Assembly (NCBI GenBank): GCA_945876035.1
Contig: CAMCMU010000021.1
Coordinates: 1-64,000, forward strand
Source: Schlesneria paludicola DSM 18645
GTDB lineage: Bacteria; Planctomycetota; Planctomycetia; Planctomycetales; Planctomycetaceae
Direction: 5' to 3'
Length of the DNA stretch: 64,000 nucleotides
The position numbers and the translations under genes were made by a program. Below the pieces are notes generated by a model that made no database searches, had not been told where the DNA came from, and saw only the letters and a list, made by a program, of their open reading frames with translations. Below are positions 1-64,000 of the stretch, piece by piece. Each line of letters begins with the position of its first letter. The first letter of the stretch is position 1.

Positions 1-110
1 TGACGCTCTGACAGCTCTCCTGTCGCCAGTGATTTCGAAATCGGGGCTTCAAAAATTGCGATGCGGATTTGCGGTTTTTTCAGCGGGACCATAAGATGTC
101 TTTCAGTGGT

Positions 111-145
111 GTTTGACTCAACCGTTTTGACTCAACCGTTTTGAC
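111..145. repeat. 14-bp tandem repeat, about 2.5 copies
   Basis: The unit reads TTTTGACTCAACCG. Copies lie at 111-124 (one base different at the first position) and 125-138, followed by a partial copy at 139-145. It lies in the short gene-free left edge of the window, downstream of the DUF4392 gene, which runs on the minus strand. No function is evident. It looks like a slippage duplication. Confidence 0.85.
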
Positions 146-239
146 ATCGCTTTGAGGCCACTCTCCACAAAGATGATTCAGGGAGGATCATTCGGCATGG
201 AAGCCGAAGTTTTGTCTTCTTGCCCTGCGTCGTCCTGTA

Positions 240-1271
240 TCAGATGTTCATCAAGCGGCGAAGTCCCTCCCAAGGTTCGATGTACTCCTCGAACGGTAAT
301 CCGTCCGCTGTTGGCTCTTGTCGGCGTGTGATGCCGTCGACCGCCGGACCGTCTTGAACCAGACGCTCCAGCATTCTTTTTTGCTGGTCTGTGGTCCAGT
401 TGGCAGCGGCACTCGTCTCGTTCCGGAGAGTCAAGATCGCCGCTGCCAAGGCTTGTCCGCCCCAGTTGCTGACTCCGGCAAGAATTGTCCAGTCGGTCGC
501 AATCCGGCAGGGGATTCGGCTCGCGTAGGGGCCTTTCAGGCGGCGTTTGAGTTCTCCCCATCGAATACTCCCCATGCCGATTTCATTGCCCCCGTCGCCA
601 ATTCCGATCGTGTGGATCCACGGGCAGCTTCTGGAGAGTTCAAACAATCGATGCAAGGAGCCCGTATGGGCGTCGATGCACTCGCCTCGCATGTTGTGGC
701 AGCGATCTTGATCGACTCGAGGAACAATCTCATCGAACAGCGCCCGCTCGCAGGGACCATTATTTGTGGACCCTTGCGACTGCCTCGCGATTGAGTCGCC
801 TGTATGTGATGGGCCGACTCGCTCGATGGAAATCAGATGTGTCGTGATCGGGACGGCAGACGGGCCCCTCAGCAACTCCGCAAACCATTGTTCCTGATCG
901 TTTGCCATTCGGGGTAGGATCGAGATGCAATCTGGAGTCAGTCCCATTTCTCGGCCAGCCACTTCGATGGCTGAACGGCAGTGTTCATCAGTCACCAGTT
1001 GGACGTCCATCCCAATGTGTTTCATGGCGGCAGCCAGCATTGCCGCACCGGGTGGACCATCCGTTTCAGCCGACGGTGGTGTGGCTCCCGGAATAAAAAA
1101 ACCCGTCACAATGATCGCGCGTTGTCCGAATTCGTCAATGTGTCTTGCGGCGTTTCCCATGTGCCCCAAGCAGAGCGGACCAAAACTGGATTCGGACGAA
1201 ATCAATCCGCGCTGGGCAGGATCGCGGCGTATTAAACCCTCCATTTTGGCAAGGGTGACGTTACAGGTCAT
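240..1271 (-). CDS. DUF4392 / D-glutamate-cyclase-like protein
   Basis: The 343-residue protein matches the C-terminal domain of D-glutamate cyclase (DUF4392). Members of that family convert D-glutamate to 5-oxo-D-proline. The diagnostic stretch is GIGDGGNEIGMG, near residue 225. Other family features visible are an N-terminal nucleotide-fold-like segment (ITGFFIPG-like, near residue 55) and the block PPGAAMLAAA, near residue 73. No signal peptide or membrane segment is seen, so it should be cytoplasmic. The ATG at 1271 begins about 265 bp from the divergent Rieske gene. It stands alone, with no racemase or glutamate enzyme beside it, so the actual substrate is inferred from the family only. 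Family assignment is firm; the exact reaction is not. Confidence 0.8.
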   Translation of the reverse strand: MTCNVTLAKMEGLIRRDPAQRGLISSESSFGPLCLGHMGNAARHIDEFGQRAIIVTGFFIPGATPPSAETDGPPGAAMLAAAMKHIGMDVQLVTDEHCRSAIEVAGREMGLTPDCISILPRMANDQEQWFAELLRGPSAVPITTHLISIERVGPSHTGDSIARQSQGSTNNGPCERALFDEIVPRVDQDRCHNMRGECIDAHTGSLHRLFELSRSCPWIHTIGIGDGGNEIGMGSIRWGELKRRLKGPYASRIPCRIATDWTILAGVSNWGGQALAAAILTLRNETSAAANWTTDQQKRMLERLVQDGPAVDGITRRQEPTADGLPFEEYIEPWEGLRRLMNI

Positions 1272-1537
1272 GAAATTGTCCCAATCTTGACGTGATTAAA
1301 ATGTTGTTCCGATGACCCAGCTTAACATCGGGTCAATGAAGAATCTTGCCGAACAGCCGACAACGTTGGTTCTTGCTTCTGAGAAATTTAAGAAGGGCTT
1401 AGTTCACGCGGTTGTCAGTCCGAATGGATATTGCAAGAATCCAGCGTTAACCTTGGGCGATTTAAGGCGAGACGCGCAAGACCATAGTTTTTCAAGCGCT
1501 TCCTGTGACACGAAGAAGCGAGCGGAAGTGAATCGAA

Positions 1538-2518
1538 ATGGACGACAAAAAGCCTTCCACATCAGACATCCTTGCGAAAATCCGGGCGCAGAAGGCCGCT
1601 GCCGCTGCGGTAACTCCTGCACCAGTGGCAGCTCCTGCACCAGTGGCAGCTCCCGCAGTGACGCCGGCGGCTGCAATTGCTCCGCAGTCCAAGCCTGGTT
1701 CGACAAAAGATATTTTAGCGGCGATTCGTGCCAAGGGTGCCATCCCTGCGGCGGGGCCGTCGGCTCCGGCAGTCGCTGGAGTGTCTGTCCAGTCGGAGGT
1801 CAAAGCCGTTGCCGCGTCCACGAGTCCTCGGCCGTCCGTGCAGGATATGTTGAAGGCCGTACGTGAAGGGCAGGGTGTTCCTTCGTCGGCCAAGCCGACG
1901 GTGGCTGCAACGTCGGCTGGCAAGGTTCCCGTCGTCGCTCCGCCTGTCCCCTCCAAGCCGGTTATGGCTTCCAAAAAAGTGGTTCAACCGCGTCGCGGGT
2001 TCTTGATGAATGCGGTGGTCACGATTTCGTATCCGTTTCTCAGTGCCTTCCGCGTCGCATGGACTTCGATGGCGGCGGTGACTGGGGTCGCTACGCTCGG
2101 GACCGCGCGATTCATGTTTCCCAACGTTCTTGTGGAGCCTCCCTCCAAGTTCAAAGTCGGGCCGATGTCTGATTACCCATTGAATTCGGTGTCGAATAAG
2201 TGGAAAGATCAATACGGTGTCTGGATTGTTCACACCGATCAATACGAAGGGCGTAATCTTGTCTTCGCCCTCGCCTCTGTGTGTACCCATCTCGGCTGCA
2301 CTCCGAGTTGGCTGGATGGCGAGCAAAAGTTTAAGTGCCCCTGTCACGGATCTGGATTTTATATGACGGGCGTCAACTTTGAGGGTCCCGCGCCGCGTCC
2401 GTTAGAGCGAGTTGGTTTAAAGATCGCCGAAGGGATGCTGGAAGTCGATAAAAGCGTGAAATTTCAGGGTGAAATGGGGCAGTGGAATGACGCCGCGTCG
2501 TTTGTTGAGTTGGCGTAA
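1538..2518 (+). CDS. Rieske [2Fe-2S] subunit with long N-terminal extension
   Basis: This 326-residue protein is the Rieske iron-sulfur subunit of a bc-type quinol oxidoreductase. It takes electrons from quinol at the membrane and passes them to a c-type cytochrome. The cluster-binding boxes are CTHLGC (near residue 249) and CPCHGSGF (near residue 267); both Cys-His pairs are intact. A single membrane anchor lies near residues 160-190. Residues 1-150 are unusual: an Ala/Pro-rich cytoplasmic-side extension carrying three spaced copies of a short motif (residues 9-19, 57-67 and 102-112; consensus D-I/M-L-A/K-A/K-I/V-R). An 18-bp tandem duplication at 1614-1649 underlies part of the linker. ATG 1538 is preceded by GGAAG. 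It is the first gene of the respiratory cluster and sits directly upstream of cytochrome b. Confidence 0.93.
   Translation: MDDKKPSTSDILAKIRAQKAAAAAVTPAPVAAPAPVAAPAVTPAAAIAPQSKPGSTKDILAAIRAKGAIPAAGPSAPAVAGVSVQSEVKAVAASTSPRPSVQDMLKAVREGQGVPSSAKPTVAATSAGKVPVVAPPVPSKPVMASKKVVQPRRGFLMNAVVTISYPFLSAFRVAWTSMAAVTGVATLGTARFMFPNVLVEPPSKFKVGPMSDYPLNSVSNKWKDQYGVWIVHTDQYEGRNLVFALASVCTHLGCTPSWLDGEQKFKCPCHGSGFYMTGVNFEGPAPRPLERVGLKIAEGMLEVDKSVKFQGEMGQWNDAASFVELA
1614..1649 (+). repeat. 18-bp tandem duplication inside the Rieske linker
   Basis: Two exact adjacent 18-bp copies (1614-1631 and 1632-1649) encode the repeated peptide TPAPVA/APAPVA in the Ala/Pro linker of the Rieske protein. The reading frame is kept because the unit is a multiple of three. 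Confidence 0.9.
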
Positions 2519-2595
2519 TTTTTTTGGATTCGTTTTGAATTTGGTTGAGAGCCGGTCTGCGCCAGTTTGGCGTTCAGTGGCTTGAGGGATCATCG

Positions 2596-3369
2596 ATGTC
2601 AGTGGGCGACTATATTCGTGGTTCGCAGATTTGGAAAAGTATTTTTCGACATCCGGCGCCCGTTGATCGGCGGAACCGAATTGTTGTGATGCTGACCAAT
2701 TTCTTTTTACATCTGCACCCCGTCTCGATTAAGCAGCAGGGGATTGCGTTGTCCTACACCTGGTGTATGGGTGGGATTACCTTCTTTCTGTTTCTCGTGG
2801 AGACGGTTACGGGTGTTCTGTTGATGTTCTACTACCGTCCGACGCTGGAGTTCGCCTTCAACGACATCTTGGCGCTGCGAGACGTGACAACGTTGGGGAT
2901 TATGCGGGAAATACACCGTTGGGCTGCCCATGCGATGGTGATCACTGTCTGGTTGCATATGTACCGGGTCTTTCTGACAGGAAGCTATAAGCCTCCCCGG
3001 GAGTTCAACTGGGTGATCGGCGTATTACTGCTGGTGTTGACCCTGTTGCTGTCTTTCACGGGGTATCTGTTGCCGTGGGATCAGTTGGCCATCTGGGCGA
3101 TTACCGTCGGCTCCAATATGGCGAGGGCAACACCCGTTCTGGGGTATGAAGGGCCCGGGGCACAATTGCTGAATGTCGGTGGATTCGATCTGATTACCAA
3201 CGGCAGCGATGCGCGATTTTTGCTGTTAGGAAGTCGCTTTGTGAGTGAGGCGACTCTGAATAGATTTTATATTTTGCACTGTGTTGCGATTCCGCTGGTT
3301 GTTTCGCTGCTCATTGCCATTCACTTCTGGCGTGTTCGAAAAGACGGTGGAATCAGTCAGCCTCTGTAG
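2596..3369 (+). CDS. Cytochrome b, N-terminal (b6-like) subunit
   Basis: This 257-residue integral membrane protein corresponds to the four-helix heme-binding half of cytochrome b, as in cytochrome b6. It binds both b hemes and forms part of the quinol sites. Heme ligands are visible as two His pairs: IHRWAAHAMVITVWLH, with 13 residues between the pair, and LHCVAIPLVVSLLIAIH, with 14 residues between the pair, the latter as in b6f-type proteins. The SFTGYLLPWDQ motif of the quinol-oxidation site is present. ATG 2596 has GAGGG about 8 bases upstream and is preferred over an upstream TTG at 2545. It ends 72 bp before the second cytochrome b gene, so the two halves are separate proteins. Confidence 0.93.
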   Translation: MSVGDYIRGSQIWKSIFRHPAPVDRRNRIVVMLTNFFLHLHPVSIKQQGIALSYTWCMGGITFFLFLVETVTGVLLMFYYRPTLEFAFNDILALRDVTTLGIMREIHRWAAHAMVITVWLHMYRVFLTGSYKPPREFNWVIGVLLLVLTLLLSFTGYLLPWDQLAIWAITVGSNMARATPVLGYEGPGAQLLNVGGFDLITNGSDARFLLLGSRFVSEATLNRFYILHCVAIPLVVSLLIAIHFWRVRKDGGISQPL

Positions 3370-3441
3370 TTGTTTTGAGCAGTTGGATGCGTTGCCCGTA
3401 TCCGCTGTCGCGTTCTGTTGAAAATTTGCGGCTCCCGACTC

Positions 3442-4830
3442 ATGCAAACACATTTGCTTCACAATCCTGACTTAACGGAATCCGTAATTTACGGGCTCGG
3501 CTGGGTCTATCTGTTGTTGTTCATCGCGAACTGCGTGTGGGTTCGTCGCAGTTACAAGTTCGATGGTGATTGTCAAATCAAGATGGGCGGCTTGCTCGGC
3601 CGGGGAATTCAGATTCCGACGGCAAGTTTTTGGGCCTTGTACGCTGCCATGCTGCTGATGGTTTCGGTGACTCATCTCACGGGCTCGCACAATCCACAGT
3701 CGTTCCTAATCCGGATGCCGGAACTGTTCAAAGAGCCGATCAATGCCGGATCGAATCCCGTAGCATTTTTTATTGGATCGACCGCACTGTACATCGCCAT
3801 GATTGTTCTGCGGTCGTGGTGGACCACGAACACCGCTGGTTGGGTTCTTCTCAATCTGTCACTGTTGTTCTTAGCGATGAGCATCACCGACTACGATTTT
3901 CGCCAGATCGTCGGCAAGCCCGACAACGTTCCCATTGTAGCCATGCTTTACATTGTCGGATTTTTTACGTGGTTGTATTTCAAGAAATCGGTTGAGAACG
4001 ACAAGCGACGAGCCGAAGGACGGCCCCTGCTGGAGCAGGAAAATAACGAAAAGGTTTTGACGTGGCCGGATCTGGTCTATAGCGAATTGATCTGCATGGT
4101 CGTGGTCACCGCCGTTCTGGTGGCTTGGGGGATTGTCCTGCAGGCGCCACTGGAAGAGCCTGCATCGGCTGCCAAAACACCAAACCCTTCGAAGGCACCT
4201 TGGTACTTTCTTGGATTGCAGGAGATGCTGGTTTATTTCGATCCCTGGATGGCCGGGGTTGTGCTCCCCAGCGTGATTCTCGTCGGACTGATGGCGATTC
4301 CCTATATCGACTTCAACAAGCTGGGAAATGGTTATTATACGTTCAACGAACGCAAGTTCGCGGTCTCCACGTTCCTGTTCGGATTCCTGCCTCTGTGGGT
4401 GGCCATGATCGTTCTGGGAACCTTCCTTCGGGGGCCCAATTGGAACTTCTTCAGCCCCTATGAGTATTGGGACGTTCACAAGCTCGAGTTTTTGAACAAC
4501 GTCAACCTCTCGGAATGGTTTTGGTTGTCGATTATGGGACAACAGTTGCCGGTGGCGCCGGCGGGTTCGACCGCTGCGTACCAGATATGGATGATTGTTG
4601 TGCGGGAGTGGCTGGGATTGCTTGCGACGCTGGCTTATCTATTCGCCTTACCACCGCTGATGGCGGTGACCGTTTTCCGTAAGTTCTTCACAAAAATGGG
4701 TTTTCTGCGATACATGGTGTTAGCAAATTTAATGCTGTTCATGATGTCTCTGCCGATCAAGATGGTTCTCCGCTGGGCGGTGAATCTAAAGTACATTGTG
4801 GCAATTCCGGAGTGGTTTTTTAATATCTAA
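3442..4830 (+). CDS. Cytochrome b C-terminal (subunit IV-like) protein, enlarged
   Basis: This roughly 462-residue polytopic protein has about ten predicted membrane helices. Its second half contains the C-terminal cytochrome b domain. The motif at the position of PEWY reads APWY, within PSKAPWYFLGLQEML, so the usual Glu before Trp-Tyr is replaced by Pro, although a Glu follows six residues later. The N-terminal 200 residues add about five helices that b6f subunit IV does not have. It should pair with the b6-like subunit just upstream to complete the quinol-oxidizing core. I prefer ATG 3442; a TTG at 3418 would add eight residues, and neither has a strong Shine-Dalgarno sequence. The function of the extra helices is unknown. 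Confidence 0.88.
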   Translation: MQTHLLHNPDLTESVIYGLGWVYLLLFIANCVWVRRSYKFDGDCQIKMGGLLGRGIQIPTASFWALYAAMLLMVSVTHLTGSHNPQSFLIRMPELFKEPINAGSNPVAFFIGSTALYIAMIVLRSWWTTNTAGWVLLNLSLLFLAMSITDYDFRQIVGKPDNVPIVAMLYIVGFFTWLYFKKSVENDKRRAEGRPLLEQENNEKVLTWPDLVYSELICMVVVTAVLVAWGIVLQAPLEEPASAAKTPNPSKAPWYFLGLQEMLVYFDPWMAGVVLPSVILVGLMAIPYIDFNKLGNGYYTFNERKFAVSTFLFGFLPLWVAMIVLGTFLRGPNWNFFSPYEYWDVHKLEFLNNVNLSEWFWLSIMGQQLPVAPAGSTAAYQIWMIVVREWLGLLATLAYLFALPPLMAVTVFRKFFTKMGFLRYMVLANLMLFMMSLPIKMVLRWAVNLKYIVAIPEWFFNI

Positions 4831-4973
4831 TTTGGTTCGTCCGACAGGTCGCTGATCTCTCGGTCGGATCGGGTTCACACAGGATGTCTGGTCAAGTTCA
4901 AACAGAGTGTCTGGCCGACGGTTGGCTGGAGTTTGGCTTCCCGAAGAACTGACCCGAAGGACGGTTCGGTACT

Positions 4974-7900
4974 ATGCCGGCGACTGACGATTATCTTCGC
5001 AATCTGAAATTAATGCACCGCGTGTTCTGTGGCAGCGCTGTGTTGTTGCTGGGCACGACCTTGTGGATGATGTGGGCCGACTACGATGATGAGTGGCGGA
5101 CCTATCAACGACAGGCGTTCACTTACCAAGCCGAGAGGCTGAAGGCTCGCGAAAACGCGGTCAGTGCCTCGCCGGATTACAAAGAAAAGGTGAGTGAACT
5201 TGCTCAGCGGATTCAGGCCGCCGATGTGGAACTGGTGAAGCAACACGTCGAAGTCGAGAAGTTGGCCAATCAGGTGAAAGCGGCCGTCGGCAAGACCTCC
5301 AATCACTTGCGGTCTTTAAAAACGGAGCGGGCACGGCGTGATGTCGCCCGCGCGAACTACAACCTCGCCATTCGTGATGAATTGGTGGGTCAGGATCTTG
5401 CCAAGCGGGAACAGGCATACCAAACCATCGAAGCCAGTGTGCAAACGATGGAGGTTCAGTTCGGTGAGTTGAAATTTCAGGAAAATCTCGCCAAGGGGGA
5501 TCTCACCAAGGTGACCGGCGTGCGAGATATGTCTCAGAAAGAACTCAAGGGGGTAGAGACACAATCGGTCCTGATCCACGCCGCGCTCAACAAGATCGAG
5601 CCGGATACGTGGCTCTCGAAGACGAAGCGCCAGATGATGCTCCTGCCGATTATCGACGGTTTCAACTCACCAGAACGGATCACTCAAGATTGGATGCCGA
5701 AGCTGCAGTTTGGTCTCGGTGGCATGGGTACTGTTTCGCGTTTTGACCGGTGTCGAACATGCCATGCGATGATCGATACAGTCGATGATACGGTCAAGAC
5801 TTCGGTGGTGGGTGCTTTTCCACACGGAACAGCACAGGACCGACGCTTTGCCCATCCTTATGCGTCACACCCGCGTCTGGATGTCTACCTCGGAGCGACT
5901 AGCCCGCATCCCCTGCCGAAGTTCGGTTGTACGGTTTGCCACGAGGGGCAGGGATCCGGAACGTCATTTACCAATGCTTCACATACTCCGAATGATCCGA
6001 CGCAGGCCGACGATTGGGCCGAACACCACAAGTGGTCTGACAACCATTTCTGGGAACGTCCCATGGCTCCGACGCGATTTAAAGAGTCCTCTTGCATTAA
6101 ATGCCATGTGAATATCACCGAATTGGCGGTCAACGAAAAATATGGGCCAACCGCTCCGAAAGTGGCCCGTGGACATGATCTGGTCAAGACCTACGGTTGC
6201 TTCGGATGTCATGAAATTCAAGGTTATGAAGGTTCGAAAATCATTGGGCCCGATCTGCGTCTAGAGCCCTCCACTCCGGAAGAGGCTGCGGAGATTGCTA
6301 ACGATCCGACGATGGTCGCTGGAAAAATGCGAAAAGTCGGACCCTCCCTGCGACATCTGGCCTCCAAAGCGGAGGCGGGATTTGTGGCCTCGTGGACAGA
6401 AGAGCCGAAGCGATTTCGCCCGACGACACGAATGCCGCAGTTCTTCAAGCTGGAAAATCAACAGGACGTCCATGGTCAGCAGTACAACCCCGTGGAAATC
6501 GCGGCGATGACTCATTACCTCTTGAGCAAGTCATCAAGTTACGAACAGCTGACTCCGGCAGTGGATTACGTGCCGGATGCGAAACGTGGTCAGGAACTGT
6601 TTGCGACAAAGGGCTGTGTCGCCTGCCATACACACGAAGCCGTTCCTGGTTTGGACGCCGTGTTTGGACCAGAGTTATCAAAAATCCATGCGAAACTGAA
6701 GGCGGGACAGCAGGGCTTCAATTGGTTGTACACCTGGATTCGCGAGCCTGAACGGTATCACCCGCGGACAAAAATGCCTCACTTGTTTCTCGATGCTGAA
6801 GGGACCGGCGAGAAGCGAATCGACCCCGCCGCCGACATCGCTGCGTTCTTGTTGAAACTGGAAGGAGCTCCGGTCGACTTCAAGCCGACGGCCGATTACG
6901 AGACGCCCGTCGTCACCGACCAACTTCTCGACGAACTCGTATCCCATTTTCTGGGAAAATCGCTCACGAAAAGTCAGATTGCTCAGTTTATGGAGTCGGG
7001 TCAGTATCCAATCGCGATCGACAGAATTAAGGGAGATGAAATTGAGTTAGTCGGTCAGAATACGGGGGAATTGAATGCCACCGAATGGAAGAATCGCAAG
7101 CTGACCTATCTTGGACGAAAGTCCATTTCCCGATACGGCTGTAACGGATGCCACGACATTCCGAATTTCGAGCAGGCACGACCGATTGGGACCGCGTTGC
7201 AAGATTGGGGAAAGAAAGACCGTTCCCGTTTGGCGTTTGAACACATACACGAATACTTGAATCACCACGGCCAAGCGGGATTCGGGATCACCGTCTCCAG
7301 CCTCGATGATGCCGCTGCCAAACGGTTGCAAATCGAACATACTTCGGGTGTTCGGGTGACGAATTCAAAAGGCAAGACACTCGTGGTCGATGACGTTGTC
7401 ACCAGTCTTGATGGCGTCGGAGTGACCGACGTCGATCAGTATCATGATCGATTGGATCGGACGATTGTCGGCAGCGATGTGGCAATTGGCATCTTGCGTG
7501 GTGGCCACGATCAAACGGTCACGCAACACGCGGATTCCTCATTGTTGGAGCGCGTCGAACAGGGGATCGGTAGCGCTGAACGCAAAGAATTTTCAGAAGG
7601 TGGCCCAACGGCTGAGCGCGAACTGTCCGCAGCGTTTTATGTGGAAAATCTGCTGCATCACGGACGCCCCGGTTTTCTGTGGCAGAAACTTCGTCAGCCG
7701 CGCAGCTACGACTACAAAATGATTGAGACGAAGCCTTATGATGACCGCCTGAAAATGCCCAAGTTTCCGTTTTCAGAGGATGACATCGACGCCATCGCCA
7801 CGTTTGTGCTGGGCTTGGTCGTCGAGCCGCCTGCCGTGGAATACATGTACAATCCGACCGGAGTGGCGGGTGCGAAAATTCGTGGCGAACAATTGATTGA

Positions 7901-9023
7901 GCAGTTCAATTGCTCTGGTTGTCATGTGTTGGAGCTTCCCACGATTCGCTATGCGGCTGACGTAGACGCGATCACGGCCTCTGACCCGTCCACGGATTAT
8001 CCAGAAGCGGTCGCACTCCTGAAAAAGTTGCGGCCAATGACCGAAGGGACAACCGGAGAGACGAAGGCGATCAAGACCACAGAGGGTCTCAAGACGTTGC
8101 CGATCGTGGAGTTCCATGGGATGATTTCCGGCACCCCGGATCCGGCGGACCCTCCCGAAGATCAAGAGTACGTCGTCGAGTTGTGGGAAAGCTTGAAAGT
8201 TCTGGGCAAAGAGCTGTTTCCCACCTATAAATTCATCTTTCCAGCGGCCAACTTGGACAAGATCGAGCCGGCACGTGGTGGCCGGTACGCGGAGTGGCTT
8301 GTTCAGCGGTTACTGGATCAGAGTGTTGCTAAGGAACGATCGCTGGCGTGGCAAATGGCACCGCCACCACTCGACATGGAAGGGACCAAGGTCCAAACAC
8401 CGTGGCTGTTTAACTTCCTTCGCAATCCTGGAAAAATACGACATACCACGGTGCTGCGGATGCCGCGGTTCAATATGAGTGACGACGAAGCAAAAGCATT
8501 GGCAAACTATTTCGCGGCCGTGGGTAACGCACCATTCCCCTACCAGCTGATTGAGCAGCGAGAACCAGCGTATCTGGATGCAGTCAACAGCGACTTTCAT
8601 AAGGTCTTTCCTGACAAAAAGAACGAGTACCTGACGGAGTCTTGGCAGATGTTGAATGCGCCACTGTGCATCAAGTGCCATTCGGTCGGTGGGCGACAAG
8701 TAACGGTCAGCGATCCCGCCAAGGATATTCGAGGTCCGAATCTCGAGCTCGCGTCGGAGCGACTGAAACCGGATTGGTTGCTGTTGTGGCTCTTCCGACC
8801 CTCGTGGATTACACCCTATACATCGATGCCGTCGCCGCTGCCTCCGCAACAAGCGGGGGGGCAACCACGTTATCCGGAGTTGTTTGACGGAGAGGGATTG
8901 AGGCAGACGGTTTCGTTGCGGGATTCGTTGGTCAACTATTACAAGCTTTTGGAGCGTGAAGTCGGGACGGTCGATGCTCAAAAGTCTGCATCGCGGGTAG
9001 ACGCTGGAAAGGGTCAACAATGA
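4974..9023 (+). CDS. Giant membrane-anchored octaheme cytochrome c with PDZ-like domain
   Basis: The 1349-residue protein starts with a membrane anchor (about residues 14-32), followed by a charged coiled coil (about 45-210). It then carries eight CxxCH heme c sites with first Cys at residues 260, 319, 374, 409, 548, 723, 980 and 1232. Between sites six and seven lies a PDZ-like region (about 765-850; VVDDVVTSLDGVGV followed by VAIGILRGG). The anchor and coiled coil point to a periplasm-facing electron-transfer subunit held on the membrane. It occupies the place in the operon where cytochrome c1 would be expected, between the cytochrome b genes and the oxidase, so it is inferred to accept electrons from the Rieske protein. 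ATG 4974 lies 143 bp after the b subunit, and the stop overlaps the next start by 4 bp, indicating translational coupling. The domain combination is unfamiliar to me. Confidence 0.88.
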   Translation: MPATDDYLRNLKLMHRVFCGSAVLLLGTTLWMMWADYDDEWRTYQRQAFTYQAERLKARENAVSASPDYKEKVSELAQRIQAADVELVKQHVEVEKLANQVKAAVGKTSNHLRSLKTERARRDVARANYNLAIRDELVGQDLAKREQAYQTIEASVQTMEVQFGELKFQENLAKGDLTKVTGVRDMSQKELKGVETQSVLIHAALNKIEPDTWLSKTKRQMMLLPIIDGFNSPERITQDWMPKLQFGLGGMGTVSRFDRCRTCHAMIDTVDDTVKTSVVGAFPHGTAQDRRFAHPYASHPRLDVYLGATSPHPLPKFGCTVCHEGQGSGTSFTNASHTPNDPTQADDWAEHHKWSDNHFWERPMAPTRFKESSCIKCHVNITELAVNEKYGPTAPKVARGHDLVKTYGCFGCHEIQGYEGSKIIGPDLRLEPSTPEEAAEIANDPTMVAGKMRKVGPSLRHLASKAEAGFVASWTEEPKRFRPTTRMPQFFKLENQQDVHGQQYNPVEIAAMTHYLLSKSSSYEQLTPAVDYVPDAKRGQELFATKGCVACHTHEAVPGLDAVFGPELSKIHAKLKAGQQGFNWLYTWIREPERYHPRTKMPHLFLDAEGTGEKRIDPAADIAAFLLKLEGAPVDFKPTADYETPVVTDQLLDELVSHFLGKSLTKSQIAQFMESGQYPIAIDRIKGDEIELVGQNTGELNATEWKNRKLTYLGRKSISRYGCNGCHDIPNFEQARPIGTALQDWGKKDRSRLAFEHIHEYLNHHGQAGFGITVSSLDDAAAKRLQIEHTSGVRVTNSKGKTLVVDDVVTSLDGVGVTDVDQYHDRLDRTIVGSDVAIGILRGGHDQTVTQHADSSLLERVEQGIGSAERKEFSEGGPTAERELSAAFYVENLLHHGRPGFLWQKLRQPRSYDYKMIETKPYDDRLKMPKFPFSEDDIDAIATFVLGLVVEPPAVEYMYNPTGVAGAKIRGEQLIEQFNCSGCHVLELPTIRYAADVDAITASDPSTDYPEAVALLKKLRPMTEGTTGETKAIKTTEGLKTLPIVEFHGMISGTPDPADPPEDQEYVVELWESLKVLGKELFPTYKFIFPAANLDKIEPARGGRYAEWLVQRLLDQSVAKERSLAWQMAPPPLDMEGTKVQTPWLFNFLRNPGKIRHTTVLRMPRFNMSDDEAKALANYFAAVGNAPFPYQLIEQREPAYLDAVNSDFHKVFPDKKNEYLTESWQMLNAPLCIKCHSVGGRQVTVSDPAKDIRGPNLELASERLKPDWLLLWLFRPSWITPYTSMPSPLPPQQAGGQPRYPELFDGEGLRQTVSLRDSLVNYYKLLEREVGTVDAQKSASRVDAGKGQQ

Positions 9024-9895
9024 ACCGACAACGAACGCCCACGTGTCCGATCTTGGGAGCGACGATTGGGTTGTCCCTTCTACTCAGTGCGATCACCGGT
9101 TGCGGTAAATTGACCAGTGGTGCGAATTCGGTAGCGACCGTTAAGTATCGACCAGCTGCTCAAGTCGCGGCTGAGGCGTCTGCCGGCAATGAAACCGCAG
9201 TGAACGCGGAAGCCTCCGAAAACGAAGGTGGCGTCGGAACGCTTCGAGGTCGAGTCGTGTACGTGGGAAACCACATTCCGCTGTCGCCGTGGTTTGCGAA
9301 GGGTGCGGCGGCCAAAGATCCGAGTGTCTGCGGGTTGGAAGAGATCCCGAATGAGTCGATTCTCGTGAAGGATGGTGGGCTAGCCAATACGTTTGTGTAT
9401 CTCGACAAGATTCCCAAAGGAGTCGCCTTTCCGATTCCCACCGAGGCGGTGCTATTTGACCAAAAGGTATGCATCTTCAGTCCCCACGCGATCATCGTCC
9501 GTGTCAAACAAACGATGAAAATTTTGAATGCCGATGGAGCGGCCCATAACACGCACACCTATCCCAAGAAAAACACCGCATTCAACAGTGTGGTTCAGCC
9601 CAACGATCGCACGGGAGTCGATCTGTCTTACACGCAATCGGAAAAGGAACCGCTTTCTGTTGGCTGCGATATTCATCCGTGGATGACGGCTTATCATCTG
9701 CCACTCGATCACCCCTTTGCCGCAGTGTCTGCAGCGGACGGGTCCTTCGAGATCAAGGATTTGCCAGCGGGAAAACACGAGTTTAAAGTTTGGCACGAAG
9801 CAGGCAAGATGGTTGAAAAAGCATTTCAGGTCACCATTAAGCCCGGTGATAACGCGATTACGATCAACGTCCCCGCCAGCAAGTTGGGTCAGTAA
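9020..9895 (+). CDS. Cupredoxin-like lipoprotein (possible type 1 copper protein)
   Basis: This 291-residue protein has a lipoprotein signal ending in ITGC (Cys28), then an Ala/Glu-rich linker. The main domain has plausible type 1 copper ligands: His176 and/or His179 (HNTH) and the C-terminal set Cys216, His219, Met222 in GCDIHPWM. The last 80 residues resemble a carboxypeptidase-regulatory-like beta-sandwich (DGSFEIKDLPAGKHEFKVWHE). It overlaps the octaheme cytochrome gene by 4 bp. Its position among electron carriers suggests a membrane-tethered copper electron carrier, or a partner of the multiheme proteins. That role is inference; the fold and ligand pattern are what can be seen. Confidence 0.8.
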   Translation: MNRQRTPTCPILGATIGLSLLLSAITGCGKLTSGANSVATVKYRPAAQVAAEASAGNETAVNAEASENEGGVGTLRGRVVYVGNHIPLSPWFAKGAAAKDPSVCGLEEIPNESILVKDGGLANTFVYLDKIPKGVAFPIPTEAVLFDQKVCIFSPHAIIVRVKQTMKILNADGAAHNTHTYPKKNTAFNSVVQPNDRTGVDLSYTQSEKEPLSVGCDIHPWMTAYHLPLDHPFAAVSAADGSFEIKDLPAGKHEFKVWHEAGKMVEKAFQVTIKPGDNAITINVPASKLGQ

Positions 9896-9903
9896 TTTTC
9901 TTG

Positions 9904-9936
9904 GTGGTGTGGTCGGAACAACCGACCCCCTACCAC
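9904..9936 (+). other. Intercistronic RNA hairpin
   Basis: A perfect 6-bp stem GGTCGG/CCGACC with loop AACAA (9911-9927) is flanked by a second 5-bp pairing GTGGT/ACCAC (9904-9908 with 9932-9936). It lies in the 67-bp gap between the cupredoxin gene and the diheme cytochrome gene. No U-run follows, so it is more likely an mRNA-processing or stability structure than a terminator. Confidence 0.5.
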
Positions 9937-9962
9937 ATCGAATGGCATAGGTTGTGTGTACG

Positions 9963-11474
9963 ATGTTTCGTCTTAGCTCAATGTCACAAATAGCGAAAAG
10001 CTCCTCCCCACCGGTGGTCTGCGCGGCGTTGATTGTCGTGCTGTGTCTGTTGCCTGGTTGCGGTGTCGGGCCTCAAGCGGAATTTAAATATCGCGACAGC
10101 ACCCACAAGCTGATTGGCGATGCTCAAAAGGCGATGACCAAAACGCTGCAAGAGGGGTTTGGCACTCCTCACGAGCTGGTGGCTTGGGAAAAATTCCCGA
10201 TTGGCTATGGAGGAGCGAAAGGGACGGTTTCTGGAAAACCGGCTGCCGATTCAGCGTCGAGCCAGTTGCTGACCGTGACGTTTGAGGGTGACGCGACGAA
10301 CACCATGGTCGGGGCCCCGTTGTTGTGGTTGACGGGCGCGAGGGCGAGTCAGACATCGGTGGCGGATACCGTGGCCCATTTCGATCCGAAAACCAACCAA
10401 TTGAAATGGTCGGGAATGTCCCTGCCGGCACCGGTGTCAGGTGATAAATTCGTCATCGGATTCGGTGAGCACTTGAAACAGGGTCGTGCGGTTTACATGA
10501 AAAACTGCATGCACTGTCATGGTGTCAGCGGCGACGGTGCGGGCCCCACAGCGGATTACTTGTCTCCTCGTCCCCGCGACTATCGACTCGGCGTTTTTAA
10601 ATTCACCTCGACTCTAGCGGCAGAGAAGATCAGTCGAGACGATCTGCACCGCATTCTGAAGCATGGCATTCCGGGAACCTACATGCCGTCATTTCTGTTG
10701 CTCGGGGAAAAAGAGACAAGATCGGTGATCGAGTATGTTCGTTGGTTGGCTGTCCGTGGGGAATTCGAAAAACGGACGGACGATGATCTGGCCGAATTTT
10801 CGGTGGATGCACTGGAAGATACCGTCAAGAAAGCCGCGGCCACCTATGACGCAGCCAAGAAATCCGGAGAGACGCCTGCGAAAGGGATGACACTTGGCCA
10901 AGCGATGAAAGAGGCTCGTGAATCGTTTGCCAAGTTTCAGAGTGATGAACTCGCTGGCGCGATCGAGGACACGGCCACATTTTTGGCCGACGCATGGACT
11001 CGAGCTGATGCTGATGAGAGCGTGATCCTCCCGACGGTGTCGCGGGTCGTGGATGAGGCGACCTCCCGTGAACGTGGCCGCTTGCTCTTTATGTCGGATA
11101 AGACCAAGTGCTATACCTGTCATGGCATGCTTGGCAAAGGTGATGGATTGGCAACAGAAGACTTTTGGAAGAAGCCCGGCTCCGAACTCATGTATTCGCG
11201 CCGCGGTCTTCACGATGCTTGGGGAAATCCGTTGCGACCCCGCAACTTGACTCTGGGCCAATACCGCGGTGGTCGGCGACCGGTGGACCTGTTCCGGCGA
11301 ATTTATGCGGGAATCAAAGGGACGCCGATGCCCGGTTTTGGAAAGACGGCTTTAAAAGACGAAGAAATCTGGGACGTTGTCAACTTTGTCATGAGTCTTC
11401 AATTTCAGTCGACACAGCCGCCAAACACTGGCAGTGGCCAGATGGCCGCTGCCGAGACGAAGCACTCGAAATAA
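9963..11474 (+). CDS. Diheme cytochrome c lipoprotein
   Basis: This protein of about 503 residues has a lipoprotein signal ending LLPGC (Cys33) and two cytochrome c domains with CMHCHG (Cys182) and CYTCHG (Cys383). The two domains are separated by a roughly 120-residue mostly helical spacer rich in Lys, Asp and Ala. A possible distal Met is in GTYMPSFLLL in the first domain and GTPMPGFGK in the second. It is anchored to the periplasmic side of a membrane and lies directly before cytochrome oxidase subunit II, so it is a good candidate for the immediate electron donor to CuA. ATG 9963 is chosen; a GTG at 9954 would add three residues. No strong ribosome site is visible for either. Confidence 0.87.
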   Translation: MFRLSSMSQIAKSSSPPVVCAALIVVLCLLPGCGVGPQAEFKYRDSTHKLIGDAQKAMTKTLQEGFGTPHELVAWEKFPIGYGGAKGTVSGKPAADSASSQLLTVTFEGDATNTMVGAPLLWLTGARASQTSVADTVAHFDPKTNQLKWSGMSLPAPVSGDKFVIGFGEHLKQGRAVYMKNCMHCHGVSGDGAGPTADYLSPRPRDYRLGVFKFTSTLAAEKISRDDLHRILKHGIPGTYMPSFLLLGEKETRSVIEYVRWLAVRGEFEKRTDDDLAEFSVDALEDTVKKAAATYDAAKKSGETPAKGMTLGQAMKEARESFAKFQSDELAGAIEDTATFLADAWTRADADESVILPTVSRVVDEATSRERGRLLFMSDKTKCYTCHGMLGKGDGLATEDFWKKPGSELMYSRRGLHDAWGNPLRPRNLTLGQYRGGRRPVDLFRRIYAGIKGTPMPGFGKTALKDEEIWDVVNFVMSLQFQSTQPPNTGSGQMAAAETKHSK

Positions 11475-11627
11475 CAGTTGGCAAAAAAGTAGAACACGTG
11501 ACCGTTCGGGCTTGCTGGTTGAAAGACTGGTGACGGTGTGTGTTCATCAGCGTCCCGAGGAGTTCAAAAGTTTCGACAGAGTATTGAATGGCAGCAATAG
11601 GCTTGCTTTCAGGTGAAGGTAAATTCC

Positions 11628-12443
11628 GTGGGAAAGTTTTGGTCGGTATTTTTTATGTTAACGGCCGTTATTGCGGTGGCCGTGTCCTGGCTGTCCGCCG
11701 GATGGGGATGGTGGTTTCCCGGTGATGGATACGCACATTCCACCATCGGGAAGCGGATTGATGCCCTGTTCTATATGATCATGGCCATCGTGACGTTGAC
11801 GTTTATTGTGACTCAGGCTGTCTTGGGTTATGTCTTGTGGCGGGGGGCAACCATCAAGCCCGAAGATAAGGTTCTGTTCTCCCACGGCAGCCATGGCTTG
11901 GAAGTGATTTGGACGATTGTGCCTTCCGCCGTTTTACTGTTCATTGCTCTGATCCAGATGGATGTCTGGGCTCAGTTCCGAATCAAGGGGTCGATCAAGG
12001 ATCAGCACGGAAATCTGGTCAAACCCGAACCGATTGCGGAATTGACCGCAAGGCAATTCGAGTGGCGAATTCGCTACCCGGCCAACGGAAAACCGTTGAA
12101 TCCAAAGCCGCAACCCGACGACATCTACTCGGTCAACGAATTGCACGTTCCGTCGGGTCGACCGGTTGAGGTCACTCTGCGAACGGACGATGTGCAGCAT
12201 GCGTTCTTCGTCCCCGAATTGAGAATCAAGCAGGACGCGGTCGCCAGTCTGAAGATTCCCGTGTGGTTCGATGCTCTCGAAAACCGTGATTATGAGATGC
12301 TGTGCGCCGAATTATGTGGGTGGGGCCATTATAAAATGAAGGCAAAACTCGTGGCACAGCCCGACATCGAATTTGAAGCTTGGAAAGAGCGAACGTCGGT
12401 CGAACAGTTCGAAGATGGTTTTCGAAAACCGGCGGATCAATAA
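11628..12443 (+). CDS. coxB: Cytochrome c oxidase subunit II (CuA)
   Basis: This subunit accepts electrons at its periplasmic CuA site and passes them to heme a in subunit I. Two membrane hairpin helices are seen near the N-terminus (FFMLTAVIAVAVSWL and MIMAIVTLTFIVTQAVLGYVLW). The CuA ligands are all present: His in HAFFVPEL and the motif CAELCGWGHYKM. No heme c domain is fused to the C-terminus, unlike caa3 oxidases, which fits the separate cytochrome c upstream. GTG 11628 has GGTGAAGG about 8 bases upstream and is preferred over GTG 11613, which lies inside that sequence. It is followed by subunit I after 89 bp. Confidence 0.92.
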   Translation: MGKFWSVFFMLTAVIAVAVSWLSAGWGWWFPGDGYAHSTIGKRIDALFYMIMAIVTLTFIVTQAVLGYVLWRGATIKPEDKVLFSHGSHGLEVIWTIVPSAVLLFIALIQMDVWAQFRIKGSIKDQHGNLVKPEPIAELTARQFEWRIRYPANGKPLNPKPQPDDIYSVNELHVPSGRPVEVTLRTDDVQHAFFVPELRIKQDAVASLKIPVWFDALENRDYEMLCAELCGWGHYKMKAKLVAQPDIEFEAWKERTSVEQFEDGFRKPADQ

Positions 12444-12532
12444 GCCATCGTGGGTATGACTTGAGTTTCGACATCAGGCCTTTTGTTGGGGCCATGTTGC
12501 CGCAGACGGCATTGCTGAGAGACGAGCGAATC

Positions 12533-14365
12533 ATGAGCACTCTAAATCCCGTTATCGAACATCCTGCTGACCTAGGTCATGCGGCACACGTCCATGCGGG
12601 GGCACATGGCCATGTGCCGCATCAGCAGAGCTTTATCTCGAAGTATGTTTTTTCCACAGATCACAAGATGATCGGGATGCAGTTTCTCTGCACCACTTTG
12701 GTGACTTTGATGATCGGTGGCGCGCTGGCTCTTGGAGTCCGGTGGCAACTGGCTCGACCGTGGGAGTATATGCCAATCCTTGGCGATCTCGGCTTTAAGA
12801 CCGATGGTGGTCAGATTTCGCCAGAAACGTACACCATGCTGTTTACGATGCATGCCACGGTGATGATTTTCCTTGTGATCATTCCCATTTTGGCGGGTGC
12901 CTTCGGAAACTTCTTGATTCCGCTGCAGATTGGCGCGGATGACATGGCCTTTCCGGTGCTGAACATGCTGAGCTATTGGTTCATGTGGCCGGCCATCTTT
13001 TTTTTCGGACTCAGCTTCTTTTATGGGGGTGGCCCCGCTTCGGGGTGGACGGGTTATCCCCTGCTCTCGGTGCTGCCTCAAGCGGCGCCTGGTTCGGGCC
13101 ACGCGCAAACCTGCTGGTTGTTGGGGGTGACGTTTGTGGGAGTCTCGTCCATGATGGGTTCGGTGAACTACATGACGACGATCATCAACATGCGCGCTCC
13201 AGGAATGACGTTGTTCCGGATGCCGCTGACCATTTGGTCGATGTTTATCACCGCGATCCTGCAGGCGTTTGCGTTGCCCGTACTGACGGCCGCTGGCTTT
13301 ATGATGATGACCGACCGAATTCTGGGCACATGTTTTTTCGTTCCCGCTGGAATCGTTGTGAACAATGCGGCTCCCACCATCGGTGGAGGACAGCCGCTAC
13401 TTTGGCAGCATCTGTTCTGGTTCTATTCTCATCCGGCGGTGTACATCATGCTCCTGCCAGCGATGGGAATGGTTTCTGACATGCTGGCCTGCATGTGTCG
13501 CAAACCGGTCTTCGGATACAAGCCGATGGTGTACTCGATGGCAGCAATTGCGGGACTCGGTTTTATCGTCTGGGGGCATCACATGTTCATCAGTGGAATG
13601 AATCCCGCACTGGGCATGACTTTCATGGTCAGCACCGTCCTGATTGCCTTGCCGTCAGCGGTGAAGACCTTCAATTGGATTGGAACGATTTGGGGGGGGC
13701 GAGTACAGTTCAATACGGTAATGTTGAACTGCACGGCGTTTGTCTCAATGTTCATCATTGGTGGATTGAGCGGCATTTTTATGGCTGCCGTCCCCGTCGA
13801 CATCTATATCCACGACACCTACTTCATTGTCGCTCACTTTCACTACGTGATTTTCGGAGCGACCTTGTTTGGTGTCTTCGGAGCGATTCAGTTCTGGTTT
13901 CCAAAGATGTGGGGCCGGATGATGAATGAGACGGTCGGAAAGATTCACTTCGTGCTGACCTTTATCGGATTTAATTGCACATTCTATCCGATGCACATGT
14001 TGGGGATTGCGGGGATGCCTCGCCGATACGCGGACCCATACCACTTTGCCTATTTGGAGCATTTGCTTCCTTTAAATCAATTCATGACAGCCGCTGCGAT
14101 GCTGATGGGATTTGCGCAGTTTCTTCTGCTCGGTAATTTTGTGTACAGCATTTTCTTCGGCCCCAAGTGCGGGCGCAATCCGTGGAATGCCAATGGCCTC
14201 GAATGGTCGGCACCATCCCCCCCGGGGCACGGGAACTTCGACATTCCTCCCATTGTTTATCACGGGCCTTACGAGTACAGCTCGCCGATCAGCGGTGGCA
14301 AAGATTTTCTGATGCAAACCGAGTATGTGCCGCTCGCTCAGCGCGTGGCCAATGTCGGCCATTGA
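12533..14365 (+). CDS. coxA: Cytochrome c oxidase subunit I (A2-type)
   Basis: This 610-residue protein is the catalytic heme-copper oxidase subunit that reduces oxygen and pumps protons. It shows about twelve helices with the heme a ligand near FTMHATVMIFL, the CuB/Tyr block FWFYSHPAVYIMLLPAMGM, and HDTYFIVAHFHYVIFG, which carries the distal heme ligands. YSHP in place of the GHPE motif marks an A2-type oxidase, which uses the Tyr-Ser pair instead of the D-channel Glu. The N-terminus is His-rich (HAAHVHAGAHGHVPHQQ), a possible metal-binding tail. ATG 12533 is chosen over an upstream start at 12380, which would overlap coxB. The heme A synthase gene follows 40 bp later. Confidence 0.95.
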   Translation: MSTLNPVIEHPADLGHAAHVHAGAHGHVPHQQSFISKYVFSTDHKMIGMQFLCTTLVTLMIGGALALGVRWQLARPWEYMPILGDLGFKTDGGQISPETYTMLFTMHATVMIFLVIIPILAGAFGNFLIPLQIGADDMAFPVLNMLSYWFMWPAIFFFGLSFFYGGGPASGWTGYPLLSVLPQAAPGSGHAQTCWLLGVTFVGVSSMMGSVNYMTTIINMRAPGMTLFRMPLTIWSMFITAILQAFALPVLTAAGFMMMTDRILGTCFFVPAGIVVNNAAPTIGGGQPLLWQHLFWFYSHPAVYIMLLPAMGMVSDMLACMCRKPVFGYKPMVYSMAAIAGLGFIVWGHHMFISGMNPALGMTFMVSTVLIALPSAVKTFNWIGTIWGGRVQFNTVMLNCTAFVSMFIIGGLSGIFMAAVPVDIYIHDTYFIVAHFHYVIFGATLFGVFGAIQFWFPKMWGRMMNETVGKIHFVLTFIGFNCTFYPMHMLGIAGMPRRYADPYHFAYLEHLLPLNQFMTAAAMLMGFAQFLLLGNFVYSIFFGPKCGRNPWNANGLEWSAPSPPGHGNFDIPPIVYHGPYEYSSPISGGKDFLMQTEYVPLAQRVANVGH

Positions 14366-14405
14366 GTTGCCCTCCCTCATAAAAAATCGTCTCGGCAGTC
14401 CCGTT

Positions 14406-15368
14406 ATGAAATCTTCGATTCCCAGTCGCTGGCTGCACCGATTTGCTTGGCTGACGGCATTACTGACGTTGCTGTTGCCGGTCACAACGGGGGCGATCGT
14501 CACCACGTTGAAGGCTGGGATGGCATTCGGTGACTGGCCATCGTCGGATGGTTACACAATGGTGACGTATCCTTGGTTGACTGCGGCACGGGATCAGTTC
14601 GTGGAACATAGTCACCGATTGGCCGGACTGACGATTGGTGTTTTGAGTGTGGGATTGGCGGCGTACACGTGGTGCAGTTCGTCCGGGCGGTTGTCGAAAT
14701 ATCTCGCGGCGGCGATTTTCGGTTCAGTCGTCGTGCAGGGCCTGCTCGGAGGAGCACGCGTGTTGCTGGATCGCGAGACGATGGCTCTGGTGCATGGCGA
14801 CTTTGCGGCAGGGGTCTTCAGTCTGATGGCCGTGTTAGTCCTAACCACGGCGGTCGGTTGGGAGGCGCGGGTCCGCTTGCAGTCAAGGTCTGCCGCTAAA
14901 ACCGCGTTGACATGGGCGTTGATCGCTTCGGTGTTGATGAGTCTCCAGTACTTTTTCGGAGGGGTACTTCGTCACCTCAAGCTGGCATGGGCTTGGAACC
15001 TTCATCCGTGGTTTGCGCTGGCGCCACTCGCGGCGGCCTTGATGTTTGCTCTGGTCGTGAAGAATTCGGAATCGTTGATGTTGAAGCGATGCGTAAAGTC
15101 GGTCGTGGTTTTTGTCTCGCTGCAGATGCTTCTCGGATTGGCTACGTGGTTTGTGCGTTATGGGGTTCCCTCGTGGGGAGTGGTCGCCGAACAGGAGTCA
15201 ATCCCGATGGTCGCGATTTGCTCTTTGCATAAGATCCTTGGAATGTTGTGTTTGATGACTACCGTTGTCTCTGTCGTTTGCGTGGCATCAATTTTTCCGA
15301 AACGCGATATTGAACATCAACCCGTGTCTGTTGATTTTGAGGCCTCCGTGATGGGAGTTGCGACATGA
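14406..15368 (+). CDS. ctaA: Heme A synthase (CtaA/Cox15 family)
   Basis: This roughly 320-residue membrane protein has about eight helices. It oxidizes the heme O methyl group to the formyl of heme A, the cofactor of the adjacent oxidase. Conserved His blocks are EHSHRLAGL near residue 70, LVHGDFAAG, LRHLKLAWAWNLHPW and SLHKILGM. ATG 14406 follows the CoxA stop by 40 bp; an in-frame upstream start at 14325 would overlap coxA and is rejected. Its stop overlaps the start of the heme O synthase gene by 4 bp, so the two steps of heme A synthesis are translationally coupled. Confidence 0.9.
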   Translation: MKSSIPSRWLHRFAWLTALLTLLLPVTTGAIVTTLKAGMAFGDWPSSDGYTMVTYPWLTAARDQFVEHSHRLAGLTIGVLSVGLAAYTWCSSSGRLSKYLAAAIFGSVVVQGLLGGARVLLDRETMALVHGDFAAGVFSLMAVLVLTTAVGWEARVRLQSRSAAKTALTWALIASVLMSLQYFFGGVLRHLKLAWAWNLHPWFALAPLAAALMFALVVKNSESLMLKRCVKSVVVFVSLQMLLGLATWFVRYGVPSWGVVAEQESIPMVAICSLHKILGMLCLMTTVVSVVCVASIFPKRDIEHQPVSVDFEASVMGVAT

Positions 15369-16321
15369 GCGCTGTCTCCCCTTCGTCCGCCTGTCCCCAA
15401 CTGACAAAATCCGTGGGAGGGCATTTGACAAAAGTCCTCAGCGGGCGGCTCGTGGATTATGCCGAGATTTCCAAGCCGCGCATCTCTCTGATGGTCCTGT
15501 TCACCGTCACTGTCGGCTATGTCGTTGGTATTGAAGGCGATTGGAATGTTCCGATCTTGCTACATGCTTGGCTTGGTGTTGCGTCGGTAGCGATGGGCTC
15601 GTCGGCCTTAAATCAGTGGATTGAACGCGAGACGGACGGGCGCATGCGTCGGACCAAGAATCGACCTCTGCCTGCAGGACGCCTTGGCCAAGGCGAAGTG
15701 TTGACGCTGGGTTTGATCTGTGGAATCGTCGGTGTTGTGTACTTGGCGATGTTTGTCAACATTCCCACGGCAGTGATGACAGGGCTGACCTTCGTGTTGT
15801 ATGCTGGTGCTTACACACCGCTGAAGCGGGTGACATCGTTGTGTACGGCCGTCGGCGCCATCCCGGGAGCATTGCCTCCCGTGATCGGCTGGTTGGCGGC
15901 TGGTGGCCGTTTGGACTCGGCGGCAGCCTCACTTTTTGGATTATTGTTTCTGTGGCAGTTTCCACACTTTCTGGCCATCGCTTGGCTTCACCAAGAAGAT
16001 TATCGTGCTGCAGGATTAAGAATGTTGCCGGCAGGTGGTTCACTTCCACACGTGACTGGCTTGTTGGCTGTCGGTTATTCCTTGGGACTCATCCCCTTCA
16101 GTTTGCTACCGTCCTACTGTGGTCTTGCAGGGGTGGCTTATTCAGCCACGGCACTGGTTCTGGGGATGGTCTATCTGGTCTCGGTGATTCAGTTCGCCTG
16201 TCACGAAACGCGTGAGAGTGCTCGTCGAGTCTTGTGGGTATCGCTGGTCTATTTGCCGTTAATCTTGTTGGTGCTAACTTGGGATCACCTGCGATTGCTG
16301 GGTTGGCTACCGGGTGCTTAA
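15365..16321 (+). CDS. ctaB: Heme O synthase (protoheme IX farnesyltransferase)
   Basis: This 318-residue UbiA-superfamily membrane enzyme attaches farnesyl diphosphate to heme B to give heme O. The diphosphate/Mg-binding region is NQWIERETDGRMRRTKNRPLP (residues about 79-99), and a second aspartate-containing loop appears near HQEDYRAAGLRML (residue about 212). About nine helices are seen. ATG 15365 overlaps the ctaA stop (ATGA). Product and place are well supported. Confidence 0.95.
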   Translation: MSAVSPSSACPQLTKSVGGHLTKVLSGRLVDYAEISKPRISLMVLFTVTVGYVVGIEGDWNVPILLHAWLGVASVAMGSSALNQWIERETDGRMRRTKNRPLPAGRLGQGEVLTLGLICGIVGVVYLAMFVNIPTAVMTGLTFVLYAGAYTPLKRVTSLCTAVGAIPGALPPVIGWLAAGGRLDSAAASLFGLLFLWQFPHFLAIAWLHQEDYRAAGLRMLPAGGSLPHVTGLLAVGYSLGLIPFSLLPSYCGLAGVAYSATALVLGMVYLVSVIQFACHETRESARRVLWVSLVYLPLILLVLTWDHLRLLGWLPGA

Positions 16322-16467
16322 CGAGTGGTTGGGTCAAAAGACGAAACAACGAAACGAAACAATGCGGAGCGTCGTCGGTCAGATTTTTTGAACCGGCAGT
16401 GAGTCGAATGATTGATGTCGAATGGTTGGTACAGAGATACTCTGTCTAAATGGTGGATGAACTCGAT

Positions 16468-17490
16468 ATGACACACAGCAGTCCCGGACCCGCCTTGCGG
16501 ATGGGTATTCCAATTGACAATTCGAAACTCGGTATGTGGCTCTTTTTGGGCACCGAGATCATGTTCTTTACGGCTTTCATTGGCACGTACATTGTTTTGC
16601 GGATCGGTTCTCCGGGGTGGCCAACCGACACCCACGTGACGCACATTCAGATTTTTTGGGGCGGACTCAACACCTTTGTGCTGATTCTGTCTAGCTATTT
16701 TGTGGTCGTTTCCCACGATGCACTGCTGGGAAAAGAGTATGGCAAATCCTGGAATTTCATGCTCCTGACGCTGCTGCTGGGTTTTCTTTTCCTCGGAATC
16801 AAGAGCTGGGAATACAAGGGGAAGTTTGATCATGACATCCTTCCCGGCCGGATTCCCGAAAGTGATGTCCAAGCGATGGACAAAGTGGTTCGTGAGTATG
16901 GTTTGATTGTCGATGCTCGGCTGGCCGCGATGTATTCCAAATTGGCCAAGCGCGAAGAGCAGAAGTCGGAGAATGACGCCAAGATTTTAGCTCTCGAAAC
17001 CAAGCCGAATCGCTCGCCCAGTGAAAATTTAGAGTTTGCTGAAGCGGATGCAATGAATCAGCTTTATAAAGAATATATCAGCTTGAAGGATCACGTGAGG
17101 GCGAACCTGTCACTCTCCGTGCCGTACGCCAATTTTGATGCGATTCGCAAAGAAGAACATGCACCAACGAAGTATCCTGCAATCACTCTGCACGAAGTCA
17201 ATGACAAGGTAGAGGAACTCCGCACAAACAAGTCGACAGGTTCTCTGGTTTCAAAATTACAGCCCTCGCATCCGATTCTCTACGGAAACCTGTTTGCCTC
17301 AAACTATTTCCTGATGACGGGATTTCACGCAATTCACGTCATCGTAGGCCTGCTGATGTTTGTGCTGGTTCTGATGAAAGGAAGTCGACTCAGCATTCGA
17401 GACGCGTATTTCGTTGAAAACATCGGTCTTTATTGGCACTTTGTCGACCTCGTCTGGATCTTTCTGTTCCCCCTGCTGTACATTATCTGA
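16468..17490 (+). CDS. coxC: Cytochrome c oxidase subunit III with large hydrophilic insert
   Basis: The ends of this 340-residue protein match oxidase subunit III: an N-terminal pair of helices ([22 protein letters not shown]) and the C-terminal block [17 protein letters not shown]...[22 protein letters not shown]. In between, from about residue 120 to 265, lies a charged, mostly helical insertion that the usual family lacks (many Lys, Glu and Ala; possible coiled coil). The conserved Glu and His of the lipid pocket are in the flanking helices. ATG 16468 has GGTGGATGA upstream; ATG 16450 is an alternative that adds six residues. The insertion faces either the periplasm or cytoplasm and may contact the large multiheme subunit, but this is speculation. 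Confidence 0.9.
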
Positions 17491-17610
17491 GTTGTCAATG
17501 ACATTCTTGCCGGTCTTTTTTCGATCCGATTGAGCATTCAAGACGTGATCGGCTGGCGAGATTTTCCCGCGATCGCGGGTCTCATGTGTCCCGATTTCGG
17601 AGTTAGTTTT

Positions 17611-18027
17611 ATGTCCAATCACGATTCATCACCGGTTTCTGACGACCAGCACGCCCACGAGCATCACTCACATAGCGGGACCTATTTTTTGGTCTTTTGC
17701 GCATTGTGCGTCTTTACGTTGATGTCCATTTTTGCGGACTACTATCAATTTTCCAACAAGAATCTTTTACGAGCGATTATCCTCGCGGTGGCCTCATCGA
17801 AAGCGATGTGCGTGATGATGTATTTTATGCATTTGAAATTTGAAGGAGCCTGGAAATACCTGCTGCTGGCACCGACTTTTATTTTGGCGTTTACAATCCC
17901 CTTCGCCCTCATGCCCGATGTGGGAATGCATTACTATACGGTCGATGTGCCTCAGGTTTACGAGTATGAATCACAGAACTCGGTCGTGCATGCCCCCCAT
18001 GCGACAACCGAACCGAAACACCCCTAA
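17611..18027 (+). CDS. coxD: Cytochrome c oxidase subunit IV (prokaryotic type)
   Basis: This 138-residue protein has three predicted helices (TYFLVFCALCVFTLMSIFADYY, AIILAVASSKAMCVMMYFMHLKFE, LLLAPTFILAFTIPFALMPDVG). The block ASSKAMCVMMYFMHLKFE is the recognizable core of the bacterial subunit IV family. The N-terminus is Asp/His-rich (DDQHAHEHHSHSG), which could bind copper. ATG 17611 is chosen with GGAG about 10 bases upstream; the upstream frame has no family similarity. It ends the structural part of the oxidase operon. Confidence 0.87.
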   Translation: MSNHDSSPVSDDQHAHEHHSHSGTYFLVFCALCVFTLMSIFADYYQFSNKNLLRAIILAVASSKAMCVMMYFMHLKFEGAWKYLLLAPTFILAFTIPFALMPDVGMHYYTVDVPQVYEYESQNSVVHAPHATTEPKHP

Positions 18028-18148
18028 GAGTTCCTCGCCGCCGGTTCAGATCGATCGCTGACCGTGTCTGAAAATCAGCCGACGATTAGAGACAACCGCT
18101 TCCCTGCGGCGCGTTTGTTGGCGTTATTTTTGGCTTCGAGTGGCTGAC

Positions 18149-19141
18149 ATGTCTCTTTCCCAGCCTTTAATTTCGGATCAGGCAATCAGCCAGAGTGGTG
18201 ACTCGCCCGCTGTTTTTGTGAAGGGTGTGAAATTCCACTACGGTCGACGTGAGGCTCTTTCGGAAGTGGACTTTACCGTTTCTCGAGGCGAAATTTTTGG
18301 GCTACTCGGTCCGAACGGTGGCGGCAAGACGACGGTATTTCGATTACTCGCAACACTTCTGCGGTTGCAGTCCGGTGAGATGCAGGTTTTGGGATTCGAT
18401 GTTTCTTCCGAATCCTATTCTGTACGCAGGCGCATCGGGGTGACGTTTCAATCCCCGAGCATTGATGGAAAGTTGACCGTTGCGGAAAACCTTCGCCATC
18501 AGGCGCATCTCTATGGCCTCGTTCGTCGTCAGGCATCGATGCGAATCGCGGAACTCGTCGAACAACTCGGCCTGAAGACTCGTGAGAGGCAGTTGGTCAG
18601 TTCACTTTCGGGGGGGCTCAAGCGACGGGTTGAGATCGCCAAAAGTCTTCTCCACCGACCGGCATTGTTGCTGCTTGATGAACCCAGCACGGGGCTCGAC
18701 CCCGGTGCGCGAAGTGATTTGTGGTCATCGCTCATCAAACTTCGAGCCGAACGCAACGTGACCATCCTCGTGACAACCCACTTAATGGACGAAGCCGATC
18801 GTTGCGATCAACTGGGGATTCTTGATCGAGGCCGTTTTGTGGCTCGAGGGACTCCCGACGCCTTACGGCAATCCGTGGGTGGCGATTGCCTGACCATTCA
18901 GACGACGGATCCCAGAGGATTGTCAGGACAAATTGCTTCAAAGTTCGGTCTCTTGGCTCGACAGATTGGCGACTCGTTACGCATCGAGCAGCAGGCAGGC
19001 CATGAATTGTTGCGAAATCTTGTCGTCGCATTTCCGGCCGAAATCAGCTCCATATCGCTAGCCAAGCCGACTCTGGAGGATGTGTTTGTGACACGGACCG
19101 GTCATCGGTTTTGGGATCCTGATTCGGAAACGAAACGATGA
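18149..19141 (+). CDS. ABC transporter ATP-binding protein
   Basis: This roughly 330-residue protein shows all ATPase motifs: Walker A GPNGGGKTT, signature LSGGLKRRVEIAKS, Walker B LLLLDEPSTGLDP and the H-loop in TTHLMDEADRCD. The C-terminal 90 residues form the accessory domain typical of drug- and polysaccharide-type exporters. Its stop overlaps the start of the permease gene by 4 bp, so the two make one exporter. It lies between oxidase subunit IV and SCO, which suggests a role in oxidase assembly (heme, copper or lipid export), but the substrate cannot be read from sequence. ATG 18149 is preferred to GTG 18140. Confidence 0.9.
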   Translation: MSLSQPLISDQAISQSGDSPAVFVKGVKFHYGRREALSEVDFTVSRGEIFGLLGPNGGGKTTVFRLLATLLRLQSGEMQVLGFDVSSESYSVRRRIGVTFQSPSIDGKLTVAENLRHQAHLYGLVRRQASMRIAELVEQLGLKTRERQLVSSLSGGLKRRVEIAKSLLHRPALLLLDEPSTGLDPGARSDLWSSLIKLRAERNVTILVTTHLMDEADRCDQLGILDRGRFVARGTPDALRQSVGGDCLTIQTTDPRGLSGQIASKFGLLARQIGDSLRIEQQAGHELLRNLVVAFPAEISSISLAKPTLEDVFVTRTGHRFWDPDSETKR

Positions 19142-20019
19142 GTCTTCACATTTTCACCAAGGATTCGCGCGTGCTGGCAGCATCCAGCAGCGATCTCGAG
19201 ACCGAAATTTCCGCTCCCGGATTGTGGCTCCCGGTGTATACACTGGCATTTCGGGAATTGACGCGGTTTTTTCGACAGCGGACCAGAGTCGTGGGCGCGT
19301 TGGGGCAGCCGATCATTTTCTGGGTTTTGTTTGGGGCGGGATTGCAGGGGTCGTTTCGCGGACCTGCGGGGATGTCCTATCAGGAATACTTTTTTCCTGG
19401 TGTGGCCGTGATGATCGTGATGTTTACGGCAATCTATTCCACGATTTCCATTATTGAGGACCGTCGTGATGGCTTTCTGCAGGGAGTGCTGGTCGCCCCC
19501 ATTCCGCGAGCGAGTTTGGTACTCGGCAAAATTTGTGGGGGAACGATTCTAGCCGTTCTACAATCTCTTGTGTTTTTGACAGTCGGTCCGCTGTTGTCGC
19601 TGGTCGGACTGGCACCTCCGTTGCAGACGGGTCTGACTTGGCATAATGCTGCGGCGGTGATTGGGTTTCTGATGCTGCTGGGCTTTTCGCTGACGGCACT
19701 GGGGTACTTAATCGCTTGGCCCATGGATTCGACTCACGGATTTCATGCGATCATGAGTGTCTTCCTGATGCCCATGTGGTTGTTATCCGGATCGTTTTTT
19801 CCGGCGAGTGACTCGGGATGGCTGTCGTGGGTGATTCGGCTCAATCCACTGACGTATGGTGTGGCCGGGCTAAGACGCATCATGACGAGCAATGCCGCCG
19901 CGGTGGAGGGATTGCCAGCATGGTCTGTTTGTCTGAGCGTGACGATTCTCTCGGCCACAGCCTATATGATGATTGCGATCTGGATCACAAATCGGCCGAC
20001 GGTTCACAATGCTCGATAG
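19138..20019 (+). CDS. ABC-2 type transporter permease
   Basis: This 293-residue membrane protein has about six helices. It has the ABC-2 hallmark stretches near ELTRFFRQRTRVVGALGQPI (N-terminal coupling helix), YSTISIIEDRRDGFLQGVLVAPI and the LLSGSFFPAS motif. It starts at ATG 19138, overlapping the ATPase gene stop. The last 20 codons are close to or overlap the following SCO start, so the operon continues. It resembles drug- and Nod-factor-type exporters; substrate unknown. Confidence 0.88.
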   Translation: MSLHIFTKDSRVLAASSSDLETEISAPGLWLPVYTLAFRELTRFFRQRTRVVGALGQPIIFWVLFGAGLQGSFRGPAGMSYQEYFFPGVAVMIVMFTAIYSTISIIEDRRDGFLQGVLVAPIPRASLVLGKICGGTILAVLQSLVFLTVGPLLSLVGLAPPLQTGLTWHNAAAVIGFLMLLGFSLTALGYLIAWPMDSTHGFHAIMSVFLMPMWLLSGSFFPASDSGWLSWVIRLNPLTYGVAGLRRIMTSNAAAVEGLPAWSVCLSVTILSATAYMMIAIWITNRPTVHNAR

Positions 20020-20047
20020 TGTTCTCAGCGTTTTTTGGAAAAGGATT

Positions 20048-20875
20048 ATGGAAACCGTTTCACCGAACGAGGCGCTTCGCAAGCGGTCATTCTTCCGTTC
20101 ACCGACCTTCCGCGTGGGAGTCGTGTTGTGGGCGGCGGTGCTCGTGGCATTGCTGGGAGTCTGGTCTCAGCAGCGGCACACGTTGATACACACTCCGGCG
20201 GAATCTCGCGTCGTCTCCGAGCGGTTGACGGAGTCTGAGAGCCCGCCGAAAACGATCACGATCACGACGAACACAGATGGTTCGATGGGGATTGATGATA
20301 GTGGAAATCCGCCGTCCGTGTCGCCTTGGGACAAAGACGGGATTGCGGAGTTCGAATTTTTCGATACGGACGGTAAGGCGGTGACGAAGGCCGATTTGCT
20401 GGGAAAACCATGGGTTATCTGCTTCGTCTTTACCCACTGTGCCGCGACATGTCCCATGGTCACCAAATCGATGCGAGAGTTGCAGGATCAATTGAAAGAC
20501 GACGACTTCCGGCTCATTACGCTGACGGTCGATCCTGAGCGTGATACCCCTGAGGTGCTCAAGGGATATGGGGAGTCGCGTGGTGCGGACTTCCGCAAGT
20601 GGTCGTTTCTGGGTGGTGATCAGCGGGCGATCTATCGCTTGATTCAGGGAAGCTTCAAAATGCCTGTCCAAGAGGCGTTGGGGAAGGACCGTCAACCGGG
20701 ATACGAGTTCATTCACTCGAACAACATCATGCTGGTGGATTCGGAAGGTGTGGTACGAGGCAAGTTCGATGCAACAAAGGGAGACGCCATGTCCGCCTTA
20801 CGTCGCGAGATCCAAAAGTTGGCCAAACGTGCGGCTCGAGACACCGAGGCGGCCCAGGTCGAGTCTGGCGGTTAA
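20048..20875 (+). CDS. SCO1/SenC family copper chaperone
   Basis: This roughly 275-residue protein has one N-terminal membrane anchor (about residues 20-40) and a thioredoxin-fold domain facing the periplasm. SCO proteins deliver copper to CuA of oxidase subunit II and regulate its thiols. The ligands are seen in FTHCAATCPMV (Cys-x3-Cys) and the distal His in FIHSNNIML. ATG 20048 has GGAAAAGG just upstream; ATG 20009 is an alternative that would overlap the permease gene by 11 bp. Presence next to CoxB and the exporter supports a role in CuA assembly. Confidence 0.93.
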   Translation: METVSPNEALRKRSFFRSPTFRVGVVLWAAVLVALLGVWSQQRHTLIHTPAESRVVSERLTESESPPKTITITTNTDGSMGIDDSGNPPSVSPWDKDGIAEFEFFDTDGKAVTKADLLGKPWVICFVFTHCAATCPMVTKSMRELQDQLKDDDFRLITLTVDPERDTPEVLKGYGESRGADFRKWSFLGGDQRAIYRLIQGSFKMPVQEALGKDRQPGYEFIHSNNIMLVDSEGVVRGKFDATKGDAMSALRREIQKLAKRAARDTEAAQVESGG

Positions 20876-21013
20876 CGCAGCCGTTTGTTGTCGGCCCGCG
20901 TGGCAGGAACAGGGGGTGCTGAAGTCACCGCCCGTGGAACATGTTTTCGAGGCCCTGGTTTCACATTTGAAGATTGGGCGGTTCGGGATTCCTTGTGAAG
21001 TGAGACAAAGTTC

Positions 21014-21475
21014 ATGGTGTTGCCTCATTGGATCGTGGTCCTGCCCGCTCTCAATGCCGCCCTCAACTCGATGGCGACAATTCTGCTGCTGATAGGATTC
21101 GTGTTGATTAAACGGGGTCGACGCAAAGCACATCAGTGGGCCATGTTGTCGGCATTTGGAACGTCGATTGTTTTTCTGATTTGTTACCTGACTTACCACT
21201 TTGCTTTGCACCATTACACAGGGGAAAGTGGAAAAAAATTTGGCGGTGTCGGTGCCATTCGTCCGATCTATTTCGTGATTTTGATAACCCACGTGATCCT
21301 TGCTGCTGTGGTGCCGGTTCTGGCGTCGATGACGATATTCCGTGCGTGGCGTCAGGATTGGATTGCCCATCGGAGATTGGCGAAAATCACTTTTCCGATT
21401 TGGGTTTACGTCTCGGTGACCGGTGTTATAATCTATGGGATGTTGTACCATTGGCCGGTGGTACCGGCTGTTTGA
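21014..21475 (+). CDS. DUF420 membrane protein (oxidase-associated)
   Basis: This 153-residue protein has four predicted helices with the DUF420 pattern: LPALNAALNS near the N-terminus, RRKAHQWAML, FLICYLTYHF, and the closing block HRRLAKITFPIWVYVSVTGVIIYGMLY. Members occur beside oxidase genes, and the Bacillus member CtaM is needed for aa3 oxidase assembly. ATG 21014 is 138 bp downstream of the SCO gene. It is followed after only 12 bp by a small Cys-Pro-Met-Cys protein. Confidence 0.88.
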   Translation: MVLPHWIVVLPALNAALNSMATILLLIGFVLIKRGRRKAHQWAMLSAFGTSIVFLICYLTYHFALHHYTGESGKKFGGVGAIRPIYFVILITHVILAAVVPVLASMTIFRAWRQDWIAHRRLAKITFPIWVYVSVTGVIIYGMLYHWPVVPAV

Positions 21476-21487
21476 AGGATGTGGACC

Positions 21488-21781
21488 ATGCGTCAAATTG
21501 TTCGTGTCTCTCTTGTTGTGATCACGCTGACTCTTGCCGGCACGTCCGAAGCGTGGGCCTGTCCGATGTGCAAGCTCGCCTTGGAAACGGATGATCCTCA
21601 ACCCCGAGCCTACATGATGAGTATTTTGTTCATGCTGGGGATGATTGGATCCATGTTCGGAGGAATGGCGGGGCTGTTAATCTGGCTCGCTCGTCGAGAA
21701 CGCCTCGAGCTGGAGGCAGCGGGCTATGGCCACCTTTTTGACAATGGGGTCACCCAACTCGCGGCCGCTTCACCTCGGTGA
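21488..21781 (+). CDS. Small membrane protein with exported Cys-Pro-Met-Cys motif
   Basis: This roughly 97-residue protein is not recognized by family. It starts with a signal-like sequence ending near SEAWA, immediately followed by CPMC, so the two Cys would sit just outside the membrane. A second hydrophobic segment (MMSILFMLGMIGSMFGGMAGLLIWLA) and a charged C-terminal tail follow. ATG 21488 has GAAGGA about 8 bases upstream. The Cys-Pro-x-Cys pair and the position at the end of the oxidase assembly genes suggest a thiol/copper role, but that is inference. Confidence 0.65.
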   Translation: MRQIVRVSLVVITLTLAGTSEAWACPMCKLALETDDPQPRAYMMSILFMLGMIGSMFGGMAGLLIWLARRERLELEAAGYGHLFDNGVTQLAAASPR

Positions 21782-22257
21782 TTCTGTGTCTGATCGGCCT
21801 TGCTGTTCTGAGGCGGGAATTGGCCGATCCGAGACAATGGAAATGACGCCTCAGTCGTTCGCCGTCGGACCAAGATCCGCTGTGCATTCGACCGCTGTCA
21901 TTCGACCGATGTCATTCCTGTTGCTGCGAATGGTGGAGGCCCATTTCTGTTCGGGTTTGATCACCCGATCTTCGCTTGGTGACCGGCCGACCATCGGAGC
22001 CCGCTGATGAGTCTCGCCGCATGAAACATCAGCGAGGCATTCGACAGATGTCGTGTTCCGCTGTCCTCTGTCCTCTGGCGCCGAAACCGATTTGCGGGGG
22101 ACGCTGCGGAGCACCATTCGTGTTGTCTGTCGTGACGGTTCGCAGTCTCAATCGCAGTCGCAATCGCTGCCGGAGGGCGGCTATGAACGCCTCGAGTCAA
22201 CTCATGCAGAGCATCCGTGATTGTGTGGGGATTTTCAAAACACGTCGCCAACGTCCA
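21782..22257. other. Gene-free stretch after the respiratory cluster
   Basis: No convincing gene is seen on either strand. It contains the hairpin at 21788-21835, a 14-bp tandem duplication at 21885-21898/21899-21912 (unit cattcgaccgctgt, one mismatch) and a 12-bp tandem duplication at 22141-22164. Confidence 0.6.
21788..21835 (+). terminator. Possible end-of-operon hairpin
   Basis: Just after the last gene of the respiratory cluster, GATCGGCC (21792-21799) pairs perfectly with GGCCGATC (21822-21829). GTCT (21788-21791) pairs with AGAC (21832-21835) across a small bulge. No U-run follows, so a Rho-independent terminator is not certain; it could protect the 3' end. Confidence 0.3.
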
Positions 22258-23688
22258 TCAGTGAGTCTGGAGTTTTGCATCTGGACTGATGCAGTACAGC
22301 GTTGTGGTCGATCGCATAAAAATTTCGCCATCGCTGATGGCTGGGGTTGAATTGAACGGATGATCGTCAGACTTCGGAGAGACACGGTTCACCGCCAGCA
22401 CACGAAAGTCTCTGCCGAGCGGAATGACGTATGTGTCCCCCGAGCGGGCGACAAAATACATCTGGCCGTGAGCGATGACAGGTGACGAATAGTCCTTACC
22501 ATCACTTGCCCCGCCTCCAAAAGCTCGGGCACGTCGGTTGCGGAGGCCCGCATTCGGTGGGGGTTGACCGACGGCGGAATTCGAATTCTCCACAAGGTCC
22601 ATTGGAATCAAAGGCTGCTGGTAGATGCGATCACCCGTTTTGGCATCAATACAGTTCGCCATCCGATTGAAAATCCAATACAGGCAGCCTTCGTGATACA
22701 GGGGAGTACTGACTTGTCCGCGATGACGATTCTTCCACAGGACATGGCTATTCGTGACGTCGTCATCACCGCCTGCACGCACGGCAATCGATCCCCCAAA
22801 AGTTCGGTCAATCAGATAAATGACGCCATCGTGAGCAATCACACTCGCCCGAATCTCATTCGATTCGAAAGAATTACAAAACCATCGAAATGCACCGGAT
22901 TCGGGGTTGAACGCCCAAATCTCGTGGGGGACTCCCAAAACCAGATCGGTCCGACCGTCTGCATTTTCAACGAGAACCGGTGTGCCCCACGTGTTTGCTA
23001 AACCGTCCGCCTGTTGTCTCCAAACTTCTGTCCCCGTTTCTCTGTCGAGGGCAATAATCGCCCGACTTTCTACGGACGCGGTGATGATCACGAGGTTCTT
23101 GAACAGAATCGGACTCGATGCCGTACCCCATCCATGCAATTCTAAATCTTCGCCAACCAGTGTGTGCCAAATCTTGTTTCCCTCCATGTCGAACGCCACC
23201 ACACCCGACTTGCCAAAAAAAGCATAGACATATTTTCCATCCGAGACGGGGGTATGAGACGCATATCCGTTTTCAGTGAAGATCCCCTGAAACCGATCTT
23301 CGGGCATGACAGAATCAACCGTCGTTGACCAGAGGCAGATTCCTGTTGCGCGGTCGACACACACCAGATGTCGCTTCAAGTTTTCCGCCGTGGCATCGGG
23401 AGATTCCGGCGTCCCATAACCTGACCAGCAAGTGAGCAGGACTCGATGGCCCACGACAATCGGGGAGGATAGTCCGGGTCCCGGCAATTCAAGCGACCAT
23501 CTCAAGTTCTCTGTCTCGCTCCAGCGTGTCGGAGGCGCCTTTTCATCCGTCGAAATTCCAGAACCATTCGATCCTCGAAAACGGGGCCAATCGCCGGCCT
23601 GTGCGTGTACGGCAAAACAAACACGGATGACCAGTGCCATGACCAGAGGCTGACGAAAGGTGAATTGCAACACGGGTGGCCCCACCAT
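22258..23688 (-). CDS. Exported PQQ-like beta-propeller protein
   Basis: This roughly 476-residue secreted protein starts with a signal sequence (hydrophobic PLVMALVIRVCFAVHAQA) followed by GDWPRFRG, a block common at the start of planctomycete outer-membrane-assembly/PQQ-repeat proteins. Repeated blades are seen: VCVDRATGICLW, VAFDMEGNKIWH, IALDRETGTEVWR, WAFNPESGAFRW and YCISPDAK. It could bind a partner protein or a substrate; enzymatic activity is not evident, since PQQ-enzyme active-site residues are not recognizable. ATG 23688 is chosen because the longer version to 23832 would overlap the neighbouring gene. Monocistronic. Confidence 0.82.
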   Translation of the reverse strand: MVGPPVLQFTFRQPLVMALVIRVCFAVHAQAGDWPRFRGSNGSGISTDEKAPPTRWSETENLRWSLELPGPGLSSPIVVGHRVLLTCWSGYGTPESPDATAENLKRHLVCVDRATGICLWSTTVDSVMPEDRFQGIFTENGYASHTPVSDGKYVYAFFGKSGVVAFDMEGNKIWHTLVGEDLELHGWGTASSPILFKNLVIITASVESRAIIALDRETGTEVWRQQADGLANTWGTPVLVENADGRTDLVLGVPHEIWAFNPESGAFRWFCNSFESNEIRASVIAHDGVIYLIDRTFGGSIAVRAGGDDDVTNSHVLWKNRHRGQVSTPLYHEGCLYWIFNRMANCIDAKTGDRIYQQPLIPMDLVENSNSAVGQPPPNAGLRNRRARAFGGGASDGKDYSSPVIAHGQMYFVARSGDTYVIPLGRDFRVLAVNRVSPKSDDHPFNSTPAISDGEIFMRSTTTLYCISPDAKLQTH

Positions 23689-23737
23689 ATTTCGGAAAGG
23701 CGAACGGCTGAGAAAGGCTTGGAGCAAGATCTGCTCA

Positions 23738-24244
23738 TCACCAAATCTTGGTTCGTAGCAGTTTGACGACGACGCTCTGGCGATCAAAGTCGAGAAATGA
23801 GGAACCCTGTTGCGAATCGGTGTTCGGCGCATCTTTCACCTGCTGTAACAGGTTCCCGATCTGAACCACAGGATAGACAACGGCGATCTCATCGAAGGCG
23901 ATGGCCGTCAGCGGAATACTCTTGCCGAAACGATCCTGAAATGAATCGAATCGGTCATCTTGTTTTTTGGCACCGGACGATGTCCGATCCATCATTCCGA
24001 CCACGAACTCTTCCAAAAAATCACTAAAGTCGTGAATCGCTCCGTGTTCGGTCCGACGACTTGGATCGCGCAAGTCAATCATTCGGGCGTTGACCAGAAG
24101 GCAGACATCACTGAACTGTTCGTTGGTTGCTTGGTTGACATATCCAGCGCACGCAATCCCGTTTCGGAGCAGGCAGGCCACAGGAATATATTCTGTCTCG
24201 GCATTTTTGCACCCGATCAACTTCAGGAACTCAGTACGTTGCAT
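23738..24244 (-). CDS. Unrecognized 168-residue protein
   Basis: No family recognized. The reading frame is clean, with an ATG at 24244 and balanced composition. It begins with a nonpolar/polar mix (FLKLIGCKNAETEYIPVACLLRNG), has an acidic, flexible middle and ends with a basic VVVKLLRTKIW. No signal peptide or membrane helix is seen. It lies just upstream of the PQQ-propeller gene on the same strand (gap about 50 bp), so the two may be co-transcribed. Confidence 0.55.
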   Translation of the reverse strand: MQRTEFLKLIGCKNAETEYIPVACLLRNGIACAGYVNQATNEQFSDVCLLVNARMIDLRDPSRRTEHGAIHDFSDFLEEFVVGMMDRTSSGAKKQDDRFDSFQDRFGKSIPLTAIAFDEIAVVYPVVQIGNLLQQVKDAPNTDSQQGSSFLDFDRQSVVVKLLRTKIW

Positions 24245-24492
24245 GGCGTATTTCGTCCTTCAAAAGGATTGACACACGATCCGAGCAGAGCGGCGTCGAG
24301 AACGACTGGAGACCAATTGTGCGCGATGATTCAAATGCAGCGACAAGACTGTAATGCGGTCAGATAGCAATGAAAAGCCCGTCGCGAATTGCGTCGCATC
24401 CGGCCGCCGTCTTGAATCGGCGGTTCCGGGACGCCGCAGCGCGGAATTTTTCATCCGCGACGTCTCGCACGTTTTGCTTCGAATCCAGTAAG

Positions 24493-27400
24493 ATGACCCT
24501 CATGGGATCGCATCTGACATTACTGGTTGGTCAAGCGGGCTCCGGCAAGACGGAGTGGGTACTGGATCAATACCGACTTGCGTTGAAGAAAGATCGTCGT
24601 CGCCGTTTCGTGGGTGGTGCCCTCTGGCTGACCCCCACGCGATACGCCCGGCAGGTGATCGTTAAAAAACTAATGTCGAATGAGGAATCGGTGCAGGTCG
24701 GTCTGCAACTTCTGACATTTGATGGTTTTGCGGGGACAATTCTTGCGGCGGCGGGTCATCCGGCCTCACCGATTTCCTCCGTCATGAAGCGACACCTTCT
24801 GAGACGCATTGTGGCCGAATTATATGCCGCGGGAGCACTCTCCAGATTCTCTGCGGTGATCCATACGAGCGGTTTTCTGGATGTCGTTTCGGCACTCATT
24901 TCGGAACTCAAGCGAGAAGAGATCTGGCCCGGTGACTTCTTGGCAGCGTGTGCCCAACGCGGCGGCGAACGTGCGGAACGCGATCGCGATCTAGGACGCG
25001 TCTATGAACAGTACCAACAGTGTCTCACCGAACATGACTGGTACGACAATGAGGGGCGATTTTGGCTGGCGCGCACGGCCTTGGCTGCCGGAATTCGCGG
25101 TCCATTCGGAGCCGTTGAATTTCTCGTGGTCGATGGGTTTGCCGACTTTACTCGGACACAACATCAGATTCTCGGTCATCTCATGGGGTGGATTCCCCAA
25201 ACGCTGGTGACGCTCCCGCTCGATGACGTGGCGACTCGAGGTGATCTGTTTGCCAAGCCGATTCAGGCTCGAATCCACTTGAGGGAGTCCCTGCCGAAAC
25301 AGAGCGTATTTCAGCAGGAAACTCTGGTCTCAGACCATTCCCACTGGAAAGCGGGTCACGCTCGTCTCGTGCAACATCTGTTCGAGAATCCCCGTTCCAT
25401 ACAACAGACAAACAATGCTGCGGGTATCGAATTGATCGCCGCAACCGGACCTGTCGGTGAACGTGAAGCGGTCGCTCGACGCGTCAAGAGATTGTTGCAG
25501 TCGGGCACGTCACCGGCAGAGATTGTGATTGGGTTGCGATTCCATTCGGAGGATCCTCTGGCATGGCGGGATTTTTTGAAGGAGGCAGGGATTCCCATCT
25601 GGTGCGAGGCCAACCCGGCGTTGACTGCCAGTCCCGTCGTCAAATTTTTGTTTTTGTTGCTGCAAATGGAGTTGAACGATTGGTCGTTCCTGCGACTTCA
25701 TGCTGTCCTCGATTCCAATCTCTTCCAACCGCCATGGATCGAATATCACAGACACGCGGTGCGGGCCGTCGCCGGAACATTACGAGAGTTGAAGCTTCAC
25801 GCGGAACGAGAGATCATCCTGCGGGTCGTCTCACGCGTCGCTCAAGGAGCGTTGAATACGAGGAATTGCTCCGAAAAACCTCCCGGTGAAACGATGCTCT
25901 TGGACAGGTCCGAGACATCCGTTGCCGATCTTGCTTGCGTTGCCGAACCACTATTGGTCAGGCTGTCTCAGGCAACAGAACAACTGCGTCGGAGGCACAC
26001 ACTGGCCGATTGGGTTAACGTTCTGGCTGTGATTGGCGCGGATATCGGTTGGGGAAAGTCAGGTTCCACGGGCGGGACTTCAACTCTGGAACCGGTGGAT
26101 TCCGACGATTGGGATCTGTTGCAGCGGATCGTGCGTACCGCCGCTGAAGTGGATCGAAAATTCGATGAGGGTCGCGCCGAGAGAACGATTCCTCGACTCG
26201 ATTTGCACGAATTTACGGCTGAATTGCGTGACCTTTTGAGCGGCGAGACGATCCCCTCTGCCTTCGATCCTAACGGCTGTGTACGGATTCTTGACGTCGA
26301 GCAAGTGCGTCATTTGAACGTACCGCACCTGTTTGTGGGGGGACTTTCGGAGAGCAGCTTTCCGAAAAATCGAGCGGATGACTGCCTGTTCAGCGATGTC
26401 GAGCGACGGGATCTGTCTCACAGAGGTTTGGCGCTTCAACATCGTGAGCGGCATCAACAGGAGGAAATGTTCCTGTTTTACACCCTCGTCACCAAAGCGA
26501 GGACGAGCCTGACTTTGAGTTACCCCGCAATCAATCGCCAAGGGCAAGCGGTGTTCCCGAGTCCATACGTGTCGGCCATTCGCGCACTGTTCACGGAAGA
26601 TGCTCTAAAAGTTGCCCATGAAGGACACCTAGATCCGGTTCCGAGCATGGACCACGCGATGACGAAATCGGACTTGCGTTTGGTGGCAATCACGGAAGCA
26701 CGTGCCAATCGACCGGGATTGTTTGCCCATCTCCTGACCGACGCCGAGTGGGAACCCGTGGGACGGAACCTGCTCGCCGCGGTGGAGGTCAACGCGCATC
26801 GATTTTGCACAAGAGGCTTCACAAACTACGAAGGACGACTGCGGGTACCCCAAAATCTGCAGGCACTTCGACAACGATTTGGGGCGAGTCATCAATTCAG
26901 CGCGACCGAACTCGAAAGCTACGCGAAGTGCCCCTTTCGTTACTGGCTGGAGAATGTTCTGAAACTCGACCCACTTCCTGATCCGGAAGAGGGGACGGAT
27001 TATCAACGGAGAGGAATGCTGATTCACGACGTCTTGGCCACGCTGCTCACGGAAGGGATGGACGTCAGCGAAGCGGACATGGCCGCTCGTTTTCGTCGAC
27101 TTGTCGAAGACCGGATGGCCATGCGTCCTCACGAAAATCGCCTGCAGCGCGCCTTAATTCGCATTGAAGCAGAGATGCTTGGCTTGGTGGGCGATGCCTT
27201 CGCGATGCGTCAGGTGGAGTATGGCCAGAAATTGAACGATGTCTGGGGTGGATCGGAATCGTCCCTCCCACCAGAAATCACGTTCGGAAGTCTTCCGGAT
27301 GTCGACTCACAGGCCGCGGACGCCATTCATCCCCCGATTCTTTTCGGTAGAGACGAACATGCGGTACGAGTTCGTGGTCGAATTGATCGAATCGATGTCG

Positions 27401-27843
27401 GTGTCGTGGACGGTCGTCCCGTATTCAATGTCATCGATTACAAAACGGGTGATCCGCCAACATCAAATGAGGCCGAACTCCGTTCCGGCCGAGCCATCCA
27501 ATTGGCTCTGTATACCTCTGCCGTCCAACGCATGGGAGTTGCCGGTCTGGATGCGACACCCTTTCAGATGGCTTATTGGTCATTGAAAGGGCTTGGCTTG
27601 AAACCCGGTTACCCGTCGAAGAAAGGCTTTGTTGCGATCGATGTCGCCGTCGTGAATTCCATGCAGCAAATACTGGATGATCTGATTCCAAAACTGGCAG
27701 AGAGCTTGCGCTCCGGAAAATTCCTCGTCGAAAATTCAAATAAAGACTGTACGGGCCAATGCCCCTTTCATACGACTTGTCGGGTGAACCAGATCCGTTC
27801 GGTGAGCGAATCACTGCAAAAAATCGGCGACATTCTCCGATAA
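24493..27843 (+). CDS. AddB-like helicase/nuclease with PD-(D/E)XK domain and Fe-S cysteines
   Basis: This roughly 1116-residue protein resembles the B subunit of the AddAB double-strand-break resection machine. It has a Walker A at the N-terminus (GQAGSGKTEW). Further on are UvrD/Rep-like helicase blocks such as ILDVEQVRHLNVPHLFVGGLSESSFPK. The C-terminal nuclease domain has FNVIDYKTGDPP, the PD-(D/E)XK core. Four Cys likely bind an iron-sulfur cluster: one in YAKCPFRYWLENVL and three in CTGQCPFHTTC. Family AddB members have that same Cys arrangement. No addA gene is adjacent. ATG 24493 is chosen; an ATG at 24370 would add 41 residues without family similarity. It stands alone. Confidence 0.82.
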   Translation: MTLMGSHLTLLVGQAGSGKTEWVLDQYRLALKKDRRRRFVGGALWLTPTRYARQVIVKKLMSNEESVQVGLQLLTFDGFAGTILAAAGHPASPISSVMKRHLLRRIVAELYAAGALSRFSAVIHTSGFLDVVSALISELKREEIWPGDFLAACAQRGGERAERDRDLGRVYEQYQQCLTEHDWYDNEGRFWLARTALAAGIRGPFGAVEFLVVDGFADFTRTQHQILGHLMGWIPQTLVTLPLDDVATRGDLFAKPIQARIHLRESLPKQSVFQQETLVSDHSHWKAGHARLVQHLFENPRSIQQTNNAAGIELIAATGPVGEREAVARRVKRLLQSGTSPAEIVIGLRFHSEDPLAWRDFLKEAGIPIWCEANPALTASPVVKFLFLLLQMELNDWSFLRLHAVLDSNLFQPPWIEYHRHAVRAVAGTLRELKLHAEREIILRVVSRVAQGALNTRNCSEKPPGETMLLDRSETSVADLACVAEPLLVRLSQATEQLRRRHTLADWVNVLAVIGADIGWGKSGSTGGTSTLEPVDSDDWDLLQRIVRTAAEVDRKFDEGRAERTIPRLDLHEFTAELRDLLSGETIPSAFDPNGCVRILDVEQVRHLNVPHLFVGGLSESSFPKNRADDCLFSDVERRDLSHRGLALQHRERHQQEEMFLFYTLVTKARTSLTLSYPAINRQGQAVFPSPYVSAIRALFTEDALKVAHEGHLDPVPSMDHAMTKSDLRLVAITEARANRPGLFAHLLTDAEWEPVGRNLLAAVEVNAHRFCTRGFTNYEGRLRVPQNLQALRQRFGASHQFSATELESYAKCPFRYWLENVLKLDPLPDPEEGTDYQRRGMLIHDVLATLLTEGMDVSEADMAARFRRLVEDRMAMRPHENRLQRALIRIEAEMLGLVGDAFAMRQVEYGQKLNDVWGGSESSLPPEITFGSLPDVDSQAADAIHPPILFGRDEHAVRVRGRIDRIDVGVVDGRPVFNVIDYKTGDPPTSNEAELRSGRAIQLALYTSAVQRMGVAGLDATPFQMAYWSLKGLGLKPGYPSKKGFVAIDVAVVNSMQQILDDLIPKLAESLRSGKFLVENSNKDCTGQCPFHTTCRVNQIRSVSESLQKIGDILR

Positions 27844-27991
27844 TCGAAGGTCTCTGCCGGCCTGTTCCGCGTCTTCAAAAAGTTCTCTCTGGATGCCCCG
27901 TGCGGGGCCACGATTGAACAACGATACCGTGTCGCTCATACTGCGCACCTTCTGTTGAATCGAGGGATCATTTGGAATTTGGAAGTCGTGC

Positions 27992-29062
27992 GTGGCTACG
28001 TCACAATCCCCCTGCTCAAATCGCTCAATTGTTCGACTGAACGCGACACTGTTTCCGGTCAGTCCCTTTGAATTGGAAGCCTACGGTCGCTATGGAATCA
28101 CTCCGAAGTGTCTGGATGTTTCGGGCAGGGGCATTCTGGAACAGGCCCGTGACTGCGACGCCATTTGTGTCGTCTCGGAATCGCTAACGGCCGAAGTGAT
28201 TGAGGGGCTGACCCGTTGCCGAGTCATTTCGCGATTGGGCGCGGGTACGGACAAGATTGATCATGCGGCCGCAACGAGGATGGGGATTCTGATCACGAAT
28301 GTTCCCGATTTTTGTGCTGAAGAACAAGCGGACCATTCGATGGCTTTGCTCCTGTCCCTCGTTCGCAAATTGACACAGATGCGGTCGGCGATGCTTGCGG
28401 GGCGTTGGAATGATGCGCGTGAGACGTGTCGGCCGATCCATCGAATGAAAGGAAAAACGATCGGACTGGTTGGATTCGGACTGTCGGCGAAAGGGATGGC
28501 CCGTCGAGCCAAAGGGTTTGGCCTGCGCGTGATTGCCACCCGCAAAAACTCGACGGCGGACGATCCGGAAGCCAGAGGTCTCGTCGATCAGATCACGGAT
28601 TTGCAAACCCTGCTTCGTGAGTCCGATTACGTGTCACTTCATTTGCCATTGAACACAGAGACGAGTGGCCTGTTCGACGCCGAGCACCTGTCGATGATGA
28701 AACCTGGGGCAATCTTGATCAACACCTCACGCGGCGCGTTGGTGGATGAACAGGCGTTGGCGACGTCGCTTCGTGAGGGGCACCTTGGCGGTGCGGGAAT
28801 TGACACCTTTCACGGCATCGACGTTCACGGAGGAAAAGAGGGAGTCCCCCCCGTGCATCCACTGCTCGAATTGGAAAACTGTGTCTTCACCCCGCACGTG
28901 GCCGCATTTTCCGTGGAGTCCGCACGTGATGTTGGCCTCGGGGCTGTGGAAAACCTCGCGGCGGTCCTGTCCGGACGCTGGCCGTCGGCCCGTCACATCG
29001 TCAATCCGCAGGTCATTCCCCGCTTCGAATTGTCTGCCCGAGTCCAATCCGAAGGGCTTTGA
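27992..29062 (+). CDS. D-isomer-specific 2-hydroxyacid dehydrogenase family protein
   Basis: This 356-residue protein shows the NAD-binding domain (TIGLVGFGLSAKGMA; the third Gly of the usual GxGxxG is Ala), the catalytic Arg in INTSRGALVDE and the catalytic His in FTPHVAAFS. The catalytic-acid segment is atypical (GAGIDTFHGIDVHGGKEG), so the position of the Glu is uncertain. The nearest relatives are phosphoglycerate-dehydrogenase-like and CtBP-like proteins. GTG 27992 is preceded by GGAAG. It is convergent with the enolase-superfamily gene that ends 20 bp away, which suggests a sugar-acid catabolic pair, although they are on opposite strands. Confidence 0.85.
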   Translation: MATSQSPCSNRSIVRLNATLFPVSPFELEAYGRYGITPKCLDVSGRGILEQARDCDAICVVSESLTAEVIEGLTRCRVISRLGAGTDKIDHAAATRMGILITNVPDFCAEEQADHSMALLLSLVRKLTQMRSAMLAGRWNDARETCRPIHRMKGKTIGLVGFGLSAKGMARRAKGFGLRVIATRKNSTADDPEARGLVDQITDLQTLLRESDYVSLHLPLNTETSGLFDAEHLSMMKPGAILINTSRGALVDEQALATSLREGHLGGAGIDTFHGIDVHGGKEGVPPVHPLLELENCVFTPHVAAFSVESARDVGLGAVENLAAVLSGRWPSARHIVNPQVIPRFELSARVQSEGL

Positions 29063-29082
29063 TGACTGCGGATTCTCGCGCA

Positions 29083-30249
29083 CTAGTGCTGTTTTTTGAC
29101 ACCGATCCGCTGTTCCCATCCGGGTTGAAAAATGTCGAAGTAAGCGGCGGGATCGTAGGGATGTTGTTGGATCACATCGATGTTCAAATCAATTCCAATT
29201 CCGGGCAATGTTGGCAGGGTGAGGTCGCCGTTGTGGGGAAGTATTTCTGGATGCCAACTGACTAAATCCCGCGTCCAAGGTTCATTGAAGGCGTCAAAAT
29301 GTTCTTGAATCAGAAAATTTGGAATGCATGCCGCCAGTTGTAAACAGATTGCGGTCGCGACCGGTCCACCGCTTTGATGGGGTGCAATCCAAGCATTGTT
29401 GGCTCGGGCAATATTTGCAACGGCCATGGTATTTGTGATTCCGCCAAGCGACATTGGTTCGGGCTGCCAAATGCTCACGTGACCACCACGCGCCAAGTCC
29501 TCAAACCGGCCGACTTTGTCGTATTGTTCACCGGTTGCCACCGGAATGGGACAGCTTTTGGCAATTTCATTTGTCAATTCCGTCCGTTCATCACGCGTCG
29601 GTTCTTCCCACCAATAGATGTCCAGAGGCGCCAAATGCGTTGCCACGCGAATGGACTCTGACGGAATGAAGCGACAGTGGACATCGATCAGGATTTTCAG
29701 ATGGGGTCCAAAATGCTGCCGAATGGCCTGAAGAATCTGGAACGCTTGGTCCAATTCTTCCGTGCTGATCTTGTTGAATGCTTGGCCAAACGGGTCGAGC
29801 TTGAGGGCTCTCATGTGATGTCCGTTGACAACGTTTTTGGCGGTTTCGACAAAGGCCTCGGGAGTTCGCTCCGCTCGATACCAACCATTCGCATAGGCGG
29901 GCACCGTTTCACGATGTTTTCCGCCCAGTAATTGATAGACAGGGACGCCCAACGATTTTCCCAGAATGTCCCAACAGGCGACCTCGAAAGCGCTCATCGC
30001 CAACCGATGAATATGCCCGGCATCTTGAAATGTTCCAATCACCTTTTGTGCAATCGCGTTGACGTTGCGAGGATCCCGGCCGATCACAAAATGCTTCAGT
30101 TCATGGATCGCCGCTTCCGTGGTCCGAATGAATCCATTCATCGTCGCTTCACTGACACCATGGAGACCGCTGTCCGTATGGACTTTGACGAATAACCAGT
30201 TCTTCCATCCGGCCCCGACCGCGAACGTTTCGACGTCTGTAATTTTCAT
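29083..30249 (-). CDS. Mandelate racemase/muconate lactonizing family, galactonate-dehydratase-like
   Basis: This roughly 388-residue cytoplasmic enzyme belongs to the enolase superfamily. Metal-binding acids and catalytic residues are visible in order: Asp in LIDVHCRF, Glu in WWEEPTRDER, Glu in PVATGEQYDK and His in APHQSGGP. This set resembles D-galactonate or D-mannonate dehydratases, which remove water from sugar acids. ATG 30249 is chosen with GGAG about 9 bases upstream; a longer frame to 30303 lacks a ribosome site. The specific substrate cannot be decided by eye. Confidence 0.88.
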   Translation of the reverse strand: MKITDVETFAVGAGWKNWLFVKVHTDSGLHGVSEATMNGFIRTTEAAIHELKHFVIGRDPRNVNAIAQKVIGTFQDAGHIHRLAMSAFEVACWDILGKSLGVPVYQLLGGKHRETVPAYANGWYRAERTPEAFVETAKNVVNGHHMRALKLDPFGQAFNKISTEELDQAFQILQAIRQHFGPHLKILIDVHCRFIPSESIRVATHLAPLDIYWWEEPTRDERTELTNEIAKSCPIPVATGEQYDKVGRFEDLARGGHVSIWQPEPMSLGGITNTMAVANIARANNAWIAPHQSGGPVATAICLQLAACIPNFLIQEHFDAFNEPWTRDLVSWHPEILPHNGDLTLPTLPGIGIDLNIDVIQQHPYDPAAYFDIFQPGWEQRIGVKKQH

Positions 30250-30893
30250 CAACCAGAACTCCACCGTGCCGCAGTGATGAGGCGAATTCCAAAGGCCGGA
30301 CATTCTGACAGGAATGACGCGTGGAGATTGTCACGATGACCCTTGAATTCCGCAACTTTCTGACGTGTTGTTCGAGCATTTTTTATGAATTAGTTTTGTG
30401 GATCAGTATCGACAATTCCGAAAGCTTGTGGTCACCGCAGGTCGGTGCAACGAGATGTCTTGCTCGGTCGATGTCGATGAAATCGGCATCGCAATCGGAG
30501 AGACGTCACGCGGTGGAACCGTATCGCAACAGCCTCTTGAAAAGATCCCATCCGCCGTGACGCCGCCGCTGTGCACCGCCTGTGGCAGACGCGTCCGCGG
30601 AACATCGACTCTCGTCAGACGGCCCCCCAGCGACTTCAGGGCGGTAATGAACGACAGAGGTTTCCCAACACCATTTTTTTATGGCTACGGGGCAAGTCCT
30701 TTGACCGCTTGGATCACGTCACGTGATCCAGTAGAGTAACAGCCGAGTTCACTTCCCTCCCCTCCCGGTCATGGACCACCATGGAACAAATCCGCGGTTT
30801 TCGGTTGCGGGTTATTGGATCGCCAGAACGTGTTGCTTCATGAGCATCGGATCCGTTGTGTTCGTTCCTTGATCCCCTAGGAAGAAATTGAAA
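30250..30893. other. Gene-free stretch, divergent promoter region
   Basis: Divergent from the dehydratase gene on one side and the heme-c/terpene-cyclase-fold gene on the other, this 644-bp gap should hold both promoters. A short frame at 30398-30739 lacks a ribosome site and family likeness and is not called. The one distinct structure is the palindrome at 30711-30729. Confidence 0.55.
30711..30729. promoter_or_regulatory. 19-bp perfect palindrome, possible operator
   Basis: GGATCACGT-C-ACGTGATCC: two 9-bp arms around one base, lying 165 bp upstream of the start of the heme-c/terpene-cyclase-fold gene. The size and symmetry fit a site for a dimeric regulator. No regulator gene is adjacent; role is inference. 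Confidence 0.4.
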
Positions 30894-32054
30894 ATGAAGT
30901 GGCGGTCTTCGATTGCAATCGCTGTCACGATCCTGATCGTGATTGGCTTCAACGGTTTGCCGGTATCCGCAGCCGATCCGAGTCCACAGTATGAACTGGG
31001 GGACTTCACAATTCCGGCCGCAACGGCGGAGGAGCCCAAGCGGAATTCCGTTTCTGTCCCGCTGGCTCTGGACTACCTCGAAAAGGGAACTCAGGCTTGG
31101 AACGGACAAAAGAAGTGTGTGACGTGCCATACCAATGGGATCTATATGACGATCCGGCCTGCCCTGAGCGACACGTTCGGAAAGCCAACGGAATCGGTTC
31201 GACAGTTTTTCGTCGAGACACTGGATCGCCTCGAAGGTTTGGAACTGAAGAAATTGCTTCAGGCAACTCAGCCAGCCCAAGTGATCTATACGGCGGCGGG
31301 ATTGGCAGAGTGGGACAAGCATGTCACGAAACAACTGTCTCCAGAAACGGAGCGCGCACTGACGCTCATGTTTTCGATACAGCGTGAGTCTGGAACTTGG
31401 GGGACTCTCGATTGCTGGCCGCCTTACGAATCCGATGCATTTCATGAGGCCACCATGGCCGCCATGGCTGTCGCAGCGGCTCCCGGTTGGTTAGCCAAGA
31501 TCGCAGACACCGCTGTTGCCACCCGCGTGGCACAGCTGATGCAGTACTTACGCACAGAAATTCCTCCGCACGACTATGGTCGAGTCCTTCTGTTGTGGGC
31601 TTCCAGCAGGATACCGGATCTCATCGATCAAGAGCGGAAGTCGGAATTGTTGGAACTAATATTCAAGCATCAACGTGACGACGGCGGTTGGTCAATCCGC
31701 ACCTTTGCGGATCCCGATGCGTGGGGAAATGGTAATCGGGCTGCTCGGTTGAACGCGGAACCCGAGTTGGGGAATCCCCCAAGCGATGGGCACCAAACGG
31801 GACTAGCGATTGTTGTTCTGCGTGAAGCCGGTGTTGAAGCCAAGGATCCGCGGATTCAAAAGGCGGTTGCGTGGCTCAAATCCAATCAACGCGCATCAGG
31901 CAGATGGTGGACGAAATCACTGAATACCGACAGTTGGCATTACATCACCTACAGTGGTACGGCTTTTCCCGTGCTCGCTCTGAGCCTTTGTGATGCAATT
32001 CCGGTCGAGACAGTGACGAGTCTCACCGATCCCCGATCGCTTCCACGCCAGTAG
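30894..32054 (+). CDS. Exported heme-c protein with terpene-cyclase-like repeats
   Basis: This roughly 386-residue protein has a signal peptide (IAIAVTILIVIGFNGLPVSAA) and one CxxCH site (Cys75, in KKCVTCHTNG), followed by an alpha/alpha-toroid domain as in prenyltransferase/squalene oxidase repeats. The repeats show as LIFKHQRDDGGWSI and AVAWLKSNQRASGRWWTKS, with GGW-type turns. The protein is inferred to be periplasmic with one covalent heme. No acidic DxDD cyclase motif is seen, so cyclase activity is doubtful. ATG 30894 follows GGAAGA at about 7 bases. Function unknown, structure-type assignment fairly secure. Confidence 0.78.
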   Translation: MKWRSSIAIAVTILIVIGFNGLPVSAADPSPQYELGDFTIPAATAEEPKRNSVSVPLALDYLEKGTQAWNGQKKCVTCHTNGIYMTIRPALSDTFGKPTESVRQFFVETLDRLEGLELKKLLQATQPAQVIYTAAGLAEWDKHVTKQLSPETERALTLMFSIQRESGTWGTLDCWPPYESDAFHEATMAAMAVAAAPGWLAKIADTAVATRVAQLMQYLRTEIPPHDYGRVLLLWASSRIPDLIDQERKSELLELIFKHQRDDGGWSIRTFADPDAWGNGNRAARLNAEPELGNPPSDGHQTGLAIVVLREAGVEAKDPRIQKAVAWLKSNQRASGRWWTKSLNTDSWHYITYSGTAFPVLALSLCDAIPVETVTSLTDPRSLPRQ

Positions 32055-32138
32055 TCACGCGCGAATCAGAATCACAATCGACGAATCCTCAGCCGCGGTC
32101 GTTTTCTTGGTCTTTACCGAGGATGATCCGAGAGGCAG

Positions 32139-32627
32139 ATGGAGAAACCCATGGGGCGGCGACGTACGTGGCTGGAATGGCTGAACCCGATGACTCGAGT
32201 CTATCGTTGGTTTACGTTTGGCTCAATTCTGTGGTTGATGAGTTGTACAACGCTGCTGCTGTTGGCGTTTGTTCGCAAAGGGATACCGCTCTCGGCACTG
32301 TTCGCGATTTACATGCTTCTGACCGTGATTTGCAGCCTCTTCGCATTTGTGCTCTACGGCATCGATCAACGGCGCGCCGTCAAACAGCGTCCCCGAATCA
32401 ATGAACGGATGCTCCATCTCCTCGCGGGGGCGGGCGGCTGGCCGGGTGCCTACTTGGGATGGCGGTTATTCGGCCACAAGACGCGGAATCTTTCGTTTCA
32501 AGCCGTTTACTGGCTCAGTGTCTTGGCCCACCTCGTGATTATCGGCTACTGTCTCGTGTTTGGCTCGTGGTGGGAGACAGCCAAGGCACTGCTCAAATCT
32601 CAAAGCGTCTCCGCAGGCGGACTTTGA
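32139..32627 (+). CDS. DUF1294 membrane protein
   Basis: This 162-residue protein has about four helices. The DUF1294 core is clear: YGIDQRRAVKQRPRINERMLHLLAGAGG followed by AYLGWRLFGHKTRNLSF. The function of the family is unknown. The first 30 residues are basic (GRRRTWLEWLNP). ATG 32139 begins 85 bp after the upstream gene and could be its operon partner. Confidence 0.82.
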   Translation: MEKPMGRRRTWLEWLNPMTRVYRWFTFGSILWLMSCTTLLLLAFVRKGIPLSALFAIYMLLTVICSLFAFVLYGIDQRRAVKQRPRINERMLHLLAGAGGWPGAYLGWRLFGHKTRNLSFQAVYWLSVLAHLVIIGYCLVFGSWWETAKALLKSQSVSAGGL

Positions 32628-32733
32628 GTTTGCCACAGTCAGGCTCAATCGGTTTTTGAAAAACCTCGATTGGCGAGCCACCGCCAAACGGGATCTCGCG
32701 TTCCATCGAACCCGCAATCCCGTGGCGAGAGGG

Positions 32734-32925
32734 TTACTGCGCTGCCGCAGTTCTCGTCTTGAAATCGAGAGCACACTGCATCACGTGGGCTTGATTGCGG
32801 AAATGTTTAGCGTGCCAGCGGTAGGTGCTCTGTTTGACGCTGCTCGATGCCAAGTACGACAAGCGCTCGTACTTTTCCGACAGTTGCAACTTGACAGCAA
32901 TTTTCTTCTGAACGTCTTTCGCCAT
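32734..32925 (-). CDS. Small basic hypothetical protein
   Basis: The 63-residue frame reads like a real small protein: Lys/Gln/Ala-rich, starting MAKDVQKKIAVKLQ, with AGAAG about 10 bases upstream of ATG 32925. No family is recognized and there is no signal peptide. A basic helical protein might bind nucleic acid, but this is a guess. It lies between the DUF1294 gene and the twin-DUF4159 gene. Confidence 0.4.
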   Translation of the reverse strand: MAKDVQKKIAVKLQLSEKYERLSYLASSSVKQSTYRWHAKHFRNQAHVMQCALDFKTRTAAAQ

Positions 32926-33073
32926 GATATTTACTTCTGACCCAAAACCTAGGTACCAAACTCACCACATGTTGTGGCAAACACGAAACACGGTTCTTTC
33001 CATCACGGACATTGACTGAGTAGTGTAACCGATGTTGGCTCAGACAACACCCCCACTCAGGGAATTTGCAGAA

Positions 33074-35518
33074 CTACTTGGCGGAGGTTGGCCCGGGGAC
33101 CTTTAATCGCAGATCTTGCTGCAGTGAATAGCACACGATATTTGTCGCCAGTTTGACGGCATCTTCCGACAAATAACCTTCGCAATTGCCTGCCGTCTGC
33201 CTTTCCAGTGCACAACTAATGTCATATTTGCTGTACAAGACAGCAAGACGACCATCGAGCTCCAATCCTTCAAGAAAGGGTTCCGTCTCTCGGACAACCA
33301 TCGAGGAAATGGCCTTGGCTTCGGAAACTTCCTGCATCCTGCGTCGGAGTTTGCGGACATCATGACAGGTGTCTTCGGAAAAAATCGGGTGATTGATCGA
33401 AACACGCTCCAGTTTCTGGCCGGGGTACAGCGAATCGATTAAGTCGCGGAATCCTCGATCAAACGGCTTGGCACCGCAACAGGCATCGGCAAATAACACC
33501 CCTCCTCGTTCGAGATACTGTTTCAGTTGTTTTCGCTCATCGTTGTTGATCCCGAAACGAAGGCGACCGTGCATGTAGAGGATCGGAAACTGAAATAGGT
33601 TTGGCTCCGCCAGCGACAATTCGCGGCGTTTGGTTGAGGCTGTTAGCCCGACGGTTTCGTTAAGGGCCAACAGTAGATTGCGCAGGGCCCGGGGAGCGGC
33701 GTTCCACGTTCCGTCGTGACGAATTTGTGCGATCTGAAGCAATCCGCGTTCGATGTTGTCGAAGTCCCCAGTGTCGGCCATCTTCTTCGGAACGTCCGTC
33801 TTGTCGGGGGGTTCACGCCCTGTGGCGTAAGCCATGACGTTCACTCCAATTTGTGTGGCTCGAATGATTTTGGCTTTGAGCTGCAGATTGCGTTTCGGGG
33901 GATCTTGTCGAGCCCACGAGTCCCACAGACACCCCAGATCCTCAGGTGAATAGATCACGGTTGTTCGGCACCCAAAGTCCACACCCAGCAAGGGCACGCC
34001 GTCGGATTGCAACAGGTGTTCGCTGCGATAGACAGGATGATCCGGAGGCAGCGGCTGAAGATTGCCTTCGCCGGGTGGTAGGATTTGGGTCAATACCTCA
34101 CGCAGTCCGGCCTCAAATTCGGTCGAATCACAGCTCGGCGATGCAAAAATGAAGCCCCCTTGCTGGAGATACTCTTTCAGCAGAAGCAGTTCTTCCCCGG
34201 AGAACTGCGGTCGTTCGTTTCCCGTAATGAACAGAACCGCGGCCTGCAATAGAGAATCGACGCCGTCGGTCTTCACGGCACGAGCAATATCGATATCTTG
34301 CGAGGTCAGAAGTTTCGGCCATTTAGGGAGACCGCTGATCAACTCCGTGAGGTTGCGGACATCTCGTCGATGACGGTTCCAGTGGTCACCAACCACCTCC
34401 AGCGGCCGATCCCGATTGCGCGGCCCGTATTTGAGCTTGTTGATCAGTACCGGTGCGAGTCCCTTCGACAAGAACAGAAGTGAGAAACTAGTTCCGACTG
34501 CGGAATGCTGCTCGCCGAGCCCCGATCCGTTCCACTGGCCCGTCACCGGATCCTGCATCGACAGCAGATAGGCGGCCCCTTCGCGATACCAGTCATGCTC
34601 ACCAAAAAATCTCTGACCAGTAAGGCGTCCGGCGCGTTCTGCTCCATAAATGTAATACAGGACATTACTGCCGGAACCCGGATTGTGGCCGGCTCGATAG
34701 CTTCTAGCCAACCATTTCAATCCATTTTCTAACTCTTGGCTGGTGCCTGTGTCTTGGCAACAGGCCGGAGTTCCATCGGCTGCCACACCGCGATCGACTC
34801 GCAGCATCTGTTCACAAATTGCCAGCGAGGAGACACCGGCGACGCTCATGCTACCGCGACTGGATTCGGCGTTGGCCCCGCTGGTATATCCCCAACCACC
34901 GTCGCGATTTTGACCCCGCAACCAATAGGTTTGACTCCGTTCCCACGTTTCGCGGTTGACAACAGCACCGAACTCGACCGCTTCACGAAGTCCCAGCACG
35001 GCGAACTGTGTGTTGCTGTTGTCACCGGATCCATCGATTCCGTTCCCGCTCAGAGAGTAACGCCACCCGCCAGGATTGTGCTGAGCCATTTGTCCAGACT
35101 CCAATCGCTGGGCCAATTCACTGATCCGAAAACGGTCCGTTTGTCCATCCTTGGCGGCAGACAGAGCCATGATCATCAGGGCCGTTTGATAAGTCTCGTA
35201 ATGGCCTTGCGACTCTGCGACGCCATGCTCGCGGAGATACTTTAGCCCATCACGGATGGACGCGTCCCTGGGTGTCATGCCCGCGTTGATTAACGCCAGC
35301 ATGACGAGGCTCGTCACTCCGACCGATTGGGCGCCATTGTCGTTTCGCCACGCTCCATCGGCAGACCGTTGGCTGAGCAGGAACGCCTTACCACGCTCGA
35401 TCGCTTCCTTGACCGCCGCTCCCGAAAGATCGGCTCCGTCCACGGTGGGCAGGTCAACCCGAGACCCAAGGGCCAGGATGAGGCATCCCGCAATCAGTAA
35501 CTTTGTGGAACGAGACAT
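33074..35518 (-). CDS. Exported prenyltransferase-fold protein with two DUF4159 domains
   Basis: This 814-residue protein starts with a signal sequence ([16 protein letters not shown]). The N-terminal half (about residues 40-380) is an alpha/alpha-toroid of terpene-cyclase-like repeats, such as [14 protein letters not shown] and [11 protein letters not shown]. The second half contains two DUF4159-like domains: one near 395-560 ([23 protein letters not shown]) and another near 625-800 ([34 protein letters not shown]). DUF4159 is common in planctomycetes and of unknown function. ATG 35518 has GGAG upstream; the longer frame to 35563 is not favoured. It is divergent from phosphoglucomutase. Confidence 0.85.
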
Positions 35519-35710
35519 CGATTCATCTCCTGCGTTCAGCAGAGCGGTTACCGTGAAACGCACGGATCACTAAAAAAGGGCTCTGATCGCCCCGATCATT
35601 CACACAACACCAAGACCGTTCCTGATGCCGTGCGGCAAGGTAATTTCGACGGCGTACAGTATAGTACGGTCGGTTCAGAATTTGACCACGACGCACTGAG
35701 GAACGAGAAG

Positions 35711-37369
35711 ATGGCGGTACACGCGTTGGCAGGCAAGCCCGCTTCCACGGAGATGCTGATCGATACGGATCAACTCATCGCAAATTACTACGATCTGCGT
35801 CCCGATCCGTCGAACGCTGGGCAGTTGGTCAGTTTTGGCACGAGTGGCCATCGGGGGACCTCTTCCAACGCCACATTTACCGAAGCACACATCGGAGCGA
35901 TCACTCAGGCGCTGGTCGAACATCGTCAAACTTGCGGGATCAATGGACCCTTGTTTCTGGGAAAGGATACGCACGCTCTGTCGGCCCCTGCCGAACGGAC
36001 TAGCCTCGAAGTACTTGCCGCAAATGGGATCGAAGTGATTCTCCAAAAGGGAAACGGTTTCACTCCCACCCCGGTCATTTCGCATGCCATTCTGAACTAC
36101 AACAAGGGACGCACAGATCATCTCGCCGACGGCATCGTGATCACGCCATCCCACAACCCTCCAGAAGATGGCGGCTTCAAATACAATCCGCCTCAGGGAG
36201 GTCCTGCCGATACCGAGATCACCAGTGCGGTGCAACGGCGTGCCAACGAACTCCTGAAAAGAGGCGGTTCCGGTGTCCTGCGGATGACATTCGAAAATGC
36301 GATGCGAGCACCGACCACATTCCCTCGGGATTTTTCCAGAGACTACATCGGGAATCTGAAACAAGTGATTGATCTGGCCGCGATCAAGTCGGCACAGTTG
36401 CGTCTGGGAGTCGACCCCTTGGGCGGAGCCAGTGTTGAGTATTGGCCGGCAATCGCCGAGACTTATGGCTTGAACATGACCGTCGTCAATGACGTGGTGG
36501 ATCCGCAGTTCGGCTTCATGACGGTGGATCACGACGGCAAGATTCGGATGGATTGTTCAAGCCCCGATGCGATGGCGAGTTTGGTACATCTCAAGGATCG
36601 ATTCGATCTCTCCTTCGGAAATGATCCCGACGCGGATCGTCACGGAATTGTCACACGGTCAATCGGACTGATGAACCCGAACCACTATTTGGCGGTCGCC
36701 ATTCAATTTCTGTTCACCAATCGTTCGGATTGGCCTCAGTCCGCTGCCGTTGGCAAGACATGCGTCAGCAGTAGCATGATTGATTCCGTGACGGCTTCGT
36801 TGGGCCGAATGCTGTATGAAGTCCCGGTTGGTTTTAAATGGTTTTCCGAGGGACTGTACTCAGGTTCACTCGGCTTCGGAGGCGAAGAAAGTGCCGGAGC
36901 AAGTTTTCTTCGCCGCGACGGTTCCGTCTGGTCGACGGACAAGGACGGCATCCTCTTGGCGCTGCTGGCTGCCGAAATCACGGCCAAGACCGGCCAAGAT
37001 CCTGGGGAACACTACAAGACTCTCGTGGCCCGGTTCGGTGAGCGTTGGTATGTACGTATTGACCAACCGATCACGCGTTTGGAAAAAGAGCGATTCCAGA
37101 ACCTGACGCCGGCCGCGATTCCTGCGGGCACTTTGGCGGGTGAGGTGATCCTTTCCAAAATCAGTGATGCGCCCGGCAACCATCAGGCGATCGGCGGAGT
37201 GAAGGTCGCGACGGCAAACGGATGGTTCGCGGCTAGGCCGTCAGGAACAGAGGCGATTTACAAACTCTACGCAGAAAGCCGACGCGATGAATCACATCTG
37301 CAGTGTCTGATTTCAGAAGCCAGGTTGATGGTGACTCAGGCCTTGGCTTTTTCCGGAGCGATGCTTTAA
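35711..37369 (+). CDS. pgm: Phosphoglucomutase (alpha-D-glucose-phosphate specific)
   Basis: This 552-residue enzyme interconverts glucose 1-phosphate and glucose 6-phosphate. The phosphoserine loop is [17 protein letters not shown], the metal loop [10 protein letters not shown], the sugar-binding loop [11 protein letters not shown] and the phosphate-binding loop [15 protein letters not shown]. Length is close to the E. coli enzyme. ATG 35711 follows GAGGAACGAGAAG; a longer start at 35630 adds nonconserved residues. It supports storage-polysaccharide and sugar-nucleotide synthesis and stands alone, upstream of recG. Confidence 0.95.
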
Positions 37370-37523
37370 AAGTTTCCCGAGTCGATGCCTCACGCGATGA
37401 GGCGACACTGTGTCCGTTTCAAATGCGTGAGCGCGAGATGTTGAGCAAAAAACATGCAGCTTGCCCCACGTTGGATTTGACGCGACAGTTCTCCGTTCCG
37501 TAGTTCAACGATGTTTCACGATC

Positions 37524-39626
37524 ATGCCGATGGATGCTGCTGACGATCCGATGCAGACGCTCGCGCACTGTGTGCGTGGTGTGGGGCCGGTCCGCGCGGA
37601 ACTTTTGGCGAAGCTCAATCTGCACAACGTTGAGGACCTGTTGCTCAACCTACCACGCGATGTGCTCGATCTGACACGCGTTGTTTCGGTGTTCGAATTG
37701 AAACCGGATATACTCCAAACGGTTTCGGGACGGGTTGTTGATCGAGACGCGAAAGAGACAGCTAAGGGGATGGTGATTGTGTCCGTCCTGCTTCAATCGG
37801 ATGGCGGATTCGTGCGGGGTCTGTGGTTCAACCAACGGTACATGCTGCGAAAATTCGAAATCGGACAGCGTGTGCTGTTTTCGGGGAAGCCCAAGTTGAG
37901 CACGCGCCGCTGGGAATTCTCGAGTCCACGCGTGCAATGGCTGGGCGATGACGACGACGAGTCCGTCGGCGGTGGCATGCTGCCCCGATACGGTCTGACG
38001 GACGAACTGGCGCAGCACGAGATGCGTCGCCTGATGCGAAACGTCGTTGAGGATTTTGCCCCCCTCGTTCCGGAGGTTCTTCCAGAACAGTTTCGAAAAC
38101 GCGTCGGCCTCTGCGACATTGGACCAGCGTTGAGGCAGGTTCATTCCCCCCGCACATCGGAAGACTATGAGTCCGGCCGATATCGGCTTCTGTTTGATGA
38201 TCTCTTGGAGTTTCAGATCGCAATCGCCCTGCGACGCCGTGTTTGGAGAGAGGCCTCCCAGGCACGGCCGTTGCCGAGCTCTGCAAAGATCGATGCCCGC
38301 ATTCGTCGACTATTTTCTTTTCGATTCACAGCGGGGCAGGATCGTGCCATAGAGGAAATCGTCAAGGACATGAGTCGCGACCGGGCCATGCATCGACTCC
38401 TTCAAGCCGATGTCGGAGCCGGAAAAACCGCCGTTGCGCTCTATGCGATGCTCGTGGCGATTGCGGCCGGGACACAGGCGGTGCTGATGGCGCCGACCGA
38501 AGTTCTGGCGCAGCAGCACTGGCAGACGATTCATTCCTTGCTCGCCAATAGTCGGGTCGAAAGCCGATTGTTGACCGGTCAACTGACAGCGTCGCAACGC
38601 CGCGAGACTCTTGCCGCAATTGCCACAGGCGACGTCCAACTCGTGATTGGGACTCAAGCCATCATTCAAGACGACGTCGTCTTTCAGTCACTCGGGTTGG
38701 CCATCATTGATGAACAGCACAAATTTGGAGTCAGACAACGGGCAAAGTTCTCGGTCTCGAACACCGCGCCACATGTCCTCGTGATGACGGCTACGCCGAT
38801 TCCCCGCAGTTTGTGCCTGACTCAGTTCGGAGACCTCGATCTGACCGTCATTAACGAGATGCCACCCGGTCGACAACGCGTTGTGACCAGCCATATTGCG
38901 AATCGTGGCGCCGCTCAGAAAGCGTGGGACTTCATCAAGAAGGGGCTGCGCGAGGGTCGTCAAGCCTACGTGGTCTGCCCGCGCGTCGAGGAAGACGCGC
39001 AACTCCCCGACGGTGTCGAGGCTACAGCCAGTGCCGAGGCCGTCTTTCGCCAGCTCACCACGAGCGAATTAAAAGAGTTTCGAATCGGTTTGGTTCACGG
39101 GCGAATGGATCGGCGTCAGCGGGCCGCGACGATGCGGGAGTTTCGCACCGGAAAGTTGCATGTGCTGGTGGCAACGACGGTGATTGAAGTCGGAGTTGAT
39201 GTGCCGAATTCGACCCTGATGGTCATCTTTCAAGCGGAAAGATTCGGGCTGTCGCAGCTCCACCAATTGCGCGGGCGTATCGGCCGAGGTCGATTTCAGG
39301 GATACTGTTTTTTGTTGAGTGAATCGAATACGGCGGAGGCAACCAAGCGTCTTTCAGCGATGGAATCGACGTCCGATGGATTCAAAATTGCGGAGGCAGA
39401 TTTTGAGTTGCGCGGTGCCGGAGACGTCCTCGGTACTCGGCAAAGTGGGACCCAGCCGCTGCGAATCGCCGACCTCGTCCGCGATAAGGAAATTCTCGAA
39501 GCCGCACGCATCGCTGCGTTCAACCTTGTTGAAACGTGTGAACTTGATGAACCGGAGTTTGTGATGTTGAAAAGTCGAGTGTTGAGCCGATTTGCAAAAA
39601 TCATGGACATTCCTCGCGCGGGATGA
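37524..39626 (+). CDS. recG: ATP-dependent DNA helicase RecG
   Basis: This roughly 700-residue protein remodels stalled replication forks and Holliday junctions. The wedge/OB domain lies near residues 60-160 (VSGRVVDRDAKETAKG, YMLRKFEIGQRVLFSG). Helicase motifs follow: Walker A DVGAGKTAVAL, Walker B IIDEQHKFGVRQR, motif III ATPIPRSL, motif VI HQLRGRIGRGRFQGYC. The length is normal. ATG 37524 is chosen with ATG 37530 possible. It is the downstream neighbour of pgm and is followed by a nitroreductase on the same strand. Confidence 0.95.
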   Translation: MPMDAADDPMQTLAHCVRGVGPVRAELLAKLNLHNVEDLLLNLPRDVLDLTRVVSVFELKPDILQTVSGRVVDRDAKETAKGMVIVSVLLQSDGGFVRGLWFNQRYMLRKFEIGQRVLFSGKPKLSTRRWEFSSPRVQWLGDDDDESVGGGMLPRYGLTDELAQHEMRRLMRNVVEDFAPLVPEVLPEQFRKRVGLCDIGPALRQVHSPRTSEDYESGRYRLLFDDLLEFQIAIALRRRVWREASQARPLPSSAKIDARIRRLFSFRFTAGQDRAIEEIVKDMSRDRAMHRLLQADVGAGKTAVALYAMLVAIAAGTQAVLMAPTEVLAQQHWQTIHSLLANSRVESRLLTGQLTASQRRETLAAIATGDVQLVIGTQAIIQDDVVFQSLGLAIIDEQHKFGVRQRAKFSVSNTAPHVLVMTATPIPRSLCLTQFGDLDLTVINEMPPGRQRVVTSHIANRGAAQKAWDFIKKGLREGRQAYVVCPRVEEDAQLPDGVEATASAEAVFRQLTTSELKEFRIGLVHGRMDRRQRAATMREFRTGKLHVLVATTVIEVGVDVPNSTLMVIFQAERFGLSQLHQLRGRIGRGRFQGYCFLLSESNTAEATKRLSAMESTSDGFKIAEADFELRGAGDVLGTRQSGTQPLRIADLVRDKEILEAARIAAFNLVETCELDEPEFVMLKSRVLSRFAKIMDIPRAG

Positions 39627-39682
39627 TCCCTCGCGGAATATGCGTACTCCACCAGAAAAACGAAATCACGAGGGGAAACGGC

Positions 39683-40258
39683 ATGATCAAAGCGGGCCAG
39701 AGCGAGTTGGCAACGGAAGTCGTCGAGGTCATTCGCGGACGGCGAACGATCGGCTCGTTTTGCTCTGACAGGCCCCCGCGTGAAATTCTCCTTGCGGCCA
39801 TGGATGTTGCCCGATGGGCTCCCAACCACCGAAAGACCGAACCGTGGCAGGTCCTCTGGCTGGGTCCGGATACGATTCAGGCAGTGATTGAAATCAATTC
39901 TCAAATCATTGCGGAATCAAAGGGACCGGAAGCCGCTGCGGCCAAGCACAAGAAATGGGCCGAGATCCCCGGTTGGTTAGTGGTGACCTGTGACAGTGTG
40001 GCCGAAGGACTTCAAAGAGATGAGGATTACGCGGCATGCTGTTGCCTGATTCAGAATCTGTCCTTGGTCTTGTGGTCCGCAGGGATCGGCACGAAATGGA
40101 CAACCGGTGAAGTGACTCGGCATCCAGAATTTCTCAGGCGACTTGGTATTAATCCTCTTGCGCAACGGGTGGTCGGGCTGGTGTGGTATGGCTATCCAGC
40201 AAAGGTGCCCGAGCAAACGCGCCGGTCACTGGAATCATTTCTCGTCCAACTTCCCTGA
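39683..40258 (+). CDS. Nitroreductase family protein (YdjA-like)
   Basis: This roughly 191-residue FMN-dependent oxidoreductase has the family start EVIRGRRTIGSFCSDRPPREILL, the FMN-contact block WAPNHRKTEPWQ and the C-terminal VVGLVWYGYPA. The short form, without long inserts, is like YdjA. The physiological substrate is unknown. ATG 39683 has AGGGGAAA upstream; the frame starting at 39623 overlaps recG and is not preferred. Convergent with the Tat-exported enolase-superfamily gene. Confidence 0.88.
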   Translation: MIKAGQSELATEVVEVIRGRRTIGSFCSDRPPREILLAAMDVARWAPNHRKTEPWQVLWLGPDTIQAVIEINSQIIAESKGPEAAAAKHKKWAEIPGWLVVTCDSVAEGLQRDEDYAACCCLIQNLSLVLWSAGIGTKWTTGEVTRHPEFLRRLGINPLAQRVVGLVWYGYPAKVPEQTRRSLESFLVQLP

Positions 40259-40311
40259 AATCAGCCTGCGCTCCAATCACAGATTGGCATCGATCGGTGT
40301 CTTGAGGATCA

Positions 40312-41760
40312 CTATCGTTTTGAGGGCTGCATTTTTAAACCGCCGCCGACACTGACTCCACCTTTTTCCAAAATCATTCCCTCCTGCAAAAGCTGCTTCA
40401 TCATGCTGCTGAATGCTGGCGTGCCGTCGGGATCCCACCACTCCGTGGTAATCGGTGAATCGTAACCCAGTGTGACAAGCTTGCGCATGTCCGGCCGTAC
40501 CATGAACAGCGAGTTCGTTGGCTTGGCTAGATTGTACATGACTGTTCCGTCGGGATACTTCGACTTGATGATCCAATCCGGATTGGCGGGTAATTTCAGA
40601 TCTTTCAGCCGCTCTAATTCGGCACGGTTGAGTGTCACTCCTAAACCCGGTGCTTCCGGGACTCGCAACCAACCGTTCATGGGCTCCAACTTTTCGTTGG
40701 TAACGTCGGTACTCCACATTTCGGTATCGGTATTGAAGTGCAATGTCGCCGCTTTGAAGGCGGCATGCAGATGCGCCGCCATCGCCCGCAGGATCATTCC
40801 GCCCGGGCATTGCACCGAGAAAGGAATGTCGAGTTGGGCGAAGAGGCCCGCATGACGCACTGCCGAGCCGACGGGAGCCGTTCCCAAGATATAACCGTCC
40901 GCTGCCCGAAACTGCGTTTCGTGTCCGGCTCCCAGCGGCGAATGGTGGTACAGGATCGGCAGACGGCATTTGGCACGAAGTTCGGTGTGACCCTGAATAT
41001 CGGGGGTCGGCAACGGATCCTCAAAACAACCGGCGATTGGAAATTGCGAAATTTTTTCCAGCAATTCAAACACATGGTCGTCTGTTCCGGCCATGGTAAA
41101 GTCCAGATGGATGCGAAATCCCTTAGGAGCCACTTCTTGCATGGCTCGCATCTGATCCGTGATACTTTCGAACGGGGACAAATGGTATTTCATCCACGTG
41201 TATCCCAGTGCCGCAATTTTCTGCAAAGTCGTCGCCATGATTGTGGGATGTGCGGACACAGTCCAGGCGGCAATCGGAACCCAAGAGCGATATTTCGGGC
41301 CGATCAGTTTGTAAACAGGCACATCGGCCGCCTGGCCCATGAGGTCATAAAGGGCCGCTTGGAATCCGAGTGGCGACTCTTCAGTCGCCATCCAGTCAAA
41401 GGGACTGGTTCCGATGTACTGTTGCAGTTGTGTTTCCGATAATGGACCATCCGTCTCACCCAAACCGACGAGGCCGGTGTTCGTGTAGACCTCATAAATA
41501 ATTCGTTTGGAAGGTTCGTGAAAGTGGTTCATCACGTGCGCGGCCCAGTCGTGGTACGGCACTTGAATCGGATGCAGCTTGATGTCTGTGATCTTCAGGC
41601 GTGGGTGATTCGCGTTCGCCTTTTCTTGGGCCCGAAGCAGGGGAAGATGCTGGCTGGCAAGGGCAGCCAACGCCGTTCCTCCACGCACCAGAGCCGTGCG
41701 GCGCGAGATGGAATGGGGCCTCTGAAAATGGGGGACGTCGACGGAATCGGAATTGATCAT
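40312..41760 (-). CDS. Tat-exported enolase-superfamily (mandelate-racemase-like) protein
   Basis: This 482-residue protein starts with a twin-arginine signal (SISRRTALVRGGTALAALA), unusual for an enzyme family that is normally cytoplasmic. The enolase-superfamily barrel is visible: MKYHLSPF, IHLDFTMAG (metal Asp) and GCFEDPLPTPD (metal Glu). The third metal ligand expected in the next strand is replaced by LPILYHHSPLG, with His instead of Asp/Glu, and the final catalytic strand also departs from the usual. It may be an exported enzyme with altered metal coordination or a noncatalytic relative. ATG 41760 is followed by the signal after about 20 residues. Monocistronic. Confidence 0.78.
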   Translation of the reverse strand: MINSDSVDVPHFQRPHSISRRTALVRGGTALAALASQHLPLLRAQEKANANHPRLKITDIKLHPIQVPYHDWAAHVMNHFHEPSKRIIYEVYTNTGLVGLGETDGPLSETQLQQYIGTSPFDWMATEESPLGFQAALYDLMGQAADVPVYKLIGPKYRSWVPIAAWTVSAHPTIMATTLQKIAALGYTWMKYHLSPFESITDQMRAMQEVAPKGFRIHLDFTMAGTDDHVFELLEKISQFPIAGCFEDPLPTPDIQGHTELRAKCRLPILYHHSPLGAGHETQFRAADGYILGTAPVGSAVRHAGLFAQLDIPFSVQCPGGMILRAMAAHLHAAFKAATLHFNTDTEMWSTDVTNEKLEPMNGWLRVPEAPGLGVTLNRAELERLKDLKLPANPDWIIKSKYPDGTVMYNLAKPTNSLFMVRPDMRKLVTLGYDSPITTEWWDPDGTPAFSSMMKQLLQEGMILEKGGVSVGGGLKMQPSKR

Positions 41761-42745
41761 GATGTTGCCTTTCTGGATCGCTATCGTCTTTTATTTTGTC
41801 GATACCGTCAACCCAACGGAGCGACCGGCCTTCGTCCCCGGACTGTTTTTAGTAGCGACGCGACGCCGACTCGCGGGAGTGACCACGGAGAGGAGCTGTC
41901 ATTAAAGGATTCCACATCCGTCCGCCTCTCGCTTGGCGGCGTTGGAGGCCATCTGCCGCGTTGCTTTCTGTCACTGTGGCAGACGGAAGCGGGATTCTAG
42001 CCGCTTGTCCTCTCCCCACGTAAAATCCGATGTTCAATCTAGGGTTCAAGTGGCACATCTCTTGCGAACGGGACACCCTTGCCCAACCAGCCCGCTTCCC
42101 ACCAGCGTCTGCAGGGCGAGAGATCGATTCCGAGGAGGATCCCAGAACGTTTGTTGTTCCCAAATCAGTGCTCTTGTGAGACGCCCGATCTCTAAGACCA
42201 GTGGCGAGTGTTCAGGCGGATTGGACGGCGTGACTCATGCTCCAACCGGCGGAGGGGATCGCAATAACCTGTGGGTGGACGTGATCCGGCATTCCGCATG
42301 CTGGCTGGGGATGATTTTGAGATCACACGACATAGCCGAACAACTTCTGTCGTCGACGGTTGCCACAATGTCTCACCTGTTTTTTGGCAGGATCCGCTGA
42401 CAGCGACGCAATCCTCAACACATTCCGGCCTTTCCGAAAACCATCACCCCGTGCACCCCTTCAAGATCCGGAACTTTTGGGAGGTACCGTTCATGTGGGA
42501 GGTACGGTTCATGACGTTTCGGCATTTAACAATCAATTTTCGGATTCGGAATCGCCATCTCCCAACAAACTTTGTTTATAGTGATCGACAGTGTTCATGG
42601 TGGTCGGCATTAAATAATGCCCTGCTGTGGGCGTGACTTGCCGGCGGCAATTTAATCACGGATGTCTCGACCACCGGAGGCTTCGATTTTATACTGCCAA
42701 ACGTCTGTTCCTCAACCTGATGCACCTCAGAGACCTCTAAATCCG
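41761..42745. other. Gene-free stretch upstream of peptide deformylase
   Basis: No gene is supported in these 985 bp; frames on both strands lack ribosome sites and family likeness. There is an 18-bp imperfect tandem duplication at 42479-42514 (GGGAGGTACCGTTCATGT, 16 of 18 identical). Residues upstream of ATG 42746 could extend the deformylase to 42662, which is left as an alternative. Confidence 0.5.
42479..42514. repeat. 18-bp imperfect tandem duplication
   Basis: Copy 1 at 42479-42496 and copy 2 at 42497-42514 differ at two positions. Both contain GGGAGGTAC and end in TTCATG. Confidence 0.8.
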
Positions 42746-43321
42746 ATGGAAGTTGTGCCGTTTCCGCATCCCGCTCTACGCTATGAATCGAAACCGATCA
42801 AAGCCATTGATCCCGACCTCGAACGCGTGGTGGCAGAGATGTTTGACTTGATGTACGCCGCCAAAGGGATCGGTTTGGCCGCAAACCAAGTGGCGCTTCC
42901 CTATCGTCTGTTCATCATGAATTTGGCGGGTGATGCCGCCGAAAAGACGGAAGAATTGGTATTTATTAATCCGCGGTTTCTGAGGCGGAAAGGGACTGCT
43001 GAAGCGGAGGAAGGTTGTTTGAGTTTTCCAGGCCTGTACGGACAGGTGAAGCGATCTGCCAAAGTGACGATCGAAGCCTTTAATCTCAAGGGGGAATGCT
43101 TCGAGTATGCTTTGGACGAACTGGCTGGCCGCGCGGTGCAACACGAGGCGGACCATCTCGATGGTGTCCTCTTCATCGACAGAATGGTCGATGAAGACCG
43201 GCGGGCTAAAGCGGGAATCGTCGCCGACTATGAGGCTCAGTTCCGGCGTTGGCAAGCCGATGGACGCTATCCCTCCGACGACGAGATCCGTCGCCAATTG
43301 AAGGCATTGGAACCTCAATGA
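42746..43321 (+). CDS. def: Peptide deformylase
   Basis: This roughly 191-residue enzyme removes the N-formyl group from new proteins. All three family motifs are present: GIGLAANQVA (motif 1), EEGCLSFPG (motif 2, metal Cys) and QHEADHLDG (motif 3, two metal His and the catalytic Glu). ATG 42746 gives the usual N-terminus; a start at 42662 would add 28 residues. No methionyl-tRNA formyltransferase gene is adjacent, so this copy stands alone. Confidence 0.95.
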   Translation: MEVVPFPHPALRYESKPIKAIDPDLERVVAEMFDLMYAAKGIGLAANQVALPYRLFIMNLAGDAAEKTEELVFINPRFLRRKGTAEAEEGCLSFPGLYGQVKRSAKVTIEAFNLKGECFEYALDELAGRAVQHEADHLDGVLFIDRMVDEDRRAKAGIVADYEAQFRRWQADGRYPSDDEIRRQLKALEPQ

Positions 43322-44155
43322 CCGATGTCTTTCCTGCGACACCTGCGACGGATAAATGTCTGTCGTGACCGCTGAAAAATCCAAACAGAATCCCTTTTGT
43401 AAGCCGCATTGTCGTTGTTGCCTGAGCCGGCCCGCGCGCGACGGAATGCCAAGCGACAGGTAGGGACGACTCGGCTTGTTCCGAGTGACATCAAAAATTT
43501 CCGCCAACATCAAGGCCAATCGGTCCAAGGCCACCAATGACAATTCCGACGACGTCGGCCGGTCATTCCTGATCGATGGCGTTCGAGGATCATTCAAATC
43601 GCTCCATTCCGAGCACGTTTCTGGACAATCCGTGCGGCACACGGTCTCACAAATTCGCCATGGTCACGCAGCAACCTGACGCGAGAGCGACGAGGAGACT
43701 GAGGCACGGCCCTCGCGCAGACGCCGGGTGCTTGGTCAATGCCGGCAAGCATCGGAGTGAGTCGCCCGAGGGGCAATGCGGGGGCACGGCCTGCGCCCGA
43801 CAAGGGAAGGATTTTGACGCCACTCGTCCACAGCACTCCCTCCCCCGACGGAGGCTGTGCCACATCGCACCGGACGATGATTCGGCAAGTTGTGCCGCGG
43901 GAAGCGGTATTGGGGCTTGTCTGATGTCAATCAAGGCAGCGGAAATCGGCAGAAATGACATCAATCAGCTCTACGAACGTCGGGAAACCCGCAAAATTCG
44001 TAAAATCGATTGAAACGATGCGACCGTAACAGCCGATATCTTGAGACGTTGTTTGAAGTGTCGGGCGAGTCGCCTCGTTGTTGTGTCGTGATTGATTTTT
44101 TTGTGTCGATCGCAATGGGTCTGTTCGGTTTAGAATTATTTGGAAGGAGCCGATC
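43322..44155. other. Gene-free stretch
   Basis: Nothing firmly codes here (834 bp). Short frames on both strands are Arg/Pro/Ser-rich with no ribosome sites, and look like shadows. The last 20 bp hold the strong GGAAGGAG site of the next gene. Confidence 0.5.
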
Positions 44156-46219
44156 ATGGGTCATCGCATGAGGTCGTTTACGCTAGTGGGACTCATGATT
44201 GGTCTCAATGGAAGTGCCAGTTTCGCGATTGAACCGGAAGTTTCGGCATCGAGCCGACCGTTGAATTCCAGTCCGGAAGGTGTTTTTTCAACAGGGAGCG
44301 GCCGCAAGCCTCTGTCGCAGCAGGGGAAATCCTCTGTCACGAATCGCTCTCCCCAACGAGCCACAAACGCCACACCGGGCTCCAAAAATTATTACAAAGG
44401 CCTCTTTGCCGAAGAGCCGGTGGCCGTCGCCAAGCAGGCCTCTCCATCGGATTTGACAGAGGCGAAGCCCACAAAAGAGGTCTCGCCAAGTCAACCGTCA
44501 ACGACTGCGGCGAAATCGCAGGCTGCTTCCGACGTGCCCCCAACCGCCTCCGTCAAGCCCATCCCAAAACGATTGGGGGTGGCAGGCGTCGACATTGTTC
44601 CGTCAGACACCCTGCCGGGAAAACCCGTCAGTCAGGACCGTGTGGCGCGGGCTGGCTTTGAGACGGCCGGCGGGGTTCCCGAAAAACAGACGATACGGCA
44701 GGTCGGAAGCCTCAATCTTCGTAGTCGCCAATCGGCTCCACAGGCCTCTGCGGTGGCTCAAGCGACAGAGCGAACGCCAATGCCTCGAACCAAGGTCGGA
44801 GCGGCCATTGAAAGTCCGTCGAAGCCAGCGAGTCCCACACGCTCCGAGGGGGTCGCCGTCATTCCTCAACTCTCCATCGAATGGGTCAAAAAAGGCGACC
44901 TGAATGTTGGACAGGAATCTCAGGTCGAATTGCATGTCAAAAATTGCGGCTTGGTGGTCGCGAATGAGATTTCTGTGGAAGCCGTCTTTCCGACGAATAT
45001 TCGGTTGACCAGTGCTGATCCAAAACCGACAGCAACTGCCGACAAGGTGATCTGGTCGATTGATCGGATTGCTCCCGGAGCGGAACAAACAATCCTTGTC
45101 AAATTGATTCCAAGCCGTCGAGGGGATTTGGGAGCAACGGCACAGGTCCGGTTTACGGGCACATCATCCGTTGTGTTTCATGCCGAGGAACCATTGCTCA
45201 AGGTGGCTCTCAAGGGGCCATCAACAGCGATGCTGGGGGACCCCGCATCGGTCTTTATCTCGGTTTCTAATCCAGGGACGGGCATCGCGCATGATGTGAA
45301 AGTGGAAGCCCGCCTTTCGGAGGGTTTAGAACATGGTCGGGGTGACAAGCTGATCATGGACGTTGGATCGATCGGTTCGCGGGAAACGCGGACGGTGCGC
45401 CTCGGTCTCTCGGCAATCAAGGGTGGACCACAATCGATCAATGTCACAGCGACTTCGAGCTCAAACGCCGCGGATGAAGCGATCTCCGAATTGAATGTGA
45501 TTGCTCCGAGTTTGAAGATTGCCATGGACGGACCAGCCCTGAGGTATAAGGGCCGCAATGCCAAGTACACGGTGACGATTAGCAATGATGGCAGCGTCGC
45601 CAACGATAATATCCTTGTCACTCAAAATGTTCCCGACGGCTTTCAGTTTGTTTCCGCCGATCGTGACGGAAAACACGATGCTACGACCAAGACGGTTCAA
45701 TGGTTCGTGGGGCGATTGGAGCCAGGCAAGACGATCAAAGTCACCTGTGAACTGAATCCGCTGACGTTGGGCGAATTTTCTCCGTCGGTTGTCGTGCTGT
45801 CAGATTCGGGAGCGCGAGCCGAGGCCAAGGTCGAGACCAAGGTGGATGGTGTCGCATCGCTCACGATGGAGCTTGTCGATATCGATGACCCCGTTGAAAC
45901 TGGCGTCGAAACGTACTACGAAATACGCGTCCAAAACGAAGGTTCAAAACCTGCCGCGGCCGTATCGATCTCGTGTGAGCTTCCTGTGGGCATGGAACTT
46001 CTGAATGCCAAAGCTCCAATCGACGCGGTCGTCGAAGGCCGCCAAATCGTGTTCAAGGGTTTGGATCAGGTGGCGCCTGGCGCTCGGATTGTGTACAAGA
46101 TTCATGTGAAAGGGATTGAAGAGGGAAGCCACAGGATGAAGGCGAAGATGGTTGGTGGAGGCCTGTCCGAACCCGTATTGTGTGACGAAGTCACGAAAGT
46201 GTACTCGGACTCAAAATGA
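44156..46219 (+). CDS. Exported four-repeat DUF11-like protein
   Basis: This 687-residue protein starts with a signal sequence (SFTLVGLMIGLNGSASFA), followed by about 200 residues of low-complexity Ser/Pro/Ala/Lys-rich linker. It then carries four beta-sandwich repeats of the DUF11/CARDB type, each with a pattern like ELHVKNCGLVVANEISVE, FISVSNPGTGIAHDVKVE, YTVTISNDGSVANDNI and YEIRVQNEGSKPAAAV (about residues 235-680). Such repeats are usual in surface or envelope proteins, so it is inferred to be a cell-envelope component. ATG 44156 has a strong GGAAGGAG upstream. It is convergent with the PilT-like gene. Confidence 0.82.
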   Translation: MGHRMRSFTLVGLMIGLNGSASFAIEPEVSASSRPLNSSPEGVFSTGSGRKPLSQQGKSSVTNRSPQRATNATPGSKNYYKGLFAEEPVAVAKQASPSDLTEAKPTKEVSPSQPSTTAAKSQAASDVPPTASVKPIPKRLGVAGVDIVPSDTLPGKPVSQDRVARAGFETAGGVPEKQTIRQVGSLNLRSRQSAPQASAVAQATERTPMPRTKVGAAIESPSKPASPTRSEGVAVIPQLSIEWVKKGDLNVGQESQVELHVKNCGLVVANEISVEAVFPTNIRLTSADPKPTATADKVIWSIDRIAPGAEQTILVKLIPSRRGDLGATAQVRFTGTSSVVFHAEEPLLKVALKGPSTAMLGDPASVFISVSNPGTGIAHDVKVEARLSEGLEHGRGDKLIMDVGSIGSRETRTVRLGLSAIKGGPQSINVTATSSSNAADEAISELNVIAPSLKIAMDGPALRYKGRNAKYTVTISNDGSVANDNILVTQNVPDGFQFVSADRDGKHDATTKTVQWFVGRLEPGKTIKVTCELNPLTLGEFSPSVVVLSDSGARAEAKVETKVDGVASLTMELVDIDDPVETGVETYYEIRVQNEGSKPAAAVSISCELPVGMELLNAKAPIDAVVEGRQIVFKGLDQVAPGARIVYKIHVKGIEEGSHRMKAKMVGGGLSEPVLCDEVTKVYSDSK

Positions 46220-46269
46220 GGAACGTCCGCGGTTGTGGGCGGTCAGTCCCCTACCGTCGCCGGGGGGGG

Positions 46270-47439
46270 TTACAGGATACCCGACGATTTGACATTGATT
46301 CCCTTGAGCATCATCTTGAGTTCCTCGACATTCGGACTGATTTCAAAGGCCTCCGCGCGACTGACAAACTCGCGGGTGATGAAGTCGAACAGGCTGTCGT
46401 TGAACTGCTGCATGCCATCCGCCTTGCCGATACGCATGGCGGCGGGAAGCTTCTCATCCATCTCTTCCAGAATCAATTTCCGAATGGTCCCGTTGAAAAG
46501 CATGATTTCGCAGATGGGAACCCGCTTCGGATTGTCCCGAATGGTCGGCAGCAACTTTTGTGCAACGATGGCTTTCATGTTGAAGCCCATCGACGAACGA
46601 AGGGCACTGTGCATGCTCTGTGGAAACAGATCCAGAATTCGACCGATCGTCGACGGTGCTGACGAGGCATGAATCGTTCCGTAGACTAAGTGCCCGGTTT
46701 CCGCAGCATGCATCGCGGTTTCAAAGGTGTCCTTGTCGCGAAGTTCTCCGACGAGGATGATGTCTGGGTCTTGGCGTACTGCATGTTTCATTGCGGTATG
46801 GAAGTCGTTCACGTCGCAACCGATTTCTCGCTGATTTAACAGACTCTTGTCGGCCTGGTAGACAAACTCGACCGGATCTTCAATCGTCAGAATATGCTTG
46901 GCGAAGTTATGGTTAATCCAGTCTAGCATGGATGCAATGGTCGTTGACTTGCCAGATCCCGTAACACCCGCCAACAGGACCATGCCTTGGTCGTAGCGGC
47001 ACAAATCTTCCATAATCGGTGGAAGATACAGCCCCGAAAAGTTCGGGATGGAACGTTCGACCTTGCGTGAGACCATGCCCATCTTGCCGGTTTGGATGAA
47101 TAAGTTGACGCGGAAACGCCAACTTTCACCCTTATGCTCGACGACATGCGCGTAGTCCGCACCGCCCGTGGTAAAAAAAATTTCCTGATTGCGTTCATCC
47201 ATCATGGGCATGCACAATTCTGTCATCTGCTCCTCTGTGATGGGAGGCATGTCGAGTGGCCTGAGCGCTCCTTTCACACGCAGAATTGCTGGCTTATTAA
47301 CCTGCAAATGCAAGTCCGAGGCATTGATGTCGATCATCGCCTTGAAAAGCTTATTGACGGCTAGGTCTTTATTCGCGCTGGTACCCAGTCGAATTTGGGA
47401 TTTTGCCAAGGATGTCGGCAACGCGTTGGATCCACTCAC
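46270..47439 (-). CDS. pilT: PilT-family ATPase (type IV pilus retraction)
   Basis: This 389-residue hexameric ATPase powers retraction of type IV pili or a related secretion system. Motifs are Walker A GVTGSGKSTT, Asp box TIEDPVEFV, Walker B DPDIILVGELRD and His box ETGHLVYGTIH. The start is a GTG at 47439 with GAGGTG at about 5 bases. No other pilus gene is in the window. The short C-terminus lacks the usual AIRNLIRE match (here GTIRKLILEE), still recognizable. Confidence 0.9.
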   Translation of the reverse strand: MSGSNALPTSLAKSQIRLGTSANKDLAVNKLFKAMIDINASDLHLQVNKPAILRVKGALRPLDMPPITEEQMTELCMPMMDERNQEIFFTTGGADYAHVVEHKGESWRFRVNLFIQTGKMGMVSRKVERSIPNFSGLYLPPIMEDLCRYDQGMVLLAGVTGSGKSTTIASMLDWINHNFAKHILTIEDPVEFVYQADKSLLNQREIGCDVNDFHTAMKHAVRQDPDIILVGELRDKDTFETAMHAAETGHLVYGTIHASSAPSTIGRILDLFPQSMHSALRSSMGFNMKAIVAQKLLPTIRDNPKRVPICEIMLFNGTIRKLILEEMDEKLPAAMRIGKADGMQQFNDSLFDFITREFVSRAEAFEISPNVEELKMMLKGINVKSSGIL

Positions 47440-48053
47440 GGTTCACCTCAAGGGTCGGTTCGAAGATTTAACAATTGTTCGTCAGTCTGCGTTCGCAGAG
47501 AGTGTCTCGACGAGGCCCAGTTTCAAGTCCGCGCGCTCAGTGTCTCGTTTGATACCAAGGGATTGATTGCTGTGTTCACCGCCCGTAAAAAATAACGTGA
47601 TCGAATCATCAATCCAGATGGCTGGCGACCGTACTCTGAACAGAGGGCCGCGCATCATTCCGCTGCGGCAGTTGACCGACCGCCACCTGTCGGCAGAAAA
47701 ATATTCAATGGTTCGAACTGCGAGGCGGCAGTTGACGCGTCTCTGAGGCCCGCTGGCGGAACAACGTGCTGCGCATTCTCATCATGTCACGCGGAATTAT
47801 CCAGAGCTAAAGCGGGGGAGGATCTGTTTTCATTGCGTTCGATCTCCTGCAAATCTCTTAGACGAAGCGGCGAGTGCGTCCTTCGTGAATCATCAACGCC
47901 GAGGAACAATCCCTCGATCACTACGGAGTTGAACAAACACGAGGGACTCCAGCGAGGGTCTCAATCGGTGTCGAGGTAGCGTCCCTGACACACCGTGGGC
48001 CTCGGTGTATTCGATACTCTTCCGCTGCAAGGATCTTGATCCCTAGCCTTCTG
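47440..48053. other. Gene-free stretch between pilT and the ferredoxin gene
   Basis: No gene is supported in these 614 bp. It holds the upstream region of pilT (GTG start at 47439, preceded by GAGGTG) and the 3' end of the ferredoxin gene. Small frames have no ribosome sites. Confidence 0.5.
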
Positions 48054-48413
48054 TCAGCTCCAGAAATTTTCACCATGCCAGTTCACGGAGGGTTTTGTCT
48101 GGACCTCAATGTCACCGTTCACTCGCATCTGACAAGCCAATCGCAGATTGGCTTCGTTGCCGAGGCGAGCGAAGAAGGTGAGCGGATTCGTAAACATGGT
48201 GACCTTCTCGTACAGGCTCTGGCTGGTGCACTTGTCCAGCCCCTTCTTCACAATCACGCGACAACTTGTGCAGGCTCCGAAACCCATGCAGTTCACGTAG
48301 TTGTGAGGGAAGGGGTAGAGCTGCACGCCTGCCTTCATGGCCTCCGTACGGAGATTGGCTCCCACAGGAACTTCGACGGTCTTCTTTTCGTTGACAAAGG
48401 TGATGCTCGGCAT
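48054..48413 (-). CDS. [2Fe-2S] ferredoxin, adrenodoxin-type spacing
   Basis: This 119-residue protein starts MPSITFVNEKKTVEVPVGANL, the usual N-terminal beta strand pair of plant- and vertebrate-type ferredoxins. The cluster Cys are 42, 48, 51 and 94: the first three are spaced C-x5-C-x2-C as in adrenodoxin/ISC ferredoxins, while the fourth is 42 residues further, which is longer than usual and indicates an inserted loop (about 60-85). ATG 48413 has GAGGAA at about 10 bases; a longer frame to 48494 is not favoured. Divergent from pepA. A partner enzyme is not apparent. Confidence 0.82.
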   Translation of the reverse strand: MPSITFVNEKKTVEVPVGANLRTEAMKAGVQLYPFPHNYVNCMGFGACTSCRVIVKKGLDKCTSQSLYEKVTMFTNPLTFFARLGNEANLRLACQMRVNGDIEVQTKPSVNWHGENFWS

Positions 48414-48579
48414 TTGGACGCGATTCCTCGGGCTAAACGTGGCGGGATCAATCGACCGAGAGAAATAATAAATGTCTGTGGCGGTCGCCTGCAAGTCGGC
48501 GAACCTTGTGCGTCGTGGTGGTATTCAGTTGAATAGGCATGCAAACCCTGATCATAGAAGTAGATAAAGTGAGAAGACT
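48414..48579. promoter_or_regulatory. Divergent promoter region between ferredoxin and aminopeptidase
   Basis: The 166-bp gap must hold the control region of both genes. No clear -35/-10 pair or operator repeat could be read with confidence. Confidence 0.4.
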
Positions 48580-50085
48580 ATGGATATTCGTGGTGGTAAC
48601 ATTTCTGTGACGCAGACCGAAGCGGACTGGCTGGTGGTTTCTGTGACCGAGCCCGTTGAGATTACGGGAGCGCTTGAAAAATTGGATCACGCACTGGGCG
48701 GTCTGGTGATGCGACTGAAGGCGTCGAACGATCTGACCGGAAAATTGGCATCGATCATTCCATTGCGGGGTGTCACCGGTATCGCTGCGAGGCGACTGTT
48801 GTTCGTCGGTTTGGGGAAGGCGGAGGAGTTGACGGCCGGTCGACTCGACAAAGCGTTGGTCACAGCAGCACGAGCCATTTCCGACAAACCCGCGACGCGA
48901 GTGGCGTTCGTCGTGCCGAGCTCTTCCGTGGGCGTGATCTCGCCCTCAAAATTTGCTTGTGCAACGGCGGTGGCGATTCAGGTTGGCTCTCTGGGACAGG
49001 ATCTATTTCGCACGGAAAGAAATCGTTATCCCTTCGCTTCGGTGGAGATCATTTCGGCAGACGGTGGTTCTCCAGGTTTAGGGGATGCGATTCAACGCGG
49101 TCGTATCGTGGGTCAGGCAATCAACCTAACACGAGATCTTGTCAATCGTCCTCCGCAAGAAATTACTCCGGTCGGCTTCGCGATCCGGGCGGAAGCCGTT
49201 GCTGCCGAGTGTGGCCTGCGTTGTGAAGTTTTCGACCTAAACCGGCTGAAGCAGGAACGGATGGAATCGCTGCTCGCCGTTTCACAAGGCAGCCCGCAAC
49301 CGCCGCGAATGGTGATCGTCGAGCACCATGGCGGCGGTCCGAATGCTCCGCGTCTGGCTCTCGTTGGAAAGGGTGTCACGTTCGATAGCGGCGGACTGTC
49401 GCTCAAGCCCAGCGAGGGGATGGTGACCATGAAATGTGACATGGCCGGTGCGGCGACCGTCTTGGGTGCACTCTCGGCCGTGGCACGATTGAAATTGCCT
49501 GTCAATGTCATTGGCTACATGGGGTTGGTGGAAAACATGACCGGCGGGGCCGCCTTCAAATTGGGCGATATTCTGACCGCTCGTAATGGTGTCACAATCG
49601 AGGTCTTGAATACCGACGCCGAAGGCAGACTCGTTCTGGCCGACGTGCTGAGCTATGCCGTCGATGCGGGAGCCGACAAGATCATCGATCTGGCGACGTT
49701 GACCGGTGCTTGTGTTGTCGCCTTGGGCGAAGATGTCGCGGGAGCCTTTTCCAACGACCAATCCTGGTGCGACAGTGTCATGGCCGCCGCCAGCACAGTG
49801 GGTGAGGACCTGTGGCAACTTCCGATGTGGGATATGTTTGATGAACTGATCAAGGGGGACGTTGCCGATATCAAGAATACCGGCGGACGTTGGGGCGGTG
49901 CCATCACCGCGGCCCGCTTTTTGAAACGATTTGTGGCAGACACGCCCTGGGTTCATCTCGATATCGCGGGTCCGGCCTTTGCCTCCTCAAATAAGCCGCA
50001 TCGCGAGGGAGGCGCTACAGGCTTCGGCGTGAAGTCGCTCATCGAATTGGTCAGACGCTTTGGATCCTTATCGGACGATTGTTAG
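48580..50085 (+). CDS. pepA: Leucyl aminopeptidase (M17 family)
   Basis: This 501-residue cytosolic metallopeptidase removes N-terminal residues. The dizinc site and catalytic Lys/Arg are in VGKGVTFDSGGLSLKPS, KCDMAGAA and NTDAEGRLVLADVLSYA. The length and domain order (N-terminal regulatory domain about 1-170, catalytic domain about 180-495) fit the family. ATG 48580 is 166 bp from the divergent ferredoxin gene. Confidence 0.95.
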   Translation: MDIRGGNISVTQTEADWLVVSVTEPVEITGALEKLDHALGGLVMRLKASNDLTGKLASIIPLRGVTGIAARRLLFVGLGKAEELTAGRLDKALVTAARAISDKPATRVAFVVPSSSVGVISPSKFACATAVAIQVGSLGQDLFRTERNRYPFASVEIISADGGSPGLGDAIQRGRIVGQAINLTRDLVNRPPQEITPVGFAIRAEAVAAECGLRCEVFDLNRLKQERMESLLAVSQGSPQPPRMVIVEHHGGGPNAPRLALVGKGVTFDSGGLSLKPSEGMVTMKCDMAGAATVLGALSAVARLKLPVNVIGYMGLVENMTGGAAFKLGDILTARNGVTIEVLNTDAEGRLVLADVLSYAVDAGADKIIDLATLTGACVVALGEDVAGAFSNDQSWCDSVMAAASTVGEDLWQLPMWDMFDELIKGDVADIKNTGGRWGGAITAARFLKRFVADTPWVHLDIAGPAFASSNKPHREGGATGFGVKSLIELVRRFGSLSDDC

Positions 50086-50145
50086 TCGGTCCCACAAATC
50101 GTCTCTCACAGAGAGACAGCCTCGCGACGGCCTGAACGGGAATGC

Positions 50146-50170
50146 GTGGTCATTACCGAGGAATGACCAC
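50146..50170. repeat. 9-bp perfect inverted repeat
   Basis: GTGGTCATT at 50146-50154 pairs perfectly with AATGACCAC at 50162-50170 (loop ACCGAGG). It sits in the gap between the ends of pepA and the NAD kinase gene, which are convergent, and could be a pepA terminator stem, although no U-run follows on either strand. Confidence 0.5.
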
Positions 50171-50226
50171 GGCGGAACAACCGAGCAACGTCCCCAACAA
50201 GGACGGCCAATGACGGTCGCAGAAGT

Positions 50227-50274
50227 AAAAAGACGGTCCTTGAGGTGAAAAAGACGGTTTTTGAGTTAAAAAAG
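50227..50274. repeat. 21-bp tandem repeat, about 2.3 copies
   Basis: Unit AAAAAGACGGTCCTTGAGGTG at 50227-50247, a diverged copy at 50248-50268, and AAAAAG at 50269-50274. It is A-rich and lies between the convergent pepA and NAD kinase genes. Confidence 0.8.
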
Positions 50275-50289
50275 TGCCCCGCAGGCACT
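50267..50289 (-). terminator. Rho-independent terminator of the NAD kinase gene
   Basis: On the minus strand, AGTGCC-TGCGG-GGCACT is followed by TTTTTTAAC. The stem is 6 bp with a 5-base loop and a U-run, starting 3 bp after the NAD kinase stop codon. This is the clearest terminator in the window. Confidence 0.85.
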
Positions 50290-50291
50290 CC

Positions 50292-51149
50292 CTAGCGGCT
50301 GCCATTGGGCAGGCCGCCCCAGCCGAGTTTATGGTGCAGAGTCCCATAATAACTGTGATCTCGTAGACGGGCCAGTTGGAAATTCACGGTTGCTTGCTTC
50401 ACTTCGACCCGATCACCGGCCGACAAGGGACGTTTGATCTGGCCATCAATGACTAATGTCGTTCCTTCAGGGCAATCGGGAACGGTCATCGCATAGACCC
50501 CATCGGCTCGATCAACCAGCGGACGGTTGGTGAGGGTGTGCGGGCTGATGGGAGTGATGACGAAGGCTTGCAGGTCTTGCCTCACGAGGGGGCCTCCCGC
50601 AGCGAGGCTATGCGCTGTCGAACCGATCGGCGTACTGATGATCAAACCATCACAGCCGTAAGTGGTCACGGATTCGCCATTAATCGAAAGATCGATGCGC
50701 AACATCCGCAGGGCGGCTCCCGAGTGAATCGTCACTTCATTCAGGCCCAGATGAGTTTCGTGTGAGCCATCGGCGCGGGTCAGACGGCAGGAGAACATCA
50801 GATGCTGGCTGACGGCCAACCGCCGCGATTGAATCTCTCCAAACCGCTGCCGAAATTCAGTGGGTGAGAGATCCGCCAAAAAACCAAGCCGACCCAGGTT
50901 GATTCCAAGGATCGGCAGTTGTTTTGCGCCCAGTTGGCGGCACGTGCGCAGGATGGTGCCGTCACCACCAAGCACAAGAATCAAGTCCATCTGACGGCGT
51001 CCCAACTTCAGTTGATCCGGAGTCCCGACAACGGTCAGCTTGACCCCCGTTTGTTGTGACAGAAAATCCGTCAGATCGGCGCAAATCTCTGCCACACGTT
51101 CCGAATCGTCGCGGAGGGTCATCAACATTCGCAGCGAGTTTTCCGACAT
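50292..51149 (-). CDS. nadK: NAD kinase
   Basis: This 285-residue enzyme phosphorylates NAD to NADP. The GGDGT motif (LGGDGTILRTCR), the NE box (LNEVTIHSGA) and the glycine-rich pair GSTAHSLAAGGP are all present. ATG 51149 follows GAAGGG. It ends just before the terminator at 50267-50289 and lies about 100 bp downstream of the YfhO-like gene on the same strand. Confidence 0.94.
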   Translation of the reverse strand: MSENSLRMLMTLRDDSERVAEICADLTDFLSQQTGVKLTVVGTPDQLKLGRRQMDLILVLGGDGTILRTCRQLGAKQLPILGINLGRLGFLADLSPTEFRQRFGEIQSRRLAVSQHLMFSCRLTRADGSHETHLGLNEVTIHSGAALRMLRIDLSINGESVTTYGCDGLIISTPIGSTAHSLAAGGPLVRQDLQAFVITPISPHTLTNRPLVDRADGVYAMTVPDCPEGTTLVIDGQIKRPLSAGDRVEVKQATVNFQLARLRDHSYYGTLHHKLGWGGLPNGSR

Positions 51150-51252
51150 TGTTGGCCCTTCAGTTCCAAATCCAGTTTACAACAGAGCATAGCCCAAACG
51201 GCAGGGAGTAAGCAAAAACTCTTTTTTGGTGATCTCGATGGATCAAGCTGTT

Positions 51253-53613
51253 TTAGGGAGATCCGGCGGCCGATCGCTTCGCCAGCAGGCGATTCAAGAG
51301 ATCGAGATGCCAGAAACGCAGGTGTCCCAGCGTGGCCAGCAAGATCACGGTGATCAGGCTCAGTAGTGCCCCAACCGTTACGCTCTTCGGGCGGAATCGC
51401 CACGTCACCTGGTGCACGCCGGGAGGAACAGCCACATGCCGAAACGGATCGCCAGATGACGACAGTGGTTCCACAGTTTTTCCATCCAGTTGCACCCGCC
51501 AACCGGGATAGGCCAAATCTTTTAGGACCAATTCACCCCCTTCAGAGCTACTCGATTCAAGCACGATTCGATTGGATTCTTCAACGGAAATCGAGATTTT
51601 GGCAGGAGTTCGATTGTCCGCGAAGCCAACCCGCGTGGGCCGTTCTTCTGTCTCAATTCGATAAAGATAGAGTGGCTCCTGACGCCCCCAAGCGCGATTC
51701 AAGAGCGGATCGATGCCACTCCAGATTGGTGTGGATCTCCACGAGATCGGATCCAGCGGATCGAATGTCAGTAGGTGAGTGACCCCTGATTGGATCAGGA
51801 CTTTTAGAAACTCAACGTCTCCCCGAATCGGCTGACCTGGGTGTAACGGTCTCGGCATTCCCTGACCCGCGAACCAAGGGTCGCCATACTCGGAAGGGGC
51901 GATGCCCAGATACACCGGCAGGCAGGAAACGCCCAGCAAATTGCCTACGTTTCGTCCGGGGATGTACAACCGAGGGACGCTGGACTCGGCCAGCAGCAGA
52001 CGTCGCACAGGACTGTTGTCACGAAACGAAATCGGTGGTTGAGCGACCATGACAACATTCGTCACCATCCGGCTGACGAGCCATAAGTCTCCGAACGTCG
52101 AGGTGAAAACGAGGGCGATGATCAGACGGCGACTCGGCCCGCGGCAGCGATTGACGAGCATCTCCAGGCCGTGACCGGCAAAGACGGAAATCGCCAATGT
52201 TGTGATCAGACCATAACGGCCAGGGCCTCTGAAAAAATTGAAACCTGGCAAGGACCGCCCGAGCGGAATCAACCAGCCCGTGGCGTAAACAACCGCCATC
52301 GTTCCTGCGATCAACCAAAATAACGTCAGACGATAAGTCGCCACGCTCGATGCTGTAGCCGCGCTATTTCTCGATAAACGATTGACTCCTGGGGACGTCC
52401 TGTTTTCCTTGTTTCGCCGTGGGAGATCCCTCGGCCGAGACGCGCTCGTTCCCGAGAAGACGCCGACTAACCAGCAGACAGCGAGTCCCAACGGCACGAG
52501 GCCGCAGTACAAATGTGCTTCAATTTTGTTGGTGCCATGTTCGACACTTCCCACGGTGACGCTTTGTAAAACCTGCTCCAAGTCGTGAGATGGACCGAAC
52601 CAATGCCAAGGGGCGGCGAACTCGGAAATCGTTCGAATGGTGTCCTCGCCATCAATGGCCAGCGGGCTGTACCATAACCAAGGAGCTATCAGCTGCGACA
52701 GATACAAGGGGGGAAGATGTCCGTATGCGGGATCATGCTCCGCCCCAACAGTGGCACGCGAACTTCGCGTCTTCAGTTCCCAGGCCGGTAGCAACTGAAT
52801 CGATGCCAAGAGAAACCCCGCAACGAGGGAGAGCCCCAGTGACACGGCCAGCGGTGCGTCAACGCGCAGCCCTGTTTTTGTCGGGCAACTCACCGGAACG
52901 AGGGCCTCACCCGCTGGGCCGGATTTCCTCCGGCGAACGTCATTTTCGAATGGGCCCGTGACAGGGAATTCCGTGCGTGCCGACGCGTGCCTCCCGAGGA
53001 CTCGAAACGCGCCGTAAACGACAACAAGCATCTGTGTCATAAACGCCACGTGAAAATGCCCCGCCAACAATTGCAGGCCCAATGTCAGACTCAGTCCAAT
53101 GGAATACCGCCAGGCGCGGGTCTGCACAAACGATTCGACACACCACAACGCCAGCGGCAACCACGCTCCCGTGATGATGGCCCATTCCAGACAGGCGCGT
53201 GGCGGAAACCAGCCATAGGTGAATACGAGGGCCATGAACACGGATCCGCTCGTTGCCAGTCCGATTCTTCGCGCGAACAGAGCCGTCGCCGTGAAGCAGA
53301 GTACGTAATGCAGCAAATGTTCGAAGTTGTAGGCTGTATTTAACGGAAAGAGTGAGTAGGCCATCAAATGGGGCGGGTACGCAACACCCGTTTGGCTTTC
53401 TCCCAATGTGGGATAGCCGAATCCGGTCAAATTGTTCCACAACGGAAACTCACCTGCCCGCAGGCAGTCGGCCAAGTACGCCTTCTGTGGGAAAAAATAG
53501 GAATAGACGTCGCCACCGACAAAGCCGTAACCACACCAGAGCGGACCCCAAAAGAGGACCGTCAACGAGAGTGCCACCCCAAGAATCACCATTAAATGTC
53601 GGTTTGTGTTCAT
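51253..53613 (-). CDS. YfhO-like large membrane protein
   Basis: This 786-residue protein has about twelve helices followed by a soluble domain at the C-terminus. The start (FWGPLWCGYGFVGGDVYSYFFPQK), FPLWNNLTGFGYPTLGESQTG and the C-terminal beta domain (ELVLKDLAYPGWRVQLDGK, with HQVTWRFRPKSVTVGALLS) match the YfhO family. YfhO-like proteins are thought to act in glycosylation of teichoic or other surface polymers, with the C-terminal domain extracellular. The target here is unknown. ATG 53613. It is probably co-transcribed with NAD kinase 100 bp downstream. Confidence 0.85.
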   Translation of the reverse strand: MNTNRHLMVILGVALSLTVLFWGPLWCGYGFVGGDVYSYFFPQKAYLADCLRAGEFPLWNNLTGFGYPTLGESQTGVAYPPHLMAYSLFPLNTAYNFEHLLHYVLCFTATALFARRIGLATSGSVFMALVFTYGWFPPRACLEWAIITGAWLPLALWCVESFVQTRAWRYSIGLSLTLGLQLLAGHFHVAFMTQMLVVVYGAFRVLGRHASARTEFPVTGPFENDVRRRKSGPAGEALVPVSCPTKTGLRVDAPLAVSLGLSLVAGFLLASIQLLPAWELKTRSSRATVGAEHDPAYGHLPPLYLSQLIAPWLWYSPLAIDGEDTIRTISEFAAPWHWFGPSHDLEQVLQSVTVGSVEHGTNKIEAHLYCGLVPLGLAVCWLVGVFSGTSASRPRDLPRRNKENRTSPGVNRLSRNSAATASSVATYRLTLFWLIAGTMAVVYATGWLIPLGRSLPGFNFFRGPGRYGLITTLAISVFAGHGLEMLVNRCRGPSRRLIIALVFTSTFGDLWLVSRMVTNVVMVAQPPISFRDNSPVRRLLLAESSVPRLYIPGRNVGNLLGVSCLPVYLGIAPSEYGDPWFAGQGMPRPLHPGQPIRGDVEFLKVLIQSGVTHLLTFDPLDPISWRSTPIWSGIDPLLNRAWGRQEPLYLYRIETEERPTRVGFADNRTPAKISISVEESNRIVLESSSSEGGELVLKDLAYPGWRVQLDGKTVEPLSSSGDPFRHVAVPPGVHQVTWRFRPKSVTVGALLSLITVILLATLGHLRFWHLDLLNRLLAKRSAAGSP

Positions 53614-53981
53614 GCGGTGAATTAAAACCGGAAATTGTGTTTGCGTCTGCCCACGATGTGTGGACAGGGCCGACTGCGAACGGCGAAAATCAGGGCCGAG
53701 ACTTTAAGACTCACGCTGCAACGCTGACGATCATCGGGGCAACGATTCCAGACGCGGTCCCAAGTCTGTGTCGCTCTTGCTAAGGGAAAACGGCGATTTT
53801 GAAGACGACTCGGAAGGCGTGCCCGATGAAGGCTAGCGAACCAGCAATCGCAATTCAAATCCGCAGGTCATTGGAAGGCTCGGCATGGCTTGAGACGTGG
53901 TTGACCGCCAGCAGCCGGCCTCCTAGAGTTGATCTTATGAAAAGCAAAATACCCCTTGTTTCTCAGGAGAGCTCGCCGGTG

Positions 53982-56060
53982 ATGGAACTGGCGGCCTGTC
54001 AACCAAATGGTTCTGAGTTCCTGATTTTACCGATGGCCGATTCCGATTCAAAGGATTCCGAAAAGGATCGGTCCCAGACGCCCCCTCCGAAGGGTGGCGC
54101 CAAGAAGCCGGAACGCAGCCAGTCCAGCAATATTTTTTGGAGCGTCCTGATCCTGCTGGTGATGAGTGCCGTTATTTTCGGTATTGCCAACAATGGGCGT
54201 GCCGAAAAGATGACATTCAGCGAATTCAAATCACGCGTCGTTGCCGGATTACTGGGTCCAGCCAATGTGCACGAATTGAAGATTGGGCTCCGTTCGCTGA
54301 CTTTTCAGGATCGTCCCAAAGACGTGGCCAAGACACTTGGGGCGACCAAGCTATTTACCATTTCGATTGTCGGTATGCAGGGTCAAAACGAGTCAAAGCT
54401 GACCGATCTGTTGGACAGTCAGCAGATCAAATGGAGTTACGAAGATGCCGCATCACGGTGGGGTGATTTTCTTGTCCTGTCTGTTTTTACGCTGCTGTGT
54501 CTGGGGCTGATGTATCTGGCCCTCCGGCGTTTGGGAGGCCCCGGTTCGGCCATTGCGTTTGGACGAAGTCGAGGCAAGCTGTACGCGCAAGAAGAGTTGG
54601 GGATCACGTTTCGTGATGTGGCCGGTATCGATGAGGCGGTAGAGGAATTGAGAGAGATCGTAGAATTTTTGCGCACTCCAGGAAAATACCAAGCCTTGGG
54701 GGGGCGCATTCCACGGGGAGTGTTGCTGGTAGGTCCGCCGGGAACGGGCAAGACACTGCTCGCTAAGGCGGTGGCGGGTGAAGCCGGTGTTCCATTTTAT
54801 GGGTTGTCTGGTTCTGATTTTGTGGAACTCTTCGTCGGCGTCGGAGCGGCGCGGGTTCGTGATATGTTTCAACAGGCGGGCCAACGATCCCCAGCGATCA
54901 TTTTCATTGATGAACTGGATGCGATCGGCAAAGTGCGTAGTCAAGGCGCATCAGGTGGCGGTGAAGAACGGGACCAGACGCTGAATGCGTTGCTGGTGGA
55001 GATGGATGGTTTCAGTTCCGATCAAAGTGTGATTGTCCTTGCCGCGACCAACCGCCCGGAAACGCTTGATCCCGCGTTACTCAGGCCAGGTCGGTTTGAC
55101 AGAAATATTTTGGTCGATCGCCCGGACATCAAAGGGCGCGAGGAGATCCTCAAGGTTCACGCCGCCAAAATCAAGACAGACGACAGCGTCAATCTGAAGT
55201 ATCTGTCAAAGTTTACGGCCGGTTTTGTTGGCGCTGACCTAGCCAATCTGGTGAATGAGGCCGCCTTGCTTGCGGCTCGAAAAAACAAAACAGCGGTGAC
55301 GAATACGGAGTTTGAGGAGGGCTTCGAACGCGTCGTGGCGGGACTCGAAAAGACCGCGAGAGTCATCCCCGAAGACGTGAAACAACGCGTGGCGTGGCAC
55401 GAAATCGGACATGCGTTAGTGGGTTGCTCCCTGCCGCATCTGGACCCCGTCCACAAAGTCTCCATCATTCCACGCGGCCTCAGTGCGTTGGGATATACCA
55501 TGCATCGGCCGGAAGAGGATCGACAACTTTCCACGCAAACGGAATTGTTCAACCGTATCTGCAGCCTGCTCGGAGGCATCGCGGCGGAAGACCTGATCTA
55601 TAATGAATGCTCAACGGGAGCGGCCAATGATCTGCAACGAGCCACCGATATGGCTCGTCGGATGGTCACCGAATTCGGAATGAGCCCGAAGTTGGGGCGT
55701 GTGCACTACAGCGAATCGCGGAAAAGTGCGTTCCTCATGGGATCGGTGGGTGCCGCGAATTACAGCCATAGTGAAGAGACCATTCGCGAGATCGATCTCG
55801 AAGTCCGCCGCATCATCGACTCGGCTTATGACACGGCCCGCGCTGTCCTCGCAACACAGCGACCGGCCATGGAACATTTGACGCGTGAGTTGCTTGAGAA
55901 AGAAACGATTGAGGGATCTCTGATTCAGTCCATTTTGGATCAACACCGGACCGGACCGCAGATCAAGCCTGGAACTTATGTCGACTCGCCCACGCCGTCG
56001 CTGCGTGACTCCGCGATTCATGATTCCGGGAGTTCCGGCGATGCCGCCCAACGCGGCTGA
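53982..56060 (+). CDS. ftsH: ATP-dependent zinc metalloprotease FtsH
   Basis: This roughly 692-residue membrane AAA protease degrades unneeded membrane and cytosolic proteins. Two helices near the N-terminus (about residues 47-67 and 160-180) flank a periplasmic domain. The ATPase core has Walker A GPPGTGKT, Walker [10 protein letters not shown] and the second region of homology. The zinc site is HEIGH (His473), then the third ligand region further on. ATG 53982 has AGGAG about 12 bases upstream; ATG 54033 is an equally plausible start. A frame to 53799 would add nonconserved residues. Monocistronic. Confidence 0.95.
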
Positions 56061-56240
56061 GAGGATTCGAATCCATGGAAGACCACGATCGGCCTCCGCG
56101 TCATCGGCTGGCAGCACTCATTTTCCATGAGTCATGACGGAGTATGAGAATCTTTCAAATCGCGGCAGGTGACGCTAAGTTCGCTCTTTTTTTGATGTTG
56201 TTGACCACGTCTGGAGACGCTGGGGAAGGCGAGTTTCGTC

Positions 56241-58100
56241 ATGCGATCCGTAATTGCAACGGTCTCAATACCGCCTGTGATGATTCTTGGTGGAGGGATT
56301 CACGGTGCGGCGCTCGCCCGTGAATTGGCTTTGAACGGCGTGCCGGTGGTGCTCGTCGAGATCCACGATATTGCTGTCGGAGCCACCTCGAAGTCATCGC
56401 GGCTGATTCATGGGGGATTGAGATATTTGGAGTACGGTGATTTAGGTTTGGTTCGCGAATCGTTGATCGAACGCGGACGGTTACTGAAATCGGCACCGCA
56501 CTTGGTGCGTCCGCTACGGCTGTTTATTCCCGTGAGTCATCGTTGGTCAGGATTGATGCGTTCGGCGTTGGGCTTCTTTCAGATGGCGCGGACGCCGGTG
56601 GGGCGGTGGCTCCTCAAGCCTCGACGCTCCTCCGCCCCGCGCGGTTATTGGCCGGTACGCTGCGGACTGTGGGTCTACGACATTTTCTCATGGGGGGACG
56701 GCTTGCCACGGAGTCGGGGAGTTGCGGTCCCCTCCCCAGAAATCGCTCGGAAAAGGATCGCCGTAGAGGCCGCTGGCAAGGATCCGATGAGGCCGCCGAA
56801 TTTGGGGGGAAAGCGATCCGAAGATTCTGCCCTGCCGCGTGTCGCCGCTTCCAAATACCGTTGGCTCTGCGAATACCGAGACGCTCAGATGCTTTATCCG
56901 GAACGCTGCGTCTTCGCGCTACTGGCCGAAGCCGCGCGCGAAGCACGGCAACGCGAGTCGCTGTTTCGAGTGATTCCGCATGCCACGTTCGAGTGGCATC
57001 AAGGATCGGTCACGATTGGCTCGAAGAATTTGGAGGTCGCTCCGCAGGAATCTGCCGAAAACAAGGAGCCCTCGGCTCGAATCGATTGGACGTTCCAGCC
57101 ATCGATGATTGTCAATCTCAGTGGTGCTTGGGGTGACCTCACACTCCGAACAATCGATGCGGCAACGACGCCTCTGTTTGCCGGGACCAAGGGGAGCCAC
57201 TTTGTGACACGGAATGCGGATCTGAGGCGGGCGATTGGCTCAGGCGGTGTGTATGCCGAAACCGGTGATCGTCGTCTGGCCTTTATTTTGCCGTTCGGAG
57301 ACGCCGTTCTCGTCGGCACCACCGACGAGCCGTGGTCCGGAGCCCCTGAAGAGGCGATCGCCAGCCAGGAGGAACTCGATTATCTGCGAGGAATGGTCAA
57401 CGGAGTTTTGGGATTATCGCTCCTTCCCAGCGATATTGAATCGCACTATAGCGGAGTCCGACCACTTCCCCGAACGGCGGAGACCACCAACGCCGCCGTC
57501 TCACGCGAACATTCTCTAGTGGAACAGTCTCTTCAGGGCGTTCCCGTGCTAACGCTCGTGGGTGGTAAGTTGACCACGTTTCGTGCGGTCTCAGAACAAA
57601 TTGCCGACAAAGTCATGCGACAGATCGGCATCCCTCGGACAGTCTCGACACAAGATCGCATGATTATTGGAGCCGAGGATTTTCCGAAAACGCCTTCCGA
57701 CGGTCTATCCCTCCGGAAAATCTGGGCCGCCGATTTCGGGACATCGATTGAGGAAGTCAACGCCTTATGGCCGCTTTATGGCATGCGCACAAAAGAGATA
57801 CTGGCGTCCGTTTGCCATGAAGCGGCCGTGCCCGTCGCGGATTCAGAATTTATGCAACGCACCGTTCGCTGGATGATTAAACACGAATGGGTTCAGACTC
57901 TGGACGACCTCGTCGAACGTCGATTGATGCTTCTCTTTGCTCGGACACTGACTCGGGCAACTCTGCAGGATCTTGCGCTGTGCTTGGTGGCCTCCGGTTG
58001 TCTGTTCCAGCAGGACGTCGAAGCGGAAATTGCGAAGACCGGCGAACGCCTACAGAAGTACTATGGTCGACACCTGACGTCCTCGCCGGCAACAGATTGA
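56241..58100 (+). CDS. glpD: Glycerol-3-phosphate dehydrogenase, FAD-dependent
   Basis: This 619-residue flavoprotein oxidizes glycerol 3-phosphate to dihydroxyacetone phosphate at the membrane. The FAD-binding start GGGIHGAALARELALNG, the SSRLIHGGLRYLEYGDLGLV block and the C-terminal GGKLTTFRAVSEQIADKVM are present. Length exceeds the usual 500-560: an Arg/Pro-rich segment near residues 130-205 has no counterpart I know. ATG 56241 is preceded by GGAAGGCGAG. It stands alone with a weak following ORF. Confidence 0.9.
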   Translation: MRSVIATVSIPPVMILGGGIHGAALARELALNGVPVVLVEIHDIAVGATSKSSRLIHGGLRYLEYGDLGLVRESLIERGRLLKSAPHLVRPLRLFIPVSHRWSGLMRSALGFFQMARTPVGRWLLKPRRSSAPRGYWPVRCGLWVYDIFSWGDGLPRSRGVAVPSPEIARKRIAVEAAGKDPMRPPNLGGKRSEDSALPRVAASKYRWLCEYRDAQMLYPERCVFALLAEAAREARQRESLFRVIPHATFEWHQGSVTIGSKNLEVAPQESAENKEPSARIDWTFQPSMIVNLSGAWGDLTLRTIDAATTPLFAGTKGSHFVTRNADLRRAIGSGGVYAETGDRRLAFILPFGDAVLVGTTDEPWSGAPEEAIASQEELDYLRGMVNGVLGLSLLPSDIESHYSGVRPLPRTAETTNAAVSREHSLVEQSLQGVPVLTLVGGKLTTFRAVSEQIADKVMRQIGIPRTVSTQDRMIIGAEDFPKTPSDGLSLRKIWAADFGTSIEEVNALWPLYGMRTKEILASVCHEAAVPVADSEFMQRTVRWMIKHEWVQTLDDLVERRLMLLFARTLTRATLQDLALCLVASGCLFQQDVEAEIAKTGERLQKYYGRHLTSSPATD

Positions 58101-58195
58101 GACGGACGGAATTCCCTCCCAACGCGCGGGCCACGGGAGTTCGCTGGATAGCCGTTTGCCCAGAATCTCGTCTTCAGCCGACATCCGATCAGACA

Positions 58196-58372
58196 ATGCG
58201 AGGGGAGAGCCCTCTGCATCGCCGTTGTTGGCCTCGTGTGTTGCGTGTCATTGGCCGGCAGGGAGACTCACCGGCCATTCGCCGCTATAGTGTCACAGTT
58301 GCGGAGACGCACGACGGCAAGCTATCAGCGGAATTTCAAGGCGATTCGATCCTCGTGGAATTTTTGACGTGA
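58196..58372 (+). CDS. Possible small gene overlapping the epimerase start
   Basis: A short frame (about 58 codons, ATG 58196 to TGA 58372) has an ending that reads like protein ([22 protein letters not shown]). Its stop overlaps the GTG start of the epimerase in a 4-base overlap typical of coupled genes. No family is recognized. It may be a real small gene or a chance frame. Confidence 0.3.
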
Positions 58373-59349
58373 CAACATATTTGGTTACCGGCGGCGCGGG
58401 ATTCATTGGCTCTCATCTTGCCACACGTCTCGTCCTAGACGGCCACTGCGTGCGTGTGTTGGACAATCTGTCCACAGGAAATAGGGCGAATCTGGCTCAC
58501 ATTGCCGGGCGGTTTGAATTCCTACAAGCGGATCTGTCCGATCTGTCGGCAGTTTCCAAAGCGGTCCAAGGGATTGATGTGGTCTTTCATCAGGCCGCGC
58601 TGGCCTCCGTTCCTCGGAGTGTGGAACATCCCCTGGAGACTCATGCCGCCTGCGTGACTGGGACAATTCACTTGCTCGATGCGTGTCGCAGGCAGGGAGT
58701 CCGTCGGGTGGTTTATGCGGGCTCGAGCAGTGCCTATGGAAACCAAAAGACGATGCCGAAGCACGAAGCGCAACTGACCCAAGTCTTGTCGCCGTATGCC
58801 GCCGCCAAACTCGCGGCTGAACTGTACTGCGAGGCGTTCGCTTCGACCTATGGTCTCGAGACAGTTCGATTACGCTACTTTAATGTGTTTGGACCGAGAC
58901 AGGACCCGAACAGCCCCTATTCGGCCGTGATTCCACGATTTGTCGCCGCGTTACTGGCCGGTGATCAGCCCACAATTTACGGAGACGGCAGCCAGTCACG
59001 AGATTTTACGTATATCGACAATGTGGTCCATGCCAACCTGCTGGCGTCCACGACTGGGGGGGTTAGCGGGCATGTCTATAATTGTGCCTGCGGTGAATCA
59101 CTCAACTTGCTCGACCTGCTAAAGAGGATTTGCGAAAGACTGGATCTCCCGTTCGATCCAAAATTTGAGCCTTCACGGGTGGGCGATGTGCAGCATTCGT
59201 GGGCGGACATTTCTGCCGCCGTCCGCGACTTGGGATATGCTGTCCAAGTGTCTGCCAAGGAAGGACTTGCAAGAACCGTTGACTGGTATGTCGAGCAATA
59301 CCGATGCGGAAGGCCATTCCCCGCCGGAAACATGGATGCGAGGGGTTAA
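58369..59349 (+). CDS. NAD-dependent sugar-nucleotide epimerase (SDR family)
   Basis: This 326-residue protein begins [24 protein letters not shown], the Rossmann fold of extended SDR epimerases. The Ser and the YxxxK catalytic pair are seen in AGSSSAYG and [40 protein letters not shown] and [16 protein letters not shown] resemble UDP-glucose or UDP-GlcNAc 4-epimerases. The GTG start at 58369 has only a weak ribosome site and could depend on the small upstream frame. It supplies sugars for surface polysaccharide. Confidence 0.9.
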
Positions 59350-59755
59350 AGTCGGAGCCCGTGAGATCTCCAGACCGAAGGGCATCCCTCTCCGTCTGGT
59401 GCCGAGATCGAAAATGACGGACGCGAAATCGCAAATTCAAATTTCAGGTCCACGCATTGTCGCCTGACGTGACATTTGATGACGGCTTCGTGCGCGTTCG
59501 GGTCGTGAATTTGCCGCCTCTGCACGGGTCCGAGTGTCTCACAATGACGGTTCGTGGATTGGAACACGGCAGATTGGGTCACCAGACATCCACAACATCC
59601 CCACACGGGTCCATGCGAGGATCTAAACTATCACGAACGAAGTGTCACGATCGCTAAATCCAGCCAATTCGACTCGGTTTCTCGAGCGGTGTTTGCCGAG
59701 GGGGTCTGTTGATCAGTGCTCTTCGCGTTGACTTGAAGCTGCGGAGGTCTAAGAT
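59350..59755. other. Gene-free stretch between epimerase and glycosyltransferase
   Basis: The 406 bp hold no supported gene; small frames on either strand have no ribosome sites. A strong GGAGG site for the following gene lies at the end. No terminator-like hairpin was noted. Confidence 0.45.
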
Positions 59756-60607
59756 ATGTTTCGCCGTCGCAAGGATGCGGTTCACAAGTCCGATGCATTT
59801 GCTCTAGGAAGTGGATCCATGTTTCCTCGCGTTTTGACAGCTCTCCCGGTTTACAACGAGGAGCGTCATTTGACGGAAGTCCTTTCCGAAGTTCGCAAGT
59901 ATACGCGCGAGATCCTGGTGATTGACGATGGCTCGACCGAGCCCACTCAAGAAATTATTCGGCAGGAGTCGGGGATCTATGTTCTTCGTCACGAACAAAA
60001 TCAGGGTTACGGGGCGGCGTTGCGGTCTGCCTTTGAATATGCTTTGTCCGGACAGTACGACGTTCTCGTGACCATCGACTGTGATGGGCAACACGAGCCG
60101 AGACTCATTCCGGAATTGTCTGCAGCCGTTTTTGATCGGGACGATCAGCCTGCGGATATTGTCTCGGGCAGCCGCTACTTGAAACGATTTCCGGGAGAAA
60201 GTGTTCCGCCTGCCAATCGTCGTCAGATCAATCGGCAGATCACGGACTGGTTGAATGGTCGATTTGAACTAGGCCTGACGGATTCATTTTGTGGTTTTAA
60301 AGCCTATCGCGTTGATGCCTTGTCCTCACTACGCATTACGGAACTCGGCTATGCCATGCCGCTTCAAATGTGGGTCCAAGCGGCCGCGCTCCATTGGAAG
60401 GTCGTCGAATACCCCGTGCCATTAGTGTACCTTGACGAAGAGCGTTCATTCGGAGGGGCTTTGGACAATGCCGACCGACGACTCGCTTACTACCATGAAG
60501 TTCTTGATCGAGAGATTGCTTCAATTCATCGGCCCGTCTCACTGTTCGGAAAAGGCAATCGTAATGTCTCGTTGTCCTACGGAGCGGCTCAGTCAGAGGC
60601 TGTCTGA
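59756..60607 (+). CDS. Glycosyltransferase family 2 (dolichol-phosphate-mannose-synthase-like)
   Basis: This 283-residue enzyme transfers a sugar from a nucleotide donor, likely to a lipid carrier. Motifs are LPVYNEERHLTEV at the start of the fold, VIDDGSTEPTQEI, and the metal-binding acids DCDGQHEP. No membrane helix is seen. ATG 59756 has GGAGG about 8 bases upstream. It lies between the sugar-nucleotide epimerase and the BshC-like gene. Confidence 0.88.
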   Translation: MFRRRKDAVHKSDAFALGSGSMFPRVLTALPVYNEERHLTEVLSEVRKYTREILVIDDGSTEPTQEIIRQESGIYVLRHEQNQGYGAALRSAFEYALSGQYDVLVTIDCDGQHEPRLIPELSAAVFDRDDQPADIVSGSRYLKRFPGESVPPANRRQINRQITDWLNGRFELGLTDSFCGFKAYRVDALSSLRITELGYAMPLQMWVQAAALHWKVVEYPVPLVYLDEERSFGGALDNADRRLAYYHEVLDREIASIHRPVSLFGKGNRNVSLSYGAAQSEAV

Positions 60608-60784
60608 CAAGAAAGGGTTGTTTTCGGAGGAGACGCTCACGTCCAGGCGTGGCCGTGTGTTCCCGGTCTGACCTTCAAACCCCGACTCTGCGAATTTATT
60701 ATTGTGGGATCCAAGGCAAGACACGGGAATGTTTCGTGAAAAAAGCAGTTCTCGGACAGCGGCTCAACGAAAGACATTCAGTGC

Positions 60785-62488
60785 ATGACGGCTGTTGAAC
60801 CGAGAGATTTGACTCAGGGCACGATTTTGTTCACAAGTCCCCTTGTCCAGACAGACGCACTTCTGGAAAACAGTGTCCCACTTCCGGCGATTCTGCCCCG
60901 AGAACATGGCTCGATACTGTGCCAACCCGAATGGCCGCGTATTTTTCAACGGCTCAGATCGAACTCTGCAAGACAGTCGGCAGCGAGCATCGATATTCAG
61001 GGAATGCCGCTGCAACGTCTGAGAGAATGGTCTCGATTCGTATTGCTCGATCAAGCGGTTCGCTACACGAGTTCACTTCTGAACGAAAACGTGCGGTGCG
61101 GCTCAGCGGATGTGCTGGTTGTGACCGGCCATCAACCCGATTTTTTTCACGCGGGAGTTTGGGCCAAAAACTTTGCAGCCTCCGGTTTGGCACGTGGTTT
61201 TCAAGGAAGTTCTCTGAATCTGATTATTGATAATGATATGTTGGTGAGCACGCGATTGCGTGTCCCGGTTGGCCCGCAATCCGCACCGCAGATCCAACAG
61301 ATTCCTTTTGACACGGACAGGCCAGCCGAGCCATGGGAAGAATCGAAGATTTTGAACAGGCCGCTGTTCCAGGAATTCGGTTCCCGTGTGGCCGGGCGGA
61401 TGCGTGAAAACTGGTCTGTCAATCCCCTGTTGGAACAGGGTTGGTCGGCTGCTGTCCAGCAGGCCTCAGTTTCCCATCGACTTTGCGATGTCTTGGCCGC
61501 GGTCCGAGTTGCTATCGAAAGACAGCACGATTTGACCAATCTGGAACTCCCAATGTCGCGTCTGTGCGAAACAGCACCCTTTCGCTGGTTCGTCGCGCAT
61601 CTCATGTCAAATTTGACGCGATTCCATGGCCTCTATAATGCGACGCTACACCACTATCGCCACTTGCACGGACTACGCAACGGCAGACATCCGGTTCCGG
61701 ATTTGGAGATTCGAGAGGATTGGTATGAAATTCCTTTTTGGATCTGGCGTTCAGGCGACTTGCAACGGGCTCGGCCGTTCATGCGGCGCGTCGGTTCGAC
61801 ATTGGAACTGCGGTGCCATCAGGAGATCATCGCTCGATGGACGCAAACGGCAACAGGCTCGGCGGAGGCAACGCTTGAGGCCTTGGAGGAAATTTCTCGG
61901 CGGGCGATCCGGTTCCGCACACGAGCACTCACCACAACGCTGTTTTCACGCCTTTGTCTCGCGGACGTGTTCATTCACGGAATTGGTGGCGCAAAATACG
62001 ATTCCATGACGGACTGGCTCTACGAGCAGTTTTTTGATGTGGCGGCGCCGCCGTTCGCCACCGTCTCTGCCACGTTCCATCTCCCCTTGGGTGTTTCGCC
62101 GGTCGAGGAAAACAGTGACGAAAAACAGCTTCGGCATCAGTTGCGAGACATCAGGTACAATCCCGATAGACACCAGACCTCGACCCTCAAGGCCAGCGAA
62201 GCCGATCTGGTTTCTGAAAAGCAACAACTCATCGCGTCGTTGGGGCGGCGGCGTCCGAACTCGACGGAAACCCGTCGCATCGAGCAGATTAACGGGATGC
62301 TGGCGGCCTCAACGGCCGAACTCGAAAATCATCTGAAAACGATGTGGAAAGCCAAACAGCTGCGTCGAGCCGCTGATTCCATTCGACGAGACCGTGAATT
62401 TGGTTGGTGTCTGTATTCGCCAAACGATCTGATTCCCACGCTGCAATCTGCGTTTGCACCGATTGCCGAGGAAGTTCATGCTGGATAA
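60785..62488 (+). CDS. BshC-like protein (possible thiol-ligase family)
   Basis: This 567-residue protein resembles BshC, the last enzyme of bacillithiol synthesis (joins cysteine to glucosaminyl-malate). The telling stretch is VTGHQPDFFHAGVWAKNFAA (residues about 113-132) with NLIIDND further on, close to the TGQQPG...K block of BshC. The block HGIGGAKYDSMTD (near 400) and PPFATVSATFHLPLG correspond to the GGPGE...SAT block. A coiled coil near 470-525 is also a BshC trait. Overall identity is low by eye, and neighbouring BshA/BshB genes are not in the window, so it might act on a different substrate. ATG 60785 is the first of the frame. Confidence 0.6.
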   Translation: MTAVEPRDLTQGTILFTSPLVQTDALLENSVPLPAILPREHGSILCQPEWPRIFQRLRSNSARQSAASIDIQGMPLQRLREWSRFVLLDQAVRYTSSLLNENVRCGSADVLVVTGHQPDFFHAGVWAKNFAASGLARGFQGSSLNLIIDNDMLVSTRLRVPVGPQSAPQIQQIPFDTDRPAEPWEESKILNRPLFQEFGSRVAGRMRENWSVNPLLEQGWSAAVQQASVSHRLCDVLAAVRVAIERQHDLTNLELPMSRLCETAPFRWFVAHLMSNLTRFHGLYNATLHHYRHLHGLRNGRHPVPDLEIREDWYEIPFWIWRSGDLQRARPFMRRVGSTLELRCHQEIIARWTQTATGSAEATLEALEEISRRAIRFRTRALTTTLFSRLCLADVFIHGIGGAKYDSMTDWLYEQFFDVAAPPFATVSATFHLPLGVSPVEENSDEKQLRHQLRDIRYNPDRHQTSTLKASEADLVSEKQQLIASLGRRRPNSTETRRIEQINGMLAASTAELENHLKTMWKAKQLRRAADSIRRDREFGWCLYSPNDLIPTLQSAFAPIAEEVHAG

Positions 62489-63457
62489 TCGATCCCACGG
62501 CAAATGGTCGTGGTCACTCTCAATGTTCGCCGGCGGCCGTGACTGCGAGGACCGTGCTGCGAATTCTTGGCCAGCGTTTTGATGACATCGTTCCGCTGGA
62601 ATTCACGCCAGACGCGTGCGGACATCGCCACCGACTCAACACCATCAGCCGCCGGCCGAGGCGGGACGCATGCGTGGTCGTGTGAATGTGCTCATTTTGC
62701 TGCCGCTGAAAATTTCGCAAGTTCCTGAAATCAGCGTGAAATTCCCTTGCAGGTCGTCTGTGGGGCACGGCAACAGCCGAGGTTCGCCGCGTCGGAGTAG
62801 AACGGTTCTGCTGGCCACCAGGACCGCCGGGCCGTTTTCGAAACGCCGTACCGACCGCGTGTCTGAGAACCGTGCCGAGTTCTCAGGTTGCCTCGTTGAG
62901 GAGGTCTTGCTGCAGCCGTCACGGTCCGATTGATCTTGCCCCCGTTCATCTTTCGGCCTCCGCGGCCAGACGGGTTCCACGGCAATCGCGTCTGGCCATC
63001 ATCTGCCGAGAGTGGTCATTCGACGTCGTCCGCGGACGACAGAGGGACGTGATTCGTGAGCAATCCACCGCGCGTGACTGACGACTCCTCGCGCCCGATC
63101 TCAGGGATCGATGACGCCCGCCCATCCATTCCACCAGTCGCTTCGCCCGGCTCGAATATCTGTGGGGAACTGTTCGAAGATCGTTCCCCACAGATATTCG
63201 AGTGGACACTGTGTCCGCCGCGTTAATTTTACGGATCGGACAACGACTCACAAAAGGAGTCAAACCGCGTCACGCCGTCGCCCCGAAAAATTTGGTCAAT
63301 GACGCGGGATAAACCAACGCGATCATTGGGACGGAAAGAGACTTCGAGTATCATGACTTGCGTCGGTCTGTCATGTTCTTGTTGAGTATCGGATGCCCAT
63401 TCAAGCAAGCATGCTCATGTGTGGGTCTGGCGTGTTGTCTTTTGCGCAATCTAATTT
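62489..63457. other. Long gene-free stretch
   Basis: The 969 bp contain no supported gene. Frames on both strands overlap each other, are rich in Arg, Pro and Ser, and lack ribosome sites. The one clear structure is the 20-bp inverted repeat at 63151-63202. The last 100 bp should hold the promoter for the sensor gene at the right edge. Confidence 0.5.
63151..63202. repeat. Perfect 20-bp inverted repeat with 12-base loop
   Basis: CTCGAATATCTGTGGGGAAC at 63151-63170 pairs without mismatch with GTTCCCCACAGATATTCGAG at 63183-63202. The loop is TGTTCGAAGATC. Neither side has a T-run, so it is not a typical terminator. It could be a mobile short repeat (REP/MITE-like) or a regulatory site. Confidence 0.92.
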
Positions 63458-64000
63458 ATGACAGATACTAATAACTCACGCCTTCCACGTCCGTTCATCT
63501 GGATTGTTGTGGCGATTTGTTTACTCCCCACACTCCTGAACTGGTGCGGTGTTGATTTTTCTACGCAAGGAAAAAAGCTAGATCGCGGCGAGATCGTCAC
63601 TTCGATCAATGATATTCCCGAACTATTGCGCAGCCGCATGATCAAGGGGCCACTCCTGCAGACGGTGTTGGAATGCAGTGCCTTCTGCGTCGCTTTGGTG
63701 ACCGCAGTGTTCGCCTTGATTCATTTCACGATTCGTCGTGACGTCACGACGCCGATTATCGGAACTGCATTGTTTGTTTCGGGTTTGATGGATGCTTTTA
63801 ATGTTTTGGCCGCGAACAGCTTATTATTGCATGTCATCGATTATGAAAACTTTATCCCGTTCACGTGGGCTATTTCTCGAACGTTTAACGTCTGTATCAT
63901 GGCCGCCGGAACAGGATTGTTCCTTCGCCGCGGATTGAAGGAACCGTTCGGCCGTCCTACGCGTAGCGTACTGTTCATTATCCTGGTTGGGGTCCTGTTC
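63458..64000 (+). CDS. N-terminal part of a membrane sensor protein (cut by window edge)
   Basis: About 181 codons are present with no stop before the end. It starts with a short basic segment, then several helices (WIVVAICLLPTLLNW, VLECSAFCVALVTAVFALIHF, IIGTALFVSGLMDAFNVLAAN, FTWAISRTFNVCIMAAGTGLFL). The LMDAFNVLAA...PFTWAISRTFN pattern recalls the MASE3-like sensory membrane domain that often precedes kinase or cyclase domains. The output domain is outside the window, so function is unknown. ATG 63458 was chosen as the first start of the frame. Confidence 0.6.
   Translation, partial: MTDTNNSRLPRPFIWIVVAICLLPTLLNWCGVDFSTQGKKLDRGEIVTSINDIPELLRSRMIKGPLLQTVLECSAFCVALVTAVFALIHFTIRRDVTTPIIGTALFVSGLMDAFNVLAANSLLLHVIDYENFIPFTWAISRTFNVCIMAAGTGLFLRRGLKEPFGRPTRSVLFIILVGVLF

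Follow-up and report, generated by a model that had tools for sequence, protein, structure and literature searches.

A predicted HtrA-type PDZ domain in an octaheme cytochrome c encoded with a Rieske/cytochrome b complex in Schlesneria paludicola

Genes of the locus

The window, a 64,000-nucleotide stretch of DNA from Schlesneria paludicola DSM 18645, contains an operon encoding Rieske and cytochrome b-type subunits, an octaheme cytochrome c, a cupredoxin candidate, a diheme cytochrome c, and the CoxB and CoxA proteins (Table 1). Gene order puts the octaheme in the c1/f position of this operon, in agreement with a previous sequence-only reading, according to which it takes the place of cytochrome c1. 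No match of the octaheme to the cytochrome c1 or cytochrome f families was obtained (Pfam up to E 1, NCBIfam up to E 0.01). It is encoded together with a Rieske protein, a four-helix cytochrome b, and subunit IV and has eight heme-binding motifs, as in Kustd1485-type subunits. In the loci of 108 relatives, Rieske was found in 86 and subunit IV in 101. Alternative complex III has molybdopterin-like and NrfD-like subunits in place of Rieske and cytochrome b; no such family was detected in the eight scanned operon proteins, among which Rieske and cytochrome b are present.

Table 1. Features of the octaheme locus. Positions are those of the window; residues are those of the octaheme protein.
Feature	Residues	Position	Strand	Remarks
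Rieske protein		1538–2518	+	Pfam Rieske
b6-like cytochrome b		2545–3369	+	Pfam Cytochrome_B
Subunit-IV-like protein		3418–4830	+	Pfam Cytochrom_B_C; NCBIfam cytb6_f_IV below cut-off
Octaheme cytochrome c gene		4974–9023	+	ATG start, 1349 aa
Membrane anchor	17–35	5022–5078	+	Kyte-Doolittle
N-terminal stretch, Pro-poor	40–215	5091–5618	+	Weak coiled-coil periodicity at about 67–116
Hemes 1–3	256–380	5739–6113	+	36-row alignment
Heme 1–2 PDZ site of relatives	285–287	5826–5834	+	No PDZ in window protein here
Heme 4 domain	400–490	6171–6443	+	Met487 probable ligand, ligation inferred
Heme 5 domain	536–629	6579–6860	+	Pfam Cytochrom_C; Met601 probable ligand
Heme 5–6 PDZ site of relatives	638	6885–6887	+	No PDZ in window protein here
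Heme 6 domain	720–935	7131–7778	+	CxxCH 723 and Met928; PDZ splits domain
HtrA-type PDZ, inside heme 6 domain	768–854	7275–7535	+	Profiles, fold model
Heme 7 domain	977–1170	7902–8483	+	Met1163 probable ligand, ligation inferred
Heme 8 domain	1229–1292	8658–8849	+	Met1285 probable ligand, ligation inferred
Cupredoxin candidate		9020–9895	+	CxxHxxM motif; no Pfam family over cut-off
Diheme cytochrome c		9954–11474	+	Pfam scan
CoxB with CuA motif		11613–12443	+	Pfam scan and motif check
CoxA		12380–14365	+	Listed TTG start overlaps CoxB; true start probably later

Heme domains and N-terminal region

All eight CxxCH sites of the octaheme (residues 260, 319, 374, 409, 548, 723, 980, and 1232) were found where the sequence-only reading had placed them. 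They were kept in 34 of 36 aligned relatives; L026 and L027 missed heme 8 only, and longer versions of these two genes (L088 and L045) do contain it. His299, His312, His337, and His358 were unchanged across the 36 alignment rows, and from these invariant residues hemes 1–3 are probably bis-His ligated. Overall, three hemes would probably have bis-His and five His/Met ligation.

Kyte-Doolittle analysis revealed one strong hydrophobic segment, as expected from the earlier claim of a single membrane anchor: the mean over 19 residues was 1.66 from residue 17, and the runner-up was 1.41 at residues 937–938. The N-terminal coiled coil of the same reading stood only as a helical stretch with a weak 3.5-residue periodicity averaged over the 36-row alignment, which peaked from residue 70 and was matched by 26 of 1000 shuffles. 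In the single sequence, residues 40–215 as a whole showed no such periodicity (reached by 1045 of 2000 shuffles), with some in residues 60–130 (53/2000) and little in residues 130–200 (153/2000).

PDZ domain

The PDZ-like segment noticed between hemes 6 and 7 is an HtrA-type domain by profile and predicted fold. Pfam PDZ_2 matched residues 771–850 with E 1e-4 and 23 bits (cut-off 27 bits) and scored the same domain at 27.0 bits in a genome-wide search. NCBIfam degP_htrA_DO matched residues 768–854 (E 1.7e-5, 24 bits; the cut-off of this full-length model is 416). PDZ_2 was above its cut-off in all ten scanned relatives carrying a PDZ at this site. Structure prediction gave a PDZ fold over the segment named by the sequence-only reading (about residues 765–850): in a Foldseek search of the AlphaFold2 model of residues 757–880 (pLDDT 75.5, pTM 0.66) against PDB, the best 20 of 50 matches were all HtrA/DegP/DegQ/Deg1 chains, with probability 1.00 and best E 3.1e-6. 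A larger octaheme model of 1135 residues (pLDDT 62.2, pTM 0.39) was too poor for placing the PDZ.

PDZ domains were also detected in other lineages, at two further sites that the sequence-only reading had missed, and the PDZ of the window protein is a lineage-specific insert. Among the 108 full-length relatives, the PDZ was located between hemes 6 and 7 in 17, between hemes 5 and 6 in 16, and between hemes 1 and 2 in 19; none gave a match at two sites, and no PDZ was detected in 56 (E < 0.01, three home-made models). These relatives are a non-random sample of best matches and of loci picked to cover families, taken from a start set of 111 ORFs longer than 1000 aa from which L026, L027, and L151 were left out (seven CxxCH each, all reaching the edge of the DNA examined). 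A motif resembling the carboxylate-binding loop was present in 16/17, 16/16, and 18/19 of the 6–7, 5–6, and 1–2 PDZs, respectively, according to a loose pattern applied without a chance control; the match in L100 looks spurious. PDZ-free rows L157–L159 have long inserts between hemes 1 and 2 without explanation.

On the core tree (FastTree), in which the long rows L145 and L147 were grouped together and flagged by the program, the four PDZ states (three sites and none) require at least six changes; therefore, the PDZs were gained repeatedly or relocated. With the 6–7 PDZ model, HtrA of the own genome scored higher (59.3 bits) than every 5–6 PDZ (maximum 46.6), which points to independent capture. 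With the 5–6 model, some 6–7 PDZs (maximum 47.0) scored higher than all PDZs of the own genome (maximum 33.1). A single ancestral PDZ relocating within the octaheme gene may thus still account for the pattern; the 5–6 scores fit it, whereas the 6–7 scores oppose it. On the PDZ tree, weakly resolved with 4 of 68 branches starred, the 6–7 PDZs adjoin PDZ1 of the own-genome HtrA protease (support 81).

Selection and C-termini of operon proteins

Across 13 close pairs (at least 80% identical; 12 from the 6–7 group, one from the 5–6 group, and none from the 1–2 group), pN/pS of the PDZ was 0.04–0.36, which indicates purifying selection. This ratio was used because synonymous sites were saturated in several pairs; the pairs share branches. 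In 12 of the 13 pairs, dN was higher in the PDZ than in the core.

Docking of the PDZ to the C-terminal tail of an operon subunit, as proposed previously, has so far not been supported. The C-termini of seven operon proteins were compared between PDZ loci (13–19 per group) and PDZ-free loci (26–55), and in none of the seven was a hydrophobic PDZ-ligand-like tail gained with the 6–7 or 5–6 PDZ. Rieske and subunit-IV tails were hydrophobic whether or not a PDZ was present. The last residue of the cupredoxin was hydrophobic in 0/16 and 1/15 of the 6–7 and 5–6 PDZ loci, respectively, vs. 26/52 PDZ-free loci. In the 1–2 PDZ loci, a hydrophobic last residue was commoner in the diheme cytochrome (6/19 vs. 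0/28 PDZ-free) and CoxB (3/16 vs. 0/26). This is the sole result leaning toward operon-tail binding; we did not count it as support because the loci belong to other families, among which the tails differ. Overall, the seven C-termini gave no consistent support for an operon-subunit tail as the PDZ ligand.

Comparison with known systems

Octahemes of this sort are already known; what is new is the PDZ. The Rieske/cytochrome b complex Kustd1480-1485 of Kuenenia stuttgartiensis, with the multiheme cytochrome Kustd1485, likewise combines an N-terminally anchored octaheme with Rieske, b6-like cytochrome b, and subunit IV; a 2025 report (PMC12954380) describes a hexa- or octaheme cytochrome replacing cytochrome f there. 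An HMM built from our 36-row alignment matched the Kustd1485-type octaheme of locus L184 with E 1.2e-115, and the proteins of this operon carry, at the same numbering, 6/6 residues named for Kustd1480, 1481, and 1483 in that report. In contrast to the protein of the window, the Kuenenia-type octaheme has 948 aa and no PDZ match; an NAD(P) oxidoreductase is also encoded in its operon, whereas genes for a cupredoxin candidate, a diheme cytochrome, and an aa3 oxidase are present in the window operon. The word PDZ is absent from the main text of PMC12954380.

MamP and MamE also combine an HtrA-type PDZ with c-type hemes. As described in PMC3971196, they differ from the octaheme in having, as a rule, two small magnetochrome domains and in being magnetosome iron proteins outside Rieske/cytochrome b operons. 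A Pfam scan of the octaheme yielded no match to magnetochrome families; on visual inspection, the minimal PHx5-9CxxCH pattern given in PMC3971196 was seen only at heme 2. HtrA/Deg proteases share the PDZ sequence and fold, but the octaheme is without a protease domain (Pfam scan), and in the alignment the helix following the third strand is shorter in its PDZ. The best NCBIfam matches were to the Ext operon: cytochrome b to ExtP (258.9 bits), subunit IV to ExtQ (57.2), and the octaheme to ExtS (38), all below the curated cut-offs (290, 150, and 100). The earlier statement that no respiratory subunit with such an architecture is described is therefore too strong: a hexa- or octaheme cytochrome in the place of cytochrome f and PDZ/heme proteins are both described. 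Among the papers listed by our literature searches, none suggested that a complex III cytochrome contains a PDZ.

Proposed role of the octaheme and its PDZ

It has long been asked how respiratory complexes find one another and their carriers. We tentatively propose, at somewhat less than even confidence, that the octaheme is the complex III cytochrome c wiring Rieske to the cupredoxin/diheme/aa3 branch and that its PDZ serves for docking. The octaheme would act as c-type cytochrome in a Rieske/cytochrome b complex of the b6f-like kind, which feeds the aa3-type oxidase encoded downstream. One heme of the octaheme would receive an electron from Rieske, and the eight hemes would conduct it over the periplasmic face as far as the cupredoxin candidate or the diheme cytochrome and then to CuA. 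A surface loop of the heme 6 domain would have captured an HtrA-type PDZ in the common ancestor of the genus and a near relative; with no role in electron transfer, this PDZ would keep a partner's peptide (from the oxidase module, a mobile carrier, or an assembly/envelope factor) beside the hemes. The complex III assignment relies on operon order and families, conserved probable heme ligands, and homology to the Kuenenia octaheme. Docking is the most likely job of the PDZ because the domain occurs at three sites, with none of the 108 relatives matched at two and at least six state changes, low pN/pS, and the loop-like motif; against it stand the lack of a ligand tail, the faster evolution of the PDZ than of the core, and the many relatives with no PDZ detected.

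The other readings concern the PDZ. That it is a tolerated or merely stabilizing surface insert without a binding role, in a scaffold that would accept inserts in several loops, is rather unlikely. In its favor, other long inserts of no clear family occur between hemes 4–5 and 7–8, the sister lineage has a different one, at best Rotamase_2-like, at the 6–7 site, and the PDZ evolves faster than the core; the purifying selection and the recurrence of one domain type at three sites speak against it. We consider self-association unlikely, i.e., PDZ–PDZ contacts pairing two octahemes of a dimeric complex without a foreign ligand. MamP is a precedent, its PDZ/c-heme dimer being held mainly by PDZ contacts (PMC3971196), and MamP (4jj0) was at rank 42 of the Foldseek list for the large octaheme model; Rieske/cytochrome b complexes are dimers (PMC12954380). 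However, all three insertion sites would have to reach the two-fold axis. Engagement of periplasmic quality-control or assembly factors during folding and heme loading would agree with the position of the 6–7 PDZs beside HtrA PDZ1 and with the weak PPIase-like match at the 6–7 site of the sister lineage (of three rows, one at E 1e-3, one at E 0.03, and one without a match; both scores stayed below the cut-off). This is very unlikely, as we found nothing connecting the PDZ with an assembly factor, and the PDZ tree is poorly starred.

Returning to docking, the three places hint at a repeated need of the complex for such a site. It is conceivable, though doubtful, that complex III of planctomycetes serves as a modular platform for docking, with PDZs repeatedly grafted into different octaheme loops, one at a time, and tethering one and the same partner, or an equivalent one, whose gene lies elsewhere (an oxidase, a carrier, or an assembly factor). 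If so, this would be a way of building respiratory supercomplexes; we know of no description of such assembly by grafted PDZ modules. The repeated gain of a peptide-binding domain at separate positions in one respiratory subunit would be a natural experiment, reflecting either a recurring need for docking or the tolerance of a redox wire for inserts.

Many planctomycetes appear to use a giant octaheme instead of the usual complex III cytochrome subunit. Within the class of the window, 297 genomes were sampled and 154 had octaheme homologues; such homologues were also found, at E up to 1e-30, in 125 of 392 sampled Planctomycetota genomes, 106 of them outside this class. The octaheme known from Kuenenia is thus spread across Planctomycetota, frequently next to a gene for an aa3-type oxidase: a relative of CoxB was present in 70 of the 108 loci of relatives, but in only 4 of 20 loci outside the class.

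Octaheme gene and operon

The host genome was that of a planctomycete, whose closest named relatives were mostly Schlesneria MAGs. The operon consisted of genes for Rieske protein, cytochrome b, subunit-IV-like protein, octaheme cytochrome c, cupredoxin candidate, diheme cytochrome c, CoxB, and CoxA, in this order. Translation of the octaheme ORF yielded all eight CxxCH motifs at exactly the residues predicted by the sequence-only reading.

Coordinates of the operon genes and of regions discussed in the text
Feature	Position	Strand	Remarks
Rieske	1538-2518		
Rieske N-terminus	1538-2030		Ala/Pro-rich extension
b6-like cytochrome b	2545-3369		
Subunit-IV-like protein	3418-4830		
Octaheme ORF	4974-9023	+	1349 residues
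His765	7266-7268		HHG motif
His896	7659-7661		HHG motif
Residues 1026-1098	8049-8267		strand-rich in model
Cupredoxin candidate	9020-9895		CxxHxxM motif
Diheme cytochrome c	9954-11474		
CoxB	11613-12443		CuA motif

The N-terminal extension of the Rieske protein, ahead of its membrane helix, carried three copies of an S-x-x-D-I-L-A-x-I-R-like motif. With a loose pattern and without a chance control, this motif was detected in Rieske relatives at 73 of 86 loci (five copies at 11 loci, four at 14, three at 25, two at 18, one at 5, and none at 13). The repeats look like a short linear motif array.

Heme domains

In an alignment of 36 octaheme relatives, His299, His312, His337, and His358 around hemes 1-3, as well as Met487, Met601, and Met928, were invariant, while Met1163 and Met1285 were conserved in 94%. 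The five methionines are located downstream of CxxCH 4, 5, 6, 7, and 8, respectively, and each is followed directly by proline. Based on this conservation, hemes 1-3 probably form a bis-His module, and hemes 4-8 would each lie in a monoheme His/Met domain of their own. Two further histidines that flank the PDZ domain, His765 and His896, were also invariant in the 36 relatives and are superfluous to the proposed ligand set. The segment 1026-1098, which separates heme 7 from its likely methionine ligand, was strand-rich in a 1135-residue model; no family match was seen for it in the Pfam scan.

PDZ domain of the window protein

Residues from approximately 768 to 854 are predicted to form an HtrA-type PDZ domain, located within the heme-6 domain, with CxxCH 723 on one side and Met928 on the other. 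The match to Pfam PDZ_2 had an E-value of 1e-4 (23 bits vs. a cut-off of 27), and NCBIfam DegP/HtrA matched with an E-value of 1.7e-5; at the same site, PDZ_2 was above the cut-off in all 10 relatives scanned. The AlphaFold2 model of residues 757-880, built with eight relatives, had a pLDDT of 75.5, and the top of the matches listed by Foldseek were HtrA chains (probability 1.00). The 1135-residue model showed the same strand-helix order, and its best Foldseek matches were again HtrA PDZs. The PDZ-like segment proposed earlier between hemes 6 and 7 is supported by sequence profiles and the predicted fold.

Distribution and origin of the PDZ inserts

We surveyed 108 full-length eight-heme relatives (best matches and loci picked for family coverage) with PDZ models built from three insert groups. 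The PDZ was situated between hemes 6 and 7 in 17 proteins, 5 and 6 in 16, and 1 and 2 in 19; it was never found at two sites in one protein, and 56 had no match to the three models. Of 10 long heme 5-6 inserts, 8 matched a Pfam PDZ family (exceptions: loci L045 and L103), as did 14 of the 16 heme 1-2 segments scanned (exceptions: L117 and L144); not all of these matches exceeded the cut-off. All 16 inserts of the 5-6 group followed residue 638 of the window protein. Of the 17 proteins with a 6-7 PDZ, 14 came from the window's genus, 2 from another genus in its family, and one from a named MAG. Nine further genera of this family supplied 14 of the 5-6 proteins, and two named MAGs the rest; 17 of the 1-2 proteins were spread over 13 other families, and the remaining two came from named MAGs. 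A core tree built without sparse columns, and hence without the inserts, recovered the 6-7 group as a single clade (support 100); on it, the 5-6 label required three changes, the 1-2 label two, and all states together six. Judged from these sequences, the octaheme PDZ is a recurrent insert, either acquired several times or moved between sites.

The lineage that is sister to the PDZ-bearing clade (L131, L133, and L134) carried an insert of similar size at the heme 6-7 site; two of the three gave a weak Rotamase_2 (PPIC-type) match below the cut-off. Long additional inserts in heme 7-8 segments of several lineages (L043/L143, L023/L131, L045, L115, L089, L122) matched no Pfam family above the cut-off.

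The PDZs could have been captured independently or have moved between the 5-6 and 6-7 sites. In the weakly resolved PDZ tree, the 6-7 group was a single clade (support 87), adjoining PDZ1 of the HtrA protease of the window's genome (support 81) and separate from the 5-6 and 1-2 groups; cross-scores between the PDZ models were mixed. Independent capture is favoured over movement between sites. Among 13 close pairs, pN/pS was 0.04-0.36 for the PDZ and 0.04-0.13 for the core, and dN was higher in the PDZ in 12; the domain is maintained, less strictly than the heme core.

Possible electron path and role of the PDZ

The order of the genes, together with established complex III chemistry, suggests that electrons would pass from the Rieske protein through the octaheme and the cupredoxin or diheme cytochrome to CuA. 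For the PDZ, docking of a partner is the favoured role; each of the three sites yielded a motif resembling the peptide-carboxylate-binding loop, under a loose pattern with no control. The more specific proposal of docking to the C-terminal tail of an operon subunit was not borne out: when C-termini were compared between loci, no operon-protein tail matched PDZ presence in the 6-7 and 5-6 groups, and the 1-2 group was faintly positive at most for tails of the diheme cytochrome and CoxB. As rivals to partner docking, the PDZs might mediate self-association, by analogy with MamP, have a role in assembly, or be tolerated surface inserts.

Distribution of the octaheme and relation to Kuenenia

In the class, 154 of 297 sampled genomes matched the family profile (E-value up to 1e-60); a sample of 392 genomes across the phylum gave 125 matching genomes (up to 1e-30), of which 19 belonged to the class. 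All 20 loci retrieved from outside the class contained an eight-CxxCH ORF matching the octaheme model; in the DNA examined, 18 also encoded one or more of Rieske, cytochrome b, and subunit IV, and L185 and L188 had the octaheme alone. The operon at locus L184 encoded Rieske, cytochrome b, a 566-aa NAD(P)/FAD/4Fe-4S oxidoreductase, subunit IV, and a 948-aa octaheme. All six residues named in PMC12954380 (Ser114 and Phe116 of Kustd1480; His62, Arg266, and Lys267 of Kustd1481; Arg550 of Kustd1483) were present in its proteins at the same numbers, which identifies L184 as the Kuenenia operon of that paper or a near copy and indicates that the window octaheme is a homologue of Kustd1485.

According to the same paper, a hexa- or octaheme cytochrome replaces cytochrome f in these complexes, and long helices of Kustd1485 wrap round the complex and Rieske; a PDZ is not mentioned in its main text. 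The earlier statement that no respiratory subunit of this architecture is described was too strong. Searches of the open-licence literature for PDZ with multiheme cytochrome, and for PDZ with Rieske, heme, and multiheme, yielded no paper; octaheme and PDZ domain are each known, and their repeatedly gained combination was nowhere found described in that literature.

Loci L039 and L040, from MAG records titled Candidatus Kuenenia stuttgartiensis, encoded a Planctomycetia-type octaheme and, unlike L184, clustered with Planctomycetaceae-type sequences on the core tree; these titles look wrong. A second Rieske/cytochrome b pair was present in the window's genome (L052, contig C3, 244-2965), with cytochrome b fused to a part containing two CxxCH; it resembles the Kuste3096-3097 type mentioned in PMC12954380.
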